This document shows positions 1 to 64,000 of a stretch of DNA of 64,000 bases, one piece after another (the stretch's first letter is position 1; every line of letters starts with the position of its first letter). Position numbers and translations under genes: made by a program. The stretch spans positions 558,001 through 622,000 of the forward strand of contig NZ_BRPL01000002.1 in NCBI RefSeq assembly GCF_027923585.1, written 5' to 3'. The notes under the pieces are model-generated. The model worked only from the letters and a program-made list of their open reading frames with translations, did no database searches and had not been told where the DNA came from. The stretch comes from Philodulcilactobacillus myokonensis. Lineage in GTDB: Bacteria > Bacillota > Bacilli > Lactobacillales > Lactobacillaceae.

Positions 1-2721
1 AATCGTCCTTTGAAATCTCTTTCACATATGTTAAAGGGTAAACAAGGAAGATTTAGACAAAACTTACTAGGAAAACGTGTTGATTATTCTGGACGTTCTG
101 TTATTGATGTTGGACCTCATTTGAAATTTAATCAGATGGGATTGCCAGTTCCAATGGCTTTGGAATTATTTAAACCATTCTTAATGAGAGAATTAGTAAA
201 ACGTGGAATTGCATCTAACATTAAAAACGCCAAGCGTGAAATTGAACGTCAAGATGATGCTGTTTTTGGCCCATTAGAAGATGTAATTAAAGGGCATCCA
301 ATCTTAATTAACCGTGCACCTACTTTACATCGTTTAAGTATTCAAGCATTCGAACCTAAATTGGTTAGTGGTAAATCAATTCGATTCCATCCATTAGCAT
401 GTACTGCTTACAATGCCGATTTTGATGGTGATCAAGTTGCTATTCATTTACCATTATCCCCTGAAGCTCAAGCTGAAGCTCGTGTTTTAATGCTTGCTGC
501 TGGTCATATTCTTGCACCTCGTGATGGTAGTCCAATTGTTACTCCTTCTCAAGATATGGTTATTGGTAACTATTACTTGAGTTTAGAAGAAAAGGGCCAT
601 GAAGGTGAAGGAATGATCTTCAATGATATTAATGAAGCCTTCTTATCTTATCAAAATGGCTTGACTCAATTCCATACTAGAATTGGAATTAAGGCTGCAT
701 CAATGCCTGAAAAACCATTCACTGCTCAACAAAAGAAAGAAATCCTTGTTACTACCATTGGTAAACTTATGATTAATAATATTTTGCCAAAGGATTTCCC
801 ATATTTGAACGAACCAACTGAAACTAATTTAAATGGCAAATTAAGTGATAAGTATTTCTTGAAGCCTGGTGAAGATATTCATGAACACTTGAAGAATGCT
901 AAATTAGTTAAACCATTTAAGAAGGGTGATTTAGGTAACATTATTGCCGCCGTTTATGATCACTACAGTATTTCAGAAACATCTCATCTTTTAGATCGAA
1001 TTAAGGACTTAGGATACAATATTTCTACCAAATCTGGTTTAACTGTTGGGATTACTGATGTTACTGATTTGAAAGAAAAGCCTAAGATTTTAGAAGCTTC
1101 TCACCATAAAGTTGATGTTGTTACTAAACAATTTAGGCATGGTTTGATTACTGATAATGAACGTTACCAACGTGTTGTTGGAATTTGGACCGATGCTAAG
1201 GATCAAATTCAAAATGCTTTAATGAATAACTTTGATCCAGAAAATTCAATTTTCATGATGAGTAATTCTGGTGCCCGTGGTAATATTTCTAACTTTACTC
1301 AATTAGCTGGTATGCGTGGTTTAATGGCTGAACCTAATGGTCGTGTTATGGAACTACCAATTACCTCTAACTTTAGAGAAGGCTTATCAGTCTTAGAAAT
1401 GTTCATTTCAACCCATGGTGCCAGAAAAGGTATGACTGATACCGCATTGAAGACTGCTAACTCTGGTTACTTAACCCGTCGTTTAGTTGATGTTGCTCAA
1501 GATGTTGTTATTAGAGAACATGATTGTGGAACTGATCGTGGCCTTAAAGTTCATGCTTTAACCGAAGGTGGCCAAATGATCGAACCGTTGTATGATCGTA
1601 TTCTTGGTCGTAATGCAATGAAGACGGTTAAAGATCCTAAGACTGGTAAAGTCATTGTTAAGCACAATCAAATGATTGATGAAGCAAAGGCAAAAGAAAT
1701 TACCGATGCGGGGATTAAAGAAGTTGAAATTCGTTCAGCATTTACTTGTAATACTTCCCATGGTATTTGTGCTATGTGTTATGGGCGAAACTTAACAACT
1801 GGCCATCAAGTTGAAATTGGTGAAGCTGTTGGTACCGTTGCTGCCCAAGCAATTGGTGAACCTGGTACTCAATTAACCATGCGAAACTTCCATACCGGTG
1901 GTGTTGCTGGTAATAACGATATTACCCAAGGACTTCCTCGTGTACAAGAAATTGTTGAAGCAAGACACCCTAAAGGACGTGCAACCATTACCCAAGTTAG
2001 TGGTACCGTTCAATTAATTGAAGAAAATCCTGCTGAACAAACTAAGGAAGTTACAATTAAGGGTCAATCGGATACTAGAAAGTATTCAGTTCCAATTAAT
2101 TCTAGAATGAAAGTATCAGAAGGTGATTATATTCACCGTGGTGCTCCATTAGACGTTGGTTCAATTGATCCTAAGGAATTAATTCAAGTTCGTGATTCAT
2201 TATCAACTGAAGTTTACATGCTTTCTGAAATTCAAAAAGTTTACCGAATGCAAGGTGTTGATCTAAATGATAAACATGCTGAAATTATGGTAAGACAAAT
2301 GCTTCAGAAGGTAAGAATCATGGATCCTGGTGATACTAGCTTACTTCCTGGTACGCTAATGGATATTGATAAATTTAGAGAACGAAATGCTAAAACTGTT
2401 ATTAGTGGTAAGATTCCTGCAACTGCACGTCCAGTTCTATTAGGAATTACTAAGGCTGCATTAGAAACTAATAGTTTCTTATCTGCTGCATCATTCCAAG
2501 AAACTACCCGTGTATTAACTGATGCTGCTATTCGTGGTAAGAATGATCCATTAATTGGTTTGAAAGAAAATGTCATCATTGGTAAATTAATTCCAGCCGG
2601 AACTGGTTTACGTCACTATCGAGACATTCGTCCAAAACAAATGAGTCATACTAGCGATAATGGTGTTTATTCAATTAGTCAATTGGAAAAACAAATGCAT
2701 CCCGTTGATTCTAAAAAATAA
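1..2721 (+). CDS. rpoC: DNA-directed RNA polymerase beta' subunit (3' part)
   Basis: Largest catalytic subunit of RNA polymerase, truncated by the window edge; 906 codons are present and about 300 N-terminal residues lie upstream. The catalytic Mg-binding motif NADFDGD is encoded at about 412-432. The bridge-helix and trigger-loop region follows ([17 protein letters not shown] and [15 protein letters not shown]), then the second zinc site (DCGTDRG with [11 protein letters not shown]) and the conserved [16 protein letters not shown] block. The frame is open from base 1 and ends normally at 2721, followed by a terminator. It is presumably co-transcribed with rpoB upstream. Identification is certain. 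Confidence 0.98.
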
Positions 2722-2749
2722 AATTTGATTGAAATCAAATTATAAAAAG

Positions 2750-2789
2750 AAAGATAGTTGTCATTTTGTAAATGATGGCTATCTTTTTT
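2750..2789. terminator. Bidirectional intrinsic terminator between rpoC and comC
   Basis: The inverted repeat AAAGATAG...CTATCTTT is extended inward by imperfect pairing around a small loop. It has a T-run on the plus side and an A-run on the 5' side. It sits between two convergent genes, rpoC (+) and comC (-), so it can stop transcription from both. Confidence 0.85.
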
Positions 2790-2794
2790 GTAAT

Positions 2795-3478
2795 TTAAAT
2801 TTTCACGAATGTATTGGTAATAATAAATGCAGCAAATAAAAATGGAGCGTATGGGATTGGTCTTTTTTTATCATACTTACTGGCTATTTGAAAAATAATT
2901 ACTAAGCATGAAGAAATAAAAAGTGAAATAATACTCATATTGAGATTAGTTTTTAATAATATGATCCATATAATATCAATATCTCCATTTCCAATCCAAC
3001 TATATCGTTGATTAATGCCAGATATAATGGTATAACTCAATAGAACTAATGAAAACTTTATTAAATTAAAATCAAAATTAATTAATTGCTGAATGACTAC
3101 AATGATTAACAATAGATGAATTAATTTAGTCGGAATAATCATTTTTTGAACATCAAATAATGAAATTAATAGTAAAATCCATTCAAAAAGAATTGTAAAG
3201 ATGGAATTAACATTTAGGCTAAATTGTAAACAGATGCATCCCATTATTATTTCCGAAATTAAATTTAAATAACCAATTGGCTGTTTACAATCGTGGCATT
3301 TACCCTTTAAAATAATAAAACTAATAATTGGAATCATTTCTAATGGGGTGAGTCTTCGATTGCAATTATCACAATGAGAGCGAGGGCTAATAATTGATTC
3401 ATTCCTCAACGTCCTAATGCTTACTAATGATGAAAACGATCCAATAATTGTCCCAATAATAAATTTAATAATGATCAT
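2795..3478 (-). CDS. comC: Type IV prepilin peptidase (ComC/A24 family)
   Basis: Membrane aspartic peptidase that cleaves and N-methylates prepilin-like proteins, in Firmicutes those of the competence (ComG) pseudopilus. The 227-residue protein has the N-terminal CDNC...CHDC zinc-type region of the methyltransferase half (about residues 25-55). It also has both catalytic aspartates of A24 peptidases: one in LFDVQKMIIP and one in the GNGDIDI (GxGD) motif. About six hydrophobic segments are present. The frame is open further upstream, but the ATG at 3478 has AAGGAG six bases before it and encodes a typical N-terminus (MIIIKFIIGTIIGSF). It stands alone, convergent with rpoC and divergent from rpsL; no pilin genes are nearby. 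Confidence 0.88.
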   Translation of the reverse strand: MIIIKFIIGTIIGSFSSLVSIRTLRNESIISPRSHCDNCNRRLTPLEMIPIISFIILKGKCHDCKQPIGYLNLISEIIMGCICLQFSLNVNSIFTILFEWILLLISLFDVQKMIIPTKLIHLLLIIVVIQQLINFDFNLIKFSLVLLSYTIISGINQRYSWIGNGDIDIIWIILLKTNLNMSIISLFISSCLVIIFQIASKYDKKRPIPYAPFLFAAFIITNTFVKI

Positions 3479-3532
3479 GCTCATCTCCTTATTATTATTT
3501 CCGAAAATTTGATAAAAAAATTTCAAAAGAAG

Positions 3533-3562
3533 TTGACATGTTCTTGATATTGGAGTTAGAAT
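3533..3562 (+). promoter_or_regulatory. Promoter of rpsL-rpsG
   Basis: TTGACA at 3533-3538 and TAGAAT at 3557-3562 with an 18-bp spacer, in the intergenic region divergent from comC. It predicts a leader of about 110 nt before rpsL. Confidence 0.65.
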
Positions 3563-3607
3563 TAAAAGGTACTTTAAGTGTTCATTAACTATACACAAAA
3601 ATAATTT

Positions 3608-3653
3608 TCCACAGGGTTGTTTCGTTTTAAAAAGAACCGCCTGGATGTGTGGA
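3608..3653 (+). promoter_or_regulatory. Structured leader hairpin upstream of rpsL
   Basis: TCCACA (3608-3613) pairs with TGTGGA (3648-3653), and inside it GGTT (3615-3618) pairs with AACC (3635-3638), giving a 46-nt hairpin that ends 29 nt before the rpsL start. No T-run follows, so it is not a terminator. It may be a ribosomal-protein-binding or stability element; I cannot assign it to a named RNA family. Confidence 0.5.
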
Positions 3654-3682
3654 CTAAAATTTAAGGAAGGAGGAATTTTTAG

Positions 3683-4096
3683 ATGCCTACTATTAATCAA
3701 TTAGTACGTAAAGGTCGTAAATCTAGAAGTTCTAAGTCAAAGTCCCCAGCTTTAAATCATGGGTACAATAGTTATAAGAAAATTCAAACAGATTATCCTG
3801 CACCACAAAAGCGTGGAGTTGCTACCCGTGTTGGTACCATGACTCCTAAGAAGCCTAACTCTGCATTACGTAAGTATGCTCGTGTAAGATTATCAAACTT
3901 AATCGAAGTTACTGCATATATTCCCGGAATTGGACATAACCTCCAAGAACATAGTGTTGTTTTAATTCGTGGTGGTCGTGTTAAGGATTTACCTGGAGTT
4001 AGATATCATATTATCCGTGGTGCTTTAGATACTGCAGGTGTAGATGACCGTAAACAAGGTCGTTCTAAATACGGTACTAAAAAGCCTAAGAAATAA
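3683..4096 (+). CDS. rpsL: 30S ribosomal protein S12
   Basis: Small-subunit protein at the decoding centre; 137 residues, the usual length. The family signatures [17 protein letters not shown] and [19 protein letters not shown] are intact. The lysines whose substitution classically gives streptomycin resistance are wild type. An AGGAAGGAGG ribosome binding site lies just upstream. First gene of the str operon, driven by the TTGACA promoter at 3533 and followed 37 bp later by rpsG. Confidence 0.98.
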
Positions 4097-4133
4097 ATAT
4101 TAAAATCGATTTTAAATCAAGGAGGATATTCTA

Positions 4134-4604
4134 ATGCCAAGAAAAGGAAATGTACAACCGCGTGAGGTACTTCCTGATCCAATTTATAATTCAAAGCTAG
4201 TAACCCGTTTAATTAACCATTTAATGTTAGATGGTAAGAGGGGAACTGCTTCTAAGATCTTATACGGTGCATTCAATATGATTAAAAAAGAAACTGGTAA
4301 TGATCCAGTTGAAGTATTTAGAGAAGCAATGAAGAACGTTATGCCAGTTCTAGAAGTTCGTGCTCGTCGTGTTGGTGGTGCTAACTACCAAGTTCCAATC
4401 GAAGTTAGACCTGACCGTCGTTCTACTTTAGGTCTCAGATGGATTGTTAGCTATTCACGTTTACGTGGTGAACATACTATGACTGAACGTTTAGCACATG
4501 AAATCATGGATGCTTCTAACAATACTGGTGCTTCTGTTAAGAAGCGTGAAGATACACATAGAATGGCTGAAGCCAACCGTGCATTTGCTCACTACCGCTG
4601 GTAA
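4134..4604 (+). CDS. rpsG: 30S ribosomal protein S7
   Basis: Primary 16S rRNA-binding protein that nucleates the small-subunit head; 156 residues, as in other Firmicutes. Recognised by the N-terminus [18 protein letters not shown], the [14 protein letters not shown] stretch and the C-terminal [26 protein letters not shown] lies before the ATG. It is second in the str operon. A terminator-like hairpin sits between it and fusA. Confidence 0.98.
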
Positions 4605-4705
4605 AATTTAGTGGTTTTAATTTAAATTGTAATTTTCAATTGATTAATGTATTCTTAATTAAGAATTTGCATTTTAAATTATTCACTATTTACTTAGATA
4701 ATATT

Positions 4706-4743
4706 AAAGTGGCTAATTTAATTAGTAATTAGCCACTTTTTTG
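4706..4743 (+). terminator. Intrinsic terminator or attenuator between rpsG and fusA
   Basis: AAAGTGGCTAATT (4706-4718) pairs perfectly with AATTAGCCACTTT (4727-4739) and runs into TTTTTTG. Only about 40 nt separate it from the fusA start, with no recognisable promoter in between, so some read-through seems required. Confidence 0.8.
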
Positions 4744-4783
4744 AAGAAAGTTTTGGATAACTTGAGAGGAGAAAATTTTTAAC

Positions 4784-6883
4784 ATGGCTAATACCCGAGA
4801 ATTCCCACTTTCAAAAACTCGTAACATTGGAATTACCGCACATATTGATGCTGGTAAAACTACTGCTACTGAACGTATTTTGTATTATACTGGTAGAATT
4901 CATAAGATTGGTGAAACTCATGATGGAGCTTCACAAATGGATTGGATGTCAGAAGAAAAAGAACGTGGAATTACCATTACTTCTGCAGCCACCACTGCTC
5001 AATGGAAAGACCACAGAATTAACATTATTGATACCCCAGGACACGTTGATTTCACTGCTGAAGTTGAACGTTCATTACGTGTTTTAGATGGTTCCATTAC
5101 CATCTTAGATGGTGCTGCTGGTGTTGAACCTCAAACTGAAACGGTTTGGCGTCAAGCATCAGATTATAATGTTCCTAGAATCGTTTTTGTTAATAAGATG
5201 GATAAACTTGGTGCTGATTTCGATATGTCAGTTAAATCATTACATGAACGTTTGGGTGCAAATGCTCATGCAATTCAAATGCCAATTGGAGCTGAAGATA
5301 ACTTCAAAGGTGTTATTGATTTAATCGAAATGAAAGCATACGTTTATGATGACGATAAATTAGGTGCTAAATGGGATACTGTTGATATTCCTGATGATTA
5401 TAAGGAAGAAGCCCAAAAGCGTCATGATGCATTAATTGAATCTGTTGCCGATGTTGATGATGACATTATGGCTAAGTTACTTAATGGAGAAGACATCAGC
5501 AAGGCTGAAATCAAAGCTGCAATTAGAAAAGCTACTTTAAATCTTACTTACTTCCCAGTATTAGCAGGTTCTGCATTTAAGAATAAGGGTATTCAAATGC
5601 TAATGGATGCTGTTTTAGATTACTTACCATCACCATTAGATGTTAGACCTTATAGTGCAATCGATCCTAAGACTGGTGACAATGTTGAATTAAAGGCTAA
5701 TGATAAGAAGCCATTTGCTGCTTTAGCATTTAAAGTTGCAACTGATCCTTATGTTGGTCGTCTAACTTACATCCGTGTCTACCAAGGTAGTTTACCATCA
5801 GGTTCTTACATTTTGAATGCTACTAAGGATAAACGTGAACGTGTTGGTCGTCTATTACAGATGCATTCTAATCATCGTAAAGAAATTCCTGAAGTATTTG
5901 CGGGTGATATTGCAGCAGCAATTGGTTTAAAGAATACCACAACTGGTGATTCATTAACTTCAGAAGATCATCCATTACACTTAGAATCTATGAACTTCCC
6001 TGACCCAGTTATTAGTGTTTCCGTTGAACCTAAGACTAAAGCTGATCAAGATAAAATGGATAATGCTTTACAAAAATTATCTGAAGAAGATCCTACTTTC
6101 CAAGCCAAAACTAATTCAGAAACTGGTGAAACCATTATTTCTGGAATGGGTGAACTTCATTTGAACATTATTGTTGAACGTATGAAGCGTGAATTCCATG
6201 TTGAAGCTAAAATTGGTAAACCAGAAGTTGCTTACCGTGAAGCATTTACTAAATCAACTAAGGTTCAAGGTAAATTCATCAGACAGTCTGGTGGTAAAGG
6301 TCAATATGGTGATGTTTGGATTGAATTTTCACCAAATGAAAAAGGTAAGGGATTTGAATTCGAAAATAACATCGTTGGTGGTGTTGTTCCTCGTGAATTT
6401 ATTCCTGCCGTTGAAAATGGATTAAAAGAATCAATGAGCAATGGTGTTCTTGCCGGATATCCATTAGTTGATGTAAAAGCTAACTTATATGATGGTAGTT
6501 ATCATCCAGTTGATTCTAGTGAAGCTGCATTTAAAGTTGCTGCTTCAATCGCATTGCGTAATGCTGCTAAAACTGCTGGTCCAGTAATTTTAGAACCAAT
6601 TATGAAAGTTGATATTGTTATTCCGGAAGAATACATGGGGGATGTAATGGGAGAAATTACTTCTCGTCGTGGTCGTATTGATGGAATGGAAAATAGAAAC
6701 AAGGCCCAAGTTCTTCATGCCTATGTTCCATTATCTGAAATGTTTGGATATGCAACTACATTACGTTCATCATCACAAGGACGTGGTACATTCTCAATGA
6801 CATTTGATCATTATGCACCGGTTCCAAAGTCAATTCAGGCAGATATTATTAAGAAAAATGGTGGCAAAACTGAAAAAAACTAA
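4784..6883 (+). CDS. fusA: Translation elongation factor G
   Basis: GTPase that drives tRNA-mRNA translocation on the ribosome; also acts with RRF in recycling. 699 residues, the normal length. The G-domain motifs are all present: AHIDAGKTT (residues 19-27), the switch II motif DTPGHVDF, and NKMDK. Domain IV is represented by [16 protein letters not shown], and the C-terminal domains are complete, including [10 protein letters not shown] and the final [21 protein letters not shown] ribosome binding site precedes the ATG. It follows rpsL-rpsG after a hairpin at 4706-4743 and ends with its own terminator at 6912. Confidence 0.98.
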
Positions 6884-6911
6884 TTTAATAAACTAGTTAT
6901 TTGTCATTATT

Positions 6912-6951
6912 AAAAGTGTTAAATCAAATTGATGATTTAACACTTTTTTTG
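6912..6951 (+). terminator. Intrinsic terminator after fusA
   Basis: AAAAGTGTTAAATCA (6912-6926) pairs with TGATTTAACACTTTT (6933-6947), followed by more T. It closes the str operon. Confidence 0.92.
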
Positions 6952-6978
6952 TTTTTTTAAATTCATCGTCTCAAACCC

Positions 6979-7007
6979 TTGATTGATAAGCTAAAATTTA
7001 GTATTAT
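6979..7007 (+). promoter_or_regulatory. Promoter of the S10 operon
   Basis: TTGATT (6979-6984) and TATTAT (7002-7007) with a 17-bp spacer, directly after the fusA terminator. It would give a leader of about 160 nt before rpsJ. Confidence 0.6.
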
Positions 7008-7019
7008 GTAATAGTACTT

Positions 7020-7165
7020 GTTTAAGAGGAGGGCCTAGTGACCCTACTTTTAGATGGATAAAATTAAGCATTGATGTGGAAGGTTGCGACACACCCGGCC
7101 GCTTTGCCATGAGGGTGTGGCGGTAATTTCCACGGAGTTAGTCTTATTTTAAAAATAGACGAAGG
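7020..7165 (+). promoter_or_regulatory. Structured 5' leader of the S10 operon
   Basis: This stretch is GC-richer than its surroundings and folds well. GTGGAA (7076-7081) pairs with TTCCAC (7128-7133), enclosing CACACCC (7090-7096) with GGGTGTG (7113-7119) around a 16-nt loop. Smaller hairpins are possible at AGGGCCTAGTGACCCT (before 7055) and GTCTTATTTT/AAAAATAGAC (about 7139-7160). It lies between the promoter and the rpsJ ribosome binding site, the place where r-protein autoregulatory leaders occur. I recognise the arrangement but cannot assign a family with certainty. Confidence 0.65.
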
Positions 7166-7177
7166 AGGGAAAAGACA

Positions 7178-7486
7178 ATGGCAAAACAAAAGATTCGTAT
7201 TCGTTTAAAAGCATATGAACACCGTATTTTAGATCAATCTGCTGATAAGATTGTTGCTACTGCACAAAGAACTGGTGCCAACATTTCTGGCCCAATTCCA
7301 TTACCAACAGATAGAACTGTTTATACACTTTTAGCTTCACCACATAAATTTAGTAAATCTCGTGAACAATTTGAAATGTTAACACATAAACGTTTAATTG
7401 ATATTTTGAATCCAACACCCAAGACAGTTGATTCATTAATGAAGCTTGACTTACCAAGTGGTGTCGATATCGAAATTAAATTATAA
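7178..7486 (+). CDS. rpsJ: 30S ribosomal protein S10
   Basis: Small-subunit head protein (NusE), which also takes part in transcription antitermination with NusB. 102 residues, normal length. Signatures include [26 protein letters not shown] and [23 protein letters not shown] precedes the ATG. It is the first gene of the S10-spc-alpha superoperon, behind a 160-nt structured leader. Confidence 0.98.
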
Positions 7487-7518
7487 AAATAAATTACATT
7501 AATATTGGAGGTGTACTC

Positions 7519-8193
7519 ATGACCAGAAAAGGAATCTTAGGTAAAAAAGTTGGAATGACACAAGTATTCGACCAAAACGGTGAATTAGTTCCCGTTACAG
7601 TTGTTGACGTTACTCCTAATGTTGTTTTGCAAAAGAAGACTGAGGAAAACGATGGTTACAATGCAATTCAATTAGGTTTTGATGACAAACGTGCCGTTTT
7701 AAGTAATAAACCAGAAAAGGGTCATGTAGCAAAAGCTAAAACAACTCCTAAGCGCTTCGTTAAAGAAATTAAAAATGCCGACTTGGGAGATATTAAAGTA
7801 TCAGATAAGGTTAGTGCAGATGTTTTCCAAGCAGGAGACGTTGTTGACGTAACCGGTATTAGTAAAGGACACGGATATCAAGGTAATGTCCATAAGGATA
7901 ATCAATCTAGAGGTCCAGAAACACATGGATCTAGATATCATCGTCGTCCAGGTTCATTAGGTGTTATTATTAACCGTGTTGTAAAAGGAATGAAATTACC
8001 TGGTAGAATGGGTAATAACCGTGTTACAATGCAAAATCTTGAAGTTATTAAGACTGACACTGATGATAATGTTATCTTAATTAAAGGTAACGTCCCTGGT
8101 ACTAGAAAATCATTACTTTTAGTTAGATCTGCTGCTCGTAGTTCTGCAAAACGAATTGCAAAACAAATCGAAAAAAGAAATTCTAATAAATAA
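7519..8193 (+). CDS. rplC: 50S ribosomal protein L3
   Basis: Large-subunit protein near the peptidyl-transferase centre; 224 residues, slightly longer than the roughly 209 common in bacilli because of a basic C-terminal tail. Recognised by [15 protein letters not shown] at the N-terminus and the hallmark [17 protein letters not shown] loop. Ribosome binding site GGAGGTG. It follows rpsJ by 32 bp and precedes rplD. Confidence 0.97.
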
Positions 8194-8210
8194 GAAAGGA
8201 GGAACCGAAA

Positions 8211-8837
8211 ATGACAAGTGTTGCATTATATAAACAAAATGGTAATAAAAATGGTAATTTGAATCTAAATGATGCCATTTTTAGTGTAAAGCCAAATAAT
8301 AATGTTGAATTTGAAGCTGTTGTAATGCAAAGAGCTTCACAACGCCAAGGTACTAGTGCCGTTAAAAACCGTAGTGCCGTTAGAGGTGGTGGTAAAAAGC
8401 CATGGCGTCAAAAGGGAACTGGTCGTGCTCGTCAAGGTTCTATTCGTGCACCACAATGGCGTGGTGGTGGAATCGTATTTGGACCAACCCCACGTTCATA
8501 TGGTTACCATCTTCCTAAGAAAGTTAGTCGTTTAGCTGTTAAATCCGCTTTATCTGAAAAGGTTGCCAATGGTGATTTAGTTGTTGTTGATGCTTTGGAT
8601 TTTAAAGCTCCTAAGACAAAAGATTTTGAAGCTGTATTAGATGGCTTGAAGATTGCATCCGAAAAAACATTAGTTGTTTTAGAAGATGGCAATCAAAACG
8701 CAGCTCTTTCAGCACGTAATCTTACAAATGTAAATGTTATTAGTGCTAAAGGGGTAAATACCTTAGATGTATTACTTAATAATAAAGTTGTCATCACTAA
8801 GGCTGCTCTTTCTCAAGTAGAGGAGGTGCTCGCATAA
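8211..8837 (+). CDS. rplD: 50S ribosomal protein L4
   Basis: Large-subunit protein lining the exit tunnel; 208 residues, full length. The extended-loop signature [20 protein letters not shown] and the following [10 protein letters not shown] are intact. In Escherichia coli L4 also represses the S10 operon; whether it binds the leader here is unknown. Ribosome binding site AAGGAGGA. The stop codon shares its last base with the rplW start (TAATG), indicating translational coupling. Confidence 0.97.
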
Positions 8838-9145
8838 TGGAATCACGCGATGTTATTTTACGTCCGGTAATTACTGAATCATCAACTGCTTTGATGGATG
8901 ATAAGAAATATACTTTTGATGTTGATCTACGGGCTACTAAAACTCAAGTAAAGAGTGCTGTTGAAGATATTTTTAATGTTAACGTTGTAAAAGTTAATAT
9001 TATGAATGTTAGAGGTAAGTTAAAGCGTCAGGGACGTTACGTTGGTTATACCAAGAAGCGTCGTAAGGCAGTTGTTACTTTATCTTCTGATTCTAATAGT
9101 ATCGATATCTTTAACGATAAAAATAAGAATAAGAATAACAAATAA
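8837..9145 (+). CDS. rplW: 50S ribosomal protein L23
   Basis: Tunnel-exit protein that docks signal recognition particle and trigger factor. 102 residues. Recognised by [12 protein letters not shown] at the start and the central [20 protein letters not shown]. The C-terminus ends in a lysine/asparagine repeat ([10 protein letters not shown]). Its ATG overlaps the rplD stop by one base, and the ribosome binding site GAGGAGGTG lies inside the rplD end. Confidence 0.96.
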
Positions 9146-9171
9146 ATTTTACTAATTAGGAGGGAAATAAC

Positions 9172-10011
9172 TTGGCGATTAAGAATTATAAGCCAACCAC
9201 GAATGGTCGTCGTAATATGACTAGTTTAGACCATAGTGTTATTACTACTAGCAAGCCAGAAAAATCATTGTTAGCTGCTAATAAACATAAAGCTGGTCGA
9301 AACAATTATGGTCATATGACTGTCAGACATCATGGTGGCGGAAACAAACATTTATATCGTCTTATTGACTTCAAACGTAATAAGGATGGTATCCCAGCTA
9401 CAGTTAAGTCAATTGAATACGATCCAAACCGTACTGCCAATATTGCATTAATCTTTTATGAAGATGGTGTTAAATCATACATTTTAGCTCCTAAGGGATT
9501 AAAAGTTGGCGACAAGGTTGAATCTGGTAAGGATGCAGATATCAAAATTGGAAATGCTTTACCATTAGTAAACATTCCAGTTGGTACCGTTGTTCATAAT
9601 ATCGAATTAAAGCCTGGTAAAGGTGGCCAATTAGTACGTTCTGCCGGTACTTCTGCCCAAGTTTTAGGTAAAGAAGGAAAGTATGTTCTTGTTAAATTGG
9701 CTTCAGGTGAAGTTAGAATGATTCTTGCTGTTAATCGTGCTACTATTGGTAGTATTGGTAATGAAAGTCATTCATTAGTTAACGTTGGTAAAGCAGGTAT
9801 TAAGCGTTACTTAGGCCAACGTCCTCATGTTCGTGGTTCTGTAATGAATCCTAACGATCATCCACATGGTGGTGGTGAAGGTAAAGAACCAATTGGTTAC
9901 CCATCTCCATTATCACCATGGCATAAGAAGACAGTTGGTAAGAAGACACGTTCTAAGAAAGCTCGTTCTAATAAGTTTATTGTTCGTCGTCGTAAACAAT
10001 CTAAGATGTAA
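9172..10011 (+). CDS. rplB: 50S ribosomal protein L2
   Basis: Large-subunit core protein needed for subunit association and peptidyl transfer. 279 residues, normal. Signatures: [19 protein letters not shown], the central [14 protein letters not shown] and the C-terminal [14 protein letters not shown]. Translation starts at a TTG preceded by AGGAGGGAA; the N-terminus [14 protein letters not shown] confirms this start. An 87-bp AT-rich spacer without clear signals separates it from rpsS. Confidence 0.97.
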
Positions 10012-10098
10012 TTTATGTTGCGGTTTAGATTAAATTGAAATAATTATAATTATAAAATTACTAAACAGTTTAAATTTTATATTTAAGGAGGCTGAATA

Positions 10099-10377
10099 AT
10101 GGGTCGTAGTCTAAAAAAGGGACCTTTTGCCGACAAGCATTTATTGAAAAAAATTGATGCACAAAAAAATAGCGACAAAAAATCAGTAATTAAAACCTGG
10201 TCTAGAAGATCAACTATTTTTCCTAGCTTCATTGGTTACACAATTGCTGTCTATAATGGAAGAAAACATGTTCCAGTTTACATTCAAGATGACATGGTAG
10301 GACACAAGCTTGGCGAATTCGTACCAACTCGTACTTTCCATGGACATGCTAAGAGTGCTGATAAGAAAACTGTCTAA
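10099..10377 (+). CDS. rpsS: 30S ribosomal protein S19
   Basis: Small-subunit head protein forming a complex with S13 at the subunit interface. 92 residues, normal. Recognised by [33 protein letters not shown] and [22 protein letters not shown] precedes the ATG. Part of the S10 operon between rplB and rplV (16 bp). Confidence 0.98.
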
Positions 10378-10393
10378 ACAAGGAGGATAAATC

Positions 10394-10747
10394 ATGGCTG
10401 AACAAGTTACATCAGCGAAAGCTACTGCAAGAACTGTTCGTATTGCCGCTCGTAAGGTTCGCCTTGTTGTTGATCTTATTAGAGGTAAAGGCGTGGGTGA
10501 AGCCAATGCAATTTTGAAGTTTACTCCAAGAAGTGCTTCTCCAGTTGTATCAAAGGTTTTAATGTCTGCTGTAGCAAACGCGGAAAACAATTTTGATTTA
10601 GATCGTGAAGATCTATATGTAAGTAAAGCAATTGTAAACGAAGGACCAACTTTAAAACGTTTCCGTCCTCGTGCTAAGGGTTCCGCTTCCCCAATTAATA
10701 AACGGACAAGTCATATCACTATCGTGGTATCTGAAAATAATAAATAG
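10394..10747 (+). CDS. rplV: 50S ribosomal protein L22
   Basis: Tunnel-wall protein contacting all 23S domains; its beta-hairpin is a site of macrolide resistance changes. 117 residues. Recognised by [14 protein letters not shown] and the hairpin region [21 protein letters not shown], which looks wild type. Ribosome binding site AAGGAGGA. Tightly spaced with rpsS and rpsC (12 bp). Confidence 0.97.
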
Positions 10748-10759
10748 GAGGTATAACAC

Positions 10760-11431
10760 GTGGGTCAAAAAGTAAATCCAACCGGATTACGTATTGGAAT
10801 CACTCGTGATTGGGATGCAAAATGGTATGCTGATAAGGATTTTGCTGCTAATTTACGAGAAGATTTAAGAATCCGTAAATATATTAATAAACGACTTGCT
10901 GACGCTTCCGTATCAAGAGTAGAAATTGAACGTGCTGCAAAGCGTGTAAATATTTCTATCCATACTGCTAAACCTGGTATGGTTATTGGTAAAGGTGGAT
11001 CAGAAGTTGAAAGTCTTCGTAAAGAAATCGATGCATTAACTGGTAAACGTGTTCACGTTAATATCATCGAAATTAAGAAACCTGATCTAGATGCTAAATT
11101 AGTTGCATCTAATGTTGCTAGACAATTAGAAGCTCGAATTGCATTTCGTCGTGCTATGAGACAAAGCATGCAAAGAGTTATGCGTTCAGGTGCTAAAGGT
11201 GTTAAAATTCAAGTTGCTGGACGTTTAAATGGAGCGGATATGTGTAGAACAGAATCTTACTCTAATGGAACAGTTCCTTTGCATACTTTACGTGCCGATA
11301 TTGACTATTCAATTGTTGAAGCACATACTACTTATGGTACATTAGGTGTTAAAACATGGATTTATCGTGGTGAAGTATTGCCAAATAAGCCTAATAGTCC
11401 AAAGAATGATCGTAGAAGAGGAGGGAAATAA
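10760..11431 (+). CDS. rpsC: 30S ribosomal protein S3
   Basis: Protein at the mRNA entry site with helicase-like function. 223 residues. N-terminal [18 protein letters not shown], the KH domain with [15 protein letters not shown] (about residues 74-88) and the C-terminal domain ending in a basic tail (NDRRRGGK) are all present. It starts at GTG with AGGAGG upstream. rplP follows after 2 bp. Confidence 0.97.
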
Positions 11432-11433
11432 AC

Positions 11434-11856
11434 ATGCTAGTACCAAAACGTGTAAAATTCCGTCGTCAGCATCGTGGTAAGTTACGTGGTCATTCAAAGG
11501 GTGGTAACACAGTTGCTTTTGGAACCTATGGTTTACAAGCTTTAGATTCTCACTGGATTACTAACCGTCAAATCGAAGCTTGCCGTATTGCAATTACCCG
11601 TTATATGAAACGTGGGGGTAAAGTTTGGATTAAGATTTTCCCTCATAAATCTTACACTCAAAAAGGTGTTGGAGTTCGTATGGGTAGTGGAAAAGGTGCT
11701 CCTGCTGGATGGGTTGCACCAGTTAAACGTGATAAAGTTTTATTTGAAGTTGGTGAAGTTTCAGAAGAAACTGCTTTAAAAGCATTACGTCTAGCTTCAA
11801 ATAAACTTCCAATTAGAACTAAGATTATTAAACGTAAGGAAGTAGGTGGCGAATAA
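11434..11856 (+). CDS. rplP: 50S ribosomal protein L16
   Basis: Large-subunit protein that positions tRNA in the A site. 140 residues. Recognised by [16 protein letters not shown], the [19 protein letters not shown] loop and the C-terminal [11 protein letters not shown]. Ribosome binding site GGAGGGAA lies within the end of rpsC. The gene ends 1 bp before the rpmC start. Confidence 0.97.
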
Positions 11857-11857
11857 A

Positions 11858-12058
11858 ATGAAGGCTAAAGAGATTAGAGATTTAACTGCTTCTCAAATGC
11901 AAGAAAAAGAAGCCGATTTTAAGAAAGAATTGTTTAACCTTCGTTTTCAATTAGCTACTGGTCAATTGGAAAATACTGCAAGGTTAAAGCAAGTTCGTAA
12001 AAACATTGCACGTATTAAAACTATCGTACGTGAACGTCAATTAGAAAATAATAAGTAG
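11858..12058 (+). CDS. rpmC: 50S ribosomal protein L29
   Basis: Small coiled-coil hairpin protein at the tunnel exit. 66 residues beginning [14 protein letters not shown], with the conserved [17 protein letters not shown]. The frame is open to a GTG four codons earlier (11846), but the ATG at 11858 has AGGTGG eight bases upstream and matches the family N-terminus. It lies one base after the rplP stop, so the two are translationally coupled. Confidence 0.96.
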
Positions 12059-12083
12059 AATACGATAAAAGGGAGGTTTAAGA

Positions 12084-12353
12084 ATGAACAATAAGCGAAA
12101 TAATCGTAAAGTTTATCGTGGTCGTGTAGTTTCAGATAAAATGGAAAAAACCATTGCTGTTGTTGTTGAAACTTATAAGACTGATCCTACTTACGGTAAA
12201 AGAGTTAAATACTCAAAGAAATATAAGGCAAATGATAAAGACAATTCCGCTAAAAAGGGCGATATTGTTGATATTATGGAAACTCGTCCATTATCAGCAA
12301 CTAAACATTTCCGTTTAGTTAAAATTGTTAAAAAATCAATTGCTAACGCTTAA
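12084..12353 (+). CDS. rpsQ: 30S ribosomal protein S17
   Basis: Primary 16S rRNA-binding protein with an OB-fold. 89 residues. Recognised by [19 protein letters not shown], the [10 protein letters not shown] segment and the C-terminal [18 protein letters not shown]. Ribosome binding site GGGAGG. Between rpmC and rplN in the spc region. Confidence 0.97.
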
Positions 12354-12403
12354 TATTTAACTTTTGTCGTATTCCAATCAAATAGCGAAAGGGGGATATA
12401 CCT

Positions 12404-12772
12404 TTGATTCAACAAGAAAGTCGTTTAAAGGTTGCTGATAATTCCGGTGCTAAAAACCTATTAACTATTAAAGTCTTAGGCGGTTCTAAAAGACGTTATG
12501 CCGGCATTGGCGATGTAATTGTTTGTACTGTAAAACAAGCAACACCAGGTGGTGTTGTCAAAGAAGGCGATGTTGTTAAAGCTGTTATTGTTAGAACTAA
12601 ATCTGCTACTCGTAGAAAAGATGGTTCATACATTCGCTTTGATGAAAACGCTGCTGTTTTAATTAACAGTGATAAGAGTCCACGTGGAACCCGTATTTTT
12701 GGACCTGTTGCTCGTGAATTAAGAAATAACAACTTCATGAAGATCGTTTCCTTGGCTCCTGAAGTATTATAA
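12404..12772 (+). CDS. rplN: 50S ribosomal protein L14
   Basis: Large-subunit interface protein forming bridge B8. 122 residues, exact family length. Recognised by [17 protein letters not shown] and [14 protein letters not shown]. It starts at TTG with GAAAGGGGGA upstream; no ATG start would preserve the family N-terminus. Followed by rplX after 35 bp. Confidence 0.97.
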
Positions 12773-12807
12773 TAACTACTTTAAATTTTAAGGAGGTGCC
12801 AATATTA

Positions 12808-13116
12808 ATGTTTATTAAAACTGGTGACAAAGTTCGAGTTATTAGCGGTAAAGATAAAGGTAAAGAAGGAACCGTTACTGGTACTAATGCCTCACAAAAT
12901 CGTGTAGTTGTTAAGGGAATTAACATCGTTAAAAAGCATGAAAAAGCTTCACAATCTAACCCTAAGGGTGGTATTAAGAGTGTTGAAGCAGCAATTAACG
13001 CTTCTAATGTTATGTTGATTGATCCTTCAACTAAGAAACCAACAAGAGTTGGATACAAATTAGAAAATGGCAAAAAAATTAGAATTTCTAAAAAATCTAA
13101 AAAAGCCATCGATTAA
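12808..13116 (+). CDS. rplX: 50S ribosomal protein L24
   Basis: Assembly-initiator protein at the tunnel exit with a KOW motif. 102 residues. Recognised by [37 protein letters not shown] and [20 protein letters not shown]. The frame is open to a GTG at 12796, but the ATG at 12808 has AAGGAGGTG at good spacing and fits the family start. Confidence 0.96.
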
Positions 13117-13148
13117 CTTTATTTATTAGGAAAGGGGGATTTCCTTCA

Positions 13149-13694
13149 ATGGCAACTCGTTTACAAGAAGAATATAAAAATAAAATTGTTGGATCATTAG
13201 TTAAAAAATTTAACTACTCATCTGTTATGCAAACACCCAAAATTGATAAAATTGTTTTAAATATGGGTGTTGGTGATGCGGTTTCTAATGCTAAGAATTT
13301 AGATGAAGCCGTTTCAGAATTAACTCAAATTTCTGGACAAAAGCCTTTAATTACTCATGCTAAAAAATCTATTGCCGGATTCAGATTACGTGAAGGCATG
13401 GCAATTGGTGCTAAGGTTACATTACGTGGTAGCCGTATGTATGAATTCTTAGATAAGTTAATTAATGTTTCATTACCTCGTGTTCGTGATTTTCATGGTG
13501 TAAGTAATAAATCATTTGATGGTCGTGGAAATTATACATTAGGTGTTCGTGAACAATTAATTTTCCCGGAAATTAATTATGATAACGTTAACCGCGTTCG
13601 TGGCTTAGACGTAGTAATTGTTACAACAGCTGATACTGATGAAGAATCTCATGAATTATTGAGTGACTTCGGAATGCCATTTGCTAGAAATTAG
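13149..13694 (+). CDS. rplE: 50S ribosomal protein L5
   Basis: 5S rRNA-binding protein of the central protuberance. 181 residues, normal. Recognised by [39 protein letters not shown] and the FPEINYDNV motif. AAAGGGGGA precedes the ATG. Operon order rplX-rplE-rpsN is standard. Confidence 0.97.
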
Positions 13695-13714
13695 TATTAA
13701 AGGAGGTTTTATAC

Positions 13715-13900
13715 TTGGCTAGAAAAGCTTTAATTGAAAAAAGTAAACGTCCTGCAAAATTTTCTACTCAAAATTATACACGTTGTGAACGTTGTGGACG
13801 TCCACATTCTGTATATAGAAAGTTTCACTTATGCAGATTATGCATGAGACAATTAGCTCATAAAGGACAAATTCCTGGTATGAAAAAGGCTAGTTGGTAG
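13715..13900 (+). CDS. rpsN: 30S ribosomal protein S14, zinc-binding (type Z)
   Basis: Small-subunit head protein of the short, zinc-binding class. 61 residues with the four cysteine ligands C24, C27, C40 and C43 (TRCERCGRP and [11 protein letters not shown]). It starts at TTG preceded by [20 protein letters not shown] is the typical N-terminus. Located between rplE and rpsH as in bacilli. Confidence 0.97.
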
Positions 13901-13938
13901 AATTAAATTTTTTAATTAATAAGGAGGGTTCAAATTAA

Positions 13939-14331
13939 ATGACAGATCCAATTGCAGATTTCTTAACTCGCATTAGAAATGCTAACATGGTACGCCATGA
14001 TTCTTTAGAAGTTCCTTCTTCAAAAATCAAGCGTAATATTGCTGACATTTTAAAGCGTGAAGGATTTATTCGCGATTACGAATATATTGATGATGATAAG
14101 CAAGGCGTTCTTCGCTTATTCTTAAAATATGGTAAAAATAATGAACGTGTAATTTCTGGTTTAAAACGTATTTCTAAACCTGGATTACGATCATATGTTA
14201 AAGCTGATAGTGTTCCAAAGGTTCTAAATGGTTTGGGTATTGCAGTTATTTCAACTTCAAATGGTGTTATGACTGATAAAGATGCTCGTGCTAAGAAGAT
14301 CGGTGGAGAAGTATTAGCTTACATCTGGTAA
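13939..14331 (+). CDS. rpsH: 30S ribosomal protein S8
   Basis: Primary 16S rRNA-binding protein of the platform. 130 residues, two fewer than the commonest length. Recognised by [20 protein letters not shown], the central [10 protein letters not shown] and the C-terminal [19 protein letters not shown]. Ribosome binding site AAGGAGGG. In enterobacteria S8 represses the spc operon; no matching leader is evident here. Confidence 0.97.
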
Positions 14332-14361
14332 AAATTTTTAATAGAATTGGAGGTGTATTAA

Positions 14362-14901
14362 ATGAGTCGTATTGGTTATAGAAAAGTTGTCTTGCCTGAT
14401 GGTGTTGATGTTAAATCAAACGGTAATAATGTTACTGTTAAAGGTGCTAAGGGTTCATTGACACGTAGTATTTCGCCAGTTATTAAAATGAACATTAATG
14501 ATAACGTTGTAACATTTGAACCAACTGTTAAATATGATTACAAGGTTCGTGCTTTACATGGTACCACTCGTGCTAATTTTAACAATATGGTACAAGGTGT
14601 TACTAAGGGATTCAATAAAACATTGAAATTAGTTGGTGTTGGATACAGGGCTCAATTAAAGGGTAAAACCTTAGTATTAAGCGTTGGATATTCACATCCA
14701 GTTAATATTGATGTAAATGATGATCTTGAAGTTAAAGTTCCTGACAATAGAACTATTCAAATTAGTGGCATTAATAAGCAAACTGTTGGTGATTTTGCTG
14801 CTTCGGTTCGTTCAGTTCGTTCTCCTGAACCTTATAAGGGTAAGGGTATTCGTTACGAAAATGAAGTTGTACGTCGTAAAGAAGGTAAAACTGGTAAGTA
14901 G
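14362..14901 (+). CDS. rplF: 50S ribosomal protein L6
   Basis: Large-subunit protein at the base of the L7/L12 stalk. 179 residues. Recognised by [30 protein letters not shown] and the C-terminal [20 protein letters not shown]. Ribosome binding site GGAGGTG. Followed by rplR after 45 bp. Confidence 0.97.
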
Positions 14902-14946
14902 ATTTATATTTACTTACAAAATATTAATAATATAGAGGTGACTATT

Positions 14947-15303
14947 TTGATTTCAAAACCAGATAAAAATAAGATTCGTCAACGTCGCCATTTACGTGTT
15001 CGTAGAAAAGTTTCTGGTACAGCTGAATGTCCTCGTTTAGACGTATACCGTTCTAACAAAAACATTTATGCTCAAGTAATTAATGATGACAATGGTTCAA
15101 CATTAGTTAGTGCCTCTACTCTTGATAAAGATGTAAGTGGTAATACAAAAGTTGAACAATCACAGAGCGTTGGTAAGTTAGTTGCTAAACGTGCTAACGA
15201 CAAAAATATTTCAAAAGTTGTTTTTGATCGTGGTGGATACATTTACCATGGGCGTGTTGAAGCATTAGCTGATGCTGCTCGTGAAAATGGACTACAATTC
15301 TAA
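14947..15303 (+). CDS. rplR: 50S ribosomal protein L18
   Basis: 5S rRNA-binding protein. 118 residues. Recognised by [38 protein letters not shown] and [23 protein letters not shown]. The frame is open from a GTG at 14938, but that GTG forms part of the ribosome binding site AGAGGTG. The TTG at 14947 gives the usual spacing and the family N-terminus. Confidence 0.94.
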
Positions 15304-15324
15304 AAAAGGAGGAATTAACTGCGC

Positions 15325-15828
15325 ATGGCTGAATTTATTAATCCGGACAAGTTAAATCTTGAAGATAATGTTGTATCAATTAACCGAATTACTAAAGTTG
15401 TTAAAGGTGGACGTCGTCTTAGATTCGCTGCTTTAGTTATTGTCGGTGATAATAATGGACATGTTGGTTTTGGTACTGGTAAAGCTCAAGAAGTACCAGC
15501 TGCTATCCGTAAAGCTGTTGATGATGGTCGTAAGAATTTAATTTCCGTACCAGTTGTTGGTACTACCATCCCTCATAAAGTTATTGGAGATTACAGTGGC
15601 GGAAAGATCCTATTAAAACCTGCTGAAGAAGGTTCTGGAGTAACTGCTGGTGGGGCTGTTCGTTCTATTATGGAACTTGCAGGTATCAGTGATGTTACTA
15701 GTAAACGTTTAGGATCAAATACCGCAATTAACGTTGTTCGTGCTACTTTTGAAGGTTTAGCTTCATTAAGGAATGCTGACGAAGTATCCGCATTACGTGG
15801 AGTTTCAACTCAACATTTAGCAGAATAA
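15325..15828 (+). CDS. rpsE: 30S ribosomal protein S5
   Basis: Small-subunit protein at the mRNA entry site, involved in accuracy. 167 residues. N-terminal double-stranded-RNA-binding-like domain with [20 protein letters not shown] and [17 protein letters not shown], then the C-terminal domain with [17 protein letters not shown]. Ribosome binding site AAGGAGGAA. Confidence 0.97.
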
Positions 15829-15842
15829 GGAGGAGTTAAAAT

Positions 15843-16025
15843 ATGGCTCAATTAAAGATTACTTTAACTCATAGTGTAACTCATCGTCTTCCTAAGCAAC
15901 GTAAGATTGTTAAAGCCATTGGTTTGCACCGTATCAATAGTACTGTTGTTAAGCCTGATAATGAAGCTACTCGTGGTGCTTTACTTAAAATCGCACATTT
16001 GATTAAAGTAGAACAAGTTAAATAG
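15843..16025 (+). CDS. rpmD: 50S ribosomal protein L30
   Basis: Small large-subunit protein. 60 residues, normal for bacteria. Recognised by [20 protein letters not shown] and the central [17 protein letters not shown] precedes the ATG by a short spacer. Between rpsE (14 bp) and rplO. Confidence 0.97.
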
Positions 16026-16053
16026 TAGAATTAATTAAGGAGGTGTGTTTTTA

Positions 16054-16485
16054 ATGAAGTTAAATGAATTAAAAGCTGCCGAAGGTTCTCGTTCATCCAA
16101 GGTTAGAAAAGGCCGAGGTCGTTCAAGTAAAGGTAAAACTGCTGGACGTGGACAAAAAGGACAAAAGGCACGTAGTAAGACACGTTTAGGTTTTGAAGGT
16201 GGACAAATGCCTTTATACCGTAGAATGCCAAAACGTGGTTTTACTAATATTAACCGTAAGGAAAATGAAGTTGTTAATTTAAATGCATTAAATCAATTTG
16301 ATGATAATGCTGAAGTAACCCCAGAATCATTAAGAAAAGCTGGTTTAGTTAAAAACAATAAGGATGGCATTAAGATTCTTGGAACAGGTAAGCTTAATAA
16401 AAAATTATCTGTTAAAGCTAATCAATTTTCAAAGACTGCTAAGTCAGCAATTGAAAATGCCGGTGGCAAAACTGAGGTGATCTAA
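16054..16485 (+). CDS. rplO: 50S ribosomal protein L15
   Basis: Late-assembly large-subunit protein. 143 residues. The glycine/arginine-rich N-terminal part ([20 protein letters not shown], then [20 protein letters not shown]) is typical. The frame is open to a GTG at 16045, but AAGGAGGTG at 16037-16045 is the ribosome binding site, so the ATG at 16054 is the start. Its stop overlaps the secY start by one base (TAATG). Confidence 0.96.
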
Positions 16486-17801
16486 TGCTATCAACCATAA
16501 TAAACGCGTTTAAAGTAAAGAACATTAGACAAAAAATTCTCTTTACTTTAGGTGTCTTGATTATATTTAGAATCGGTGCATTTATTACCGTTCCTGGAAT
16601 AAATGCTAAGGCACTTCAAAGCGTTTCTTCTTCTGGATTGGTTAGCATTTTAAACACCTTTAGTGGTGGTGGATTAACTAATTATTCACTATTCGCTATG
16701 GGTGTTTCCCCGTATATTACCGCACAAATTGTAGTACAGCTTCTCCAAATGGATATTGTCCCTCGATTCGTTGAATGGAGTAAACAAGGAGAGGTTGGAC
16801 GAAGAAAGTTGAATAATGTTACGAGAATATTATCTGTTATTCTTGCTTTCTTTCAGTCGATCGGGATTACAGCAGGTTTTAATACTTTAAGTAGTTTAAA
16901 CTTGGTTCAACATCCAAGCATATCTACTTATGTTAGTATTGGTTTAATTTTAACTGCTGGATCAATGTTAACCACATGGATGGGTGATATGATTACCGAT
17001 CGTGGTATTGGACAAGGTGTTTCAATGATTATCTTTGCTGGTATCATTGCACGAACCCCTGTTGGAATTGAACAATTATATAAAGAATATATTGTTGGCC
17101 AAAGTGGCTCAGCATTATGGGAAGCAATTTTATTTGTAATTGCTTTGATTATTGTTGTTATTTTGATTGTTACTTTTGTAACTTGGGTTCAACAAGCTGA
17201 ACGTCGTATTCCTATTCAATATACTAGAAGGGCTTCTAGTGCTTCCGATAATAGTTACTTACCATTACGTGTAAATGTAGCCGGTGTTATTCCAGTTATT
17301 TTTGCAAGTTCATTTATATCCACTCCACAGACAATATTAATGTACTTTGCAAGTAACCATTCTGGTGATACTTGGTATAAAATTATGTCGAATTTGTTTA
17401 ATATGCAAACGCCAGCTGGAGCAACATTCTATACAATTTTGATCATTTTATTTACATTCTTCTATGCTTTTGTTCAAGTTAATCCAGAAAAATTAGCTAA
17501 AAATTTACAAAAACAAGGAAGTTATATTCCTGACGTTTGGCCAGGACATGAAACTCAAACTTATATTTCTAAATTATTAATGAGATTAAGTGTTGTTGGT
17601 TCATTGTTCTTAGGAATTGTTTCATTGATTCCTTTAATTGCTCAAAACGTATGGAATTTAGATGAATCAATTGGACTTGGCGGAACTAGTTTATTAATCG
17701 TTGTGGGTGTTGCAATTGACACGATTAGACAAATTCGTGGATTGATGATGAAACGTGAATATGTTGGTTTTATTAGATCACCACGACCAAGTAATTTATA
17801 A
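16485..17801 (+). CDS. secY: Protein translocase subunit SecY
   Basis: Channel-forming subunit of the Sec translocon in the cytoplasmic membrane. 438 residues with about ten hydrophobic segments. Family signatures: GGGLTNYSLFAMGVSPYITA in the plug/TM2 region and NPEKLAKNLQKQGSYIPDVWPG before TM8. Its ATG overlaps the rplO stop (TAATG), so translation is coupled to the ribosomal genes. adk follows after 25 bp. Confidence 0.97.
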   Translation: MLSTIINAFKVKNIRQKILFTLGVLIIFRIGAFITVPGINAKALQSVSSSGLVSILNTFSGGGLTNYSLFAMGVSPYITAQIVVQLLQMDIVPRFVEWSKQGEVGRRKLNNVTRILSVILAFFQSIGITAGFNTLSSLNLVQHPSISTYVSIGLILTAGSMLTTWMGDMITDRGIGQGVSMIIFAGIIARTPVGIEQLYKEYIVGQSGSALWEAILFVIALIIVVILIVTFVTWVQQAERRIPIQYTRRASSASDNSYLPLRVNVAGVIPVIFASSFISTPQTILMYFASNHSGDTWYKIMSNLFNMQTPAGATFYTILIILFTFFYAFVQVNPEKLAKNLQKQGSYIPDVWPGHETQTYISKLLMRLSVVGSLFLGIVSLIPLIAQNVWNLDESIGLGGTSLLIVVGVAIDTIRQIRGLMMKREYVGFIRSPRPSNL

Positions 17802-17826
17802 GATTGGTTATTAGGAGGTACTATTA

Positions 17827-18501
17827 ATGGCAATTAATTTAATTTTATTAGGATTGCCTGGTGCTGGTAAAGGAACTCAAGCACAAGTTATTAAGGATAA
17901 ATATAATATTCCACATATTTCAACTGGAGATATTTTCCGTGCTGCAATTCAAAATAAAACTGAAATGGGATTAAAAGCTAAGAAATATATTGATGATGGA
18001 CAACTTGTTCCAGATGAAGTTGTATGTGGAATTGTTAAAGAACGTCTTTCTAAAGATGATACTAAAAATGGTTTTATGTTAGACGGTTTTCCAAGAACTC
18101 TTGATCAAGCTAAGGCTTTAGAGAAGATGGGTCCTGAATTAAATCGTTCAATTAATGTAGTAATTAATATTAATGTTAAACCAGATATTTTAGTAAAACG
18201 TTTGTCAGGAAGATTTATTTGCAAAACCTGCGGAGCAAGTTATCATAAAATTTATAAACGACCTAAGGTTGCTGGAACATGTGATGTGTGTGGAGGACAT
18301 GAATTCTTTCAACGTGAAGATGATAAGCCTGAAACGGTTAAAAAGCGTTTGAAGGTTAATAAAAAAATGAATGCTCCTTTAATTGATTTTTATAAACAAA
18401 GACATTTGCTTCATGATATTGATGGTCATCAATTTGTTTCTGCTGATAAAAATATTCCCGCAGTTGCAAAAGACATTGATAATGTTTTAGATAAATTATA
18501 A
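17827..18501 (+). CDS. adk: Adenylate kinase
   Basis: Interconverts ATP plus AMP and 2 ADP in the cytoplasm. 224 residues. The P-loop GLPGAGKGT is at residues 9-17 and the AMP-binding GFPRT at about 87-91. The LID domain is of the zinc-binding type with cysteines 132, 135, 152 and 155 (CKTC, CDVC). Ribosome binding site TAGGAGG. It follows secY as in most Firmicutes. An extended -10 element lies immediately after its stop. Confidence 0.97.
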
Positions 18502-18506
18502 AATAT

Positions 18507-18515
18507 TGATATAAT
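18507..18515 (+). promoter_or_regulatory. Extended -10 promoter element before infA
   Basis: TGATATAAT, a perfect TGn-TATAAT, starts six bases after the adk stop. It would launch infA-rpmJ-rpsM-rpsK-rpoA-rplQ independently of the S10 promoter. No good -35 is visible. Confidence 0.5.
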
Positions 18516-18521
18516 TTGTAG

Positions 18522-18570
18522 TAATCAACTTTATATGCTAAACTTCATGTTGATTATGTCTTTGATTAAC
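18522..18570 (+). promoter_or_regulatory. Inverted repeats in the infA leader
   Basis: TAATCAAC (18522-18529) can pair with GTTGATTA (18549-18556). A second copy, TTGATTA (18563-18569), can also pair with TAATCAA (18522-18528). The two pairings exclude each other. No T-run follows. Possibly a regulatory leader; function unknown. Confidence 0.35.
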
Positions 18571-18604
18571 GTATTTAAAAATCATTTTTTGAGGAGGTAT
18601 TATT

Positions 18605-18823
18605 TTGGCTAAGGATGATGCAATTAAAGTTGAGGGTAAAGTTACTGAAACTCTGCCCAATGCTATGTTTCGTGTCGAATTAGAAAATGGTCATCAAGTA
18701 TTAGCCCATATCTCTGGTAAAATTAGAATGCATTATATTCGTATTTTACCTGGAGATCGTGTAACTGTTGAATTATCACCTTATGATTTAACAAAGGGTA
18801 GAATTACTTATCGTTATAAGTAA
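18605..18823 (+). CDS. infA: Translation initiation factor IF-1
   Basis: S1-domain (OB-fold) factor that occupies the A site during initiation. 72 residues, exact family length. Recognised by [20 protein letters not shown] and [10 protein letters not shown]-type sequence (here [19 protein letters not shown]). It starts at TTG with GAGGAGG upstream. It heads the infA-rpmJ-rpsM-rpsK-rpoA-rplQ group, behind a 100-bp spacer with its own -10 element. Confidence 0.97.
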
Positions 18824-18853
18824 TTTGTTTTGATTTTTAGGAGGTTTATAGTT

Positions 18854-18970
18854 ATGAAAGTACGTCCATCAGTAAAACGTTTGTGCTCAAACTGCAAGAT
18901 TGTTAAGAGAAAGGGCCGCGTTTGTGTTATTTGCTCTAACCCTAAACATAAACAACGTCAAGGTAAATAA
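18854..18970 (+). CDS. rpmJ: 50S ribosomal protein L36
   Basis: Smallest large-subunit protein; 38 residues. [17 protein letters not shown] and [14 protein letters not shown] carry the zinc ligands C11, C14, C27 and H32, so this is the zinc-binding (C+) form; an extra cysteine sits at position 24. Ribosome binding site TAGGAGG. It lies between infA and rpsM, its standard place. Confidence 0.97.
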
Positions 18971-18991
18971 ATTTATAGGAGGTGTAAATAA

Positions 18992-19366
18992 ATGGCTCGT
19001 ATAGCTGGAATCGATTTACCACGTGACAAACGTGTTGTAATCGGATTAACTTATATTTTTGGTATTGGTCAATCTAGATCTAAGGAAATTTTAAAGAAAG
19101 CTAAAGTTTCTGAAGATGTTCGTGTTCGTGATTTAACACCTGACCAACAAGATAAAATTCGTACGGTTGTTGATAACTATGAAATTGAAGGGGATTTACG
19201 TCGTCGTATCAAGATGAATATTAAAAACCTTCAAGAAATTGGTTCATACCGTGGTATGCGTCATCGTCGTGGTTTACCTGTAAGAGGACAACATACTAAA
19301 AATAATGCTCGTACTCGTAAGGGTAAAAAGGTAACTGTTGCTGGTAGCAAGAAAGTTACTCAATAA
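18992..19366 (+). CDS. rpsM: 30S ribosomal protein S13
   Basis: Small-subunit head protein contacting P-site tRNA and forming inter-subunit bridges. 124 residues. Recognised by [20 protein letters not shown] and [14 protein letters not shown](H)[10 protein letters not shown] near the C-terminus. Ribosome binding site TAGGAGGTG. In the alpha operon, 30 bp before rpsK. Confidence 0.98.
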
Positions 19367-19396
19367 AATAAATAAATAAGGGAGGTTTTACTGCTT

Positions 19397-19768
19397 ATGG
19401 CAAGAAAAAAAGCTAAAAAGAATGTTCAATCCGGAGTTGCACATATCCATTCAACATTTAATAATACTTTAGTTATGATTACAGATATGCAAGGTAATGC
19501 TATTTCATGGTCATCAGCTGGTGCATTAGGATTCAGAGGTAGTCGTAAATCAACACCTTTTGCAGCACAGATGGCTGCTGAAGCTGCTGCTAAAGCTTCA
19601 ATGGAACATGGAATGAAAACTGTTCAAGTTGCTGTTAAGGGACCCGGTTCTGGTCGTGAATCTGCTATTCGTGCTCTTCAATCAACTGGTTTAGAAGTGG
19701 CTGCTATTCGCGATGTTACTCCTGTTCCTCATAACGGATCACGTCCTCCAAAGCGTCGTCGAGTTTAA
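19397..19768 (+). CDS. rpsK: 30S ribosomal protein S11
   Basis: Platform protein of the small subunit near the mRNA exit. 123 residues; the basic N-terminal arm ([11 protein letters not shown]) is about six to eight residues shorter than in most lactobacilli and bacilli. The rest is standard, including [27 protein letters not shown] and [18 protein letters not shown]. Ribosome binding site GGGAGG. Confidence 0.97.
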
Positions 19769-19848
19769 TAGTTTATTGTTGGAATTATTTTTCGGTGATA
19801 AATTATTTATTTTTGGAACTCAATGCGTTTTGAAAGGGGTAGAATAAC

Positions 19849-20799
19849 ATGCTCGAATTTGAAAAACCAAATATTCATAAAATTGACGAAACCGACAATT
19901 ATGGGGAAGTTATTGTTGAACCATTAGAACGTGGATATGGTACAACACTTGGAAATTCGTTAAGACGAATTTTACTTTCATCAATGCCAGGTGCTGCAGT
20001 AACAAGTATTCAAATTGATGGTGTATTACATGAATTTACAACTATTAAAGGAGTTGTAGAAGATGTAACTCAAATCATTTTGAATGTTAAAAAGATTGCT
20101 TTAAAGTTAGATAGTGCAGAGGACGAAAAGAAGTCATTAGAAATTAATGTTAATGGACCAGCTAATGTCACTGCTGGAGACATTAAAGCTGATGGTGATG
20201 TTACTGTTCTTAATCCTGATCTACACATTGCAACCGTTGCTAAGGGAACTAACTTTCATATGCGTATGACCGCTCAACGTGGGCGTGGATATGTTTCTGC
20301 AGATGAAAATAAAGAATTAAATGATGGAATGCCCATTGGTGTTTTACCAATTGATTCTCTATATACCCCAATCAAGCGTGTTAATTACCAAGTTGAAGAT
20401 ACACGTGTCGGACATAGAGCTGATTATGATAAACTTACTTTAGATGTTTGGACTGATGGTTCAATTACTCCAAGTAAAGCTATTAGTCTTGCTGCTAAGG
20501 TTTTAACTGAACATTTGAAAATGTTTGTTGATCTTACTAAAGAAGCTAAAAATGCTAAAGTAATGGTTGAAAAAGAAGAAACCCATAAAGAAAAAGTGTT
20601 AGAAATGACGATTGAAGAATTAGACTTATCTGTCCGTTCTTACAATAGTTTGAAGCGTGCTGGAATCAACACTGTTCAGGAATTAACTAATAAATCCGAA
20701 AGTGACATGATGAATGTGCGTAATTTAGGCCGTAAATCTCTTGATGAAGTTAAGGATAAATTGAAGGCCCTTCACTTATCTTTACGTAAAGATGATTAA
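19849..20799 (+). CDS. rpoA: DNA-directed RNA polymerase alpha subunit
   Basis: Assembly and promoter-recognition subunit of RNA polymerase. 316 residues. The N-terminal domain has [20 protein letters not shown] and the C-terminal domain has the conserved [20 protein letters not shown] and [18 protein letters not shown] precedes the ATG. An 80-bp AT-rich spacer separates it from rpsK; rplQ follows after 22 bp. Confidence 0.98.
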
Positions 20800-20821
20800 C
20801 TAAAAAAGGAGGATATCTGTT

Positions 20822-21196
20822 ATGCGTAAATTACAACGTCTTAGCGGTCACCGTCGAGCAACATTGCGTAATCTTACAACTGATTTACTTGTTAATGGTA
20901 AGATTAAAACCACTGAAGCACGTGCTAAAGATGTACGTTCAACTGCAGAACATATGATTACTCTCGGTAAACGTGGCGATTTAAGTGCTCGTCGTCAAGC
21001 TGCTGCATTTTTACAAAATGTTGTTGCTGATGTTAAAGAAGAAGATAATAAAGTAAAAGTTACTTCTGCTTTACAAAAATTATTTAATGAAGTTGCACCT
21101 AAATACTCTGACCGTAAGGGTGGTTATACCCATATGTTTAAGACCATGCCTCGTCGTGGAGACGGCGCTCAAATGGTTATTTTAGAACTTGTTTAA
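20822..21196 (+). CDS. rplQ: 50S ribosomal protein L17
   Basis: Tunnel-exit protein of the large subunit. 124 residues. Recognised by [40 protein letters not shown] and the C-terminal [14 protein letters not shown]. Ribosome binding site AAGGAGGA. Last gene of the alpha operon, followed by a large hairpin matching the known L17 downstream element. Confidence 0.97.
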
Positions 21197-21227
21197 TCAC
21201 TTGTAATTTTATTATTTAAATAATATA

Positions 21228-21338
21228 AAATCACTAAGATTATTAGTATAAAGCGTTACGATGATGGAATATTCCAAGTCTAGCTTGAATGTGAATCTTT
21301 TTATTCACGCGCTAATAATCTGTTAGTGATTTTTTTAT
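21228..21338 (+). ncRNA. L17 downstream element (L17DE) with terminator-like stem
   Basis: A long-range stem directly after rplQ: AAATCACTA (21228-21236) with TAGTGATTT (21324-21332), and GATTATTAG (21238-21246) with CTAATAATC (21312-21320), followed by T-rich sequence. Inside are the palindrome GGAATATTCC (21265-21274) and a hairpin GTGAAT...ATTCAC (about 21291-21308). The L17 downstream element is a published RNA motif found right after rplQ in lactic acid bacteria and Listeria; position and architecture fit. Assigned by place and shape, not by a covariance search. Confidence 0.75.
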
Positions 21339-21375
21339 ACATAAATTAATTTTTTTGAAGGGAATAAGAAAATCA

Positions 21376-22212
21376 TTGAGTTTAATTAGTGTGAGCCACC
21401 TAATTTATAAATATAATCATCAGGATACACAAAATGCTTTAGATAACATTACTTTTAATGTTGATGAAGGGGAATGGTTATCAATCATTGGACCTAATGG
21501 TAGTGGTAAAAGTACGTTAGTAAAGGCCATTGATGGACTTATTCATATTAATAATGAAAATTCTGTTTTAATTAATGGTCAATCATATAATAAAAATGCA
21601 AATCAAATTAGATCTCAAATTGGAATGGTTTTTCAAAATCCGGATAATCAGTTTATTGCTTCAACGGTTGAGGACGATGTTGCATTTGGGTTAGAAAATC
21701 GTAATATTGATTTTAATAAAATGAAAACGATTGTTGAACAATCATTAAAATTAGTTGGAATGTATGAATATAGAGATTCTAAGCCAGAAAATTTATCTGG
21801 TGGACAGAAGCAAAGAGTTGCTTTGGCAGGAATTATATCATTAAAGCCCAGGATTATACTTTTAGATGAGGCAACTAGTATGTTGGATCCAAACGGTAAA
21901 ATTAGCATGCTGAATTTAATTCGTAAAATTAAACAAAAATTTCATTTGACAATTATATCCGTTACTCATGATGTGAATGAGGTTGAATATTCTAACCAAA
22001 CATTGATTTTAAAACATGGTAAAATAATTAATAAAGCACCTTCTAAAAGAATTTTGTTGGATGCTAATTTACTATGGAAGAATGGATTAGACATTCCATT
22101 TTATCGGAAATTAATTTATCAATTGAAGCAAAAAAAAATTCATGTTCCATCTAGCATTGTGAGTGAAAAGGAGCTTTTAAAATGGGTGATTCAATCGTCT
22201 TTAATGACGTAA
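21376..22212 (+). CDS. ecfA1: ECF transporter ATPase A1
   Basis: First ATP-binding subunit of the shared energy-coupling-factor module that powers vitamin uptake with various S components. About 278 residues. Walker A GPNGSGKST, Q-loop VFQNPDNQF, signature LSGGQKQRV and Walker B IILLDEATSMLDP are present, with the switch histidine in SVTHD. No ATG start exists; the TTG at 21376 gives MSLISVSHLIYKY, resembling family N-termini, but an in-frame TTG at 21355 is possible and the ribosome binding site (GAAGGGAA) is distant. The 3' end overlaps ecfA2 by 31 bp. Confidence 0.93.
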   Translation: MSLISVSHLIYKYNHQDTQNALDNITFNVDEGEWLSIIGPNGSGKSTLVKAIDGLIHINNENSVLINGQSYNKNANQIRSQIGMVFQNPDNQFIASTVEDDVAFGLENRNIDFNKMKTIVEQSLKLVGMYEYRDSKPENLSGGQKQRVALAGIISLKPRIILLDEATSMLDPNGKISMLNLIRKIKQKFHLTIISVTHDVNEVEYSNQTLILKHGKIINKAPSKRILLDANLLWKNGLDIPFYRKLIYQLKQKKIHVPSSIVSEKELLKWVIQSSLMT

Positions 22213-23039
22213 ATTTTAGTTACCATAGCAATGATCTATCACACCAAGCATTGAAAGATATAAATTTAAAAATCCCATATCATTCATTTACAGCAATTGT
22301 GGGTAAAACTGGGAGTGGTAAATCAACATTAGTTCAACAAATTAATGGTTTGTTAAAACCAACTTCAGGAACGGTAATGGTTGGTAATTCAATCATCTCA
22401 AATAAAACCCCTGATAAAAAATTATTTAAATTAAGAAAAAAAGTTGGAATCGTATTCCAATTTCCAGAACATCAATTATTTGAAGATACAGTTTTAAAAG
22501 ATGTTTGTTTTGGTCCTAAAAATATTGGTTATAATGATAACGATGTAATGACTTTAGCTGAAAAGAGTTTACAAGTAGTTGACTTTCCTAAACGCTTATA
22601 TGACCAATCTCCATTTAATCTATCAGGCGGACAAATGAGAAGGGTAGCTATTGCCGGTGTATTAGCTATGAATCCTAAAATCCTTATTTTAGATGAACCA
22701 ACTGCTGGATTAGATCAAATCGGTAAAAGAAGCATTATGAACCTTATTTATAACTTATATTGCAAAAGAAATTTAACAATTATTATGGTTACTCATCAAA
22801 TGAGTGATGTTTCTGACTATGCTGATCATGTTATTGTAATGAATAATGGTAAAATGGTTAAAATGACTACTCCTAGACTCTTATTTGAAAATTATAACCT
22901 TGTCTTACATAATAATTTAAGGATGCCTGAGGTGGTAAATTTTGCTTATCATTTAAAGCAAAATGGAGTGTCATTTTCTAAAATACCATTAAATATCAAA
23001 GAACTAACAACGTTAATTGTAAATAAATTACATCGATAA
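22182..23039 (+). CDS. ecfA2: ECF transporter ATPase A2
   Basis: Second ATP-binding subunit of the ECF module. 285 residues. Walker A GKTGSGKST, Q-loop VFQFPEHQLFEDTV, signature LSGGQMRRVAIAG, Walker B ILILDEPTAGLDQ and switch MVTHQM are complete. The ribosome binding site AAAGGAG lies within the end of ecfA1. ecfT begins 4 bp after the stop. Confidence 0.95.
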   Translation: MGDSIVFNDVNFSYHSNDLSHQALKDINLKIPYHSFTAIVGKTGSGKSTLVQQINGLLKPTSGTVMVGNSIISNKTPDKKLFKLRKKVGIVFQFPEHQLFEDTVLKDVCFGPKNIGYNDNDVMTLAEKSLQVVDFPKRLYDQSPFNLSGGQMRRVAIAGVLAMNPKILILDEPTAGLDQIGKRSIMNLIYNLYCKRNLTIIMVTHQMSDVSDYADHVIVMNNGKMVKMTTPRLLFENYNLVLHNNLRMPEVVNFAYHLKQNGVSFSKIPLNIKELTTLIVNKLHR

Positions 23040-23043
23040 ATGG

Positions 23044-23847
23044 GTGATTAGTACGAATAATTTTATTTTTGGTCGTTATATTCCTGGAAATGCGTGGATT
23101 TACAAAATGAATCCGATCATGAAAATTATTTTAACATTTTATTTTACGTTAATTGTTTTTTTAGCTAATAATTGGATTAGCTATGCTATATTATGGTTAT
23201 TGGCAATTATATCAATTTACTTTTCTGGAATTAATATCAAAACATTTTTTAATGGCATTAAAGCAATTTTATTCATCATATTAATTACAGTCATAATTCA
23301 AATTTTATTTAGTGTTAATGGTAATGTGATTTTTAATTATGGTCCGATAAAAATCACTAATTTAGGAATTAAATATGGAATTTTCATTTTTTTTAGATTT
23401 ACTTTAATTGTAATTGCATCAACTATCTTGACTTTGTCGACAAAACCATTGGCCATTGCGTATGGAATTGAGAAAATAATGAGTCCATTAAATAAGCTTC
23501 ACTTTCCCGTTGAAGTTTTATCTTTAATGATTTCAATTGCATTAAGATTTGTACCGACTTTAATTGATGAAATTTCGAGTATTATAAAGGCTCAAAAAGC
23601 TCGCGGAGCTAATTTTAATAATGGTAATTTAATTAAAAGGGCAAATGCAATTGCTTCTATTTTTATTCCCTTGTTTTTAGTTGCGATGAATCACGCTTCT
23701 GACTTAGGAGATGCGATGGTTTCCAGGGGTTATAAAAGTAATGTCAAAAGAAGTCAATATCATCATTATCATATTAATCATATTGATTGGATAAGTTGTT
23801 TTACATATTTATTGTTTGGCGTATTAATTGTATTTATTAGGAAGTGA
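23044..23847 (+). CDS. ecfT: ECF transporter transmembrane subunit T
   Basis: Membrane subunit that couples the two ATPases to substrate-binding S proteins. 267 residues with several hydrophobic segments. The N-terminal FGRYIPGNAWIYKMNP matches the family. A coupling-helix motif with AQKARGA occurs at about residue 184, and a second Ala-Arg-Gly-like motif VSRGY further on. Starts at GTG without a strong ribosome binding site, suggesting coupling to ecfA2. The stop overlaps the truA start by 4 bases. Confidence 0.93.
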   Translation: MISTNNFIFGRYIPGNAWIYKMNPIMKIILTFYFTLIVFLANNWISYAILWLLAIISIYFSGINIKTFFNGIKAILFIILITVIIQILFSVNGNVIFNYGPIKITNLGIKYGIFIFFRFTLIVIASTILTLSTKPLAIAYGIEKIMSPLNKLHFPVEVLSLMISIALRFVPTLIDEISSIIKAQKARGANFNNGNLIKRANAIASIFIPLFLVAMNHASDLGDAMVSRGYKSNVKRSQYHHYHINHIDWISCFTYLLFGVLIVFIRK

Positions 23848-24650
23848 TTCTAATATCAATTAGATATAAAATTATATTTAGTTATGATGGAACTAATTTT
23901 TGTGGCTTTCAAGTTCAACCGAACCAAAGAACAGTTCAGGGAGAAATAACTAAAGTCGTTAACCAAATTGCTAAAAATCCGTCTAAGCCAATAAAAATTT
24001 GTGGTTCTGGAAGGACAGATTCTGGAGTTCATGCATTAGCTCAGGTGGCACACTTCGATTTTCCATTTAAAATTGCATCAAATCATATGTTCAAAGCATT
24101 GAATAGTATGTTACCATTAGATATTGTAGTAAAAAAAGTTAATATTGTTTCAAAAGATTTTCATGCTCGTTTTGATGTTTCCGGGAAACGTTATATGTAC
24201 CGAATTGATTTAGGACAGTTTCGCGATCCATTTAAACGGTTTTATACTGGTCATTGGCGTGGCAAACTTGACCTCAATAAAATTCAAGTTGCTTTAAATG
24301 ATTTGATTGGAACTCATGATTTTACAAGCTTCGTTGCATCTGGATCAGAAGCTAGAAGCAACATTAGAACAATCTATGAAGCGACTTATCATTTAGATTC
24401 ATCCAACAATGAATTAAGATTTGAATTCTATGGAAATGGTTTTTTATATAATATGGTAAGAATTATTGTGGGGGTTTTAGTTGAAATTGGATCTGGATAT
24501 CGAGATGTTCATGATATTTTAAGACTATACCGGATTAAAGACAGGACACAAGCGAGAAGAACAGCGTCTCCCCAAGGATTATACTTAAAACATGTTTATT
24601 ATGAATACGAAGATCCTAAGCATCCTACGAAATCATCATATAAAATATAA
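23844..24650 (+). CDS. truA: tRNA pseudouridine synthase A (positions 38-40)
   Basis: Makes pseudouridine at positions 38-40 of the tRNA anticodon arm. 268 residues. The catalytic aspartate lies in GSGRTDSGVHA, and the family motif FSYDGTNFCGFQVQPNQRTV is at the N-terminus. The start is probably the GTG at 23844 overlapping the ecfT stop, which adds a few residues before the usual RYKI; no better start exists. The order ecfA1-ecfA2-ecfT-truA-rplM-rpsI is classic for lactobacilli. Confidence 0.95.
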   Translation: MILISIRYKIIFSYDGTNFCGFQVQPNQRTVQGEITKVVNQIAKNPSKPIKICGSGRTDSGVHALAQVAHFDFPFKIASNHMFKALNSMLPLDIVVKKVNIVSKDFHARFDVSGKRYMYRIDLGQFRDPFKRFYTGHWRGKLDLNKIQVALNDLIGTHDFTSFVASGSEARSNIRTIYEATYHLDSSNNELRFEFYGNGFLYNMVRIIVGVLVEIGSGYRDVHDILRLYRIKDRTQARRTASPQGLYLKHVYYEYEDPKHPTKSSYKI

Positions 24651-24681
24651 GAAAGTTAATCATGATTTTATCAATATTTTA

Positions 24682-24710
24682 TTGACTTTAAGATAAATTA
24701 TCGGTATTAT
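24682..24710 (+). promoter_or_regulatory. Promoter of rplM-rpsI
   Basis: TTGACT (24682-24687) and TATTAT (24705-24710) with a 17-bp spacer, ahead of the L13 leader. Confidence 0.75.
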
Positions 24711-24719
24711 GTAATTGGT

Positions 24720-24786
24720 ATTGTTTGCCCCACGATAAGCCCCGGAAACTTATTTGGTATCGAACATACACAGAATATGGAGGAAT
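24720..24786 (+). promoter_or_regulatory. L13 ribosomal protein leader RNA
   Basis: The leader between promoter and rplM contains TTTGCCCCACGATAAG followed by CCCCGGAAACTTAT, where ATAAG can pair with CTTAT. This resembles the L13 leader described upstream of rplM in low-GC Gram-positives, thought to mediate autoregulation. It also creates a misleading in-frame upstream extension of rplM. Assigned from memory of the motif and its position. Confidence 0.7.
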
Positions 24787-24790
24787 TAAA

Positions 24791-25234
24791 TTGCGTACAA
24801 CATATATGGCTAAGCCAGGTGAAGTAGAACGTAAATGGTATGTTATTGACGCGGCTGATATTGAATTAGGTCGTTTATCAACAGTTGTTGCTTCTATTTT
24901 ACGTGGTAAAAATAAACCTACTTTTACACCAAATGTAGATACTGGTGATAACGTTATTGTTATTAATGCAGCTAAGGTTGCATTATCTGGACGTAAAGCT
25001 TCTAGAAAGATTTACTATCACCATACCGGTTATCTTGGTGGTATTAAACAAATTAGCGCTGGCAAATTACGTGAAGTTAACCCACAAAGATTAGTTGAAA
25101 CTTCAGTTAAAGGTATGCTTCCTCATGGAACATTAGGTCATAAAATTTTCTTAAAATTGCATGTTTATGCTGGTGCTGATCACAAGCATGAAGCACAAAA
25201 GCCTGAAAAACTAGATATTAAAAACCTAATTTAA
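24791..25234 (+). CDS. rplM: 50S ribosomal protein L13
   Basis: Early-assembly large-subunit protein. 147 residues, normal. Recognised by [20 protein letters not shown], the central [20 protein letters not shown] and GMLPHGTLG. The frame is open upstream through the leader, but the TTG at 24791 has GGAGGAA before it and gives the family N-terminus. rpsI follows 13 bp later. Confidence 0.96.
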
Positions 25235-25247
25235 GGAGGAAACTGAA

Positions 25248-25640
25248 TTGGCTCAAGTACAATATAACGGCACAGGCCGTCGTAAAGATTCAGTAGCCAG
25301 AGTACGTTTAGTACCTGGTACTGGAAAAGTTATTATGAATAAAAAATCAATTGATGACTACATTCCATTCCCTAATTTAAGGGAAGTTGTTATGCAACCA
25401 TTTAACGTTACAGAAACATTAGGAAATTATGATGTTTTAGTTAACGTTGATGGTGGTGGATATTCTGGTCAAGCCGGCGCCACCCGTCATGGAATTGCAC
25501 GTGCTTTACTAAAAGTTGATCCTGATTTTCGTTCACCTTTAAAGAAAGCCGGATTATTAACCCGTGATGCTCGAATGAAGGAACGTAAGAAGCCAGGTCA
25601 CAAGAAAGCTCGTAAATCTCCACAATTTTCAAAACGTTAA
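25248..25640 (+). CDS. rpsI: 30S ribosomal protein S9
   Basis: Small-subunit head protein whose C-terminal tail touches P-site tRNA. 130 residues ending [12 protein letters not shown], as the family requires. Also recognised by [20 protein letters not shown] and [19 protein letters not shown]. Starts at TTG with AAGGAGG upstream. Followed by a strong terminator. Confidence 0.97.
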
Positions 25641-25660
25641 TTTATTTGAATATAAATTTA

Positions 25661-25691
25661 AACTCCACTTTTATTTAAGTGGAGTTTTTTG
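25661..25691 (+). terminator. Intrinsic terminator after rpsI
   Basis: ACTCCACTT (25662-25670) pairs with AAGTGGAGT (25677-25685), followed by TTTTTG. Confidence 0.93.
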
Positions 25692-25705
25692 TTTATTATA
25701 AAATA

Positions 25706-25744
25706 AAAAGATCCAATGCTTATTTTCAGCATTTGGATCTTTTA
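25706..25744. terminator. Second, symmetrical terminator between convergent genes
   Basis: AAAAGATCCAA-TGCT pairs with AGCA-TTTGGATCTTTT with one bulged base; A-run and T-run on either side make it bidirectional. It serves the minus-strand gene whose stop codon it touches and backs up the rpsI terminator. Confidence 0.85.
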
Positions 25745-26008
25745 CTTATTGTCATTATCCTTAGTTGTTTTTTTACTTTTACTACTTTTGGCGGCTTTAA
25801 CAACCCTTAATTTTTTAGAACTAATAACAACTTTATTATGATATTTATCAATTACAGCTGGACTAGTTGATTTAAATGAAATAAGGAATGAGTGTGTGTA
25901 TCCCTTTAAAATTGTGCCATTGTAATTTGTTTTTCCTAATTTAAAAGCAACTTTATCTCCAACATTAAATTTTGCTTGAAGAGGACTAACTTTTTTACTT
26001 CTTGTCAA
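25742..26008 (-). CDS. Small basic protein, DUF2187/KOW-like
   Basis: 88 residues. Residues about 13-70 form a small beta-rich domain starting FNVGDKVAFKLGKTNYNGTI and ending ISSKKLRVV, resembling DUF2187 (YkvS-like) proteins, which look like KOW/SH3-fold domains. The last 20 residues are a low-complexity Lys/Ser/Asp tail, and the first ten are basic. It starts at a TTG with GGGAG ten bases upstream; the nearby ATG is in another frame that stops quickly. A lone minus-strand gene between two plus-strand units. Function unknown; nucleic-acid binding is only an inference from fold and charge. Confidence 0.7.
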   Translation of the reverse strand: MTRSKKVSPLQAKFNVGDKVAFKLGKTNYNGTILKGYTHSFLISFKSTSPAVIDKYHNKVVISSKKLRVVKAAKSSKSKKTTKDNDNK

Positions 26009-26135
26009 TTTTATTCATCTCCCGAAGTGTTCCTCTTGCAATATAACTAAATATTAATATTTTGTCAATTGAATACTCCAATTATTATTTAAAATGTTAT
26101 GATATGATTAATGTTATAAAGGAGCGTTGTAATTC

Positions 26136-26714
26136 ATGAATTTTTTAGAAAAACGAATTCAAAAGGATGGAAGAATTTTATCAGATAATACTTTAAAGGT
26201 TGATCAATTTTTTAATCATCAAATTGATCCTCAATTAATGAAGAAGGTTGGACAATCATTTGCTGATTATTTTAAAAATGATCAAATTACTAAAATTTTA
26301 ACAATTGAATCATCTGGGATTGCACCGGCTTTAATGACTGGATTATACTTAAATGTTCCGGTGATTTTTGCTCGTAAACATAAAAGCGTTATTCAAAAAA
26401 ATAATATCTACACTGCTAATGTCTATTCATTTACTAAAAAAACTAATAATACAATTAGTGTTAATAAGGATTTTATTAATTCAAATGACCGTATCCTTAT
26501 GATTGATGATTTTTTAGCCAATGGATCTGCCATTAGCGGAATGATTGATATTATATCAAAAGCTAATGCAAACATTGGTGGTGCTGGGGTCGCAATTGAA
26601 AAGAAATTCCAAAAGGGACATCAGTATATTCAAAAAAACGGAATTAAATTCTTAGCACTTGCCAGTATTGCATCTTTAGATAATGGTAAGATAGCTTTTG
26701 CCCACTCAAAATAA
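26136..26714 (+). CDS. xpt: Xanthine phosphoribosyltransferase
   Basis: Salvages xanthine to XMP using PRPP. 192 residues, usual length. The PRPP-binding motif RILMIDDFLANGSA is at about residues 124-137, and the N-terminus MNFLEKRIQKDGRI matches Xpt. Ribosome binding site AAAGGAGCG. I see no purine riboswitch in the upstream 120 bp, unlike in Bacillus, where xpt is riboswitch-controlled. A -10-like TATGAT lies about 30-40 bp upstream. A PurK-like gene follows after 27 bp. Confidence 0.94.
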   Translation: MNFLEKRIQKDGRILSDNTLKVDQFFNHQIDPQLMKKVGQSFADYFKNDQITKILTIESSGIAPALMTGLYLNVPVIFARKHKSVIQKNNIYTANVYSFTKKTNNTISVNKDFINSNDRILMIDDFLANGSAISGMIDIISKANANIGGAGVAIEKKFQKGHQYIQKNGIKFLALASIASLDNGKIAFAHSK

Positions 26715-26741
26715 AATTTTTATCAAAATAAAGGGTAGTGT

Positions 26742-27872
26742 TTGAATTTGATTAATAAAGCTTTACAACCTGGAGATACAATTGGAATAATTGGTGAAAG
26801 CATTGGGAATATTCATTTGATTATGGAAGCTAAACAATTGGGATTTTATGTTGGCATTTATACGCCAATTAAAATTTATCATAATCAATTAGCTGATTTT
26901 TGTATTATTGGTGATTTGGGTGACAAACAAAAATTAAAAGTATTTGCTAAAAAATGCGATATTGTTACCTATTCTTCAGCTAATATATCATCAAATACAA
27001 TTAAATATATGGAACAGTATACAAATGTTCCACAACATTCAACAATGTTAGACATGATTCAAGATCGATTGATAAAACAATCATTTTTTGATCAAATTAA
27101 TGTAAATACGGCCCCTTACGAAACAGTAGTTAATTTGAATGATTTATATCATGCTATTAATTCAATTGGATATCCAGCAATTTTAAGGCCAATTCAACGC
27201 GATTTTAATCATGGTAAGCAACTATTGATAAAAAATCAATTGGACATTGCTAAGGCTGATATTTTACTGAATTATGGTACATATGTTTTAGAATCTTATA
27301 TTCCCCATAACAAAACATTTTCTGTTATTTCAGCAAATAATAGTTCTAATCATCAGTCTGTATCGTTTCCGATTATTCAAAATGAAATTGTCAATGGTAA
27401 AATTCAAACAGCATTTTCACCAACCACTGTTGATCCCTTAATCACTGATGAATTAAAGCGGATTGCACGAAAAATAACCAATAACATTCAATATGATGGA
27501 ATTATAGAAATATCATTAATTTTGGGATCCAACGATAATATCTATGTTCATAATGTTAATCCCTTCCTTTCAACTTCTAGTTTTATTTTTGATCATGCTA
27601 ACATTAATGAATTTCAAATGTACTTGCGTGCTATTTCAGGGATGCCATTAACAAAAATTAAATTATCTAAACCAACGATTTTACAATCTTTTAATCAAAA
27701 TCAATGGAGAATTTTAAAAAAACAATGGCCATTTCCAAACAATTGGCAGTTTATTTTTTACAATCGGATTGATCAAAACCTAAAAAATGTTCAAGGCCAT
27801 ATTTTGATTGAGTCAAATTCTTCCGTTAAAAATGTTTTAAAGGATATCAAAAATACTAAAGCATGGGATTAA
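26742..27872 (+). CDS. Divergent PurK-like ATP-grasp protein
   Basis: 376 residues that align end to end with N5-carboxyaminoimidazole ribonucleotide synthase (PurK): an N-terminal Rossmann-like domain (GDTIGIIGESIG), a central ATP-grasp domain and the C-terminal ISGMPL block. Most family signatures are changed. GGGQLG is ESIGNI; TYEFEN is TYSSAN; the glycine-rich TGGYDGKGQ loop is RDFNHGKQ; the metal-site APRPHNSGH is NPFLSTSSF. It therefore probably lacks CAIR-synthase activity, or uses another substrate. No frameshift or internal stop, so it appears to be maintained. Starts at TTG 26742 with AAGGG upstream. In lactobacilli a second PurK-like gene often lies by pcrA. Confidence 0.75.
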   Translation: MNLINKALQPGDTIGIIGESIGNIHLIMEAKQLGFYVGIYTPIKIYHNQLADFCIIGDLGDKQKLKVFAKKCDIVTYSSANISSNTIKYMEQYTNVPQHSTMLDMIQDRLIKQSFFDQINVNTAPYETVVNLNDLYHAINSIGYPAILRPIQRDFNHGKQLLIKNQLDIAKADILLNYGTYVLESYIPHNKTFSVISANNSSNHQSVSFPIIQNEIVNGKIQTAFSPTTVDPLITDELKRIARKITNNIQYDGIIEISLILGSNDNIYVHNVNPFLSTSSFIFDHANINEFQMYLRAISGMPLTKIKLSKPTILQSFNQNQWRILKKQWPFPNNWQFIFYNRIDQNLKNVQGHILIESNSSVKNVLKDIKNTKAWD

Positions 27873-27918
27873 TCGCTTGAATTTTATATTTGTCATTTTA
27901 ATTTATGACTTTATTATA

Positions 27919-27927
27919 TGATATAAT
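27919..27927 (+). promoter_or_regulatory. Extended -10 promoter element before pcrA
   Basis: TGATATAAT (TGn-TATAAT) 38 bp before the pcrA start, preceded by AT-rich sequence without a good -35. Confidence 0.55.
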
Positions 27928-27965
27928 TACAATGTATAATTATTTAGAGAGGAATGGAGTTTTAC

Positions 27966-32260
<4,295 letters not shown>

Positions 32261-32276
32261 TGGGAGGAACGATCCT

Positions 32277-33392
32277 TTGAAAAAGCTAAAATTAATTTTA
32301 GCAGTAGCATTTAGTTCATTACTATTAGCTGCTTGTGGAAATTTGAATGGAATGTTATCAGGCGGTAGTAAATCTTCAAGTGCTACTACCCAATTAACTG
32401 GTCAAGCTAATCATGGCGATTACCAAAGTGTTATCAAAAATGGTCGCTATTTAACTAGTAAGTCACGTGGCGTTAATATTCAACAAAATGATAATCAATT
32501 TAATTTGAAAAGTTTTGAAAATGGACTTTTAGATGTATCTAAAAAGCAATTCCCAACTAATAAATATATTTTCCAAGAAGGACAATATATTTCGACTAAT
32601 GAAGCTTATAAGTGGTTGGGACGAAAGAGTAAGAGTAATCCCCAAGGATTAAACCCATCTGGGAAAGATACGAAAGTTCCATTATATTTACAACAATTAG
32701 ATGAACAAGATTTCTTAGTTCAAAATGGTAATTCTCTTAAATTAAAAGGGATGACCGTTGGATTAGGAATTAATTCTGTTTATTATTACACTAAAGAAAA
32801 ATATGGTTCCACTTATCAGATGAATTTGAATGATGAAAAAATTAAACAAATTGGCAAAGCAATGGCTAGCCAAATTTTAAAACGGTTAAGGTCTAATTCT
32901 AAATTAAAGAATATTCCAATTGTAATTGCGTTATATAAACAAGCTCCAGATGATAGCTTAGTTGGTGGTAATTTCTTTGCTTATTCTTCTAATAATGGTT
33001 CGAATATCAATAGCTGGAATTCAATTAATGAAAAGAACTACGTCTTTCCAATTCAATCCGGCTCTAAGGGTCCTAATAATAATGACCAAAGTGAATTTAC
33101 CAACTTCAAAAATGATGTCCAATCATTCTTTCCAAATTTAAATGGTGTAACTGCTCAAGCACATTATGTTGATGGATCACTTAGTGGGATGCACATTTCA
33201 ATTACGACTCAGTTTTATAGTCAAACCGAAATTACTAGCTTTACTCAATATTTGAAGACTGCGGCTCAGAAATACTTACCTAAAAATATTCCAATTGATA
33301 TCAGTGTTAATTCAAGTGAAGGAACCGAAAGTTTCTTGTCAAGAAGTTCCAGTAGTAATAGTTTTACTTATCATGTTTTCAATAGTTATTAA
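32277..33392 (+). CDS. camS: CamS-family lipoprotein (sex pheromone cAM373 precursor type)
   Basis: 371-residue secreted lipoprotein. The signal peptide ends with the lipobox LLAAC (Cys at about 20), so the mature protein is anchored to the outer face of the membrane. The family was named for the enterococcal pheromone cAM373 cut from its signal peptide; here the hydrophobic part is AVAFSSLLLA, so no such pheromone is implied. The native role of the lipoprotein body is unknown. Starts at TTG with GGGAGG. The ligA-camS-gatC order is conserved in Firmicutes. Confidence 0.9.
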   Translation: MKKLKLILAVAFSSLLLAACGNLNGMLSGGSKSSSATTQLTGQANHGDYQSVIKNGRYLTSKSRGVNIQQNDNQFNLKSFENGLLDVSKKQFPTNKYIFQEGQYISTNEAYKWLGRKSKSNPQGLNPSGKDTKVPLYLQQLDEQDFLVQNGNSLKLKGMTVGLGINSVYYYTKEKYGSTYQMNLNDEKIKQIGKAMASQILKRLRSNSKLKNIPIVIALYKQAPDDSLVGGNFFAYSSNNGSNINSWNSINEKNYVFPIQSGSKGPNNNDQSEFTNFKNDVQSFFPNLNGVTAQAHYVDGSLSGMHISITTQFYSQTEITSFTQYLKTAAQKYLPKNIPIDISVNSSEGTESFLSRSSSSNSFTYHVFNSY

Positions 33393-33432
33393 AATGTAGT
33401 ATTTTATTTATAAGGGAAGAAGGAATTTAACC

Positions 33433-33762
33433 ATGCCAAAGAATGAAATTAGCGAAGATCAAGTTAAGCATGTTGCTTCATTAGCAAATTTATCATTATC
33501 TAAAGACCAATTGCCTTATTTTACTAAACAATTAGGTAGTGTTATGGATCTATTTGAAACTTTAAATAGTGTTAACACTGATGATGTTAAACCAACTTAC
33601 AGTATTACTGATCAGGTTAATGCAATGAGAGATGACATTCCACAAAATTGGAATGAAAAACAGGCCCTATTAAGAAATGCTCCTGATGTTAAAGACGGTT
33701 TGATTCGTGTTCCAGAAATTATGCAGAATAGAAAAAATAGAGACCGAGAAAGTGAGGATTAG
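33433..33762 (+). CDS. gatC: Asp-tRNA(Asn)/Glu-tRNA(Gln) amidotransferase subunit C
   Basis: Small scaffold subunit of the GatCAB amidotransferase. 109 residues; VKHVASLANLSLSKDQLPYF and LNSVNTDDVKPTYSI match the family. AAGAAGGA precedes the ATG. gatA follows after 3 bp. Together with gatA and gatB it forms the pathway that makes Gln-tRNA(Gln), and often Asn-tRNA(Asn), from misacylated tRNAs. Confidence 0.95.
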   Translation: MPKNEISEDQVKHVASLANLSLSKDQLPYFTKQLGSVMDLFETLNSVNTDDVKPTYSITDQVNAMRDDIPQNWNEKQALLRNAPDVKDGLIRVPEIMQNRKNRDRESED

Positions 33763-33765
33763 TCA

Positions 33766-35229
33766 ATGAATTATTTGAATAAAAATATGACTGGCGTTCA
33801 TAAACAGTTAATGAATGGAGACATTACTTCAGAAGAATTAACTAAACAAACGTTAGATAATATTAAAAAGACTGATACTAAACTAAATGCATTTATCGAT
33901 TTAAATGACTCAAAGGCACTCGATGATTCAAAAGCTGTTGATCAAAAGGGAATTGATGCTAGTAGTTTACTATCTGGGATGCCAATTGCGATTAAGGATA
34001 ATATTCTTACGAAAGACCTTAAAACAACGGCTGCATCAAAAATGCTTAGTAATTTTACACCAATTTTTGATGCTACCGTTGTAAAGAAATTAGCTGCTGC
34101 CGGTGCTATTAATGTTGGTAAAACTAATATGGATGAGTTTGCAATGGGAAGTTCTACTGAACATTCTGTTTTTGGACCAACTCATAATCCATGGAATCTT
34201 AATAAAGTTCCTGGTGGTTCTTCAGGTGGTTCAGCAGCTGCCGTTGCATCTGGCGAAATCATTGCGGCATTAGGTTCTGATACTGGTGGTTCAATTAGAC
34301 AACCAGCAGCATTTAACGGAATTGTTGGAATGAAACCAACTTATGGTCGTGTATCACGTTGGGGCTTGATTGCTTTTGGATCCAGTTTTGACCAAATTGG
34401 GTCTTTGACACGTAATGTTTATGATAATGCTAGTATTTTAAATGTCATTGCTGGGCATGATAAACATGATTTAACTAGTTCTGATAAAGCAGTTCCTGAT
34501 TATACTCAAAACATCAAAAAAGGTGTTAAGGGTCTTAAGATTGCTTTGCCAGAAGAATATTTATCAGATGGTACTGACAAGAATGTTAAAGATGCAATTT
34601 TAAAAGCTGCTGAAACTTATAAGAAATTAGGAGCAACGGTTGAAAAAGTTTCATTGCCACATACTAAGTATGGAGTTGCTGCTTATTATATTTTAGCTTC
34701 TTCTGAAGCATCTTCTAATCTTCAACGATATGATGGCATTAGATATGGCTATCGTTCTAAGGATGCTAATAATTTAGCAGAATTATATGTTAAAAGTAGA
34801 TCAGAAGGATTTGGGGATGAAGTTAAACGCCGAATTATGCTAGGAACATTTTCACTTTCAGCTGGTGCTTTTGATGCATACTTCAAGAAAGCAGCTAAGG
34901 TAAGAACTCTAATCTTAGATGACTTCAAGAAAGTCTTTGATCATTATGATATGATTATGGCACCAACGACTTCTACTCCAGCATTCGATTTGGGTTCTAA
35001 GACATCTGATCCGGTTTCTATGTACATGAATGATGTTTTAACAATTCCCGTTAACATGGCTGGATTGCCCGGAATGTCGATTCCAGCTGGCTTTAGTGAT
35101 GGGATGCCAATTGGAATGCAATTAATTGGCCGTCCATTTGATGAAGGTACAATGTATCAAGCCGGCTATGCTTTTGAACAAAATACTGATTTCCATAAAC
35201 ATTTTCCAAAGATTGGAGGAGCAAAGTAA
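33766..35229 (+). CDS. gatA: Asp-tRNA(Asn)/Glu-tRNA(Gln) amidotransferase subunit A
   Basis: Amidase subunit that releases ammonia from glutamine. 487 residues. The Ser-cisSer-Lys triad is visible: Lys in MPIAIKDNI (about residue 78), the serine motif [14 protein letters not shown], and the nucleophile in [14 protein letters not shown]. Translation starts 3 bp after gatC. The stop is immediately followed by the gatB ATG. Confidence 0.97.
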
Positions 35230-36651
35230 ATGAATTTTATTACTACGATTGGTTTAGAAGTTCATATCGAACTAAATACTAAATCCAAGATTTTTAGTCC
35301 TTCACCTGATGAATATGGTGATGAAGCTAATAATAATACTAACGTCATTGATTGGGGATATCCTGGAGTTTTACCAACTACCAATAAACAAGTGGTTGCT
35401 GATGGAATTACTGCTGCTTTAGCTTTACATTCTAAAGTTAACCGTCATCCTCATTTTGATCGTAAAAATTACTTCTACCCTGATAATCCGAAAGCATATC
35501 AAATTACTCAACATGATATTCCTGATGCTCAAGGCGGATATGTTACCATTCATACCGGTGGTAAAACCAAGAAAATCACCCTTACCGAAATGCATATTGA
35601 AGAAGATGCTGGTAAAAATACCCATGGAATTAAATATTCTTATGTTGATTTAAACAGACAGGGTGCTCCATTAATTGAAATTGTTTCTGATCCGGTTATT
35701 TCTTCTCCTCAAGAAGCTTATGACTATTTAGAAACTTTAAGACAAATTATTCTATTTTCAGGAATTTCTGATGTGAAAATGGAAGAAGGTTCCATGCGTG
35801 CTGATGTTAATATTTCAGTTCGTCCGATTGGCCAAAAGAAATTAAATAACCGAATTGAAATGAAGAACGTTAACTCATTTAATTATGTTAAACGTGGGTT
35901 AGAGTATGAAGAAAAACGCCAACGTCAAATTTTAATGGCCGGTGGTACAATTCAAGCCCAAACAAGACGTTTTAATGAAAATACAGGGAAAACCACATTA
36001 ATGCGTACTAAAGAAAATGCTGATGATTATCGTTACTTCCCAGAACCTGATTTACCTTCATTAGACATTTCGGATGAATGGATTAATGAACTACGTGATG
36101 AGTTGCCTGAAATGCCAAGCAAACGTAAACATCATTATGTTGATGATTTAGGTTTGAGTTCATATGATGCAAATGTATTAACTCAGACAAAACAAATGTC
36201 CGATTTCTTTGATCAAATGATTAAAGATGGTGCAGATGCAAAAATGGCATCTAATTATCTTCAAGGTAACGTTAGCGCATACCTAAACTCCAACCAGATT
36301 GAATTAAAAGATACTAAAATAACACCTAAAAATTTAACGACCTTAATTAATTTGGTTAAAAAGGGAACCATTTCAACTAAAATGGCTAAAAAAGTATTTA
36401 AAGCTGTCACTAATGGGGTTGAACCTAACCAATTCGTTAAAAAACATGGGATGGTTCAGTTATCAGATCCATCTCAATTAAAACCAATTGTTGATAATGT
36501 TTTAACTAGTAACCCACAATCTGTTGATGATTTTCATAATGGTAAAGATCGTGCTAAGGGATTCTTAGTTGGTCAAGTTATGAAAAAAACACGTGGTAAA
36601 GCTAATCCACAAATGGTAAGTAAATTATTATCTGAAGCTTTAAATAAGTAA
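35230..36651 (+). CDS. gatB: Asp-tRNA(Asn)/Glu-tRNA(Gln) amidotransferase subunit B
   Basis: Kinase and tRNA-binding subunit of GatCAB. 473 residues. Recognised by TTIGLEVHIELNTKSKIFS, the DRKNYFYPDNPKAYQITQ block, HIEEDAGK and the C-terminal YqeY-like tail ending VMKKTRGKANPQMVSKLL. Ribosome binding site TTGGAGGAG inside the gatA end; the two genes abut. Confidence 0.97.
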   Translation: MNFITTIGLEVHIELNTKSKIFSPSPDEYGDEANNNTNVIDWGYPGVLPTTNKQVVADGITAALALHSKVNRHPHFDRKNYFYPDNPKAYQITQHDIPDAQGGYVTIHTGGKTKKITLTEMHIEEDAGKNTHGIKYSYVDLNRQGAPLIEIVSDPVISSPQEAYDYLETLRQIILFSGISDVKMEEGSMRADVNISVRPIGQKKLNNRIEMKNVNSFNYVKRGLEYEEKRQRQILMAGGTIQAQTRRFNENTGKTTLMRTKENADDYRYFPEPDLPSLDISDEWINELRDELPEMPSKRKHHYVDDLGLSSYDANVLTQTKQMSDFFDQMIKDGADAKMASNYLQGNVSAYLNSNQIELKDTKITPKNLTTLINLVKKGTISTKMAKKVFKAVTNGVEPNQFVKKHGMVQLSDPSQLKPIVDNVLTSNPQSVDDFHNGKDRAKGFLVGQVMKKTRGKANPQMVSKLLSEALNK

Positions 36652-36667
36652 GAAGGTTGTGAAACAC

Positions 36668-37648
36668 TTGCGAAAAAGGGCACGGGTAATTTATAATCCC
36701 ACCTCTGGCCGTGAAATTTTAAAATCTAAAATGATTGATATTTTAAATGTTTTTGAGCAAGCTGGGTATGAAACAAGTGCCTATGCAACAACCCCTAAGC
36801 CTCATTCTGCTCGTGATGAGGCAAAACGGGCTGTTGAAGAAGGTTTTGATTTGATTGTTGCAGCAGGTGGGGATGGAACCATTAACGAAGTTGTTAATGG
36901 GATTGCTCCTCAAAAGAAACGTCCCAAGTTTGCCATCATCCCTGCTGGAACAACTAATGATTTTGCAAGGGCGCTTCATATTCCAAGGAATGATCCAATT
37001 GCTGCTGCAAAGATTGTTTTAAAGAAACAAACATTTAAAATGGATGTCGGCCAGGCTGGTAAAAAGTATTTTATCAACATTGCCGGTGGTGGATTATTAA
37101 CAGAATTAACTTATGATGTTCCTTCTGATTTAAAAACTGTTTTTGGATACTTGGCTTATTTAGTTCGGGGTGCGGAATTACTTCCGCAAATTCATCCCAT
37201 CAAGATGGATTTAGAATATGATGGTGGTAAATTTGATGGGAAAGCATCAATGTTTTTACTTGCAATGACTAATTCAATTGGCGGCTTAGAACGCATTGTA
37301 CCCGATGCATCATTGAATGATGGTGAATTTACAATGATTATTGTTAAAACCAGTAATTTAGTTCAAATTTTACAATTATTGACTAAGGTTATTAATGGTA
37401 AGCATATCAATGATTCTAGAATTATTTATAAAAAAACAAAGCATTTAATTGCTAAACCAGTTGATGATGAAATGCAAATTAATCTTGATGGTGAATATGG
37501 TGGCAATGCACCCATGGAGTTTAAAAATTTAAAGCAGCATATTGAAATTTATGCTAATTTAGATAAAATGCCATTACACAGTTATAGTTCTAAATATGAG
37601 CAAAATATTAAAAAACAGTTGATAAATAAAGTTGATAAATTGTCATAG
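36668..37648 (+). CDS. dagK: Diacylglycerol kinase (DgkB/YegS family)
   Basis: Soluble lipid kinase that returns diacylglycerol to phosphatidic acid, for example that released by lipoteichoic acid synthesis. 326 residues. The glycine-rich motif AAGGDGTINEVVNGI is at about residues 58-72; N-terminal RARVIYNPTSG is typical. The frame is open from a GTG at 36659, but AAGG is too close to it; TTG at 36668 fits better. It closes the gat cluster, followed by a terminator. Confidence 0.92.
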   Translation: MRKRARVIYNPTSGREILKSKMIDILNVFEQAGYETSAYATTPKPHSARDEAKRAVEEGFDLIVAAGGDGTINEVVNGIAPQKKRPKFAIIPAGTTNDFARALHIPRNDPIAAAKIVLKKQTFKMDVGQAGKKYFINIAGGGLLTELTYDVPSDLKTVFGYLAYLVRGAELLPQIHPIKMDLEYDGGKFDGKASMFLLAMTNSIGGLERIVPDASLNDGEFTMIIVKTSNLVQILQLLTKVINGKHINDSRIIYKKTKHLIAKPVDDEMQINLDGEYGGNAPMEFKNLKQHIEIYANLDKMPLHSYSSKYEQNIKKQLINKVDKLS

Positions 37649-37659
37649 TTTTAAAGCTA

Positions 37660-37699
37660 AAAATTTTGCTGATTTTAATCAATAACAGCAAAATTTTTT
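37660..37699 (+). terminator. Intrinsic terminator between dagK and rlmD
   Basis: AAAATTTTGCTG (37660-37671) pairs with CAGCAAAATTTT (37686-37697), then TT. The rlmD start codon follows only 20 nt after the stem. Confidence 0.85.
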
Positions 37700-37717
37700 G
37701 TTTTATTAGGGAGATAT

Positions 37718-39082
37718 ATGAAAATTAAAATTCCAGTAGAAAAAAATCAAAATTATAATGTTAAGGTCATTGATTTAACCTATCAAGGCTTAGGAGTCGC
37801 AAAAATTAATGATTTTCCAATTTTTATTAGTAATACTTTACCAGGCGAAGAAGCGTTAATTAAAGTCACTAAGGTAAAGAAAAATTTTAGTTTTGGAAAG
37901 TTAATTCAATTAAAGAATAAGAGTCCCGAAAGAGAAGATAATGTGGATCAAAAGTATCTTCAAACGGGAATTGCTCCATTGCAACATTTAAAATATAAGT
38001 ACCAATTAAAATTTAAACAGGATCAAATTGAAAATTTATTTAATAAAGCTAAATTGAATGTTGATGTTTTGAAAACAATCGGGATGGATAATCCTACTCA
38101 TTATCGAAATAAAGCGGAAATACCAGTTAGAATTATTAATGGTCAATTGGAAACTGGGTTTTATAAACGTCAATCACATGATTTAATTCCAATTGAAGAT
38201 TTTTATATTCAAGATCCTAAAATTGATCAAGTAATTTTAATTGTTAGAAATATTTTACGTCAGTATCATATCAAGCCTTATGATGAAGTTAATCATAAGG
38301 GAGTAATTAGAAATATTATGGTTAGAAGGGGCCATTATACTGGTGAAATTATGATTGGTTTAATTACCAGAACTAAGGAAATTCCCCATATTGATTCCAT
38401 TATTTCCAAAATTGTTGATCAAACCCAAGACGTTAAAAGTATTATTCAAAATATTAATCCTAAGAATTCAAACGTTATTTTAGGTCGAAAAAATAAACTT
38501 CTTTTTGGACGTAAATATATTAATGATCAATTATTAGGATTAACATTTGAAATTTCACTTCAATCATTTTATCAAGTTAATCCAGTTCAAACTGAAAAAC
38601 TATATTCATTAGCAATTAAAAAGGCGCAGTTAAATCAAAATGATACTGCAATTGATGCATATTGTGGAATTGGGACAATTTCATTATCATTAGCTAAACA
38701 TATTAAACGTGTTTATGGTGTTGAAATTGTCAACCAAGCAATTGAAAATGCGAAGAGTAATGCCAAAATTAATCATATTAAAAACGTTAAATTTGTTGCT
38801 AATAAAGCTGAAAAACAGATCGTTAAATGGCAAGAAAAGGGCTTAAAACCGAGTGCCATTTTTGTTGATCCACCTAGAAAAGGTTTGGCCTCATCTTTTA
38901 TTGATACGGCGGGTAAAATGGCTCCGCATAAGATTGTTTATATTTCTTGTAATCCATCAACGTTAGTTAGGGATGCAAGATGTTTAATGAAGTATGGATA
39001 TCATATTAATCAACCCATCCAGCCGGTTGACCAATTTCCACAAACTGTGCACGTTGAATCAATTACTGTATTTGAAAAATAA
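37718..39082 (+). CDS. rlmD: 23S rRNA (uracil-5-)-methyltransferase, RlmD/RlmCD family
   Basis: SAM-dependent enzyme that makes 5-methyluridine in 23S rRNA. 454 residues. N-terminal TRAM domain (VKVIDLTYQGLGVAKI), the central domain with GIAPLQHLKYKYQL, the SAM motif DAYCGIGTISLSLA, then FVDPPRKGL and the catalytic cysteine in YISCNPSTLVRD. The four iron-sulfur cysteines usual before the PLQHL motif are absent (the segment reads VDQKYLQTG). The exact uridine cannot be told; TrmA-like specificity is a weaker alternative. GGGAGA ribosome binding site. Confidence 0.88.
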   Translation: MKIKIPVEKNQNYNVKVIDLTYQGLGVAKINDFPIFISNTLPGEEALIKVTKVKKNFSFGKLIQLKNKSPEREDNVDQKYLQTGIAPLQHLKYKYQLKFKQDQIENLFNKAKLNVDVLKTIGMDNPTHYRNKAEIPVRIINGQLETGFYKRQSHDLIPIEDFYIQDPKIDQVILIVRNILRQYHIKPYDEVNHKGVIRNIMVRRGHYTGEIMIGLITRTKEIPHIDSIISKIVDQTQDVKSIIQNINPKNSNVILGRKNKLLFGRKYINDQLLGLTFEISLQSFYQVNPVQTEKLYSLAIKKAQLNQNDTAIDAYCGIGTISLSLAKHIKRVYGVEIVNQAIENAKSNAKINHIKNVKFVANKAEKQIVKWQEKGLKPSAIFVDPPRKGLASSFIDTAGKMAPHKIVYISCNPSTLVRDARCLMKYGYHINQPIQPVDQFPQTVHVESITVFEK

Positions 39083-39100
39083 TTAAGGATTAATTTAATC

Positions 39101-39128
39101 TTGACAATTAAAATTAGTCATTTATAAT
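39101..39128 (+). promoter_or_regulatory. Promoter of the T-box permease unit
   Basis: TTGACA (39101-39106) and TATAAT (39123-39128), both perfect consensus hexamers, with a 16-bp spacer. Confidence 0.85.
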
Positions 39129-39139
39129 AAATACAAGTT

Positions 39140-39497
39140 AATATTTAATTCGTTCGTAGTAAACTGATAATGTGGTAGTTAGGATTATTGAGCGCACTTA
39201 GAGAGCTACTCATGGTGGAAATGTAGCTGTATGCAGGTAATCTCATGGACCACGGAGGGCCAATTTGAAAACTGATTTAGTGATTATGATTGGACGTTAA
39301 GACATACGTAAGTTGTCGGGAATGTGAATGCGCATTCTGCTAAGCGTAACGGTTTATTTATTTTTAATTATTAATATTTTAATTAAAGTTAAAATTTAAA
39401 TTAATCGTTAAAATAAGGTGGCACCGCGGGAATTAGAATCCGTCCTTAGTTTTTACATGTACTATTTAGTCATGTTTGCTATGGACGGATTTTTTAT
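39140..39497 (+). promoter_or_regulatory. T-box riboswitch, probably tryptophan-specific
   Basis: The antiterminator T-box sequence AAGGTGGCACCGCGGG is at 39415-39430. A terminator (AATCCGTCC 39437-39445 with GGACGGATT 39483-39491, then T-run) follows. Stem I has the AGAGAG bulge (39199-39205) and a GGTGGAAA apical loop. The specifier loop lies between GTGG/CCAC (39172-39175 with 39250-39253) and GATTA/TAATC (39183-39187 with 39238-39242). Its 3' side is TCATGGA. In the valS T-box the specifier is followed by one A before the lower stem; the same register gives TGG (39246-39248), tryptophan. The T-box TGGC predicts a tRNA with discriminator G, as tRNA(Trp) has. ATG (Met) one base upstream is the alternative. 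Confidence 0.85.
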
Positions 39498-39528
39498 TTT
39501 CTAATTTAAAGAATAGGTGGCATGCTCA

Positions 39529-40869
39529 ATGAATTTAAATTCTAGGAAATTATCATTAATTGGAACCCTATCGATTTCAATTACTTCAATTGCCCCAACT
39601 GGTGCAATGGCTTTTAACACACCACTAGTTGCTCGTTTTGCCAAAACCAATACGCCGTTATCGTTTATTTTTGGAGCTTTCGCTATTTTACTAATCGGTG
39701 GCTGTTTTGCAATGATGGCACATCAAACATCACAGTCTGGATCAGTTTATGCTTATAATCGAAAAGCACTGGGTGAACGGGCTGGTTTCGTTACTGGCTG
39801 GATTTTAATGTTGGTTTATATATGTGGAGGCGCTGGTTTTGCAGGCGAATCAGCAAATTTTGTTAACGTCTTTTTAAACCAATTTAATGTTCATATTCCG
39901 GTTAATTATTTAGCAATTTTCTTAATTATTTTTATGTGGATTATTTCGTTGGTCGGAATAAAAGTTACAAGTATTATTTCCTTAGTCGTTGAAAGTATCT
40001 CTATTTTAATTGTTTTAGTTTTATGCTCAATTATTATTATCCATGGTGGCCAAAATGGGCTAACTACCCAACCAATTACACATATTCATAGTATTTCGGG
40101 AATTAGTCAGGGAATTGTCTATGTTATTATTTGTTTTGCCGGATTTGAAGAATCAACGACATTAACTGCTCGGATTCAACATCCTAAAAAAATCGTGCCA
40201 CTTACAATCATTATTTCGATTATTTCGGTTGCTTTATTCTTTATTCTTGTTAGTTACACCGAAGTAATGGGATTTGGTTTGAACGGAATGAACGCCTTTA
40301 TGAATTCTGCTTCGCCATTAAATGATTTAGCAACAGCTTATGCTGGTAAAAATATGGCAACGATTATTGATCTTGCAACCATGATTAGTGCGGTTGCATC
40401 TTTCCTAGGAATTATGAATGCTTGCTCTTATATGTTTTATGCATTAGCAAAACAACATTACTTACCTAAAAAATTGAGTTACTTCCCAAATCAATATAAT
40501 AGTCCCCACCGGGCAGTTAATTTAACGGCAATTATATATTTGATTCTATATTTATTGATTGGAATTCCGTTTGGTTCACAGGCAATTTATTCTAATTTAA
40601 TGGATATTGCAGGAATTGGTTTTATGCTTGTTTATATTTTAGTTTGTGTGGGTGTAATTGCTTATTTCAAAAAGCAACATCGCTTTAACATTTTTAAACA
40701 TGGGTTAGTGCCAATTTTAAGTATTGTCATTTTGTTATTTCCACTTTTTAGTAGCTTAGCTGCTAGTTCTAATTTCCCGATGAATTTGTATCCAATTTTT
40801 ATAATCGTATGGGTAATCGTTGGGACATTGATTTCTAAACGAATTAGTTCAATCTATAATCAAGAATAA
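39529..40869 (+). CDS. APC-family amino-acid permease under T-box control
   Basis: Amino-acid/polyamine/organocation transporter, 446 residues, with about 12 hydrophobic segments. TM1 has the SISITSIAPTGAMAF motif that forms the unwound substrate site in this superfamily, and TM6 region has CFAGFEESTTL. The T-box upstream means it is expressed when one tRNA is uncharged; the best reading is tryptophan, so a tryptophan or aromatic permease is inferred. The frame is open to a GTG at 39517, but that is in the ribosome binding site AGGTGG; ATG at 39529 is used. Monocistronic, with a convergent terminator after it. Confidence 0.85.
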   Translation: MNLNSRKLSLIGTLSISITSIAPTGAMAFNTPLVARFAKTNTPLSFIFGAFAILLIGGCFAMMAHQTSQSGSVYAYNRKALGERAGFVTGWILMLVYICGGAGFAGESANFVNVFLNQFNVHIPVNYLAIFLIIFMWIISLVGIKVTSIISLVVESISILIVLVLCSIIIIHGGQNGLTTQPITHIHSISGISQGIVYVIICFAGFEESTTLTARIQHPKKIVPLTIIISIISVALFFILVSYTEVMGFGLNGMNAFMNSASPLNDLATAYAGKNMATIIDLATMISAVASFLGIMNACSYMFYALAKQHYLPKKLSYFPNQYNSPHRAVNLTAIIYLILYLLIGIPFGSQAIYSNLMDIAGIGFMLVYILVCVGVIAYFKKQHRFNIFKHGLVPILSIVILLFPLFSSLAASSNFPMNLYPIFIIVWVIVGTLISKRISSIYNQE

Positions 40870-40879
40870 AATAATATAA

Positions 40880-40916
40880 AAAAGTGATTCCATAATTTTT
40901 ATGGAATCACTTTTAA
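40880..40916. terminator. Bidirectional terminator between permease and usp
   Basis: AAAAGTGATTCCATAA (from 40880) pairs with TATGGAATCACTTTT (40900-40914), with A- and T-runs on both sides, between convergent genes. Confidence 0.92.
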
Positions 40917-40930
40917 TTTTAGTCATTACT

Positions 40931-41371
40931 TTACTTTTTAACAATTAAAACATCACAACTAGCATTTTTAGAAACATAGGCAGTAGTCGAACCAATTAGT
41001 AATTTTTCAATTGGATTTAATCCGGTTGCACCAATAATGATAAGCGGGTTTTGATAGAGCTTCGGTAATTCTTGGGCGATAATTTCCTTTGGTGCACCGT
41101 ATTTGATTGCGTAGTCAATGTTTGTAATTTTTTGTTTCTTAGCATCTTTAAGATATTGGTCTAATATTTTTTTAGCGTCATCGGTAATTTTGTCAACAAC
41201 TGAATCATCAATGCTAGAAAAATTGTTAATGTAGTTGGTATCAACGATGTAAAACAAATGGATTGCAACTTTATTATCATGATCTTGACTTAACTTTAAA
41301 GCTCTTATAAAAGCTAATTTAGCATTCTTAGATCCATCGGTTGGAACAATAATTTCTTTATAATTTTCCAT
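40931..41371 (-). CDS. Universal stress protein (UspA family)
   Basis: 146-residue cytoplasmic nucleotide-binding protein. N-terminal KEIIVPTDGSKNAKLAF and the ATP-binding motif GATGLNPIEKLLIGSTTAYV (GxxG-x9-GS/T) are present, so it is the ATP-binding type. The open frame extends 11 codons further, but ATG at 41371 with AGGAAG eight bases upstream is the right start. Last gene of the minus-strand run from the YueI-like gene. A sequence fitting the catabolite-response (cre) consensus overlaps its ribosome binding site and start. Confidence 0.92.
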   Translation of the reverse strand: MENYKEIIVPTDGSKNAKLAFIRALKLSQDHDNKVAIHLFYIVDTNYINNFSSIDDSVVDKITDDAKKILDQYLKDAKKQKITNIDYAIKYGAPKEIIAQELPKLYQNPLIIIGATGLNPIEKLLIGSTTAYVSKNASCDVLIVKK

Positions 41372-41385
41372 TGTAAGCGCTTCCT
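41371..41385. promoter_or_regulatory. Candidate cre (CcpA) site at the usp start
   Basis: TTGTAAGCGCTTCCT on the plus strand fits every fixed position of WTGNAANCGNWNNCW. It overlaps the usp ribosome binding site and start codon. It could be chance, since part of it is the AGGAAG ribosome binding site. Confidence 0.4.
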
Positions 41386-41431
41386 CTCTTATTAAATTTA
41401 TCATAACCCATTTATTTAAATTTAGTAAGGA

Positions 41432-41722
41432 TTAACCCTTCGGAAAAAATCTTACAATAATCATTTGAAAAGCAAAAATAGCGATACACCCAATAAATAA
41501 ATCAATACAGATAATTAAAACATTTTTAAAAATTAAAATTAAAATTGAAATAACAGCAATTGCAATGAAAATAAAAGCAAATTTTTGAAAAATTGATTTT
41601 AATAGGGGATCATTTTCTGGATGAAATACCAGAAATGGTTTAGTTTGATGAGAATGTAAAAAAATGCCCATTCCAGCCATTAAAATAGCAAATATAATCA
41701 TTAAAATGTTAATTGCTAGCAT
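41432..41722 (-). CDS. Small three-helix membrane protein of unknown function
   Basis: 96 residues with three hydrophobic segments (about 3-22, 46-65 and 67-91) separated by a short polar loop containing HPENDPLLKS. I do not recognise the family. No cysteine motif or signal cleavage site of note. It starts 10 bp after the rarA stop and precedes usp by 60 bp, so it is probably co-transcribed with rarA. The N-terminus MLAINILMIIFAILMAGMGIF acts as an uncleaved membrane anchor. Confidence 0.7.
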   Translation of the reverse strand: MLAINILMIIFAILMAGMGIFLHSHQTKPFLVFHPENDPLLKSIFQKFAFIFIAIAVISILILIFKNVLIICIDLFIGCIAIFAFQMIIVRFFPKG

Positions 41723-41732
41723 ATTTTAAACC

Positions 41733-43007
41733 TCACTTATTTTGTTGCGCATTTTTTAATTTACGATATTGAATGCCAAAGGCAGTTTCAAATTTTCCAT
41801 TACTTTTGGGATGATAGTACTCAGCATTTTGTATTTTATCAGGTAGATACTGCTGTTTAACCCAATCATTTTTAAAATGATGGGGGTATTTATATCCAAC
41901 TCCACGGTTTAATTTCTTAGCACCACTATAATGATTATCCCTTAAATAATTTGGAATGCTACCATAATTACCAGTTTTAACATCATCTAAAGCAGCATCA
42001 ATTGCTAATAATCCTGAATTAGATTTAGGTGATAAACATAATTCGATGATGACATCAGATAGGGGAATTCTTCCTTCTGGTAATCCTAAATGATTAGCTG
42101 CTTGAATTGCATTTACTGTTCTAGCACAAACTGATGGGTTGGCCATCCCAACATCTTCATAAGCAATTACCATTAATCTTCTTGTTAATGAATTTAAATC
42201 ACCAGATTCAATTAGACGAGCCGCATAATGAAGGGCTGCATCTACATCAGAACCACGAATTGATTTTTGAAATGCAGATATGACATCATAATGAGCATCT
42301 CCATTTTTATCTTGAGTTAATGCTTTTTTTTGAAGGCATTCTTCAACATCGGATAATTTAATATGGATTACATTTTGTTCCTTAGGCGTTGATTTAGCAG
42401 CTAATTCTAATGCATTTAGTGAACTTCTTAAGTCACCATTTGTTGCAGTTGATAAAAAATTTAGTGCATTTGGATCAATTTTAATGTTATATTTTCCTAA
42501 TCCGTTTGTTTTATCCTTTAATGCTCTATGAATTGCTTCTTTGATGTCAGATTTTTTTAATGGATGGACTTCAAAAATTTCAGTTCGACTTCTAATGGCA
42601 GGACTAATATTGATATATGGATTTTCAGTTGTCGCACCAATTAAAATGATCCTACCACTTTCTAATAATGGCAATAAAAAATCTTGTTTAGTCTTATCCA
42701 AACGATGAATTTCATCCAATAAAAGAACGACGGTACCACTTATTTTGCTTTCTTCCGATACGATTTTAAGATCTTTTTTTGTATCAGTGGCAGCATTGAA
42801 AATATGGAAACCATATTTGGTGGAACCAGCAATTGCACTTGCAATGCTGGTCTTACCAGTGCCTGGTGGACCATACAAGATCATTGAAGATAGTGTTTTA
42901 GCTTTGACCATTCGACTGATAATTTTGCCAGGACCCACCAATTGCTGTTGACCAACAATATCTTCAATTTTTTTTGGACGCATACGATATGCTAATGGTC
43001 TTTGCAA
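41733..43007 (-). CDS. rarA: Replication-associated recombination protein A (RarA/MgsA) AAA+ ATPase
   Basis: AAA+ ATPase related to clamp loaders, acting at stalled forks. 424 residues. Walker A YGPPGTGKTS, Walker B LLLDEIHRLD, sensor 1 LIGATTENP and the C-terminal tetramerisation part with YEDVGMANP and KYPHHF are complete. The frame includes an ATG three codons earlier (43016), but that sits on AAAGG; TTG at 43007 with AAAGGATGG upstream gives MQRPLAYRMRP, the family start. Second in the minus-strand unit. Confidence 0.93.
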   Translation of the reverse strand: MQRPLAYRMRPKKIEDIVGQQQLVGPGKIISRMVKAKTLSSMILYGPPGTGKTSIASAIAGSTKYGFHIFNAATDTKKDLKIVSEESKISGTVVLLLDEIHRLDKTKQDFLLPLLESGRIILIGATTENPYINISPAIRSRTEIFEVHPLKKSDIKEAIHRALKDKTNGLGKYNIKIDPNALNFLSTATNGDLRSSLNALELAAKSTPKEQNVIHIKLSDVEECLQKKALTQDKNGDAHYDVISAFQKSIRGSDVDAALHYAARLIESGDLNSLTRRLMVIAYEDVGMANPSVCARTVNAIQAANHLGLPEGRIPLSDVIIELCLSPKSNSGLLAIDAALDDVKTGNYGSIPNYLRDNHYSGAKKLNRGVGYKYPHHFKNDWVKQQYLPDKIQNAEYYHPKSNGKFETAFGIQYRKLKNAQQNK

Positions 43008-43028
43008 AACGACCATCCTTTCATGAAA

Positions 43029-43517
43029 CTAAAATAATTTTTTAATTCGATCTAAAAGTGATGGTTTAGATTTAGATTGATTATTTTGATTTGATTTATG
43101 ATCATCATTATTATTAATAGGGTATTTTTGACTCATTTCAACCGGATTAACGTTAATGGAACTATTTTTGTTAGCGTAAACTAATCCATAACTATCCGGA
43201 TCTGTTTTATAAAAAGAATCGGTTCTAATATCAAACTCAATATTATTATCAGCAGCAATTTTTAAATAAGGGCCAATTTGATCTTGACCAACATTACCAT
43301 TTAAAAAGACAACGTAATTAGGATTGGCCTTAATTTCCTTCTTAAAATTATTTTCAGCAGTATCCTTACTCATATCTTTTATTTTAATTGCAAGTGAAAC
43401 TCTTTCCCTAAAAGTTCCTAAATATTTTCTTTGTTCATCTGGATTAATTTTCGGTGTATTACCACTTGATGATTGTTCTAGACGATTATTAACTGAATCA
43501 TTACTATTATTTGCCAT
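43029..43517 (-). CDS. YueI-like protein (DUF1694)
   Basis: 162 residues. The core (about residues 30-125) matches the YueI/DUF1694 family: RKYLGTFRERVSLAIKI, YVVFLNGNVGQDQIGPYLKI and DSYGLVYA. N- and C-termini are low-complexity and Asn/Ser-rich. Function unknown, although the domain looks like small nucleotide or tRNA-binding folds. The open frame extends 18 codons further, but ATG at 43517 with GGAGATGAT upstream is preferred. Heads the unit yueI-like-rarA-small membrane protein-usp; 22 bp before rarA. Confidence 0.82.
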   Translation of the reverse strand: MANNSNDSVNNRLEQSSSGNTPKINPDEQRKYLGTFRERVSLAIKIKDMSKDTAENNFKKEIKANPNYVVFLNGNVGQDQIGPYLKIAADNNIEFDIRTDSFYKTDPDSYGLVYANKNSSINVNPVEMSQKYPINNNDDHKSNQNNQSKSKPSLLDRIKKLF

Positions 43518-43548
43518 ATTATCATCTCCAATATCAATTATCATCTTA

Positions 43549-43557
43549 ATTATATCA
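43549..43557 (-). promoter_or_regulatory. Extended -10 element before the YueI-like gene
   Basis: TGATATAAT read on the minus strand, 31 bp before the chosen start. Confidence 0.5.
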
Positions 43558-43574
43558 TGGCAATAGGGCAAACA

Positions 43575-43606
43575 AAAAACACTCCGTAATAAACGAAGTG
43601 TTTTTA
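43575..43606 (-). terminator. Intrinsic terminator after rpsD
   Basis: Imperfect inverted repeat AAAAACACT-CCGT...ACGAAGTGTTTTT; on the minus strand it ends in a T-run shortly after the rpsD stop. Confidence 0.8.
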
Positions 43607-43627
43607 TATTTATTGATAATGTTTATA

Positions 43628-44239
43628 TTATCCAAGACGGTTGTAGTATTCAACAATAAGTGATGGATCAATATCAGCATTAAGTTCATCGCTTTGTGGG
43701 AGACGATTTAATGAACCTTCAAGCTTCTTAGAATTAAATGATACATATTGTGGACGACCCACAACAGCATCAACAGCATCTTTGATAACTTGCATATCGC
43801 GTGATTTTTCACGAACAGCGATTACTTGGCCAATCTTAACTTCATAAGATGGAATGTCAACGCGTTTACCATCAACAGTAATGTGTCCATGATTAACTAA
43901 TTGACGAGCTTGACGACGAGTAGTTGCTAAGCCTAAACGGTAGACAATATTATCTAAACGTCTTTCAAGTAAAATCATGAAGTTATTACCATGGGTACCT
44001 TCGTTAATTTTACCGGCACGATCAAATAGATTTCTAAATTGACGTTCGTTTAAACCATACATGTAACGAACCTTTTGCTTTTCCTTAAGTTGGGTTCCAT
44101 ATTCAGATAATTTTTGACGACGACCTTGACCATGATCACCTGGTGCATAAGGACGACGAGATAATTCTTTACCAGTACCTGATAATGAAATACCAAGACG
44201 ACGTGAAACTCTCCAACTTGGGCCTGTATATCTAGACAT
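43628..44239 (-). CDS. rpsD: 30S ribosomal protein S4
   Basis: Primary 16S rRNA-binding protein initiating small-subunit assembly. 203 residues. Recognised by [20 protein letters not shown], the S4 domain with [25 protein letters not shown] and the C-terminal VEYYNRLG. No cysteines in the N-terminal part, so the zinc-free form. Ribosome binding site TTGGAGGAA. Monocistronic with its own promoter, a 172-nt structured leader and a terminator, as expected for S4 autoregulation. Confidence 0.97.
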
Positions 44240-44411
44240 AATAAAATTCCTCCAATTATTTTTTTGGAGTAAAATAATTCACATACATTTAGTATTCGTG
44301 CATATTGCTTTGCAATGTTCGCCAATGCAGCCGATTGGTTACTAATCTGACCAAAAAGCGGCATCAATATGTTGACGAGCTTACCATGTATTGCTGCATT
44401 ATTTTACACAT
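44240..44411 (-). promoter_or_regulatory. rpsD leader RNA (candidate S4 autoregulatory leader)
   Basis: Read on the minus strand, the leader begins with GTAAAATAAT (44407-44398), which pairs perfectly with ATTATTTTAC (44278-44269) just before the ribosome binding site. Inside, GCAGC pairs with GCTGC (44397-44393 with 44328-44324), and TTGGT with ACCAA plus ATTGC with GCAAT can form hairpins. CTCCAA (44269-44264) pairs with TTGGAG (44255-44250), covering the Shine-Dalgarno sequence. In Bacillus S4 represses its own gene through its leader; this is a plausible counterpart. Confidence 0.7.
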
Positions 44412-44417
44412 TTATTA

Positions 44418-44446
44418 ATAATAATATTAATGAATTTATTTGTCAA
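44418..44446 (-). promoter_or_regulatory. Promoter of rpsD
   Basis: On the minus strand TTGACA (44446-44441) and TATTAT (44423-44418) with a 17-bp spacer. The -35 lies over the last codons of the upstream gene. Predicted start site is near 44411, where the long closing stem of the leader begins. Confidence 0.8.
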
Positions 44447-44894
44447 TTACTTGCGTGATAATCTGAACCGCTTTTTTTATTTTTAATTGATCCACATCGG
44501 AAAATCGATTTGTAATTGGTGAATCAATATCCAAGACACCTAAAACTTTTGAGTCCTTAATAAGTGGTGTTACCAATTCTGATTTACTATTTTCATCACA
44601 TGCAATATGTCCATGAAATTTTTTAACATCAGAAATATTTTGAATTTCTTTCTTTGCAGTTGCTGTTCCACAAACACCCTCACCATTTTTGATATGAACA
44701 CAAGCAACTTTACCCTGAAATGGTCCTAAATCTAATTGATTAGTCTGATAATTAAAACTATAAAAACCAATCCAGTTAATATTCGATAAGTTTTGATTCA
44801 AAAATGCAACAGCATTTGATAGGTTAGAAACTGTGCTGTCATGTTCACTAAGAAGAGCTTTAAGTTGTTCCAATGTAATTGAGTCAATGCTCAT
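44436..44894 (-). CDS. Free methionine-(R)-sulfoxide reductase (GAF domain)
   Basis: 152-residue GAF-domain enzyme that reduces free methionine-R-sulfoxide. The three family cysteines are present: two in ACVHIKNGEGVCGTA, ten residues apart, and one in HIACDENSKSELV. WIGFYSF and the final GVLDIDSPITNRFS are also typical. The frame has an ATG three codons upstream, but ATG at 44894 has AGGATG at better spacing. It is upstream of rpsD, whose promoter overlaps its 3' end. fRMsr next to rpsD and ezrA is a common Firmicute order. Confidence 0.9.
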   Translation of the reverse strand: MSIDSITLEQLKALLSEHDSTVSNLSNAVAFLNQNLSNINWIGFYSFNYQTNQLDLGPFQGKVACVHIKNGEGVCGTATAKKEIQNISDVKKFHGHIACDENSKSELVTPLIKDSKVLGVLDIDSPITNRFSDVDQLKIKKAVQIITQVIDK

Positions 44895-44951
44895 ATAAAT
44901 CATCCTAACTGGTATAAAACTAAAATTTGATTAGTAGCAACAGATTTACTA

Positions 44952-44960
44952 TGATATAAT
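44952..44960 (+). promoter_or_regulatory. Extended -10 promoter element before ezrA
   Basis: TGATATAAT about 94 bp before the ezrA start, divergent from the fRMsr gene. A TTGATT lies upstream but at 22 bp, too far for a normal -35. Confidence 0.5.
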
Positions 44961-45053
44961 ATTATTGTTATACATTAATTTACATTATACATAAAATTAA
45001 AAAGTATTGAAGAAAAAATATTTAATCAAAAAATTAAGGGACGATGTTAAAGT

Positions 45054-46775
45054 ATGGCTATCATGTTTTTTGTAATTATGATCTTGGTAATTATTTCGGT
45101 GTACTTAATAATTATCGCATATCAACGTTATATGCTAAACAAAATAAAAATATTGGAAAATAATTTCACTAAAATTAAAGCATTGCCACTTGAACAACAT
45201 TTTAATCAGATTGCTAAATTGAATTTGAACGGTGAATCATTAAAACAATTTAATAATTATCAGAATATTTACAAAAAAATTGAGAAAGATCATTTTGATG
45301 ATATTGACAATAAGATAAGCAGTATTAAACAGGATACTAAAAATCTTAATTTCATGAAAACCAATCGTGAATATCAAAATTGCTTTAATGATGTTGCTAA
45401 TGTTAATAATCAATTTAAGGGAATTCAAAAGGGATTAGATGAATTTAAACATTTAAATAAACAACATCAAAAGGTAATTGTTAATTTGAATGATAAATTT
45501 AAGCAAATTAACAAAAAGCTATTAAATGATAACTATGCCTATGGTAACAGTATTCATAAGTTAAATGATGTTTTGAATGAAATTAAAAAAGATTTTGATC
45601 ATTTTGTTAGTTTAACTGATTCTGGTGACTACAAGACATCTGAAGAATTACTTAAAAAACTAAGCTTTCGTGTTAAGAACCTAGAAAAATGGGTTGCTAA
45701 AATTCCATCATTATATCGAAGCATCTCAACCGAATATCCTGAACAAATTGATGAAATTTCAAGGGGATATGATGAGATGGTTAAAGCTGGTTACCAGTTC
45801 CCTGAAAAGGGGATGGGAAGCGCTATTGATTATGTTAACAAACAAATCAAAAAATCCTCTAGTAGCTTAACTAATTTAAAAATTGAACAAACACAAAATA
45901 TGAACAAAGAAATTGAAACATTAATTAATCAATTATATGATTCAATGGAACAAGAAATTAAAGCTAAACGTTCTGTTAAAAAAGACGTTGATATCGTTTC
46001 TTCATTTATCATTCACGCACAGCATCAAAATTATTCTTTAATGTCTGAACTTAAGAACTTATCCAAGAATTATGATTTAGAACATCAAGAAATTTCAACG
46101 ACAAGACAACTGAGTGAACAATTAAAAAGGATTGATGAGATTAATCAAAAGGATCTTCAAGATATGGCAAGCAATGATGCAATCTACTCTGAAGTTTTAA
46201 GTCATCAATCAAGTGCTAAGCATGATTTGAGTCAGATTGAAACTCAGCAGCGGCAAATCCATAAATCAGTTTCTGGATTAAATCATGCTGAAAATAAAGC
46301 AAGGAATCAAGTTGAACAATTTGATTTAGAAATGCACAATATTAAAAGGCAAATTGAAAGATTAAATTTGCCAGGTGTCAAAAAAGATTACATCGATAGT
46401 TATAATGTTGTGAATAATGAAATTAAAAAATTAGCTCAAGTTATGAATCAATCTAAAATTAGTATGGATGACATTAATAAGCGACTCGTAATTGTTAAAA
46501 AACACTTGAATGCATTAGAAGATACAACGGAACAATTGATTGATAGCGCGATGCTTGCTGAACGTGTTATTCAATATACTAATCGCTTTCATGCTGCCCG
46601 TAATAATAAGAAAGATGAAGCCGTTTCAAAGGCAAATTTTGAAGCTCAAAAGTTATTTGAAGATTACGAATATGAACAGAGTTTAGACCGTATCGTTACG
46701 GCTTTAGATCGGGCGGAACCAAATAAATTTAAAGAAATTGAAAATTATTATTACGCAAATAAAGATAATCAATAA
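45054..46775 (+). CDS. ezrA: Septation ring formation regulator EzrA
   Basis: Membrane-anchored spectrin-like protein that restrains FtsZ ring formation and links the ring to wall synthesis. 573 residues, usual length. One N-terminal membrane segment (about residues 2-22, MFFVIMILVIISVYLIIIA) is followed by a long, charged, mostly coiled-coil cytoplasmic part without globular motifs. The C-terminal segment with AARNNKKDEAVSKANFEAQKLFEDYEYE is the conserved end. Ribosome binding site AAGGGA is somewhat distant. It precedes the cysteine desulfurase-thiI pair, as in bacilli and other lactobacilli. Confidence 0.92.
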   Translation: MAIMFFVIMILVIISVYLIIIAYQRYMLNKIKILENNFTKIKALPLEQHFNQIAKLNLNGESLKQFNNYQNIYKKIEKDHFDDIDNKISSIKQDTKNLNFMKTNREYQNCFNDVANVNNQFKGIQKGLDEFKHLNKQHQKVIVNLNDKFKQINKKLLNDNYAYGNSIHKLNDVLNEIKKDFDHFVSLTDSGDYKTSEELLKKLSFRVKNLEKWVAKIPSLYRSISTEYPEQIDEISRGYDEMVKAGYQFPEKGMGSAIDYVNKQIKKSSSSLTNLKIEQTQNMNKEIETLINQLYDSMEQEIKAKRSVKKDVDIVSSFIIHAQHQNYSLMSELKNLSKNYDLEHQEISTTRQLSEQLKRIDEINQKDLQDMASNDAIYSEVLSHQSSAKHDLSQIETQQRQIHKSVSGLNHAENKARNQVEQFDLEMHNIKRQIERLNLPGVKKDYIDSYNVVNNEIKKLAQVMNQSKISMDDINKRLVIVKKHLNALEDTTEQLIDSAMLAERVIQYTNRFHAARNNKKDEAVSKANFEAQKLFEDYEYEQSLDRIVTALDRAEPNKFKEIENYYYANKDNQ

Positions 46776-46796
46776 AATATGGAGGTAAAAGAAAAA

Positions 46797-47942
46797 ATGA
46801 TTTACTTTGATAATAGTGCTACTACTAAGATTAATTCTGGCGTTTTAGACACTTATAACAAAGTTAGTCAAAACATTTGGGGTAATCCATCAAGCTTACA
46901 TCAATTTGGTAGCGAGGCTCATAATCTATTGACTCAATCCAGAATGCAAATTGCTAAATTATTAAATGTTTCACCTGGAGAAATATTATTTACAAGTGGT
47001 GGAACTGAAGGAGATAATTGGGCAATTAAGGGAACTGCTATGATTAAACGAAAATTTGGTAATCATATTATTACAACATCCGTTGAACATGCAGCAGTTC
47101 ATAATCCAGTCGAGCAACTTAAAAAATTGGGCTTTGAAATCACATATTTACCGGTTGACAAAAATGGTCGCGTATCTGTTGAAGACTTAAAAAAAGCAAT
47201 TCGTCCAACTACAATTTTGGTTTCAATTATGGCTGTAAATAATGAAATTGGGACAATTGAACCAGTTAAAGCAATCGGAGAATTACTGAAAAAATACCCT
47301 AAAATTACTTATCATATTGATGCAATTCAAGGTGTTGCTAAGGGATTAGAAAATATTATTTTTAATGACAGGGTTGATTTAGTAAGTTTTTCCGGTCATA
47401 AATTTCATGCTCCTAGAGGAACTGGCTTTAATTACAAACGTGATGGTAAAAAAATAGCACCATTAATGGCCGGTGGTGGTCAAGAACGTGGATTAAGGAG
47501 CGGAACTGAAAATCTTCCTGGAATTGCTGCAATGGCAAAGGCATTTAGACTGGTTATGACCAACGAAGATGAAAAGGTTAGACATCAAAGACAAATTAAG
47601 AGTGAAATATTTAATCATATTAAAAAATTTCCCAATGTCATTATTTTTTCAAAAAATGATGATACATTTGCTCCTCACATTTTATGTTTTGCAATTAAGG
47701 GTGTTAGAGGTGAAACGGTTGTTCATGCTTTTGAAAAATATGGGATTTACATTTCAACTACTAGTGCTTGCTCTTCAAGGGATCAGAGTGTAACATCAAC
47801 ATTATCTTCAATGCACGTTGATAGTAGTATTGCTGAAGATGCGGTTAGAATCTCATTGGATGAAAATAATACGATTGAAGAAGCTAAGAAATTTAATCAA
47901 GTTTTTGATCAACTGTATCAGCAATTTAGTAAACTAAGTTAA
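46797..47942 (+). CDS. nifZ: Cysteine desulfurase (NifS/IscS family) paired with ThiI
   Basis: PLP enzyme that takes sulfur from cysteine as a protein persulfide. 381 residues. N-terminal YFDNSATT, the PLP lysine in SFSGHKFHAPRGTG (about residue 200) and the active cysteine in ISTTSACSSRDQS are present. The frame is open to an ATG at 46779, but that overlaps its ribosome binding site; ATG at 46797 follows GGAGG by 11 bases. Adjacent to thiI (18 bp), so its likely job is sulfur supply for 4-thiouridine in tRNA, as for NifZ of Bacillus. Confidence 0.9.
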   Translation: MIYFDNSATTKINSGVLDTYNKVSQNIWGNPSSLHQFGSEAHNLLTQSRMQIAKLLNVSPGEILFTSGGTEGDNWAIKGTAMIKRKFGNHIITTSVEHAAVHNPVEQLKKLGFEITYLPVDKNGRVSVEDLKKAIRPTTILVSIMAVNNEIGTIEPVKAIGELLKKYPKITYHIDAIQGVAKGLENIIFNDRVDLVSFSGHKFHAPRGTGFNYKRDGKKIAPLMAGGGQERGLRSGTENLPGIAAMAKAFRLVMTNEDEKVRHQRQIKSEIFNHIKKFPNVIIFSKNDDTFAPHILCFAIKGVRGETVVHAFEKYGIYISTTSACSSRDQSVTSTLSSMHVDSSIAEDAVRISLDENNTIEEAKKFNQVFDQLYQQFSKLS

Positions 47943-47960
47943 TTACGAAGGGAGGATGTT

Positions 47961-49178
47961 ATGCAATATTCTGAAATAATGGTTAGATATGGTGAATTGT
48001 CTACTAAGGGTAAAAATAAAAAACAATTTATTAGGCAATTAGGGCACAATGTTAGGCATGTTTTACATGATTTTCCAAAGGTTGAAACTTTCCCGAGGCA
48101 TGATCGACTCCATGTTGTATTAAATGGCGAAAATTCTGATAAGGTTATCGATAGGTTAAAACAGGTATTTGGAATTGAAAATTTTTCACCATCAATTAAA
48201 GTTGATAAGGATATTAATCAAGCTAAACAAGTTGCTTTAAAATTATTGAATCAGCAGTATCACGCTGGAATGACTTTTAAAATCGATGCAAGGCGTCAGG
48301 ACAAGCATTTTCCGCTTGATACCTATGGTGTTGATAATGCTTTGGGAAGTTATTTAATCGATCATATTCCTGGATTAAAAGCTAAAATGAAGAATCCGGA
48401 TATAACCATTCGAACGGAAGTCCGTTTGAACGGAATTTTTATATCTAGTAAAACCATTGATGGAGCAGGCGGATTGCCAGTTGGGACCGGTGGACGTGCT
48501 ACGATGATGTTATCAGGAGGAATTGATTCACCGGTTGCAACTTATCTTGGGATGAAGCGTGGCGTTAGGATTGATATGGTTCATTTTTATAGTCCGCCAT
48601 ATACTAGTCAACAAGCTTTAAACAAAGCTAAGGAATTGACTGCTAAACTTTCTGTTTATAGTGGGAAGATTAACTTTATTCAAGTTCCTTTTACTAAGAT
48701 TCAAGAAACAATTAAAGAAAAGGTTCCTGAAGGTTACCTAATGACAATTCAGCGGCGCTTAATGTTAAGATTAACTGCTGCAATTACGCTTAAACGTCAT
48801 TGTAAAGGCATTTTTACTGGTGAATCCTTAGGACAAGTTGCATCTCAAACATTAGAAAGCATGGTTGCAATTAATGATGTTACTAACTTACCGGTTCTTA
48901 GACCACTACTCTCAATGGATAAAACTGAAATCATTAAAATTGCCCGAAAAATTGGCACTTATAAACTTTCAATTTTACCATACGAAGATTGTTGTACGAT
49001 TTTTACGCCACCAGCTCCTAAGACAAAGCCACGGTTAGATAATTCAAGAAAATTTGAAAAATTTATTGACGTTGATGGTTTAATGAAGGATGCTCTTGAT
49101 AATATGAAGGTTACAACCATTAGACCTGGAGATGAATTTTTAAATAGTAATCAAGATGTATTTTCTGAATTACTTTAA
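47961..49178 (+). CDS. thiI: tRNA 4-thiouridine synthetase ThiI
   Basis: Adenylates and thiolates U8 of tRNA. 405 residues: N-terminal ferredoxin-like and THUMP domains (about 1-170), then the PP-loop [19 protein letters not shown] and a catalytic cysteine region [12 protein letters not shown]. There is no C-terminal rhodanese domain, normal for Firmicutes, where a dedicated desulfurase gives sulfur; that gene is directly upstream. AAGGGAGGA ribosome binding site. Confidence 0.95.
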
Positions 49179-49196
49179 TTAATTTTTATTTTAAAC

Positions 49197-49225
49197 TTGA
49201 CGAAAATTAATATTTTGATTATGAT
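49197..49225 (+). promoter_or_regulatory. Promoter of valS
   Basis: TTGACG (49197-49202) and TATGAT (49220-49225) with a 17-bp spacer, ahead of the T-box leader. Confidence 0.8.
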
Positions 49226-49229
49226 TAAA

Positions 49230-49478
49230 AGTAATTAAATTAAAAACTTAGACCAAGATAGTAGATTTAATATTTAGTTCAGAGAGAAGACCATTCGATG
49301 GGAGATCTTCCTAGATTTAAATTGAATGTAACTTGTGAGTTGTTGGATTGAATTTAAGTAGATCCATCCGGTTATTGCCGTTATTTATTTTGAGTTGAGA
49401 CTGTTATTTTTAAATTACAATCTAAATTAGGTGGTACCGCGAAGCACTTCGTCCTATATTGGATGGAGTGCTTTTTTA
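49230..49478 (+). promoter_or_regulatory. Valine T-box riboswitch of valS
   Basis: T-box AGGTGGTACCGCG at 49429-49441 and terminator AAGCACT...AGTGCTT with T-run to 49478. Stem I contains AGTAGATTTAA, AGAGAG and the returning TTAAATTGAAT-GTA-A-CTTG. The specifier GTA (49328-49330) encodes valine, and the TGGT bulge matches a tRNA with discriminator A, as tRNA(Val) has. Uncharged tRNA(Val) should stabilise the antiterminator and switch on valS. Confidence 0.95.
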
Positions 49479-49503
49479 TTTTAATTAATTTGAGGTGGTT
49501 AAA

Positions 49504-52164
49504 ATGACAAAAAAGATTAATATGTCAACTAAGTATGATTCGACTGCTGTTGAAGCAGGGCAATACCAGAATTGGTTAGACGAAAAAGTATTTAAACCAA
49601 GTGGAAATAAAAAAGCAAAACCGTATTCAATTGTTTTGCCACCACCAAATGTTACTGGAAAGCTGCATTTAGGTCATGCATGGGATACAACCCTGCAAGA
49701 TATGCTGATCAGACAAAAGAGAATGCAAGGATACGATACATTATGGGTTCCTGGAATGGATCATGCTGGGATTGCCACCCAAGCTAAAGTTGAAGCTAAA
49801 CTACAAGAACAAGGGATTTCAAGATATGATCTTGGACGTAAAAAATTTGTTCAAAAAGTATGGGAATGGAAAGATGACTATGCTGCAACCATTAAGAAAC
49901 AATGGGCAAAATTAGGATTATCATTGGACTATGGTCATGAACGTTTTACATTGGATAAGGGATTTTCAAAGGCCGTCCGTAAAGTTTTTGTTGATTTATA
50001 TAATAAGGGTTTAATTTATCGTGGTAAGTATATTATTAACTGGGATCCCAAAGCTAGAACCGCTTTATCAGATATAGAAGTTAACTATAAAAATGATAAA
50101 GGTGCTTTTTACCACGTTAAATATCCGTTTGCAGATGGAACAACTTTTAATGGTAAAAATTATATTGAGGTTGCAACTACCCGTCCTGAAACCATGATGG
50201 GTGATTCAGGAATTGCAGTTAATCCGGATGATGAACGTTATAAAGATATTGTCGGCAAGAAAGTCATCGTTCCATTAATTAACCGTGAAGTTCCAATTGT
50301 CGCTGATTATTATGTTGATAAAGACTTCGGAACCGGAATTGTTAAAATGACGCCTGCACATGATCCAAACGATTTTCAAGTTGGAAAACGTCATCATCTA
50401 GCTCAAATTAATACGATGAATCAAGACGCAACTATGAATGAAAATGCTGGAAAATATGAAGGAATGGATCGATTTAAGGCCAGGAAAGCGATGGTTAGTG
50501 ACCTTAAGAAAAAAGGTTTAATCATTAAAATTGACCCAATTGTTCATGCGGTAGGACATTCTCAAAGGACTGGTGTTCAGGTTGAAGCCAGATTATCAAC
50601 CCAATGGTTTGTTAAAATGAAGCCATTAGCTAAAATGGCAATTGATAATCAAAAGGGTGATGATGCCGTTCATTTCCATCCAGAACGTTTTGAACATACA
50701 TTCTTGCAATGGATGGAAAATGCCCATGATTGGGTTATTTCCAGACAATTATGGTGGGGTCATCAAATTCCAGCATGGTATAATAAAAAAACAGGCAAAG
50801 TATACGTTGGTGAACATGCTCCTAGCGATATTGAAAATTGGAAGCAAGATCCTGATGTTTTAGATACTTGGTTTTCATCTGGTTTATGGCCATTTGCAAC
50901 CCTTGGCTGGCCAGATACAAATTCAGAAGATTATAAACGATATTTCCCTACTAGCACATTAATCACTGGCTATGATATCATTTTCTTCTGGGTTGCCAGA
51001 ATGATTTTTCAAAGTCTTGATTTTACTGGGAAACGTCCATTTAAAGATGTTTTACTTCATGGATTGATTCGTGATGAACAAGGACGAAAGATGAGTAAAT
51101 CACTTGGTAATGGGATTGATCCAATGGATGTTATCAAAAATTATGGTGCTGATGCCCTGCGTTGGTTCCTATCTAATGGAACGACTGCTGGACAAGACGT
51201 TCGATTTAGTTATGATAAGATTAAATCAGCATGGAATTTCATCAATAAAATTTGGAATGCTAGCCGTTACGTCATTATGAATTTAGGTGACATGGACAAA
51301 CCAGAACTACCCGATAAAAGTGAATGGGATTTATCTGATCGTTGGATTTTGAGCCGTTTGAATTGGGTTGTTAATCATGTTACTAAAAAATATGATGAAT
51401 ATGACTTTGGTGAAGCTGGCAGAGCATTATATGATTTCATTTGGAATGATTTCTGTGATTGGTACATTGAAATGAGTAAAGCTAAATTAAATGGCGATGA
51501 CGAAAGAAACAAGCGTAACACACAGAACGTATTGGCATACGTTTTAGATCAAATTCTTAGATTATTACAACCGGTTATGCCATTTGTTACTAATAAAATT
51601 TGGCATATTATGCCACATGAAGGTAAGGAATTAGCACTAGCTAAATACCCCGTTGATCATCCTGAATTTAATGATCCTAAAGCAGAATCAGACGCTAATA
51701 GTTTAATTGAATTAATTAAAGCTGTTAGAAACATTAGATCAGAAGCTAATGCTAAAATGGCTAGTGCAGTGGACATCTTAATTAAGACTAAGGATGATAA
51801 AATTAAGGAAATCTTCGAAAATAATAAGGATTATATTCAAAGATTTTGCCATCCCCAAAAGTTAGAAATTGGTTCAAATGTTAAAGCACCTAAATTAGCA
51901 ATGACAAGTGTTATTACTGGTGCTGAAATTAATATTCCATTAGCAGAATTAGTTAATATTGATGATGAAATCAAACGATTGAATAAAGAAGTTGATAAAT
52001 TTACTTTTGAAGTTCAACGTGCTGAAAAGAAATTAGCTAATAAGGGATTTGTTGCCCATGCACCAGAAAATTTAGTTAAAGAAGAAAAGCAAAAACAAAC
52101 TGATAATCAGACAAAATTAAATGCTGCTAAACAGCGTTTAGATGCAATTAAAAAGCAAAAATAA
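49504..52164 (+). CDS. valS: Valine--tRNA ligase
   Basis: Class I synthetase charging tRNA(Val). 886 residues. HIGH-type motif [14 protein letters not shown] near residue 50, the CP1 editing domain with TRPETMMGD, the KMSKS motif [11 protein letters not shown], the anticodon-binding domain and the C-terminal coiled-coil arm ([20 protein letters not shown]) are present. A GTG three codons upstream belongs to the ribosome binding site; ATG at 49504 is used. Controlled by the valine T-box upstream; a terminator follows. Confidence 0.97.
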
Positions 52165-52181
52165 TTAATAATATATAAATT

Positions 52182-52213
52182 AAATGCCGGGTATTGATAC
52201 CCGGCATTTTTTG
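52182..52213 (+). terminator. Strong intrinsic terminator between valS and folC
   Basis: AAATGCCGGGTAT (52182-52194) pairs perfectly with ATACCCGGCATTT (52197-52209) around a 2-nt centre, followed by TTTTG. The folC ribosome binding site begins within a few bases after it. Confidence 0.92.
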
Positions 52214-52231
52214 AGAAGGGGAAGTAATTCT

Positions 52232-53536
52232 TTGGATAATTATAATGAAGCATTAAATTTTATCAGTAGCAGGGGAAAGTTCAAAAAATCACCGACTTTA
52301 AATCGAATGAAATTGTTTCTAAAAATGCTTGGTAATCCTCAAAACCACATTAAAGCAATTCATATTGCGGGTACGAATGGAAAGGGATCCACTTTAACTT
52401 TTTTAAGGAACATGTTGGAAGCACAGGGATTAACAGTGGGAACCTTTACTTCACCATATCTAATTAAATTTAATGAGCGAATTAGTGTTGATGGAAAACC
52501 GGTTAGTGACAATGAAATTTTAAACTTAGCACAAACGGTTGAACCAATCGTTAAAGAGCTTGATCGGTCATTAAAAGAAGGCGGACCGACTGAGTTTGAA
52601 GTTGATACCGCAATGATGTTTAAATATTTTGCTAAACATCAGGTTGATATTGTTTTAGTTGAAGTTGGGATTGGCGGACTTTATGATTCAACCAATGTCT
52701 TTACCCCGGAATGTTCTGTCATCACAACGATTGGGTATGATCATATGAAATTGTTAGGGAATACTTTGCCTAAAATTGCGTTTCAAAAAGCGGGGATTAT
52801 TAAAACAGACATTCCAGTTGTTGTTGGAAAAATTAATTTAGCACCATTAAATGTAATTAAAAAAGTTGCAAAGCAACACCATAGCAAAATAATTATTAGA
52901 GGATTTGATTATAAGGTACAACCTAAACATTCTTCTGATTGGCAGGAACGCTTTAGTTTTATATCAAAATCATTAAAATTAGATAGCGCTAAAATTAATA
53001 TGCTAGGACAGTTTCAAATTGATAATGCAGCAACGGCAATTGCAGCATTTATCCAATTTTTAAAAATCAATCATTATCACATCGAGCCAAATGTCATTCT
53101 AAAAGGATTAAAAAATACATTTTGGGCCGGTCGATTTGAAAGAATCAATAATTCGCCTTTGATTGTTATTGATGGTGCTCATAACGTCCCTGCTATTAAT
53201 GAATTAGATATTTTGTTTAAAAAACGATTTAATAAACGTGAAATTTATATTATACTTGCTATATTGGCTGATAAACAATTTCAATTGATGATAAAGAATT
53301 TATTAAAAATAAAAAATGTTCATTTGATTTTAACTGAATTTAATGGACCGGGGAAACGGCCCGTTGCTAATTTAGATCAACTTTATGAACATTCCAATCA
53401 TAAATCTAGAATTGATTATGTTAGTAATTGGCACCGAGCATTTGCTGAAACGATTACTAAAATTTCTGATGATGATCTACTATTATTCACAGGATCATTA
53501 TATTTTATCTCTGATGTTAGAAAATTTTTTAATTAG
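52232..53536 (+). CDS. folC: Folylpolyglutamate/dihydrofolate synthase family ligase
   Basis: Adds glutamates to folates (and in some species makes dihydrofolate). 434 residues. P-loop IHIAGTNGKGSTLTFLRNML, the omega-loop region TFTSPYLIKFNERI, VEVGIGGLYDSTNVF and the C-terminal VIDGAHN are intact. The frame runs back to an ATG in the valS terminator (52184), but TTG at 52232 with GAAGGGGAAG before it gives the normal N-terminus. The valS-folC order is conserved; read-through past the terminator is needed if they share a transcript. Confidence 0.93.
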   Translation: MDNYNEALNFISSRGKFKKSPTLNRMKLFLKMLGNPQNHIKAIHIAGTNGKGSTLTFLRNMLEAQGLTVGTFTSPYLIKFNERISVDGKPVSDNEILNLAQTVEPIVKELDRSLKEGGPTEFEVDTAMMFKYFAKHQVDIVLVEVGIGGLYDSTNVFTPECSVITTIGYDHMKLLGNTLPKIAFQKAGIIKTDIPVVVGKINLAPLNVIKKVAKQHHSKIIIRGFDYKVQPKHSSDWQERFSFISKSLKLDSAKINMLGQFQIDNAATAIAAFIQFLKINHYHIEPNVILKGLKNTFWAGRFERINNSPLIVIDGAHNVPAINELDILFKKRFNKREIYIILAILADKQFQLMIKNLLKIKNVHLILTEFNGPGKRPVANLDQLYEHSNHKSRIDYVSNWHRAFAETITKISDDDLLLFTGSLYFISDVRKFFN

Positions 53537-53568
53537 CCAAACTTATATAAATTAATAAAGTAAAATTA

Positions 53569-53577
53569 TGATATAAT
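53569..53577 (+). promoter_or_regulatory. Extended -10 promoter element before mreB
   Basis: TGATATAAT 74 bp before the mreB start, with no convincing -35. Confidence 0.55.
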
Positions 53578-53651
53578 TTAGTTTGGGTATCATAAATATA
53601 CAATAAATAAAAAATATTTAATAATAAAGATGTATGAAGGGATGAAAAATA

Positions 53652-54656
53652 TTGTTTGGATTTGGAACAAAGAATATTGGAATTGACTTAGGAACTGCTA
53701 ATACGATTGTATATGTTGAAGGTAAGGGAATTGTTTTGCGTGAGCCTTCAGTTGTCGCTAAGAATACTAAAACTGGTGCAATTGTAGCAGTTGGTACTGA
53801 AGCACGTAATATGATTGGAAGAACGCCTGCTAGTATTAAGGCCATTCGCCCAATGAAAGATGGTGTAATTGCTGATTACGATACCACCGTTGCAATGTTA
53901 AAATATTATATTAGTAAAACATTGGGTCGTTCAAGTGGTAAACCATACGTTATGGTTTGTGTTCCAAGTGGTGTGACTGCAGTTGAGAAGCGTGCTGTGA
54001 TTGATGCAACCAGGATTGCCGGTGCAAGAAATGCATACGTAATTGAAGAACCATTTGCAGCCGCCATTGGAGCTGGATTACCTGTAATGGATCCAACCGG
54101 TAGCATGGTCGTTGATATTGGTGGTGGAACAACTGATGTTGCTACGATTTCATTAGGCGGAATTGTATCAAGTAGTTCAATTCGAGTTGCTGGTGATCAA
54201 TTGAATAGTTCTATCTCTTCATACCTCAGACAAAATTATAATTTATTAATTGGTGAAAGAACAGCCGAAAAAATTAAATGGGAAATTGGTTCAGCATCAT
54301 TAGAAAAAGCTAAGCAAATGAGTAGTATTACGATTCGTGGACGCTACCTTCTAAACGGATTACCAAAATCTGTTGAAGTTTCTGCTGAAGATGTTGCTAA
54401 AGCAATTCACAAATCAATTCAAGAAATTATTGCCATTATTAAAAAAACACTTGAAGAAACATCCCCAGAAATTTCTGCCGATGTGATTGATCATGGAATT
54501 GTTCTAACAGGTGGTGGTGCATTATTGCACGATATTGCTTCGGTTGTTTCTGATGCCACTAAAGTTCCGGCTTCAGTTGCTAAAAATCCATTAGATTGTG
54601 TTGCAATCGGTACTGGAAAGTCATTAAAGAATATTAACGTGATGAGGAAGAAATAA
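53652..54656 (+). CDS. mreB: Rod shape-determining actin-like protein MreB
   Basis: Actin homologue forming membrane-bound filaments that guide lateral wall synthesis. 334 residues. Phosphate-binding motifs [18 protein letters not shown] and [11 protein letters not shown] plus the adenosine motif LTGGGALL are present. Starts at TTG with GAAGGGA ten bases upstream; [14 protein letters not shown] is typical. Followed by mreC, mreD, minC and minD. It implies a rod-shaped cell. Confidence 0.96.
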
Positions 54657-54697
54657 TAATTTGTTATTATCTCTGATATAATGGAGGCTAATTATTT

Positions 54698-55549
54698 ATG
54701 CATAAATTCTTTTCTAATCGGCGATTGGTAATTATTATTGTATGTATAATTATCAGTTTAGGATTGATGACGCTTTCAGTTGAAATTAGTAAGAAGAAAA
54801 CAACACCACCATTGTTACAACAATTTAGTAATGATGTAACTGGGTTTGCCGGTAGGATTGTTGATGGACCTGTTAATGGTGTTCATCATTTATTTAGTAA
54901 TACTCATCAACTACTGAATACTTATCAGGAAAATCAAATTTTGAAGAAACAAGTTGGTAATGTTGCAGCTGTTCAAGTTAGAAATCAAGCATTACAAGGT
55001 GAAAATCAACAGTTAAAACGTCAGTTAAAAATTGGAAATACACCGACTGACACCCGTTCTATTAATGCTTCTGTTATCGATCGAACTCCTTCATCATGGC
55101 AAGACCAAATCATTATCAATAAAGGTGAGAATGATGGAGTTGTAAAAAACATGTCAGTATTAGTTGGATCCGGATTAGCGGGACGTGTTGTTGAAGTTAA
55201 CCGCAGTAACAGTAAGATTGAGTTGATTACTAACAGTAACTCTTCATCTGATCGTTTTCCAATTCAAGTAACAACTAAGGATGGTAAAGTTTTAAATGGA
55301 ATCGTAACCGGGTATGATCGCAATAATAACGAAATTGAAATGGGCAATTTGACGTCATCTGCTAAACTAAAATCGGGCGCTAAAGTGTTAACTAGTGGCT
55401 TAGGTGGTATTACACCAAAAGGCATTTATGTTGGTAAAATTGTCAACGTTAGTTCTGATGATTATGGTTTATCATCTAAGGTTAGTATTAAACCGTCAGC
55501 AGATATGAATGATATTCAAGTTGTTACAGTGATTGGCAAAAATAATTAA
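54698..55549 (+). CDS. mreC: Rod shape-determining protein MreC
   Basis: Bitopic membrane protein of the elongasome. 283 residues: a membrane anchor at about residues 7-27 (RLVIIIVCIIISLGLMTLSV), a coiled-coil (about 70-105) and the extracellular beta-barrel domain with VIDRTPSSWQDQIIINKG and the final VTVIGKNN. ATGGAGG ribosome binding site. 41 bp after mreB; mreD starts 14 bp after its stop. Confidence 0.94.
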   Translation: MHKFFSNRRLVIIIVCIIISLGLMTLSVEISKKKTTPPLLQQFSNDVTGFAGRIVDGPVNGVHHLFSNTHQLLNTYQENQILKKQVGNVAAVQVRNQALQGENQQLKRQLKIGNTPTDTRSINASVIDRTPSSWQDQIIINKGENDGVVKNMSVLVGSGLAGRVVEVNRSNSKIELITNSNSSSDRFPIQVTTKDGKVLNGIVTGYDRNNNEIEMGNLTSSAKLKSGAKVLTSGLGGITPKGIYVGKIVNVSSDDYGLSSKVSIKPSADMNDIQVVTVIGKNN

Positions 55550-55563
55550 GGGTGGCGAATATT

Positions 55564-56097
55564 ATGCTTAGAGATTCCCCATTACGGTTTATTTTCCCGA
55601 TTGGGATGTTTATTGCCTTCTTTTTAGATGGAGCTATTACTAGTAACTTAGCAGGCATTTTATTTAGGTCATATTCAATGGTTCCATATTTTACCGTATT
55701 ATGGTTGGTTCTTTCACTTTTTTTTGAGGGAAATATAAATTTACATTTAGAAATATGGTCTGCCATCGTTGGATTCCTTTTTGATCTTTTTTATTTTAGA
55801 TATCTAGGAATATGTTTATTTATTTTCCCATTAATTATTTATATTAGTAAGTGGTTATATCGTTACCTTAATCTAAATTTCATTTCTGCTTTTTTGATTT
55901 ATTTTATTGATATAACAGTTATGTTAGTTCTTAGTTTTATGGATTATCGTATTTTTGATATTACTGATTTCTCATATACTAATTTTTTAGTTAATATGTT
56001 GGGGCCAACTTTAGCATTAAATTTATTTATTTTTGCAATTTTATACTTTCCAATTCAATTTTTGTTTAATCGTTATCGGGTTCGACAAAAAAATTAA
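55564..56097 (+). CDS. mreD: Rod shape-determining protein MreD
   Basis: Polytopic membrane subunit of the elongasome. 177 residues with about five hydrophobic segments, aromatic- and Phe-rich as usual, weakly conserved in sequence. The GTG at 55552 lies in the ribosome binding site AAGGGTGG; ATG at 55564 is the better start. Identification rests on hydrophobicity, the FFLDGAITSNLAGILF segment and its position after mreC. Confidence 0.9.
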   Translation: MLRDSPLRFIFPIGMFIAFFLDGAITSNLAGILFRSYSMVPYFTVLWLVLSLFFEGNINLHLEIWSAIVGFLFDLFYFRYLGICLFIFPLIIYISKWLYRYLNLNFISAFLIYFIDITVMLVLSFMDYRIFDITDFSYTNFLVNMLGPTLALNLFIFAILYFPIQFLFNRYRVRQKN

Positions 56098-56112
56098 AGG
56101 AGAAAATGTTAA

Positions 56113-56784
56113 ATGCAATCTGTTATCTTAAAGGGTACACAGGATGGATACAAACTATTTTTCCGTCAATCAGCAGGAATTAATGATATTTTAGTTGATT
56201 TAAAACGGTTCTTAGATAAATATAAGGTGCAAAACTCATCAACTCCACAGGTAATTCACTTTAATATTTTAACCGGTGATCGTCTTTTGACCGAAGAAGA
56301 TAAAAACAAAGTCATAAGTATTTTTAAGACTTATCCTAACTTTCAGATAGATGGGTTTATTTCTAATGTAATCACACGCTCAAAGGCTAAAATCATTCGT
56401 GAACGTAATACCGTTAAAACAATTAGTAGAACTATTCGAAACGGACAAGTAATTCGTTTAAATGGTGATGTATTATTTTTTGGTGATATTCATGAAGGTG
56501 GTAAATTAGTTACAACCGGGAATGTTTATATTTTAGGAAATGTTTACGGAATTGTTCATGCTGGAGTTCCAAATTCTGAAGATAAATTAGTCATTGGAAA
56601 TTTACATAATGCTCAACAAGTAAGAATTGGTGAGCAATTTGATATTGTAGCTGATAAAAATATTTCTAATACTTCCAGAACTGTAGCCTATATTAATGAT
56701 TTACATGTTTTAGATTATGGTGATGTTAAGAATTTAAAACAAATTAATCCTAGATTTTATAATCGAATTGGGGGCATTATTTAA
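56113..56784 (+). CDS. minC: Septum site-determining protein MinC
   Basis: FtsZ inhibitor preventing polar division. 223 residues: N-terminal FtsZ-inhibiting domain (about 1-100) and C-terminal beta-helix domain with the repeated-glycine RNGQVIRLNGDVLFFGDIHEGGKLVTTGNVYILGNVYG block (given here as one family feature at about residues 115-155). AAAGGAGA ribosome binding site. Its stop overlaps the minD start (TAATG). Confidence 0.93.
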   Translation: MQSVILKGTQDGYKLFFRQSAGINDILVDLKRFLDKYKVQNSSTPQVIHFNILTGDRLLTEEDKNKVISIFKTYPNFQIDGFISNVITRSKAKIIRERNTVKTISRTIRNGQVIRLNGDVLFFGDIHEGGKLVTTGNVYILGNVYGIVHAGVPNSEDKLVIGNLHNAQQVRIGEQFDIVADKNISNTSRTVAYINDLHVLDYGDVKNLKQINPRFYNRIGGII

Positions 56785-57605
56785 TGGGAAAGTCCATTGT
56801 TATTACTTCAGGTAAAGGTGGCGTTGGTAAAACGACAACGACAGCTAACCTTGGGGTCTCATTAGCGTTAATGGGAAAACGTGTTTGCTTAGTAGATTTG
56901 GATATTGGATTACGTAATTTGGATGTCATTTTAGGATTAGATAATCGAATTATGTACGATATTGTTGATGTTGCTGAAAATCGAGTTAAATTACCACAGG
57001 CTTTAATTAAAGATAAACGTTTTCAAGATTTATTATATTTATTGCCGGCAGCTCAAACAACGGATAAAAATGCTTTAGATGAAAAACAAGTAAAAACAAT
57101 TATTGATGAATTAAAGCCTGATTTTGATTACGTGTTCATTGATTGTCCAGCAGGAATTGAACAAGGATTCGTTAATTCGATTGCTGGAGCAGATGGCGCA
57201 ATTGTTGTTACAACTCCGGAAATATCGGCTGTTAGAGACGCTGATCGTGTCATTGGATTACTTGATCAGCATCCACTAAAAGAAGCTCCTAAGTTATTAA
57301 TTAATCGAATTCGTCGCAATATGATGCAAGAGGGAGATACAATGGATGTTGATGAAATTACTGACCATTTAGGAATCGACTTATTAGGAATTATTTTTGA
57401 TGATGATGATGTTATTAGTACGTCGAATCATGGTGAACCAGTGGTTTTGAATCCTAATAATCCTGCTTCTCAAGGTTATCGAAATGTTGCCAGAAGAATG
57501 GAAGGGCAGACGGTTCCATTAATGCGAATTGATCAGCCAAAAGAAAGTTTTTGGAGTAAACTCGTTCACTTATTTAAAGGTAAAAACAATCAATCGACAA
57601 AATAA
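56784..57605 (+). CDS. minD: Septum site-determining ATPase MinD
   Basis: Membrane-associated ParA-like ATPase that recruits MinC. 273 residues. Deviant Walker A SGKGGVGKTTTTANLG, DLDIGLRNLDV and the C-terminal amphipathic membrane-targeting helix (ESFWSKLVHLFKGK) are present. No minE nearby, as expected in Gram-positives. Translationally coupled to minC; a terminator follows. Confidence 0.96.
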   Translation: MGKSIVITSGKGGVGKTTTTANLGVSLALMGKRVCLVDLDIGLRNLDVILGLDNRIMYDIVDVAENRVKLPQALIKDKRFQDLLYLLPAAQTTDKNALDEKQVKTIIDELKPDFDYVFIDCPAGIEQGFVNSIAGADGAIVVTTPEISAVRDADRVIGLLDQHPLKEAPKLLINRIRRNMMQEGDTMDVDEITDHLGIDLLGIIFDDDDVISTSNHGEPVVLNPNNPASQGYRNVARRMEGQTVPLMRIDQPKESFWSKLVHLFKGKNNQSTK

Positions 57606-57626
57606 TTTTTAAAATTATATGTAATT

Positions 57627-57664
57627 AATACCTTACAATTATTTCAGATTGTAGGGTATTTTTA
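57627..57664 (+). terminator. Intrinsic terminator between minD and ymfF
   Basis: AATACCTTACAAT (57627-57639) pairs with ATTGTAGGGTATT (57648-57660) with a G-T wobble, followed by TTTT. The ymfF start lies 21 nt downstream of the stem. Confidence 0.85.
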
Positions 57665-57681
57665 ATGAAGGGGTTTTATAT

Positions 57682-58944
57682 TTGCATTATCAAATTACAG
57701 ACGGGGTTGATCTGAACGTTTTCCCAACAAAGCAATTTAAGAACGTTAATATTACAGTTGATTTTATTACGCCCATTAATTGTAATAATTTTGGACTAAG
57801 AACAATGTTAGCTGAAATGATGGAAACTAGTAATGCTGATTTTCCCAATCCATCTCTTTTATCAAAGAAATTGTCTTCAATGTATGGAGCTATTTTTGGT
57901 ACAAATGTATTGAAATACGGGAATCAACACGTTTTAAGAATCATTTTAAGTGTTGTTAATGAAAAGTATTTGCCGAGTTATAAATCCGTTTTGCATGCGG
58001 GAATTAAATTCTTACATTCTGTTATTTTTAACCCACAAATTGTTGCAAACCGCTGTTTCAATCAGGATATTTTTAAACGTCAACAAAATAATATGATTAG
58101 TTATCTAAATTCTTTAAATGATGATAAACAATTTTATTCAACCATGCAATTAAGAAAAATATACTATACCAATGAAAAAAATCATCGTGGATTTTTATTG
58201 GGAACGCCCAACCAAATCCAAACGGTTAATTCTGAAGAATTGTATCATTATTATTTAAATACAATTAATCAAAATAATATTAAAATTAATGTTTTAGGTG
58301 ATGTTGATGCTGAAGAAATTTTAAATCAATTTAAGCAATTTCATTTTAAACCACGTCGTACAAATTCTGGTGAAATTGTTTTTCATCCAAAATTAAATCA
58401 TCATATTCAGAATCGATCACAAATTTTGAATATTAATCAAGGTAAATTATCTATTGGCTATCATTTGCCGGTGTATTTAAATGATAAGTATTATTATGCT
58501 GCATTGATGTTTAATGCACTTTTTGGCGGTACGCCACAATCAAAATTGTTTTTAAATATTAGAGAAAAACATAGCTTGGCATATTATGCAGACAGTATTT
58601 ACAATGCATTAACTGGAACGTTGCTAGTGGAATCCGGGATTGATGCTAAAAATGAAAAGAGAGTTATAAAATTAATTGATCAACAATTGTTGGATATTCA
58701 GCGGGGTAATTTCTCTGATAAAATGATAAGGAATGCAAAAGCGGATCTCATTAACGAAAAAATATCTTCTTTAGACGATCCAAAATATTTATTAGAACAA
58801 TATGCAATTTTATCAAATATTGGTAAAATTCCTAATATTGACCGCTGGTGCAATCAAATTAATAGAATTACTAAATTTGATATCATGAAAATTGCTCAAT
58901 CATTAAATTTAAAAGCTACTTTTTTCTTAGGAAAGGAGGATTAA
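57682..58944 (+). CDS. ymfF: M16-family peptidase-like protein, YmfF type (no zinc motif)
   Basis: 420 residues, inactive partner of a two-subunit M16-like pair. The HxxEH zinc motif is missing (the place reads MLAEMMETSN), while the C-terminal arginine/tyrosine substrate-binding motif is kept (REKHSLAYYADS). In Bacillus subtilis YmfF and YmfH are needed, with YmfI, for modifying elongation factor P. Starts at TTG with GAAGGGG upstream. The next gene begins 3 bp after its stop; both follow minCD across a terminator. Confidence 0.87.
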   Translation: MHYQITDGVDLNVFPTKQFKNVNITVDFITPINCNNFGLRTMLAEMMETSNADFPNPSLLSKKLSSMYGAIFGTNVLKYGNQHVLRIILSVVNEKYLPSYKSVLHAGIKFLHSVIFNPQIVANRCFNQDIFKRQQNNMISYLNSLNDDKQFYSTMQLRKIYYTNEKNHRGFLLGTPNQIQTVNSEELYHYYLNTINQNNIKINVLGDVDAEEILNQFKQFHFKPRRTNSGEIVFHPKLNHHIQNRSQILNINQGKLSIGYHLPVYLNDKYYYAALMFNALFGGTPQSKLFLNIREKHSLAYYADSIYNALTGTLLVESGIDAKNEKRVIKLIDQQLLDIQRGNFSDKMIRNAKADLINEKISSLDDPKYLLEQYAILSNIGKIPNIDRWCNQINRITKFDIMKIAQSLNLKATFFLGKED

Positions 58945-58947
58945 CTA

Positions 58948-60222
58948 GTGAAGCGTTATGATTATCGTGATTTAGGTGACACTGTTTTTTCTGAAACTTT
59001 GTCTAATGGTTTAAAGATTCTTGTTATCCCCAAATTGGGATTTCATAAAACATATGCAAACCTAACTGTAAACTATGGTTCAATTGATAATCAATTCTAT
59101 TTAGATGGCAATTTAATTACAATGCCCAAGGGGATTGCACATTTTCTTGAACATAAAATGTTTGATAAAAAGGATTATGATGCCTTTGACTTGTTTTCTA
59201 AATATGGGACTGACGCTAATGCATTCACTGATTATACGCAGACCAGCTACCTTTTTTCTACCACTAATCACATTAAAGAAAATTTGAATATTTTATTAAA
59301 TTTTGTTCAAAAGCCTTATTTTAATAAGGATAAAGTACAAAAAGAAAAGGGAATTATTGGTCAAGAGATTAAAATGTATAATGATGATCCAAATTCAAAA
59401 TTATATACGGATACGGTTATGAATATGTACCAAGATACACCCTTAAATTCAGATATTGCAGGAACAATTAATTCAATTGAAAAAATAACCGTTGACGATT
59501 TATATTTAGCACACCGAATATTTTATAAACCTTCTAACATGGTATTAACTATTTCAGGAAACGTTAATCCAACGGATGTTATTAAAACTGTTAAATTAAA
59601 TCAAAGTGAAAAACAATTTTCAAATCAAGTGATCAATCGTTATTATCATTCTGGAGATCTAATTGTTCACAAAAGCAAGAGTGAAATGAATATTTCAATG
59701 CCTAAAGTTGCAATTGGAATAAAAGGGACGGACCAAATTCCAACCGGTTCTGAATCTATTAAATATGAAATTGCAATTTCAATGTTTTTTGAAATTATGT
59801 TTTCTGAAAATTCAACTGAATATTTAAATTTATATAACGATGGAATTATTGATGATTCGTTTACGTTTGAATTTGATAATGAACGTGGTTTTCATTTTGG
59901 AATTTTAATTGGTAATACGATTCATATTAATGAATTCATTAAACGGATCTCTAAATTATTGTTGTCTAATCAAACCATTTTAAATCGAAAAATTGATGAT
60001 TTTAAATTAATTAAACGAGAAGAACTTGGCCGCCATATTTTTATGATGAATTATCCTGAAGTGATTGCTAATCAAATGGGTAATAAAATAGATCATTTTA
60101 CCAATCTATACGATGAATTTAATATTATTAATAATATGAACCTTTCTGATGTTCAAAAAGCCGTTAACCAATTTATTGATCCAGATAATTTATCTGTAAA
60201 AATCATTGAACCGAAGAAATAA
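58948..60222 (+). CDS. ymfH: M16-family zinc peptidase-like protein, YmfH type
   Basis: 424 residues. The inverted zinc motif HFLEH (in GIAHFLEHKMFDKKDYDAF, about residues 65-83) and the third ligand glutamate in IIGQEIKMYNDDP are intact, so this is the catalytic member of the pair with the preceding gene. Starts at GTG with AAGGAGG before it. In Bacillus the next gene is ymfI, a short-chain dehydrogenase; here only an 84-bp spacer precedes rodZ. Confidence 0.88.
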   Translation: MKRYDYRDLGDTVFSETLSNGLKILVIPKLGFHKTYANLTVNYGSIDNQFYLDGNLITMPKGIAHFLEHKMFDKKDYDAFDLFSKYGTDANAFTDYTQTSYLFSTTNHIKENLNILLNFVQKPYFNKDKVQKEKGIIGQEIKMYNDDPNSKLYTDTVMNMYQDTPLNSDIAGTINSIEKITVDDLYLAHRIFYKPSNMVLTISGNVNPTDVIKTVKLNQSEKQFSNQVINRYYHSGDLIVHKSKSEMNISMPKVAIGIKGTDQIPTGSESIKYEIAISMFFEIMFSENSTEYLNLYNDGIIDDSFTFEFDNERGFHFGILIGNTIHINEFIKRISKLLLSNQTILNRKIDDFKLIKREELGRHIFMMNYPEVIANQMGNKIDHFTNLYDEFNIINNMNLSDVQKAVNQFIDPDNLSVKIIEPKK

Positions 60223-60256
60223 TTTTATTGTTTATTACCAAGAGCCCTCTATCAAG

Positions 60257-60265
60257 TGATATAAT
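60257..60265 (+). promoter_or_regulatory. Extended -10 promoter element before rodZ
   Basis: TGATATAAT 41 bp before the rodZ start. A TTGACA just downstream (about 60274) has no matching -10 at the right distance. Confidence 0.5.
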
Positions 60266-60306
60266 ATAAATATTGACAAGTTTAAATAATTAGGTGGAAT
60301 TAAATT

Positions 60307-61203
60307 ATGAGCAAACAAGAAAATGGTAATAAAGAAGAAGTAACAATTGGTAGAAAATTAGCTAATGCCAGGATTAAAAAGGGTTATTCGATTGATGACC
60401 TTCAAAAAATGACTAAGATTCAAAAGAAATATTTAATTGCGATTGAAGGTAATCATTTTGATCAGTTACCCGGTGATTTTTATGTTCGAGCATTTGTTAA
60501 ACAGTATGCTGATAGTGTTGGTTTAGATGGACGAGAACTTTTAAATGATTATGATGCTAAGTTACCTAATACCAAAAGTGACGACTATGTGAACAAAGTA
60601 AGTGAAGACAAGCTGGAAACAAGAACGGCTCAAAATAAATCTAATGATCGATTTACAGCTATTAAAAAATATATTCCAATTGCCTCAATTGTGATCGTAG
60701 TTGTTTTAATTATTGTAATTATTTGGGTTGCTGCTGCTAAAAGCTCTCATAATTCTTCACAGGTTCATATTAGTAGTAATAGTTCTGTATCTGTTTCTAG
60801 TTCTAAAGAAAGCAGTGCTAGTCAATCTAGTAGTTCAAGTAAATCTAAAGCTAAGGCTAAAAACAAACGTACTAATAAATCTAAAAAGAACTCTAATGAT
60901 AATGGAGAAACTAAAGTAACTAAAGAAAATGACACAACATTTAAAGTTGCAAGTTCTAGCAAACATAATCAACTTGAAATTAGTAGTGGTGAACGTAATT
61001 GGGTTTCAGTAATGGCTAATGGTTCTTCTGTATGGCAATCAGCACAACAAGCCGGTAGTAGTCATACAATTAAATTACCAAGTGACACTAAAACTGCTAC
61101 GATTAACTTAGGGAATGCCTTAAAAGCTAATATCAAAGTTAATGGTAAAAAAGTTGATATTAATTCCAATAATCAAGTTCAACAAGTTACAATAAAATTT
61201 TAA
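60307..61203 (+). CDS. rodZ: Cytoskeletal protein RodZ
   Basis: Links MreB to the membrane and elongasome. 298 residues: N-terminal helix-turn-helix domain (IGRKLANARIKKGYSIDDLQ to about residue 90), a charged linker, one membrane segment (about 122-142, IPIASIVIVVVLIIVIIWVAA), a long Ser/Lys-rich outer linker, and a C-terminal beta domain (DUF4115) with SGERNWVSVMANG. ATTAGGTGG ribosome binding site. The ymfH-rodZ-pgsA-cinA-recA order is conserved in Firmicutes. Confidence 0.92.
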   Translation: MSKQENGNKEEVTIGRKLANARIKKGYSIDDLQKMTKIQKKYLIAIEGNHFDQLPGDFYVRAFVKQYADSVGLDGRELLNDYDAKLPNTKSDDYVNKVSEDKLETRTAQNKSNDRFTAIKKYIPIASIVIVVVLIIVIIWVAAAKSSHNSSQVHISSNSSVSVSSSKESSASQSSSSSKSKAKAKNKRTNKSKKNSNDNGETKVTKENDTTFKVASSSKHNQLEISSGERNWVSVMANGSSVWQSAQQAGSSHTIKLPSDTKTATINLGNALKANIKVNGKKVDINSNNQVQQVTIKF

Positions 61204-61222
61204 TGTTTTGGGAGGATAAAAA

Positions 61223-61774
61223 TTGAATTTACCGAACAAATTGACTGTAATGAGAATCATTTTAATTCCCATTTTTATGATTGTTTTACTGTTACCAACA
61301 TTGATTTTCGGACAAGCATTTGGGATTCCATGGACTAGAATCATTGCAACGCTGATTTTCATTACTGCATCGCTTACTGATTTTTTAGACGGTCAAATTG
61401 CTAGGCGGGACCATTTAGTAACTAATTTTGGTAAATTTGCTGATCCATTAGCAGATAAAATGTTAGTGATGACCGCTTTTATCTTTTTAGTTTCTTTTCT
61501 CATCGTTCCCGCATGGATAGCCGCGATTATTGTTTGTCGTGAGCTGGCAGTTACAGGATTAAGATTAATTGCAGTTGAAAATAATGGGAAGGTAATTGCT
61601 GCAGCATGGCCTGGTAAAATTAAAACCGCAACTCAAATGTTTTCAATTATTTTGTTGCTATTAGGCTTTAATCTAATTGGTAATGTTTTATTGTATATTT
61701 GTTTATTCTTTACCATTTATTCTGGTGTTGAATATTTTGTTAAAAGTAAGGATATTTTTTCTGATTCATTTTAA
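61223..61774 (+). CDS. pgsA: CDP-diacylglycerol--glycerol-3-phosphate 3-phosphatidyltransferase
   Basis: Makes phosphatidylglycerol phosphate in the membrane. 183 residues with about four to five hydrophobic segments. The CDP-alcohol phosphotransferase motif DG-x2-AR-x8-G-x3-D-x3-D is exact in FLDGQIARRDHLVTNFGKFAD followed by PLAD. Starts at TTG with GGGAGGA. Between rodZ and cinA, as usual. Confidence 0.94.
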   Translation: MNLPNKLTVMRIILIPIFMIVLLLPTLIFGQAFGIPWTRIIATLIFITASLTDFLDGQIARRDHLVTNFGKFADPLADKMLVMTAFIFLVSFLIVPAWIAAIIVCRELAVTGLRLIAVENNGKVIAAAWPGKIKTATQMFSIILLLLGFNLIGNVLLYICLFFTIYSGVEYFVKSKDIFSDSF

Positions 61775-61780
61775 TCAAAT

Positions 61781-61812
61781 GGGAGGACTAAATAAAAAGT
61801 CTTCCTGTTTTT
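61781..61812 (+). terminator. Weak terminator-like hairpin between pgsA and cinA
   Basis: GGAGGACT pairs with AGTCTTCC with one wobble, then TGTTTTT. It may partly separate cinA from pgsA. Confidence 0.55.
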
Positions 61813-61862
61813 AAATTGAAGGACCCTTATTTACGTATATTTATTTGTTGAAGGTGATTATT

Positions 61863-62336
61863 TTGGATGATGAAATTATATCTAATGTTGGTAAAAAATT
61901 AATTCAAAAAAAGATTTCAATTACTGCTGCTGAAAGTTTAACCGCTGGTATGTTTCAAAGTACTTTAGGAGATGTCCCGGGAATTTCTAACGTGTTTTAT
62001 GGTGGTTTTGTTACATATTCTAACCATGCTAAACACCAATTATTAGGAATTCCTAATGATGTTATTCAAAATAATGGGGTTGTATCAGAGGAAGTTGCCA
62101 TCCAGATGGCACAAAGATCCAAGAGAATCATGAATGTTGATGCTGGCATTTCGTTTACCGGAGTTGCTGGTCCTGATTCATTAGAACACCATCCGGCCGG
62201 AACCGTTTGGATTGGAATAGCTTTTAAGGATCATCATACTTTTGCAAAAGAATATCATTTAACTGGTAATCGAAATCAAATTAGAGAACAGTGTGTTATA
62301 TCAGCATTTAAATTAATCCAACAATTTATTTTATAA
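61863..62336 (+). CDS. cinA: CinA C-terminal domain protein (nicotinamide-nucleotide amidase-like)
   Basis: About 157 residues, only the C-terminal CinA domain (SITAAESLTAGMFQSTLGDV, FYGGFVTYSN, VSFTGVAGP-type GISFTGVAGPDSLEHHPAGTV). This domain hydrolyses nicotinamide mononucleotide in characterised homologues. The N-terminal MoaB-like domain (COG1058) of the roughly 415-residue protein usual at this locus is absent; the space to pgsA is under 90 bp. TTG at 61863 has GAAGGTG upstream; the frame is open to a TTG at 61845. The gene is intact as a single-domain protein. Confidence 0.87.
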   Translation: MDDEIISNVGKKLIQKKISITAAESLTAGMFQSTLGDVPGISNVFYGGFVTYSNHAKHQLLGIPNDVIQNNGVVSEEVAIQMAQRSKRIMNVDAGISFTGVAGPDSLEHHPAGTVWIGIAFKDHHTFAKEYHLTGNRNQIREQCVISAFKLIQQFIL

Positions 62337-62358
62337 TTATAATTGATATTCAATTTAC

Positions 62359-62388
62359 TTGCTTTTTAAATCACATCTATCTTATGAT
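62359..62388 (+). promoter_or_regulatory. Promoter of recA
   Basis: TTGCTT (62359-62364) and TATGAT (62383-62388) with an 18-bp spacer. I see no GAAC-N4-GTTC LexA-type palindrome near it. Confidence 0.55.
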
Positions 62389-62432
62389 GTTATGTGCTGT
62401 GAATTAAGTTTGAATTTGTTAGGAGGAAAAGA

Positions 62433-63530
62433 ATGGCCGACGAACGCAAAAATGCACTAGACGGTGCATTAAAGAAAATTGAAAAAGAATTCGGTAAGGG
62501 ATCCATTATGCGAATGGGTGACCGTGGTGATACCCGAATTGAAACGATTCCAACTGGATCTTTAGCATTGGATAATGCTTTAGGTGTCGGTGGATATCCT
62601 CGAGGTCGAATCGTTGAAATTTATGGACCTGAAAGTTCTGGTAAAACGACATTAGCATTACATGCTGTGGCTGAAGTTCAAAAGCAGGGTGGAACTGCTG
62701 CTTATATTGATGCTGAAAATGCATTGGATCCGGAGTATGCTTCACATTTGGGCGTTAATATTGATGATCTATTGTTATCACAGCCTGATACTGGTGAGCA
62801 AGGATTACAAATTGCTGATGCTTTGGTATCTAGTGGTGCAATTGATTTAGTTGTAGTTGATTCCGTTGCCGCTTTAGTTCCGCGAGCTGAAATTGAAGGT
62901 GAAATGGGAGATTCCCACGTTGGTCTTCAAGCCCGTTTAATGTCACAGGCATTAAGAAAATTATCTGGTACCATTAGCAGAACTAAAACAATTGCCATTT
63001 TTATTAACCAAATTAGAGAAAAAGTTGGTGTCATGTTTGGTAACCCTGAAACCACTCCAGGTGGACGAGCACTTAAATTCTACTCTACGATTAGATTAGA
63101 AATTAGAAGGGGACAACAAATTAAAGAAGGAACTGACATTGTTGGTAGTAAAGCTAAAATTAAAGTTGCCAAGAATAAAGTTGCTCCGCCATTTAAACGG
63201 GTAGAAGTTGATATTATGTATGGCCATGGAATTTCACAAACTGGTGAATTAATTGATATGGCTACTGATAAAGATATTATTAATAAAGCCGGTTCATGGT
63301 ATTCTTATGGTGATCAAAGAATTGGTCAAGGACGAGAAAATGCTAAGAAATATTTGTCTGATCATCCTGATCAAATGCAAGAAATTAAGAATAAAGTTAG
63401 AAAAGCTTATGATATGGGGAATGGATCAGAATATAAAGAAGACGATTCACAAAAAGAATCTGAGAAAAAATCAGCTAGTGATTCTAAAAAATCAAGTTCT
63501 AAAACCGTTTCCACATCTAGAAATAAATAG
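62433..63530 (+). CDS. recA: Recombinase RecA
   Basis: Strand-exchange protein for homologous recombination and SOS induction. 365 residues. Walker [10 protein letters not shown], Walker [14 protein letters not shown], the L2 loop region [22 protein letters not shown] and the C-terminal domain are complete; the tail is Ser/Lys/Asp-rich. TAGGAGGA ribosome binding site. Own promoter and terminator; follows cinA and precedes rny. Confidence 0.98.
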
Positions 63531-63539
63531 CTAATGATT

Positions 63540-63568
63540 GAGACAAGTTTATACTTGTCTCTTTTTTT
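63540..63568 (+). terminator. Intrinsic terminator after recA
   Basis: GAGACAAG (63540-63547) pairs perfectly with CTTGTCTC (63554-63561), followed by TTTTTTT. Confidence 0.93.
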
Positions 63569-63591
63569 ATTTAAAATTAAACTATGTTTTA

Positions 63592-63620
63592 TTGACACCT
63601 TTACAAGTAGAATTTAAAAT
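63592..63620 (+). promoter_or_regulatory. Promoter of rny
   Basis: TTGACA (63592-63597) and TAAAAT (63615-63620) with a 17-bp spacer, in the recA-rny gap. Confidence 0.8.
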
Positions 63621-63708
63621 AAATAGTGTATCAATAATAAATCAAAAGTTTGTTTAGATACCGTTAAGATTTTAATTAAATATTATTCAAAGTTGCGGAG
63701 GTGAAAAA

Positions 63709-64000
63709 ATGGGAATCTCCGGTTTGATCTTCGCAATGATTGTAATTTTATCTATTGTGGTTGGTTTCTTAGTGGGATTGTACGTTTACAAAATAATTTC
63801 ACAAAAGAAACTTGACCGCGCACATAAAAATGCTAAGGATATTTTATCTGATGCTAAAAAGCAAATTAAAACCACTAATAAAGAAATTATCTTAGAAGCC
63901 AAAGAAAAAAGTAATCAATATCGTGCTAAAATTGAACGTGAATTAAAGAAACGCCGTTCTGATATTCAGCATCAAGAGAATCGATTACTTAAACGTGAAG
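63709..64000 (+). CDS. rny: Ribonuclease Y (5' part)
   Basis: Membrane-anchored endoribonuclease starting mRNA decay; only the first 97 codons are in the window. An N-terminal membrane segment (about residues 4-26, GLIFAMIVILSIVVGFLVGL) is followed by a long charged coiled coil (KNAKDILSDAKKQIKTTNKE onward), the known layout before the KH and HD domains. GCGGAGGTG ribosome binding site. recA-rny is the standard order. Confidence 0.93.
   Translation, partial: MGISGLIFAMIVILSIVVGFLVGLYVYKIISQKKLDRAHKNAKDILSDAKKQIKTTNKEIILEAKEKSNQYRAKIERELKKRRSDIQHQENRLLKRE

Follow-up and report, generated by a model that had tools for sequence, protein, structure and literature searches.

Between the xpt and pcrA genes of Philodulcilactobacillus myokonensis lies a gene for a protein that resembles PurK from end to end and departs from it at most of the positions that mark the PurK active site. 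The question was where such a protein comes from and for what it is kept. The window analysed was a 64,000-nucleotide stretch (contig NZ_BRPL01000002.1, positions 558,001 to 622,000 of the forward strand). The frame at 26742..27872 (+ strand; TTG start; 376 aa) was open along its whole length, and its product is referred to below as PKL (PurK-like ATP-grasp protein). Upstream, xpt, encoding xanthine phosphoribosyltransferase (26136..26714, +), was assigned by NCBIfam (271.8 bits, cut-off 177) and synteny, and ended 27 bases before PKL. Downstream, after a gap of 81 bases, were pcrA, encoding a DNA helicase (27954..30212, +; NCBIfam 1024 bits, cut-off 911; conserved downstream neighbour), ligA, encoding an NAD-dependent DNA ligase (30230..32260, +; NCBIfam match and conserved neighbour), and a conserved neighbour placed by synteny as a camS-like lipoprotein gene (32277..33392, +). 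The last ORF gave no NCBIfam match at 1e-20, and the name camS is our assumption.

Pfam domains in PKL were preATP-grasp (residues 13-107) and ATP-grasp (residues 115-274). An AlphaFold2 model, computed from the window's protein and 52 relatives, had a mean pLDDT of 90.5 and a pTM of 0.87. The solved structures nearest to it were PurKs (Foldseek, 3v4s, E 2.2e-37, TM 0.90), and VIA-align superposed the model on PurK with Z 42.6 and rmsd 2.7 over 371 aligned residues at 23% identity. PKL is thus predicted to carry the three-domain PurK ATP-grasp fold end to end, and the original prediction of an intact PurK-scaffold frame was borne out by the open frame, the domains and the model. PKL shares its predicted fold, domain order and tree position with PurK (PDB 3v4s and 3r5h; PurKs of Enterococcus and Listeria purE-purK-purB operons). 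Unlike PurK, it has no purE partner at the locus and scores under all NCBIfam PurK cut-offs: the best model matched residues 6-375 with 197 bits where 375 are required, and TIGR01161 gave 118 bits (cut-off 318). The superfold is also common to PurT and other ATP-grasp enzymes, but the PurT models gave 72-76 bits (lowest 71.7, cut-off 502) against cut-offs of 339-502, which sets PKL outside PurT.

Conservation was scored against 22 intact PurKs from Lactobacillaceae, other Lactobacillales, Listeria and Staphylococcus, over 37 motif columns at least 90% conserved among them and 78 other conserved columns. The motif columns spanned GGGQLG, YEFEN, two Lys, GGYDGxGQ, the hinge and ribose Glu, both metal-binding Glu, NExAPRPHNSGH and RKMGH. 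On this list of positions, which we drew up ourselves with the E. coli enzyme as guide, the window's PKL retained 9/37 motif columns versus 37/78 other conserved columns (Fisher p 0.025). In a leave-one-out control, 37/37 motif columns were kept by 21 of the 22 intact PurKs and 35 by the remaining one.

Each of these motifs was altered in the window, unlike in PurK. Residues 18-23 (GESIGN; 26793..26810, +) stood at the site of GGGQLG, residues 77-81 (YSSAN; 26970..26984, +) at the site of YEFEN, and residues 149-160 (RPIQRDFNHGKQ; 27186..27221, +) at the site of the ATP-covering loop K-T-x-x-G-G-Y-D-G-x-G-Q. Ser258 (27513..27515, +) occupied the site of the first metal-binding Glu. Residues 270-281 (HNVNPFLSTSSF; 27549..27584, +) lay at the site of N-E-x-A-P-R-P-H-N-S-G-H, with Asn271 in place of the second metal-binding Glu; both Glu were present in 22/22 intact PurKs. 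At the C-terminal RKMGH site (residues 349-353; 27786..27800, +) GH alone was kept. The PurK forms of GGYDGxGQ, NExAPRPHNSGH and RKMGH were therefore all absent from the window's copy. We take the Glu pair to correspond in numbering and role to E226 and E238 of E. coli PurK, and NExAPRPHNSGH and RKMGH to be AIR-site and active-site motifs. The adenosine-side positions, presumably K120, E153 and E161 in E. coli numbering, were Arg149, Glu184 and Thr192 in the window and mostly Lys, Glu and Glu or Asp in its clade. Gln113 at the K80 position and Thr192 at the E161 position are adenosine-side losses, and because residues on that side have gone too, adenine-nucleotide binding by the window's own copy seems doubtful. 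This copy ranked among the more eroded PKL members (Q113, R149, T192, S258, N271).

The same comparison was extended to 65 PKL rows (62 distinct sequences), of which 15 belonged to subclade A, a grade made up of a 14-row clade and L162, and 50 to subclade B. Median motif columns kept were 15/37 in subclade A and 12/37 in subclade B. The second metal Glu was absent in 64/65 rows, 46 of which had Arg or Lys instead, and the first was absent in 56/65 and kept in nine, eight of which were among the 15 subclade-A rows. The Arg of APRPHNSGH was gone in 65/65, and the Gly-rich ATP-covering loop was missing in the rows displayed in the alignment. Retained were the Lys at the K120 position (60/65), the Glu at the E153 position (64/65) and, at the E161 position, Glu in 50 rows and Asp in at least 11. 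The original prediction had held that the nucleotide-, metal- and substrate-site motifs are all altered; this description suits the window's copy better than the family, as these Lys and Glu counts show. Family-wide, most of the adenosine half of the site is preserved and most of the metal, loop and AIR parts are lost. PKL derives from PurK and has most likely lost the PurK reaction.

New residues were also conserved in the clade: a Pro after the Lys at the K120 position in 64/65 rows (Thr in PurK), Tyr251 in 64/65, Tyr181, and Phe283 in subclade B, all placed by sequence in or near the old pocket. These conserved residues, together with the retained adenosine-side positions and the strong selection described below, are what a still active enzyme would account for, namely a ligase of the ATP-grasp type whose remodelled pocket takes another substrate, with an unusual or absent need for metal. 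That account is the main rival, and we consider it unlikely. It must accommodate a second metal Glu gone in nearly every row, often to Arg or Lys, a first Glu gone in most, and the missing Gly-rich loop; to our knowledge, ATP-grasp ligases use acidic metal ligands. The original prediction had left open another reaction or a non-catalytic role. The latter is better supported, since 64/65 clade rows lack the second metal-binding Glu.

Whether PKL is merely a purK in decay was addressed through its rate of change. Pairwise dN/dS was computed by the Nei-Gojobori method for pairs among 80 named loci (the best 80 of 140) with 0.1 < dS < 1.2; pairs overlap, and fewer were available for genes other than PKL. 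The median for PKL was 0.022 and the maximum 0.098 (34 pairs, related genera), beside 0.023 for xpt, 0.025 for ligA, 0.028 for camS and 0.012 for pcrA. PKL is under strong purifying selection in related genera, in agreement with the original prediction that the gene is maintained and with no relaxed selection seen in the family. The ratio of PKL to pcrA distance was 2.09 for the window (16 pairs) versus 2.14 across genera (120 pairs; 5-95% range 1.55-2.71); the window's copy thus keeps the family's pace, and no extra relaxation was seen in it. A slowly decaying relic without function would explain the lost motifs, the internal stops in two PKL matches among the matches listed (G200 and G119), the very long branches of three rows in the tree (L155, L159 and L173) and the absence of the gene from one genus (g37), in which 10/10 sampled genomes had no PurK-like match of either lineage. 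It would not explain a dN/dS of about 0.02, like that of xpt and ligA, an uninterrupted frame of 379-393 aa in 80/80 named loci (the best 80 of 140), a conserved signature of its own, or retention in lineages without PurE. The relic reading is very improbable and is already contradicted for the PKL family. In genus g37, xpt was present in 9 of the 10 sampled genomes.

Independence from PurE was examined in 41 genomes, chosen because they had a PKL match among those listed and no standard PurK; three were under 90% complete, one was G200, and PurK-less genomes whose PKL match was not among the matches listed fall outside the set. Absence of standard PurK was read from best E values of 1e-11 to 2e-62; genomes with PurK gave 3e-86 or better. 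By PF00731 (AIRC domain) profile search, standard PurE was absent in 41/41 of these chosen genomes: 36 gave no match, and in the other five the profile hit only 249-293 aa ORFs, and these weakly (E 5.5e-16 to 2.1e-13); we take these ORFs to be LarB. All four positive controls with purK were found (E 5e-62 to 1.4e-61). PKL is therefore present where a standard PurE could not use the product of the old reaction. That PKL is a divergent PurK and still produces N5-CAIR, which would account for its fold and overall PurK similarity, is scarcely credible: the score lies far under every PurK cut-off, the AIR, metal and loop motifs are lost, the protein occurs where no standard PurE was found, and the window's own genome holds a standard purE-purK pair. 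That pair had been foreseen in the original prediction as something to look for, and was found elsewhere in the genome within a canonical purE-purK-purC set (L002) whose PurK scored 535 bits on the PurK model.

The origin of PKL was traced in a 77-protein tree (IQ-TREE, LG+C20), rooted on one S. aureus row. All 45 PKL rows in it formed one clade (support 100/100), and a branch with support 99/97 joined PKL with PurKs of Enterococcus, Listeria and other families. The PurKs of Lactobacillaceae purE-purK-purC operons (clade 100/99) and that of S. aureus fell apart from the PKL side, so the PurK tree proposed earlier places PKL outside the lineage of the resident enzyme. Gene order agreed with this split among intact PurKs, nine on the PKL side being in the order purE-purK-purB and thirteen on the other side in the order purE-purK-purC. 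The resident PurK and PKL belong to the same protein family (25% identity), but the resident belongs to the other lineage and keeps 37/37 motif columns. A recent duplication of the resident purK is not supported, and in place of the paralogue suggested earlier, the purB synteny of relatives indicates an original purK locus. Subclade-A PKL genes share a purB neighbour with the purK of purE-purK-purB operons, and purB lay directly 3' of PKL in 14/15 subclade-A loci. In Secundilactobacillus (L049, 5364-5891) xpt and PKL flanked a gene for a DUF5698/DUF2179 protein, and in another family, f2 (L180, 2755-3312), such a gene stood between xpt and purK; a protein of this type presumably also lies near purE in B. 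subtilis. Because tree position, purB synteny and the placement of this protein agree, PKL looks like the old purK, and the combined comparison suggests that it is the original gene in its old place, descended from a purE-purK-purB operon.

Genes for PurK without purE in the stretch were also found in other families (11 orphans: L180-L183, L186-L190 and L192 of family f2, and L199 of family f9). All 11 were eroded, with 17-28/37 motif columns and 59-68/78 other columns kept, while the 30 PurKs with an adjacent purE outside the PKL clade all kept 35-37/37 motif columns. Outside the PKL clade, an adjacent purE thus predicts an intact site. The orphans resemble PKL in their context, with purB next in 10/11 and xpt near in 6/11, and in having motif columns eroded ahead of the rest. 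They differ in being less eroded, with Glu at each metal position in 8 of the 10 counted. PurE was missing in 6/6 f2 genomes whose sole PurK is an orphan; in those with a second PurK, four of f2 and the one of f9, it was present. The fraction of motif columns kept was below that of other columns in 75/75 degenerate rows (10 orphans, 15 subclade A and 50 subclade B); the motifs of the 10 orphans were already known when these rows were put in a group of their own, which does not hold for the 65 PKL rows. Forcing PKL and ten orphans into one clade cost 19.9 log units (p-AU 0.053); a single origin is therefore not rejected, and separate origins of the degenerate PurKs are not claimed. Whether there was one origin or several, the motif columns are lost first and the rest later. 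Three orphans were checked against the NCBI PurK cut-off of 375 bits: L181 (485) and L186 (495) passed and may be annotated as working enzymes, and L199 (362) failed. Since less eroded orphans can pass (two of the three checked), genome-scale models may wrongly credit genomes that lack PurE with the PurK step.

A match to the window's PKL, ordinary PurK matches included, was found in 232/251 Lactobacillaceae genomes, and the closest match outside the window, among the matches listed, had 45% identity. The scan of named genomes covered the best 80 of 140 loci, all with Lactobacillaceae titles, and is no test of reach beyond that family. The gene order within it was fixed as (riboswitch)-xpt-(permease)-PKL-(purB)-pcrA-ligA, and the position of PKL beside xpt and pcrA, taken from the window in the original prediction, was upheld by synteny in relatives. 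Among the best 80 of 140 loci, xpt lay 5' of PKL in 72/80, and no more than 150 bases separated the two in 55 of these 72. Three of the other eight stretches start less than 440 bases from PKL, and five show 6 kb without xpt. In the same best 80 of 140, pcrA lay 3' in 79/80, the remaining stretch ending there. A purine riboswitch preceded xpt in 6/23 loci scanned, 21 of them PKL loci (L102, L109, L111, L148, L160 and L162). A xanthine/uracil-family permease lay between xpt and PKL by Pfam in L102 and L160, and by reading in L107, L148, L149, L150 and L162. In relatives, PKL thus shares an apparent purine-salvage operon of the form (riboswitch)-xpt-(permease)-PKL-(purB). Of the xpt/permease/purB set the window keeps xpt alone. 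Candidates in its own genome lie outside the window (four Lyase_1 and two permease matches), and purB or a permease beside PKL was thereby ruled out. No purine riboswitch was found ahead of the window's xpt at the Rfam gathering score. A promoter scan around PKL gave 16 hits versus 18.0 in shuffles, which is no excess, and the sole terminator-like palindrome found sits between rpsI and xpt. Co-occurrence of Xpt and PKL was uninformative, as Xpt occurs in 244/251 genomes; one genome (G204) carries PKL without detected xpt, so that Xpt cannot be the sole partner.

The constancy of pcrA, the steadiest neighbour in the best 80 of 140 loci, could instead point to a nucleotide sensor or partner acting outside purine salvage, for example on the functions of downstream pcrA and ligA. 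We hold this to be improbable: purB directly follows PKL in nearly all subclade-A loci, the riboswitch-xpt-permease-PKL arrangement at some loci is the mark of a purine operon, and the pcrA-ligA-camS block may be merely an old neighbour. In four Pediococcus loci (L099, L100, L101 and L105), unlike the others, no ligA match was seen between pcrA and camS. A mobile or plasmid-borne gene was also considered and rejected, as matches in 53 plasmid records were all below 60% identity. Among the ten listed, nine hits were to divergent PurK or to unannotated stretches; the tenth was an L. fermentum record with the usual xpt-pcrA block. That record (L004; CP033372.1, L. fermentum DR9 'plasmid', 760 kb) carries an xpt-PKL-pcrA-ligA-camS block with pcrA matched in three separate pieces, and may be a fragment of the chromosome or reflect a sequencing problem.

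Taken with the loss of the metal site and the purine-salvage context, PKL would best be read as a pseudoenzyme that descends from PurK and is retained because it serves purine salvage in a non-catalytic way, a proposal to which we give an even chance. We infer both its catalytic inactivity and its role from sequence. Its ancestor would have stood in a purE-purK-purB operon of the order. Once purE had gone from there, the pathway would have been served by another purE-purK-purC set or by no set at all, so that selection for N5-CAIR synthesis ended and selection on the PKL protein persisted. What remained would be the full ATP-grasp fold and, in the family, most of the adenosine half; the metal pair and the AIR site would have disappeared, and the metal site would often be occupied by basic residues. 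PKL might then act by binding: within purine salvage and interconversion it could be a scaffold or an allosteric partner, and many members might respond to adenine nucleotides independently of metal and pass this response to Xpt, a permease or PurB. We infer in the same way the order of events at the locus, the lack of activity, the nucleotide binding, the partner and the effect.

Precedents for PurK contacts exist. According to Gedeon 2023b (FEBS J), as cited in PMC10912719, PurK is an interaction hub of the E. coli purine enzymes, and adenylate and guanylate charge reportedly fall when its contacts are perturbed. A study of Pectobacterium describes a PurK effect on virulence that is not common to a purE mutant (PMC13028927). 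Because of these precedents, a PKL kept for its contacts could lose catalysis and yet remain. A wider version is more tentative, possible rather than probable: PurK at the Lactobacillales purB/xpt locus may have had an old second, non-catalytic function, such as a nucleotide-responsive scaffold gating salvage flux, and purE-less purKs would therefore shed the active site, perhaps repeatedly, yet stay selected, PKL being a PurK pseudoenzyme family that regulates purine salvage. If the pseudoenzyme reading is right, a conserved pseudoenzyme family would be added to one of the best-studied pathways. The catalytic and binding roles of PurK would have been separated naturally, and bacterial purine-enzyme assemblies would become testable in lactobacilli. 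A literature search of open-licence PMC papers found no earlier description of the PKL family; a PurK_2 of L. casei, which may belong to either PurK lineage, is listed in PMC6201924.

Upstream of xpt, the window holds an 88-aa Lys-rich ORF (25742-26008, - strand), convergent with rpsI and divergent from xpt, that gave no Pfam match at 0.001. Two RNA elements were recorded above the Rfam gathering score, an L17 downstream element (RF01708; 21250-21308, +) and an L13 leader (RF00555; 24717-24770, +).
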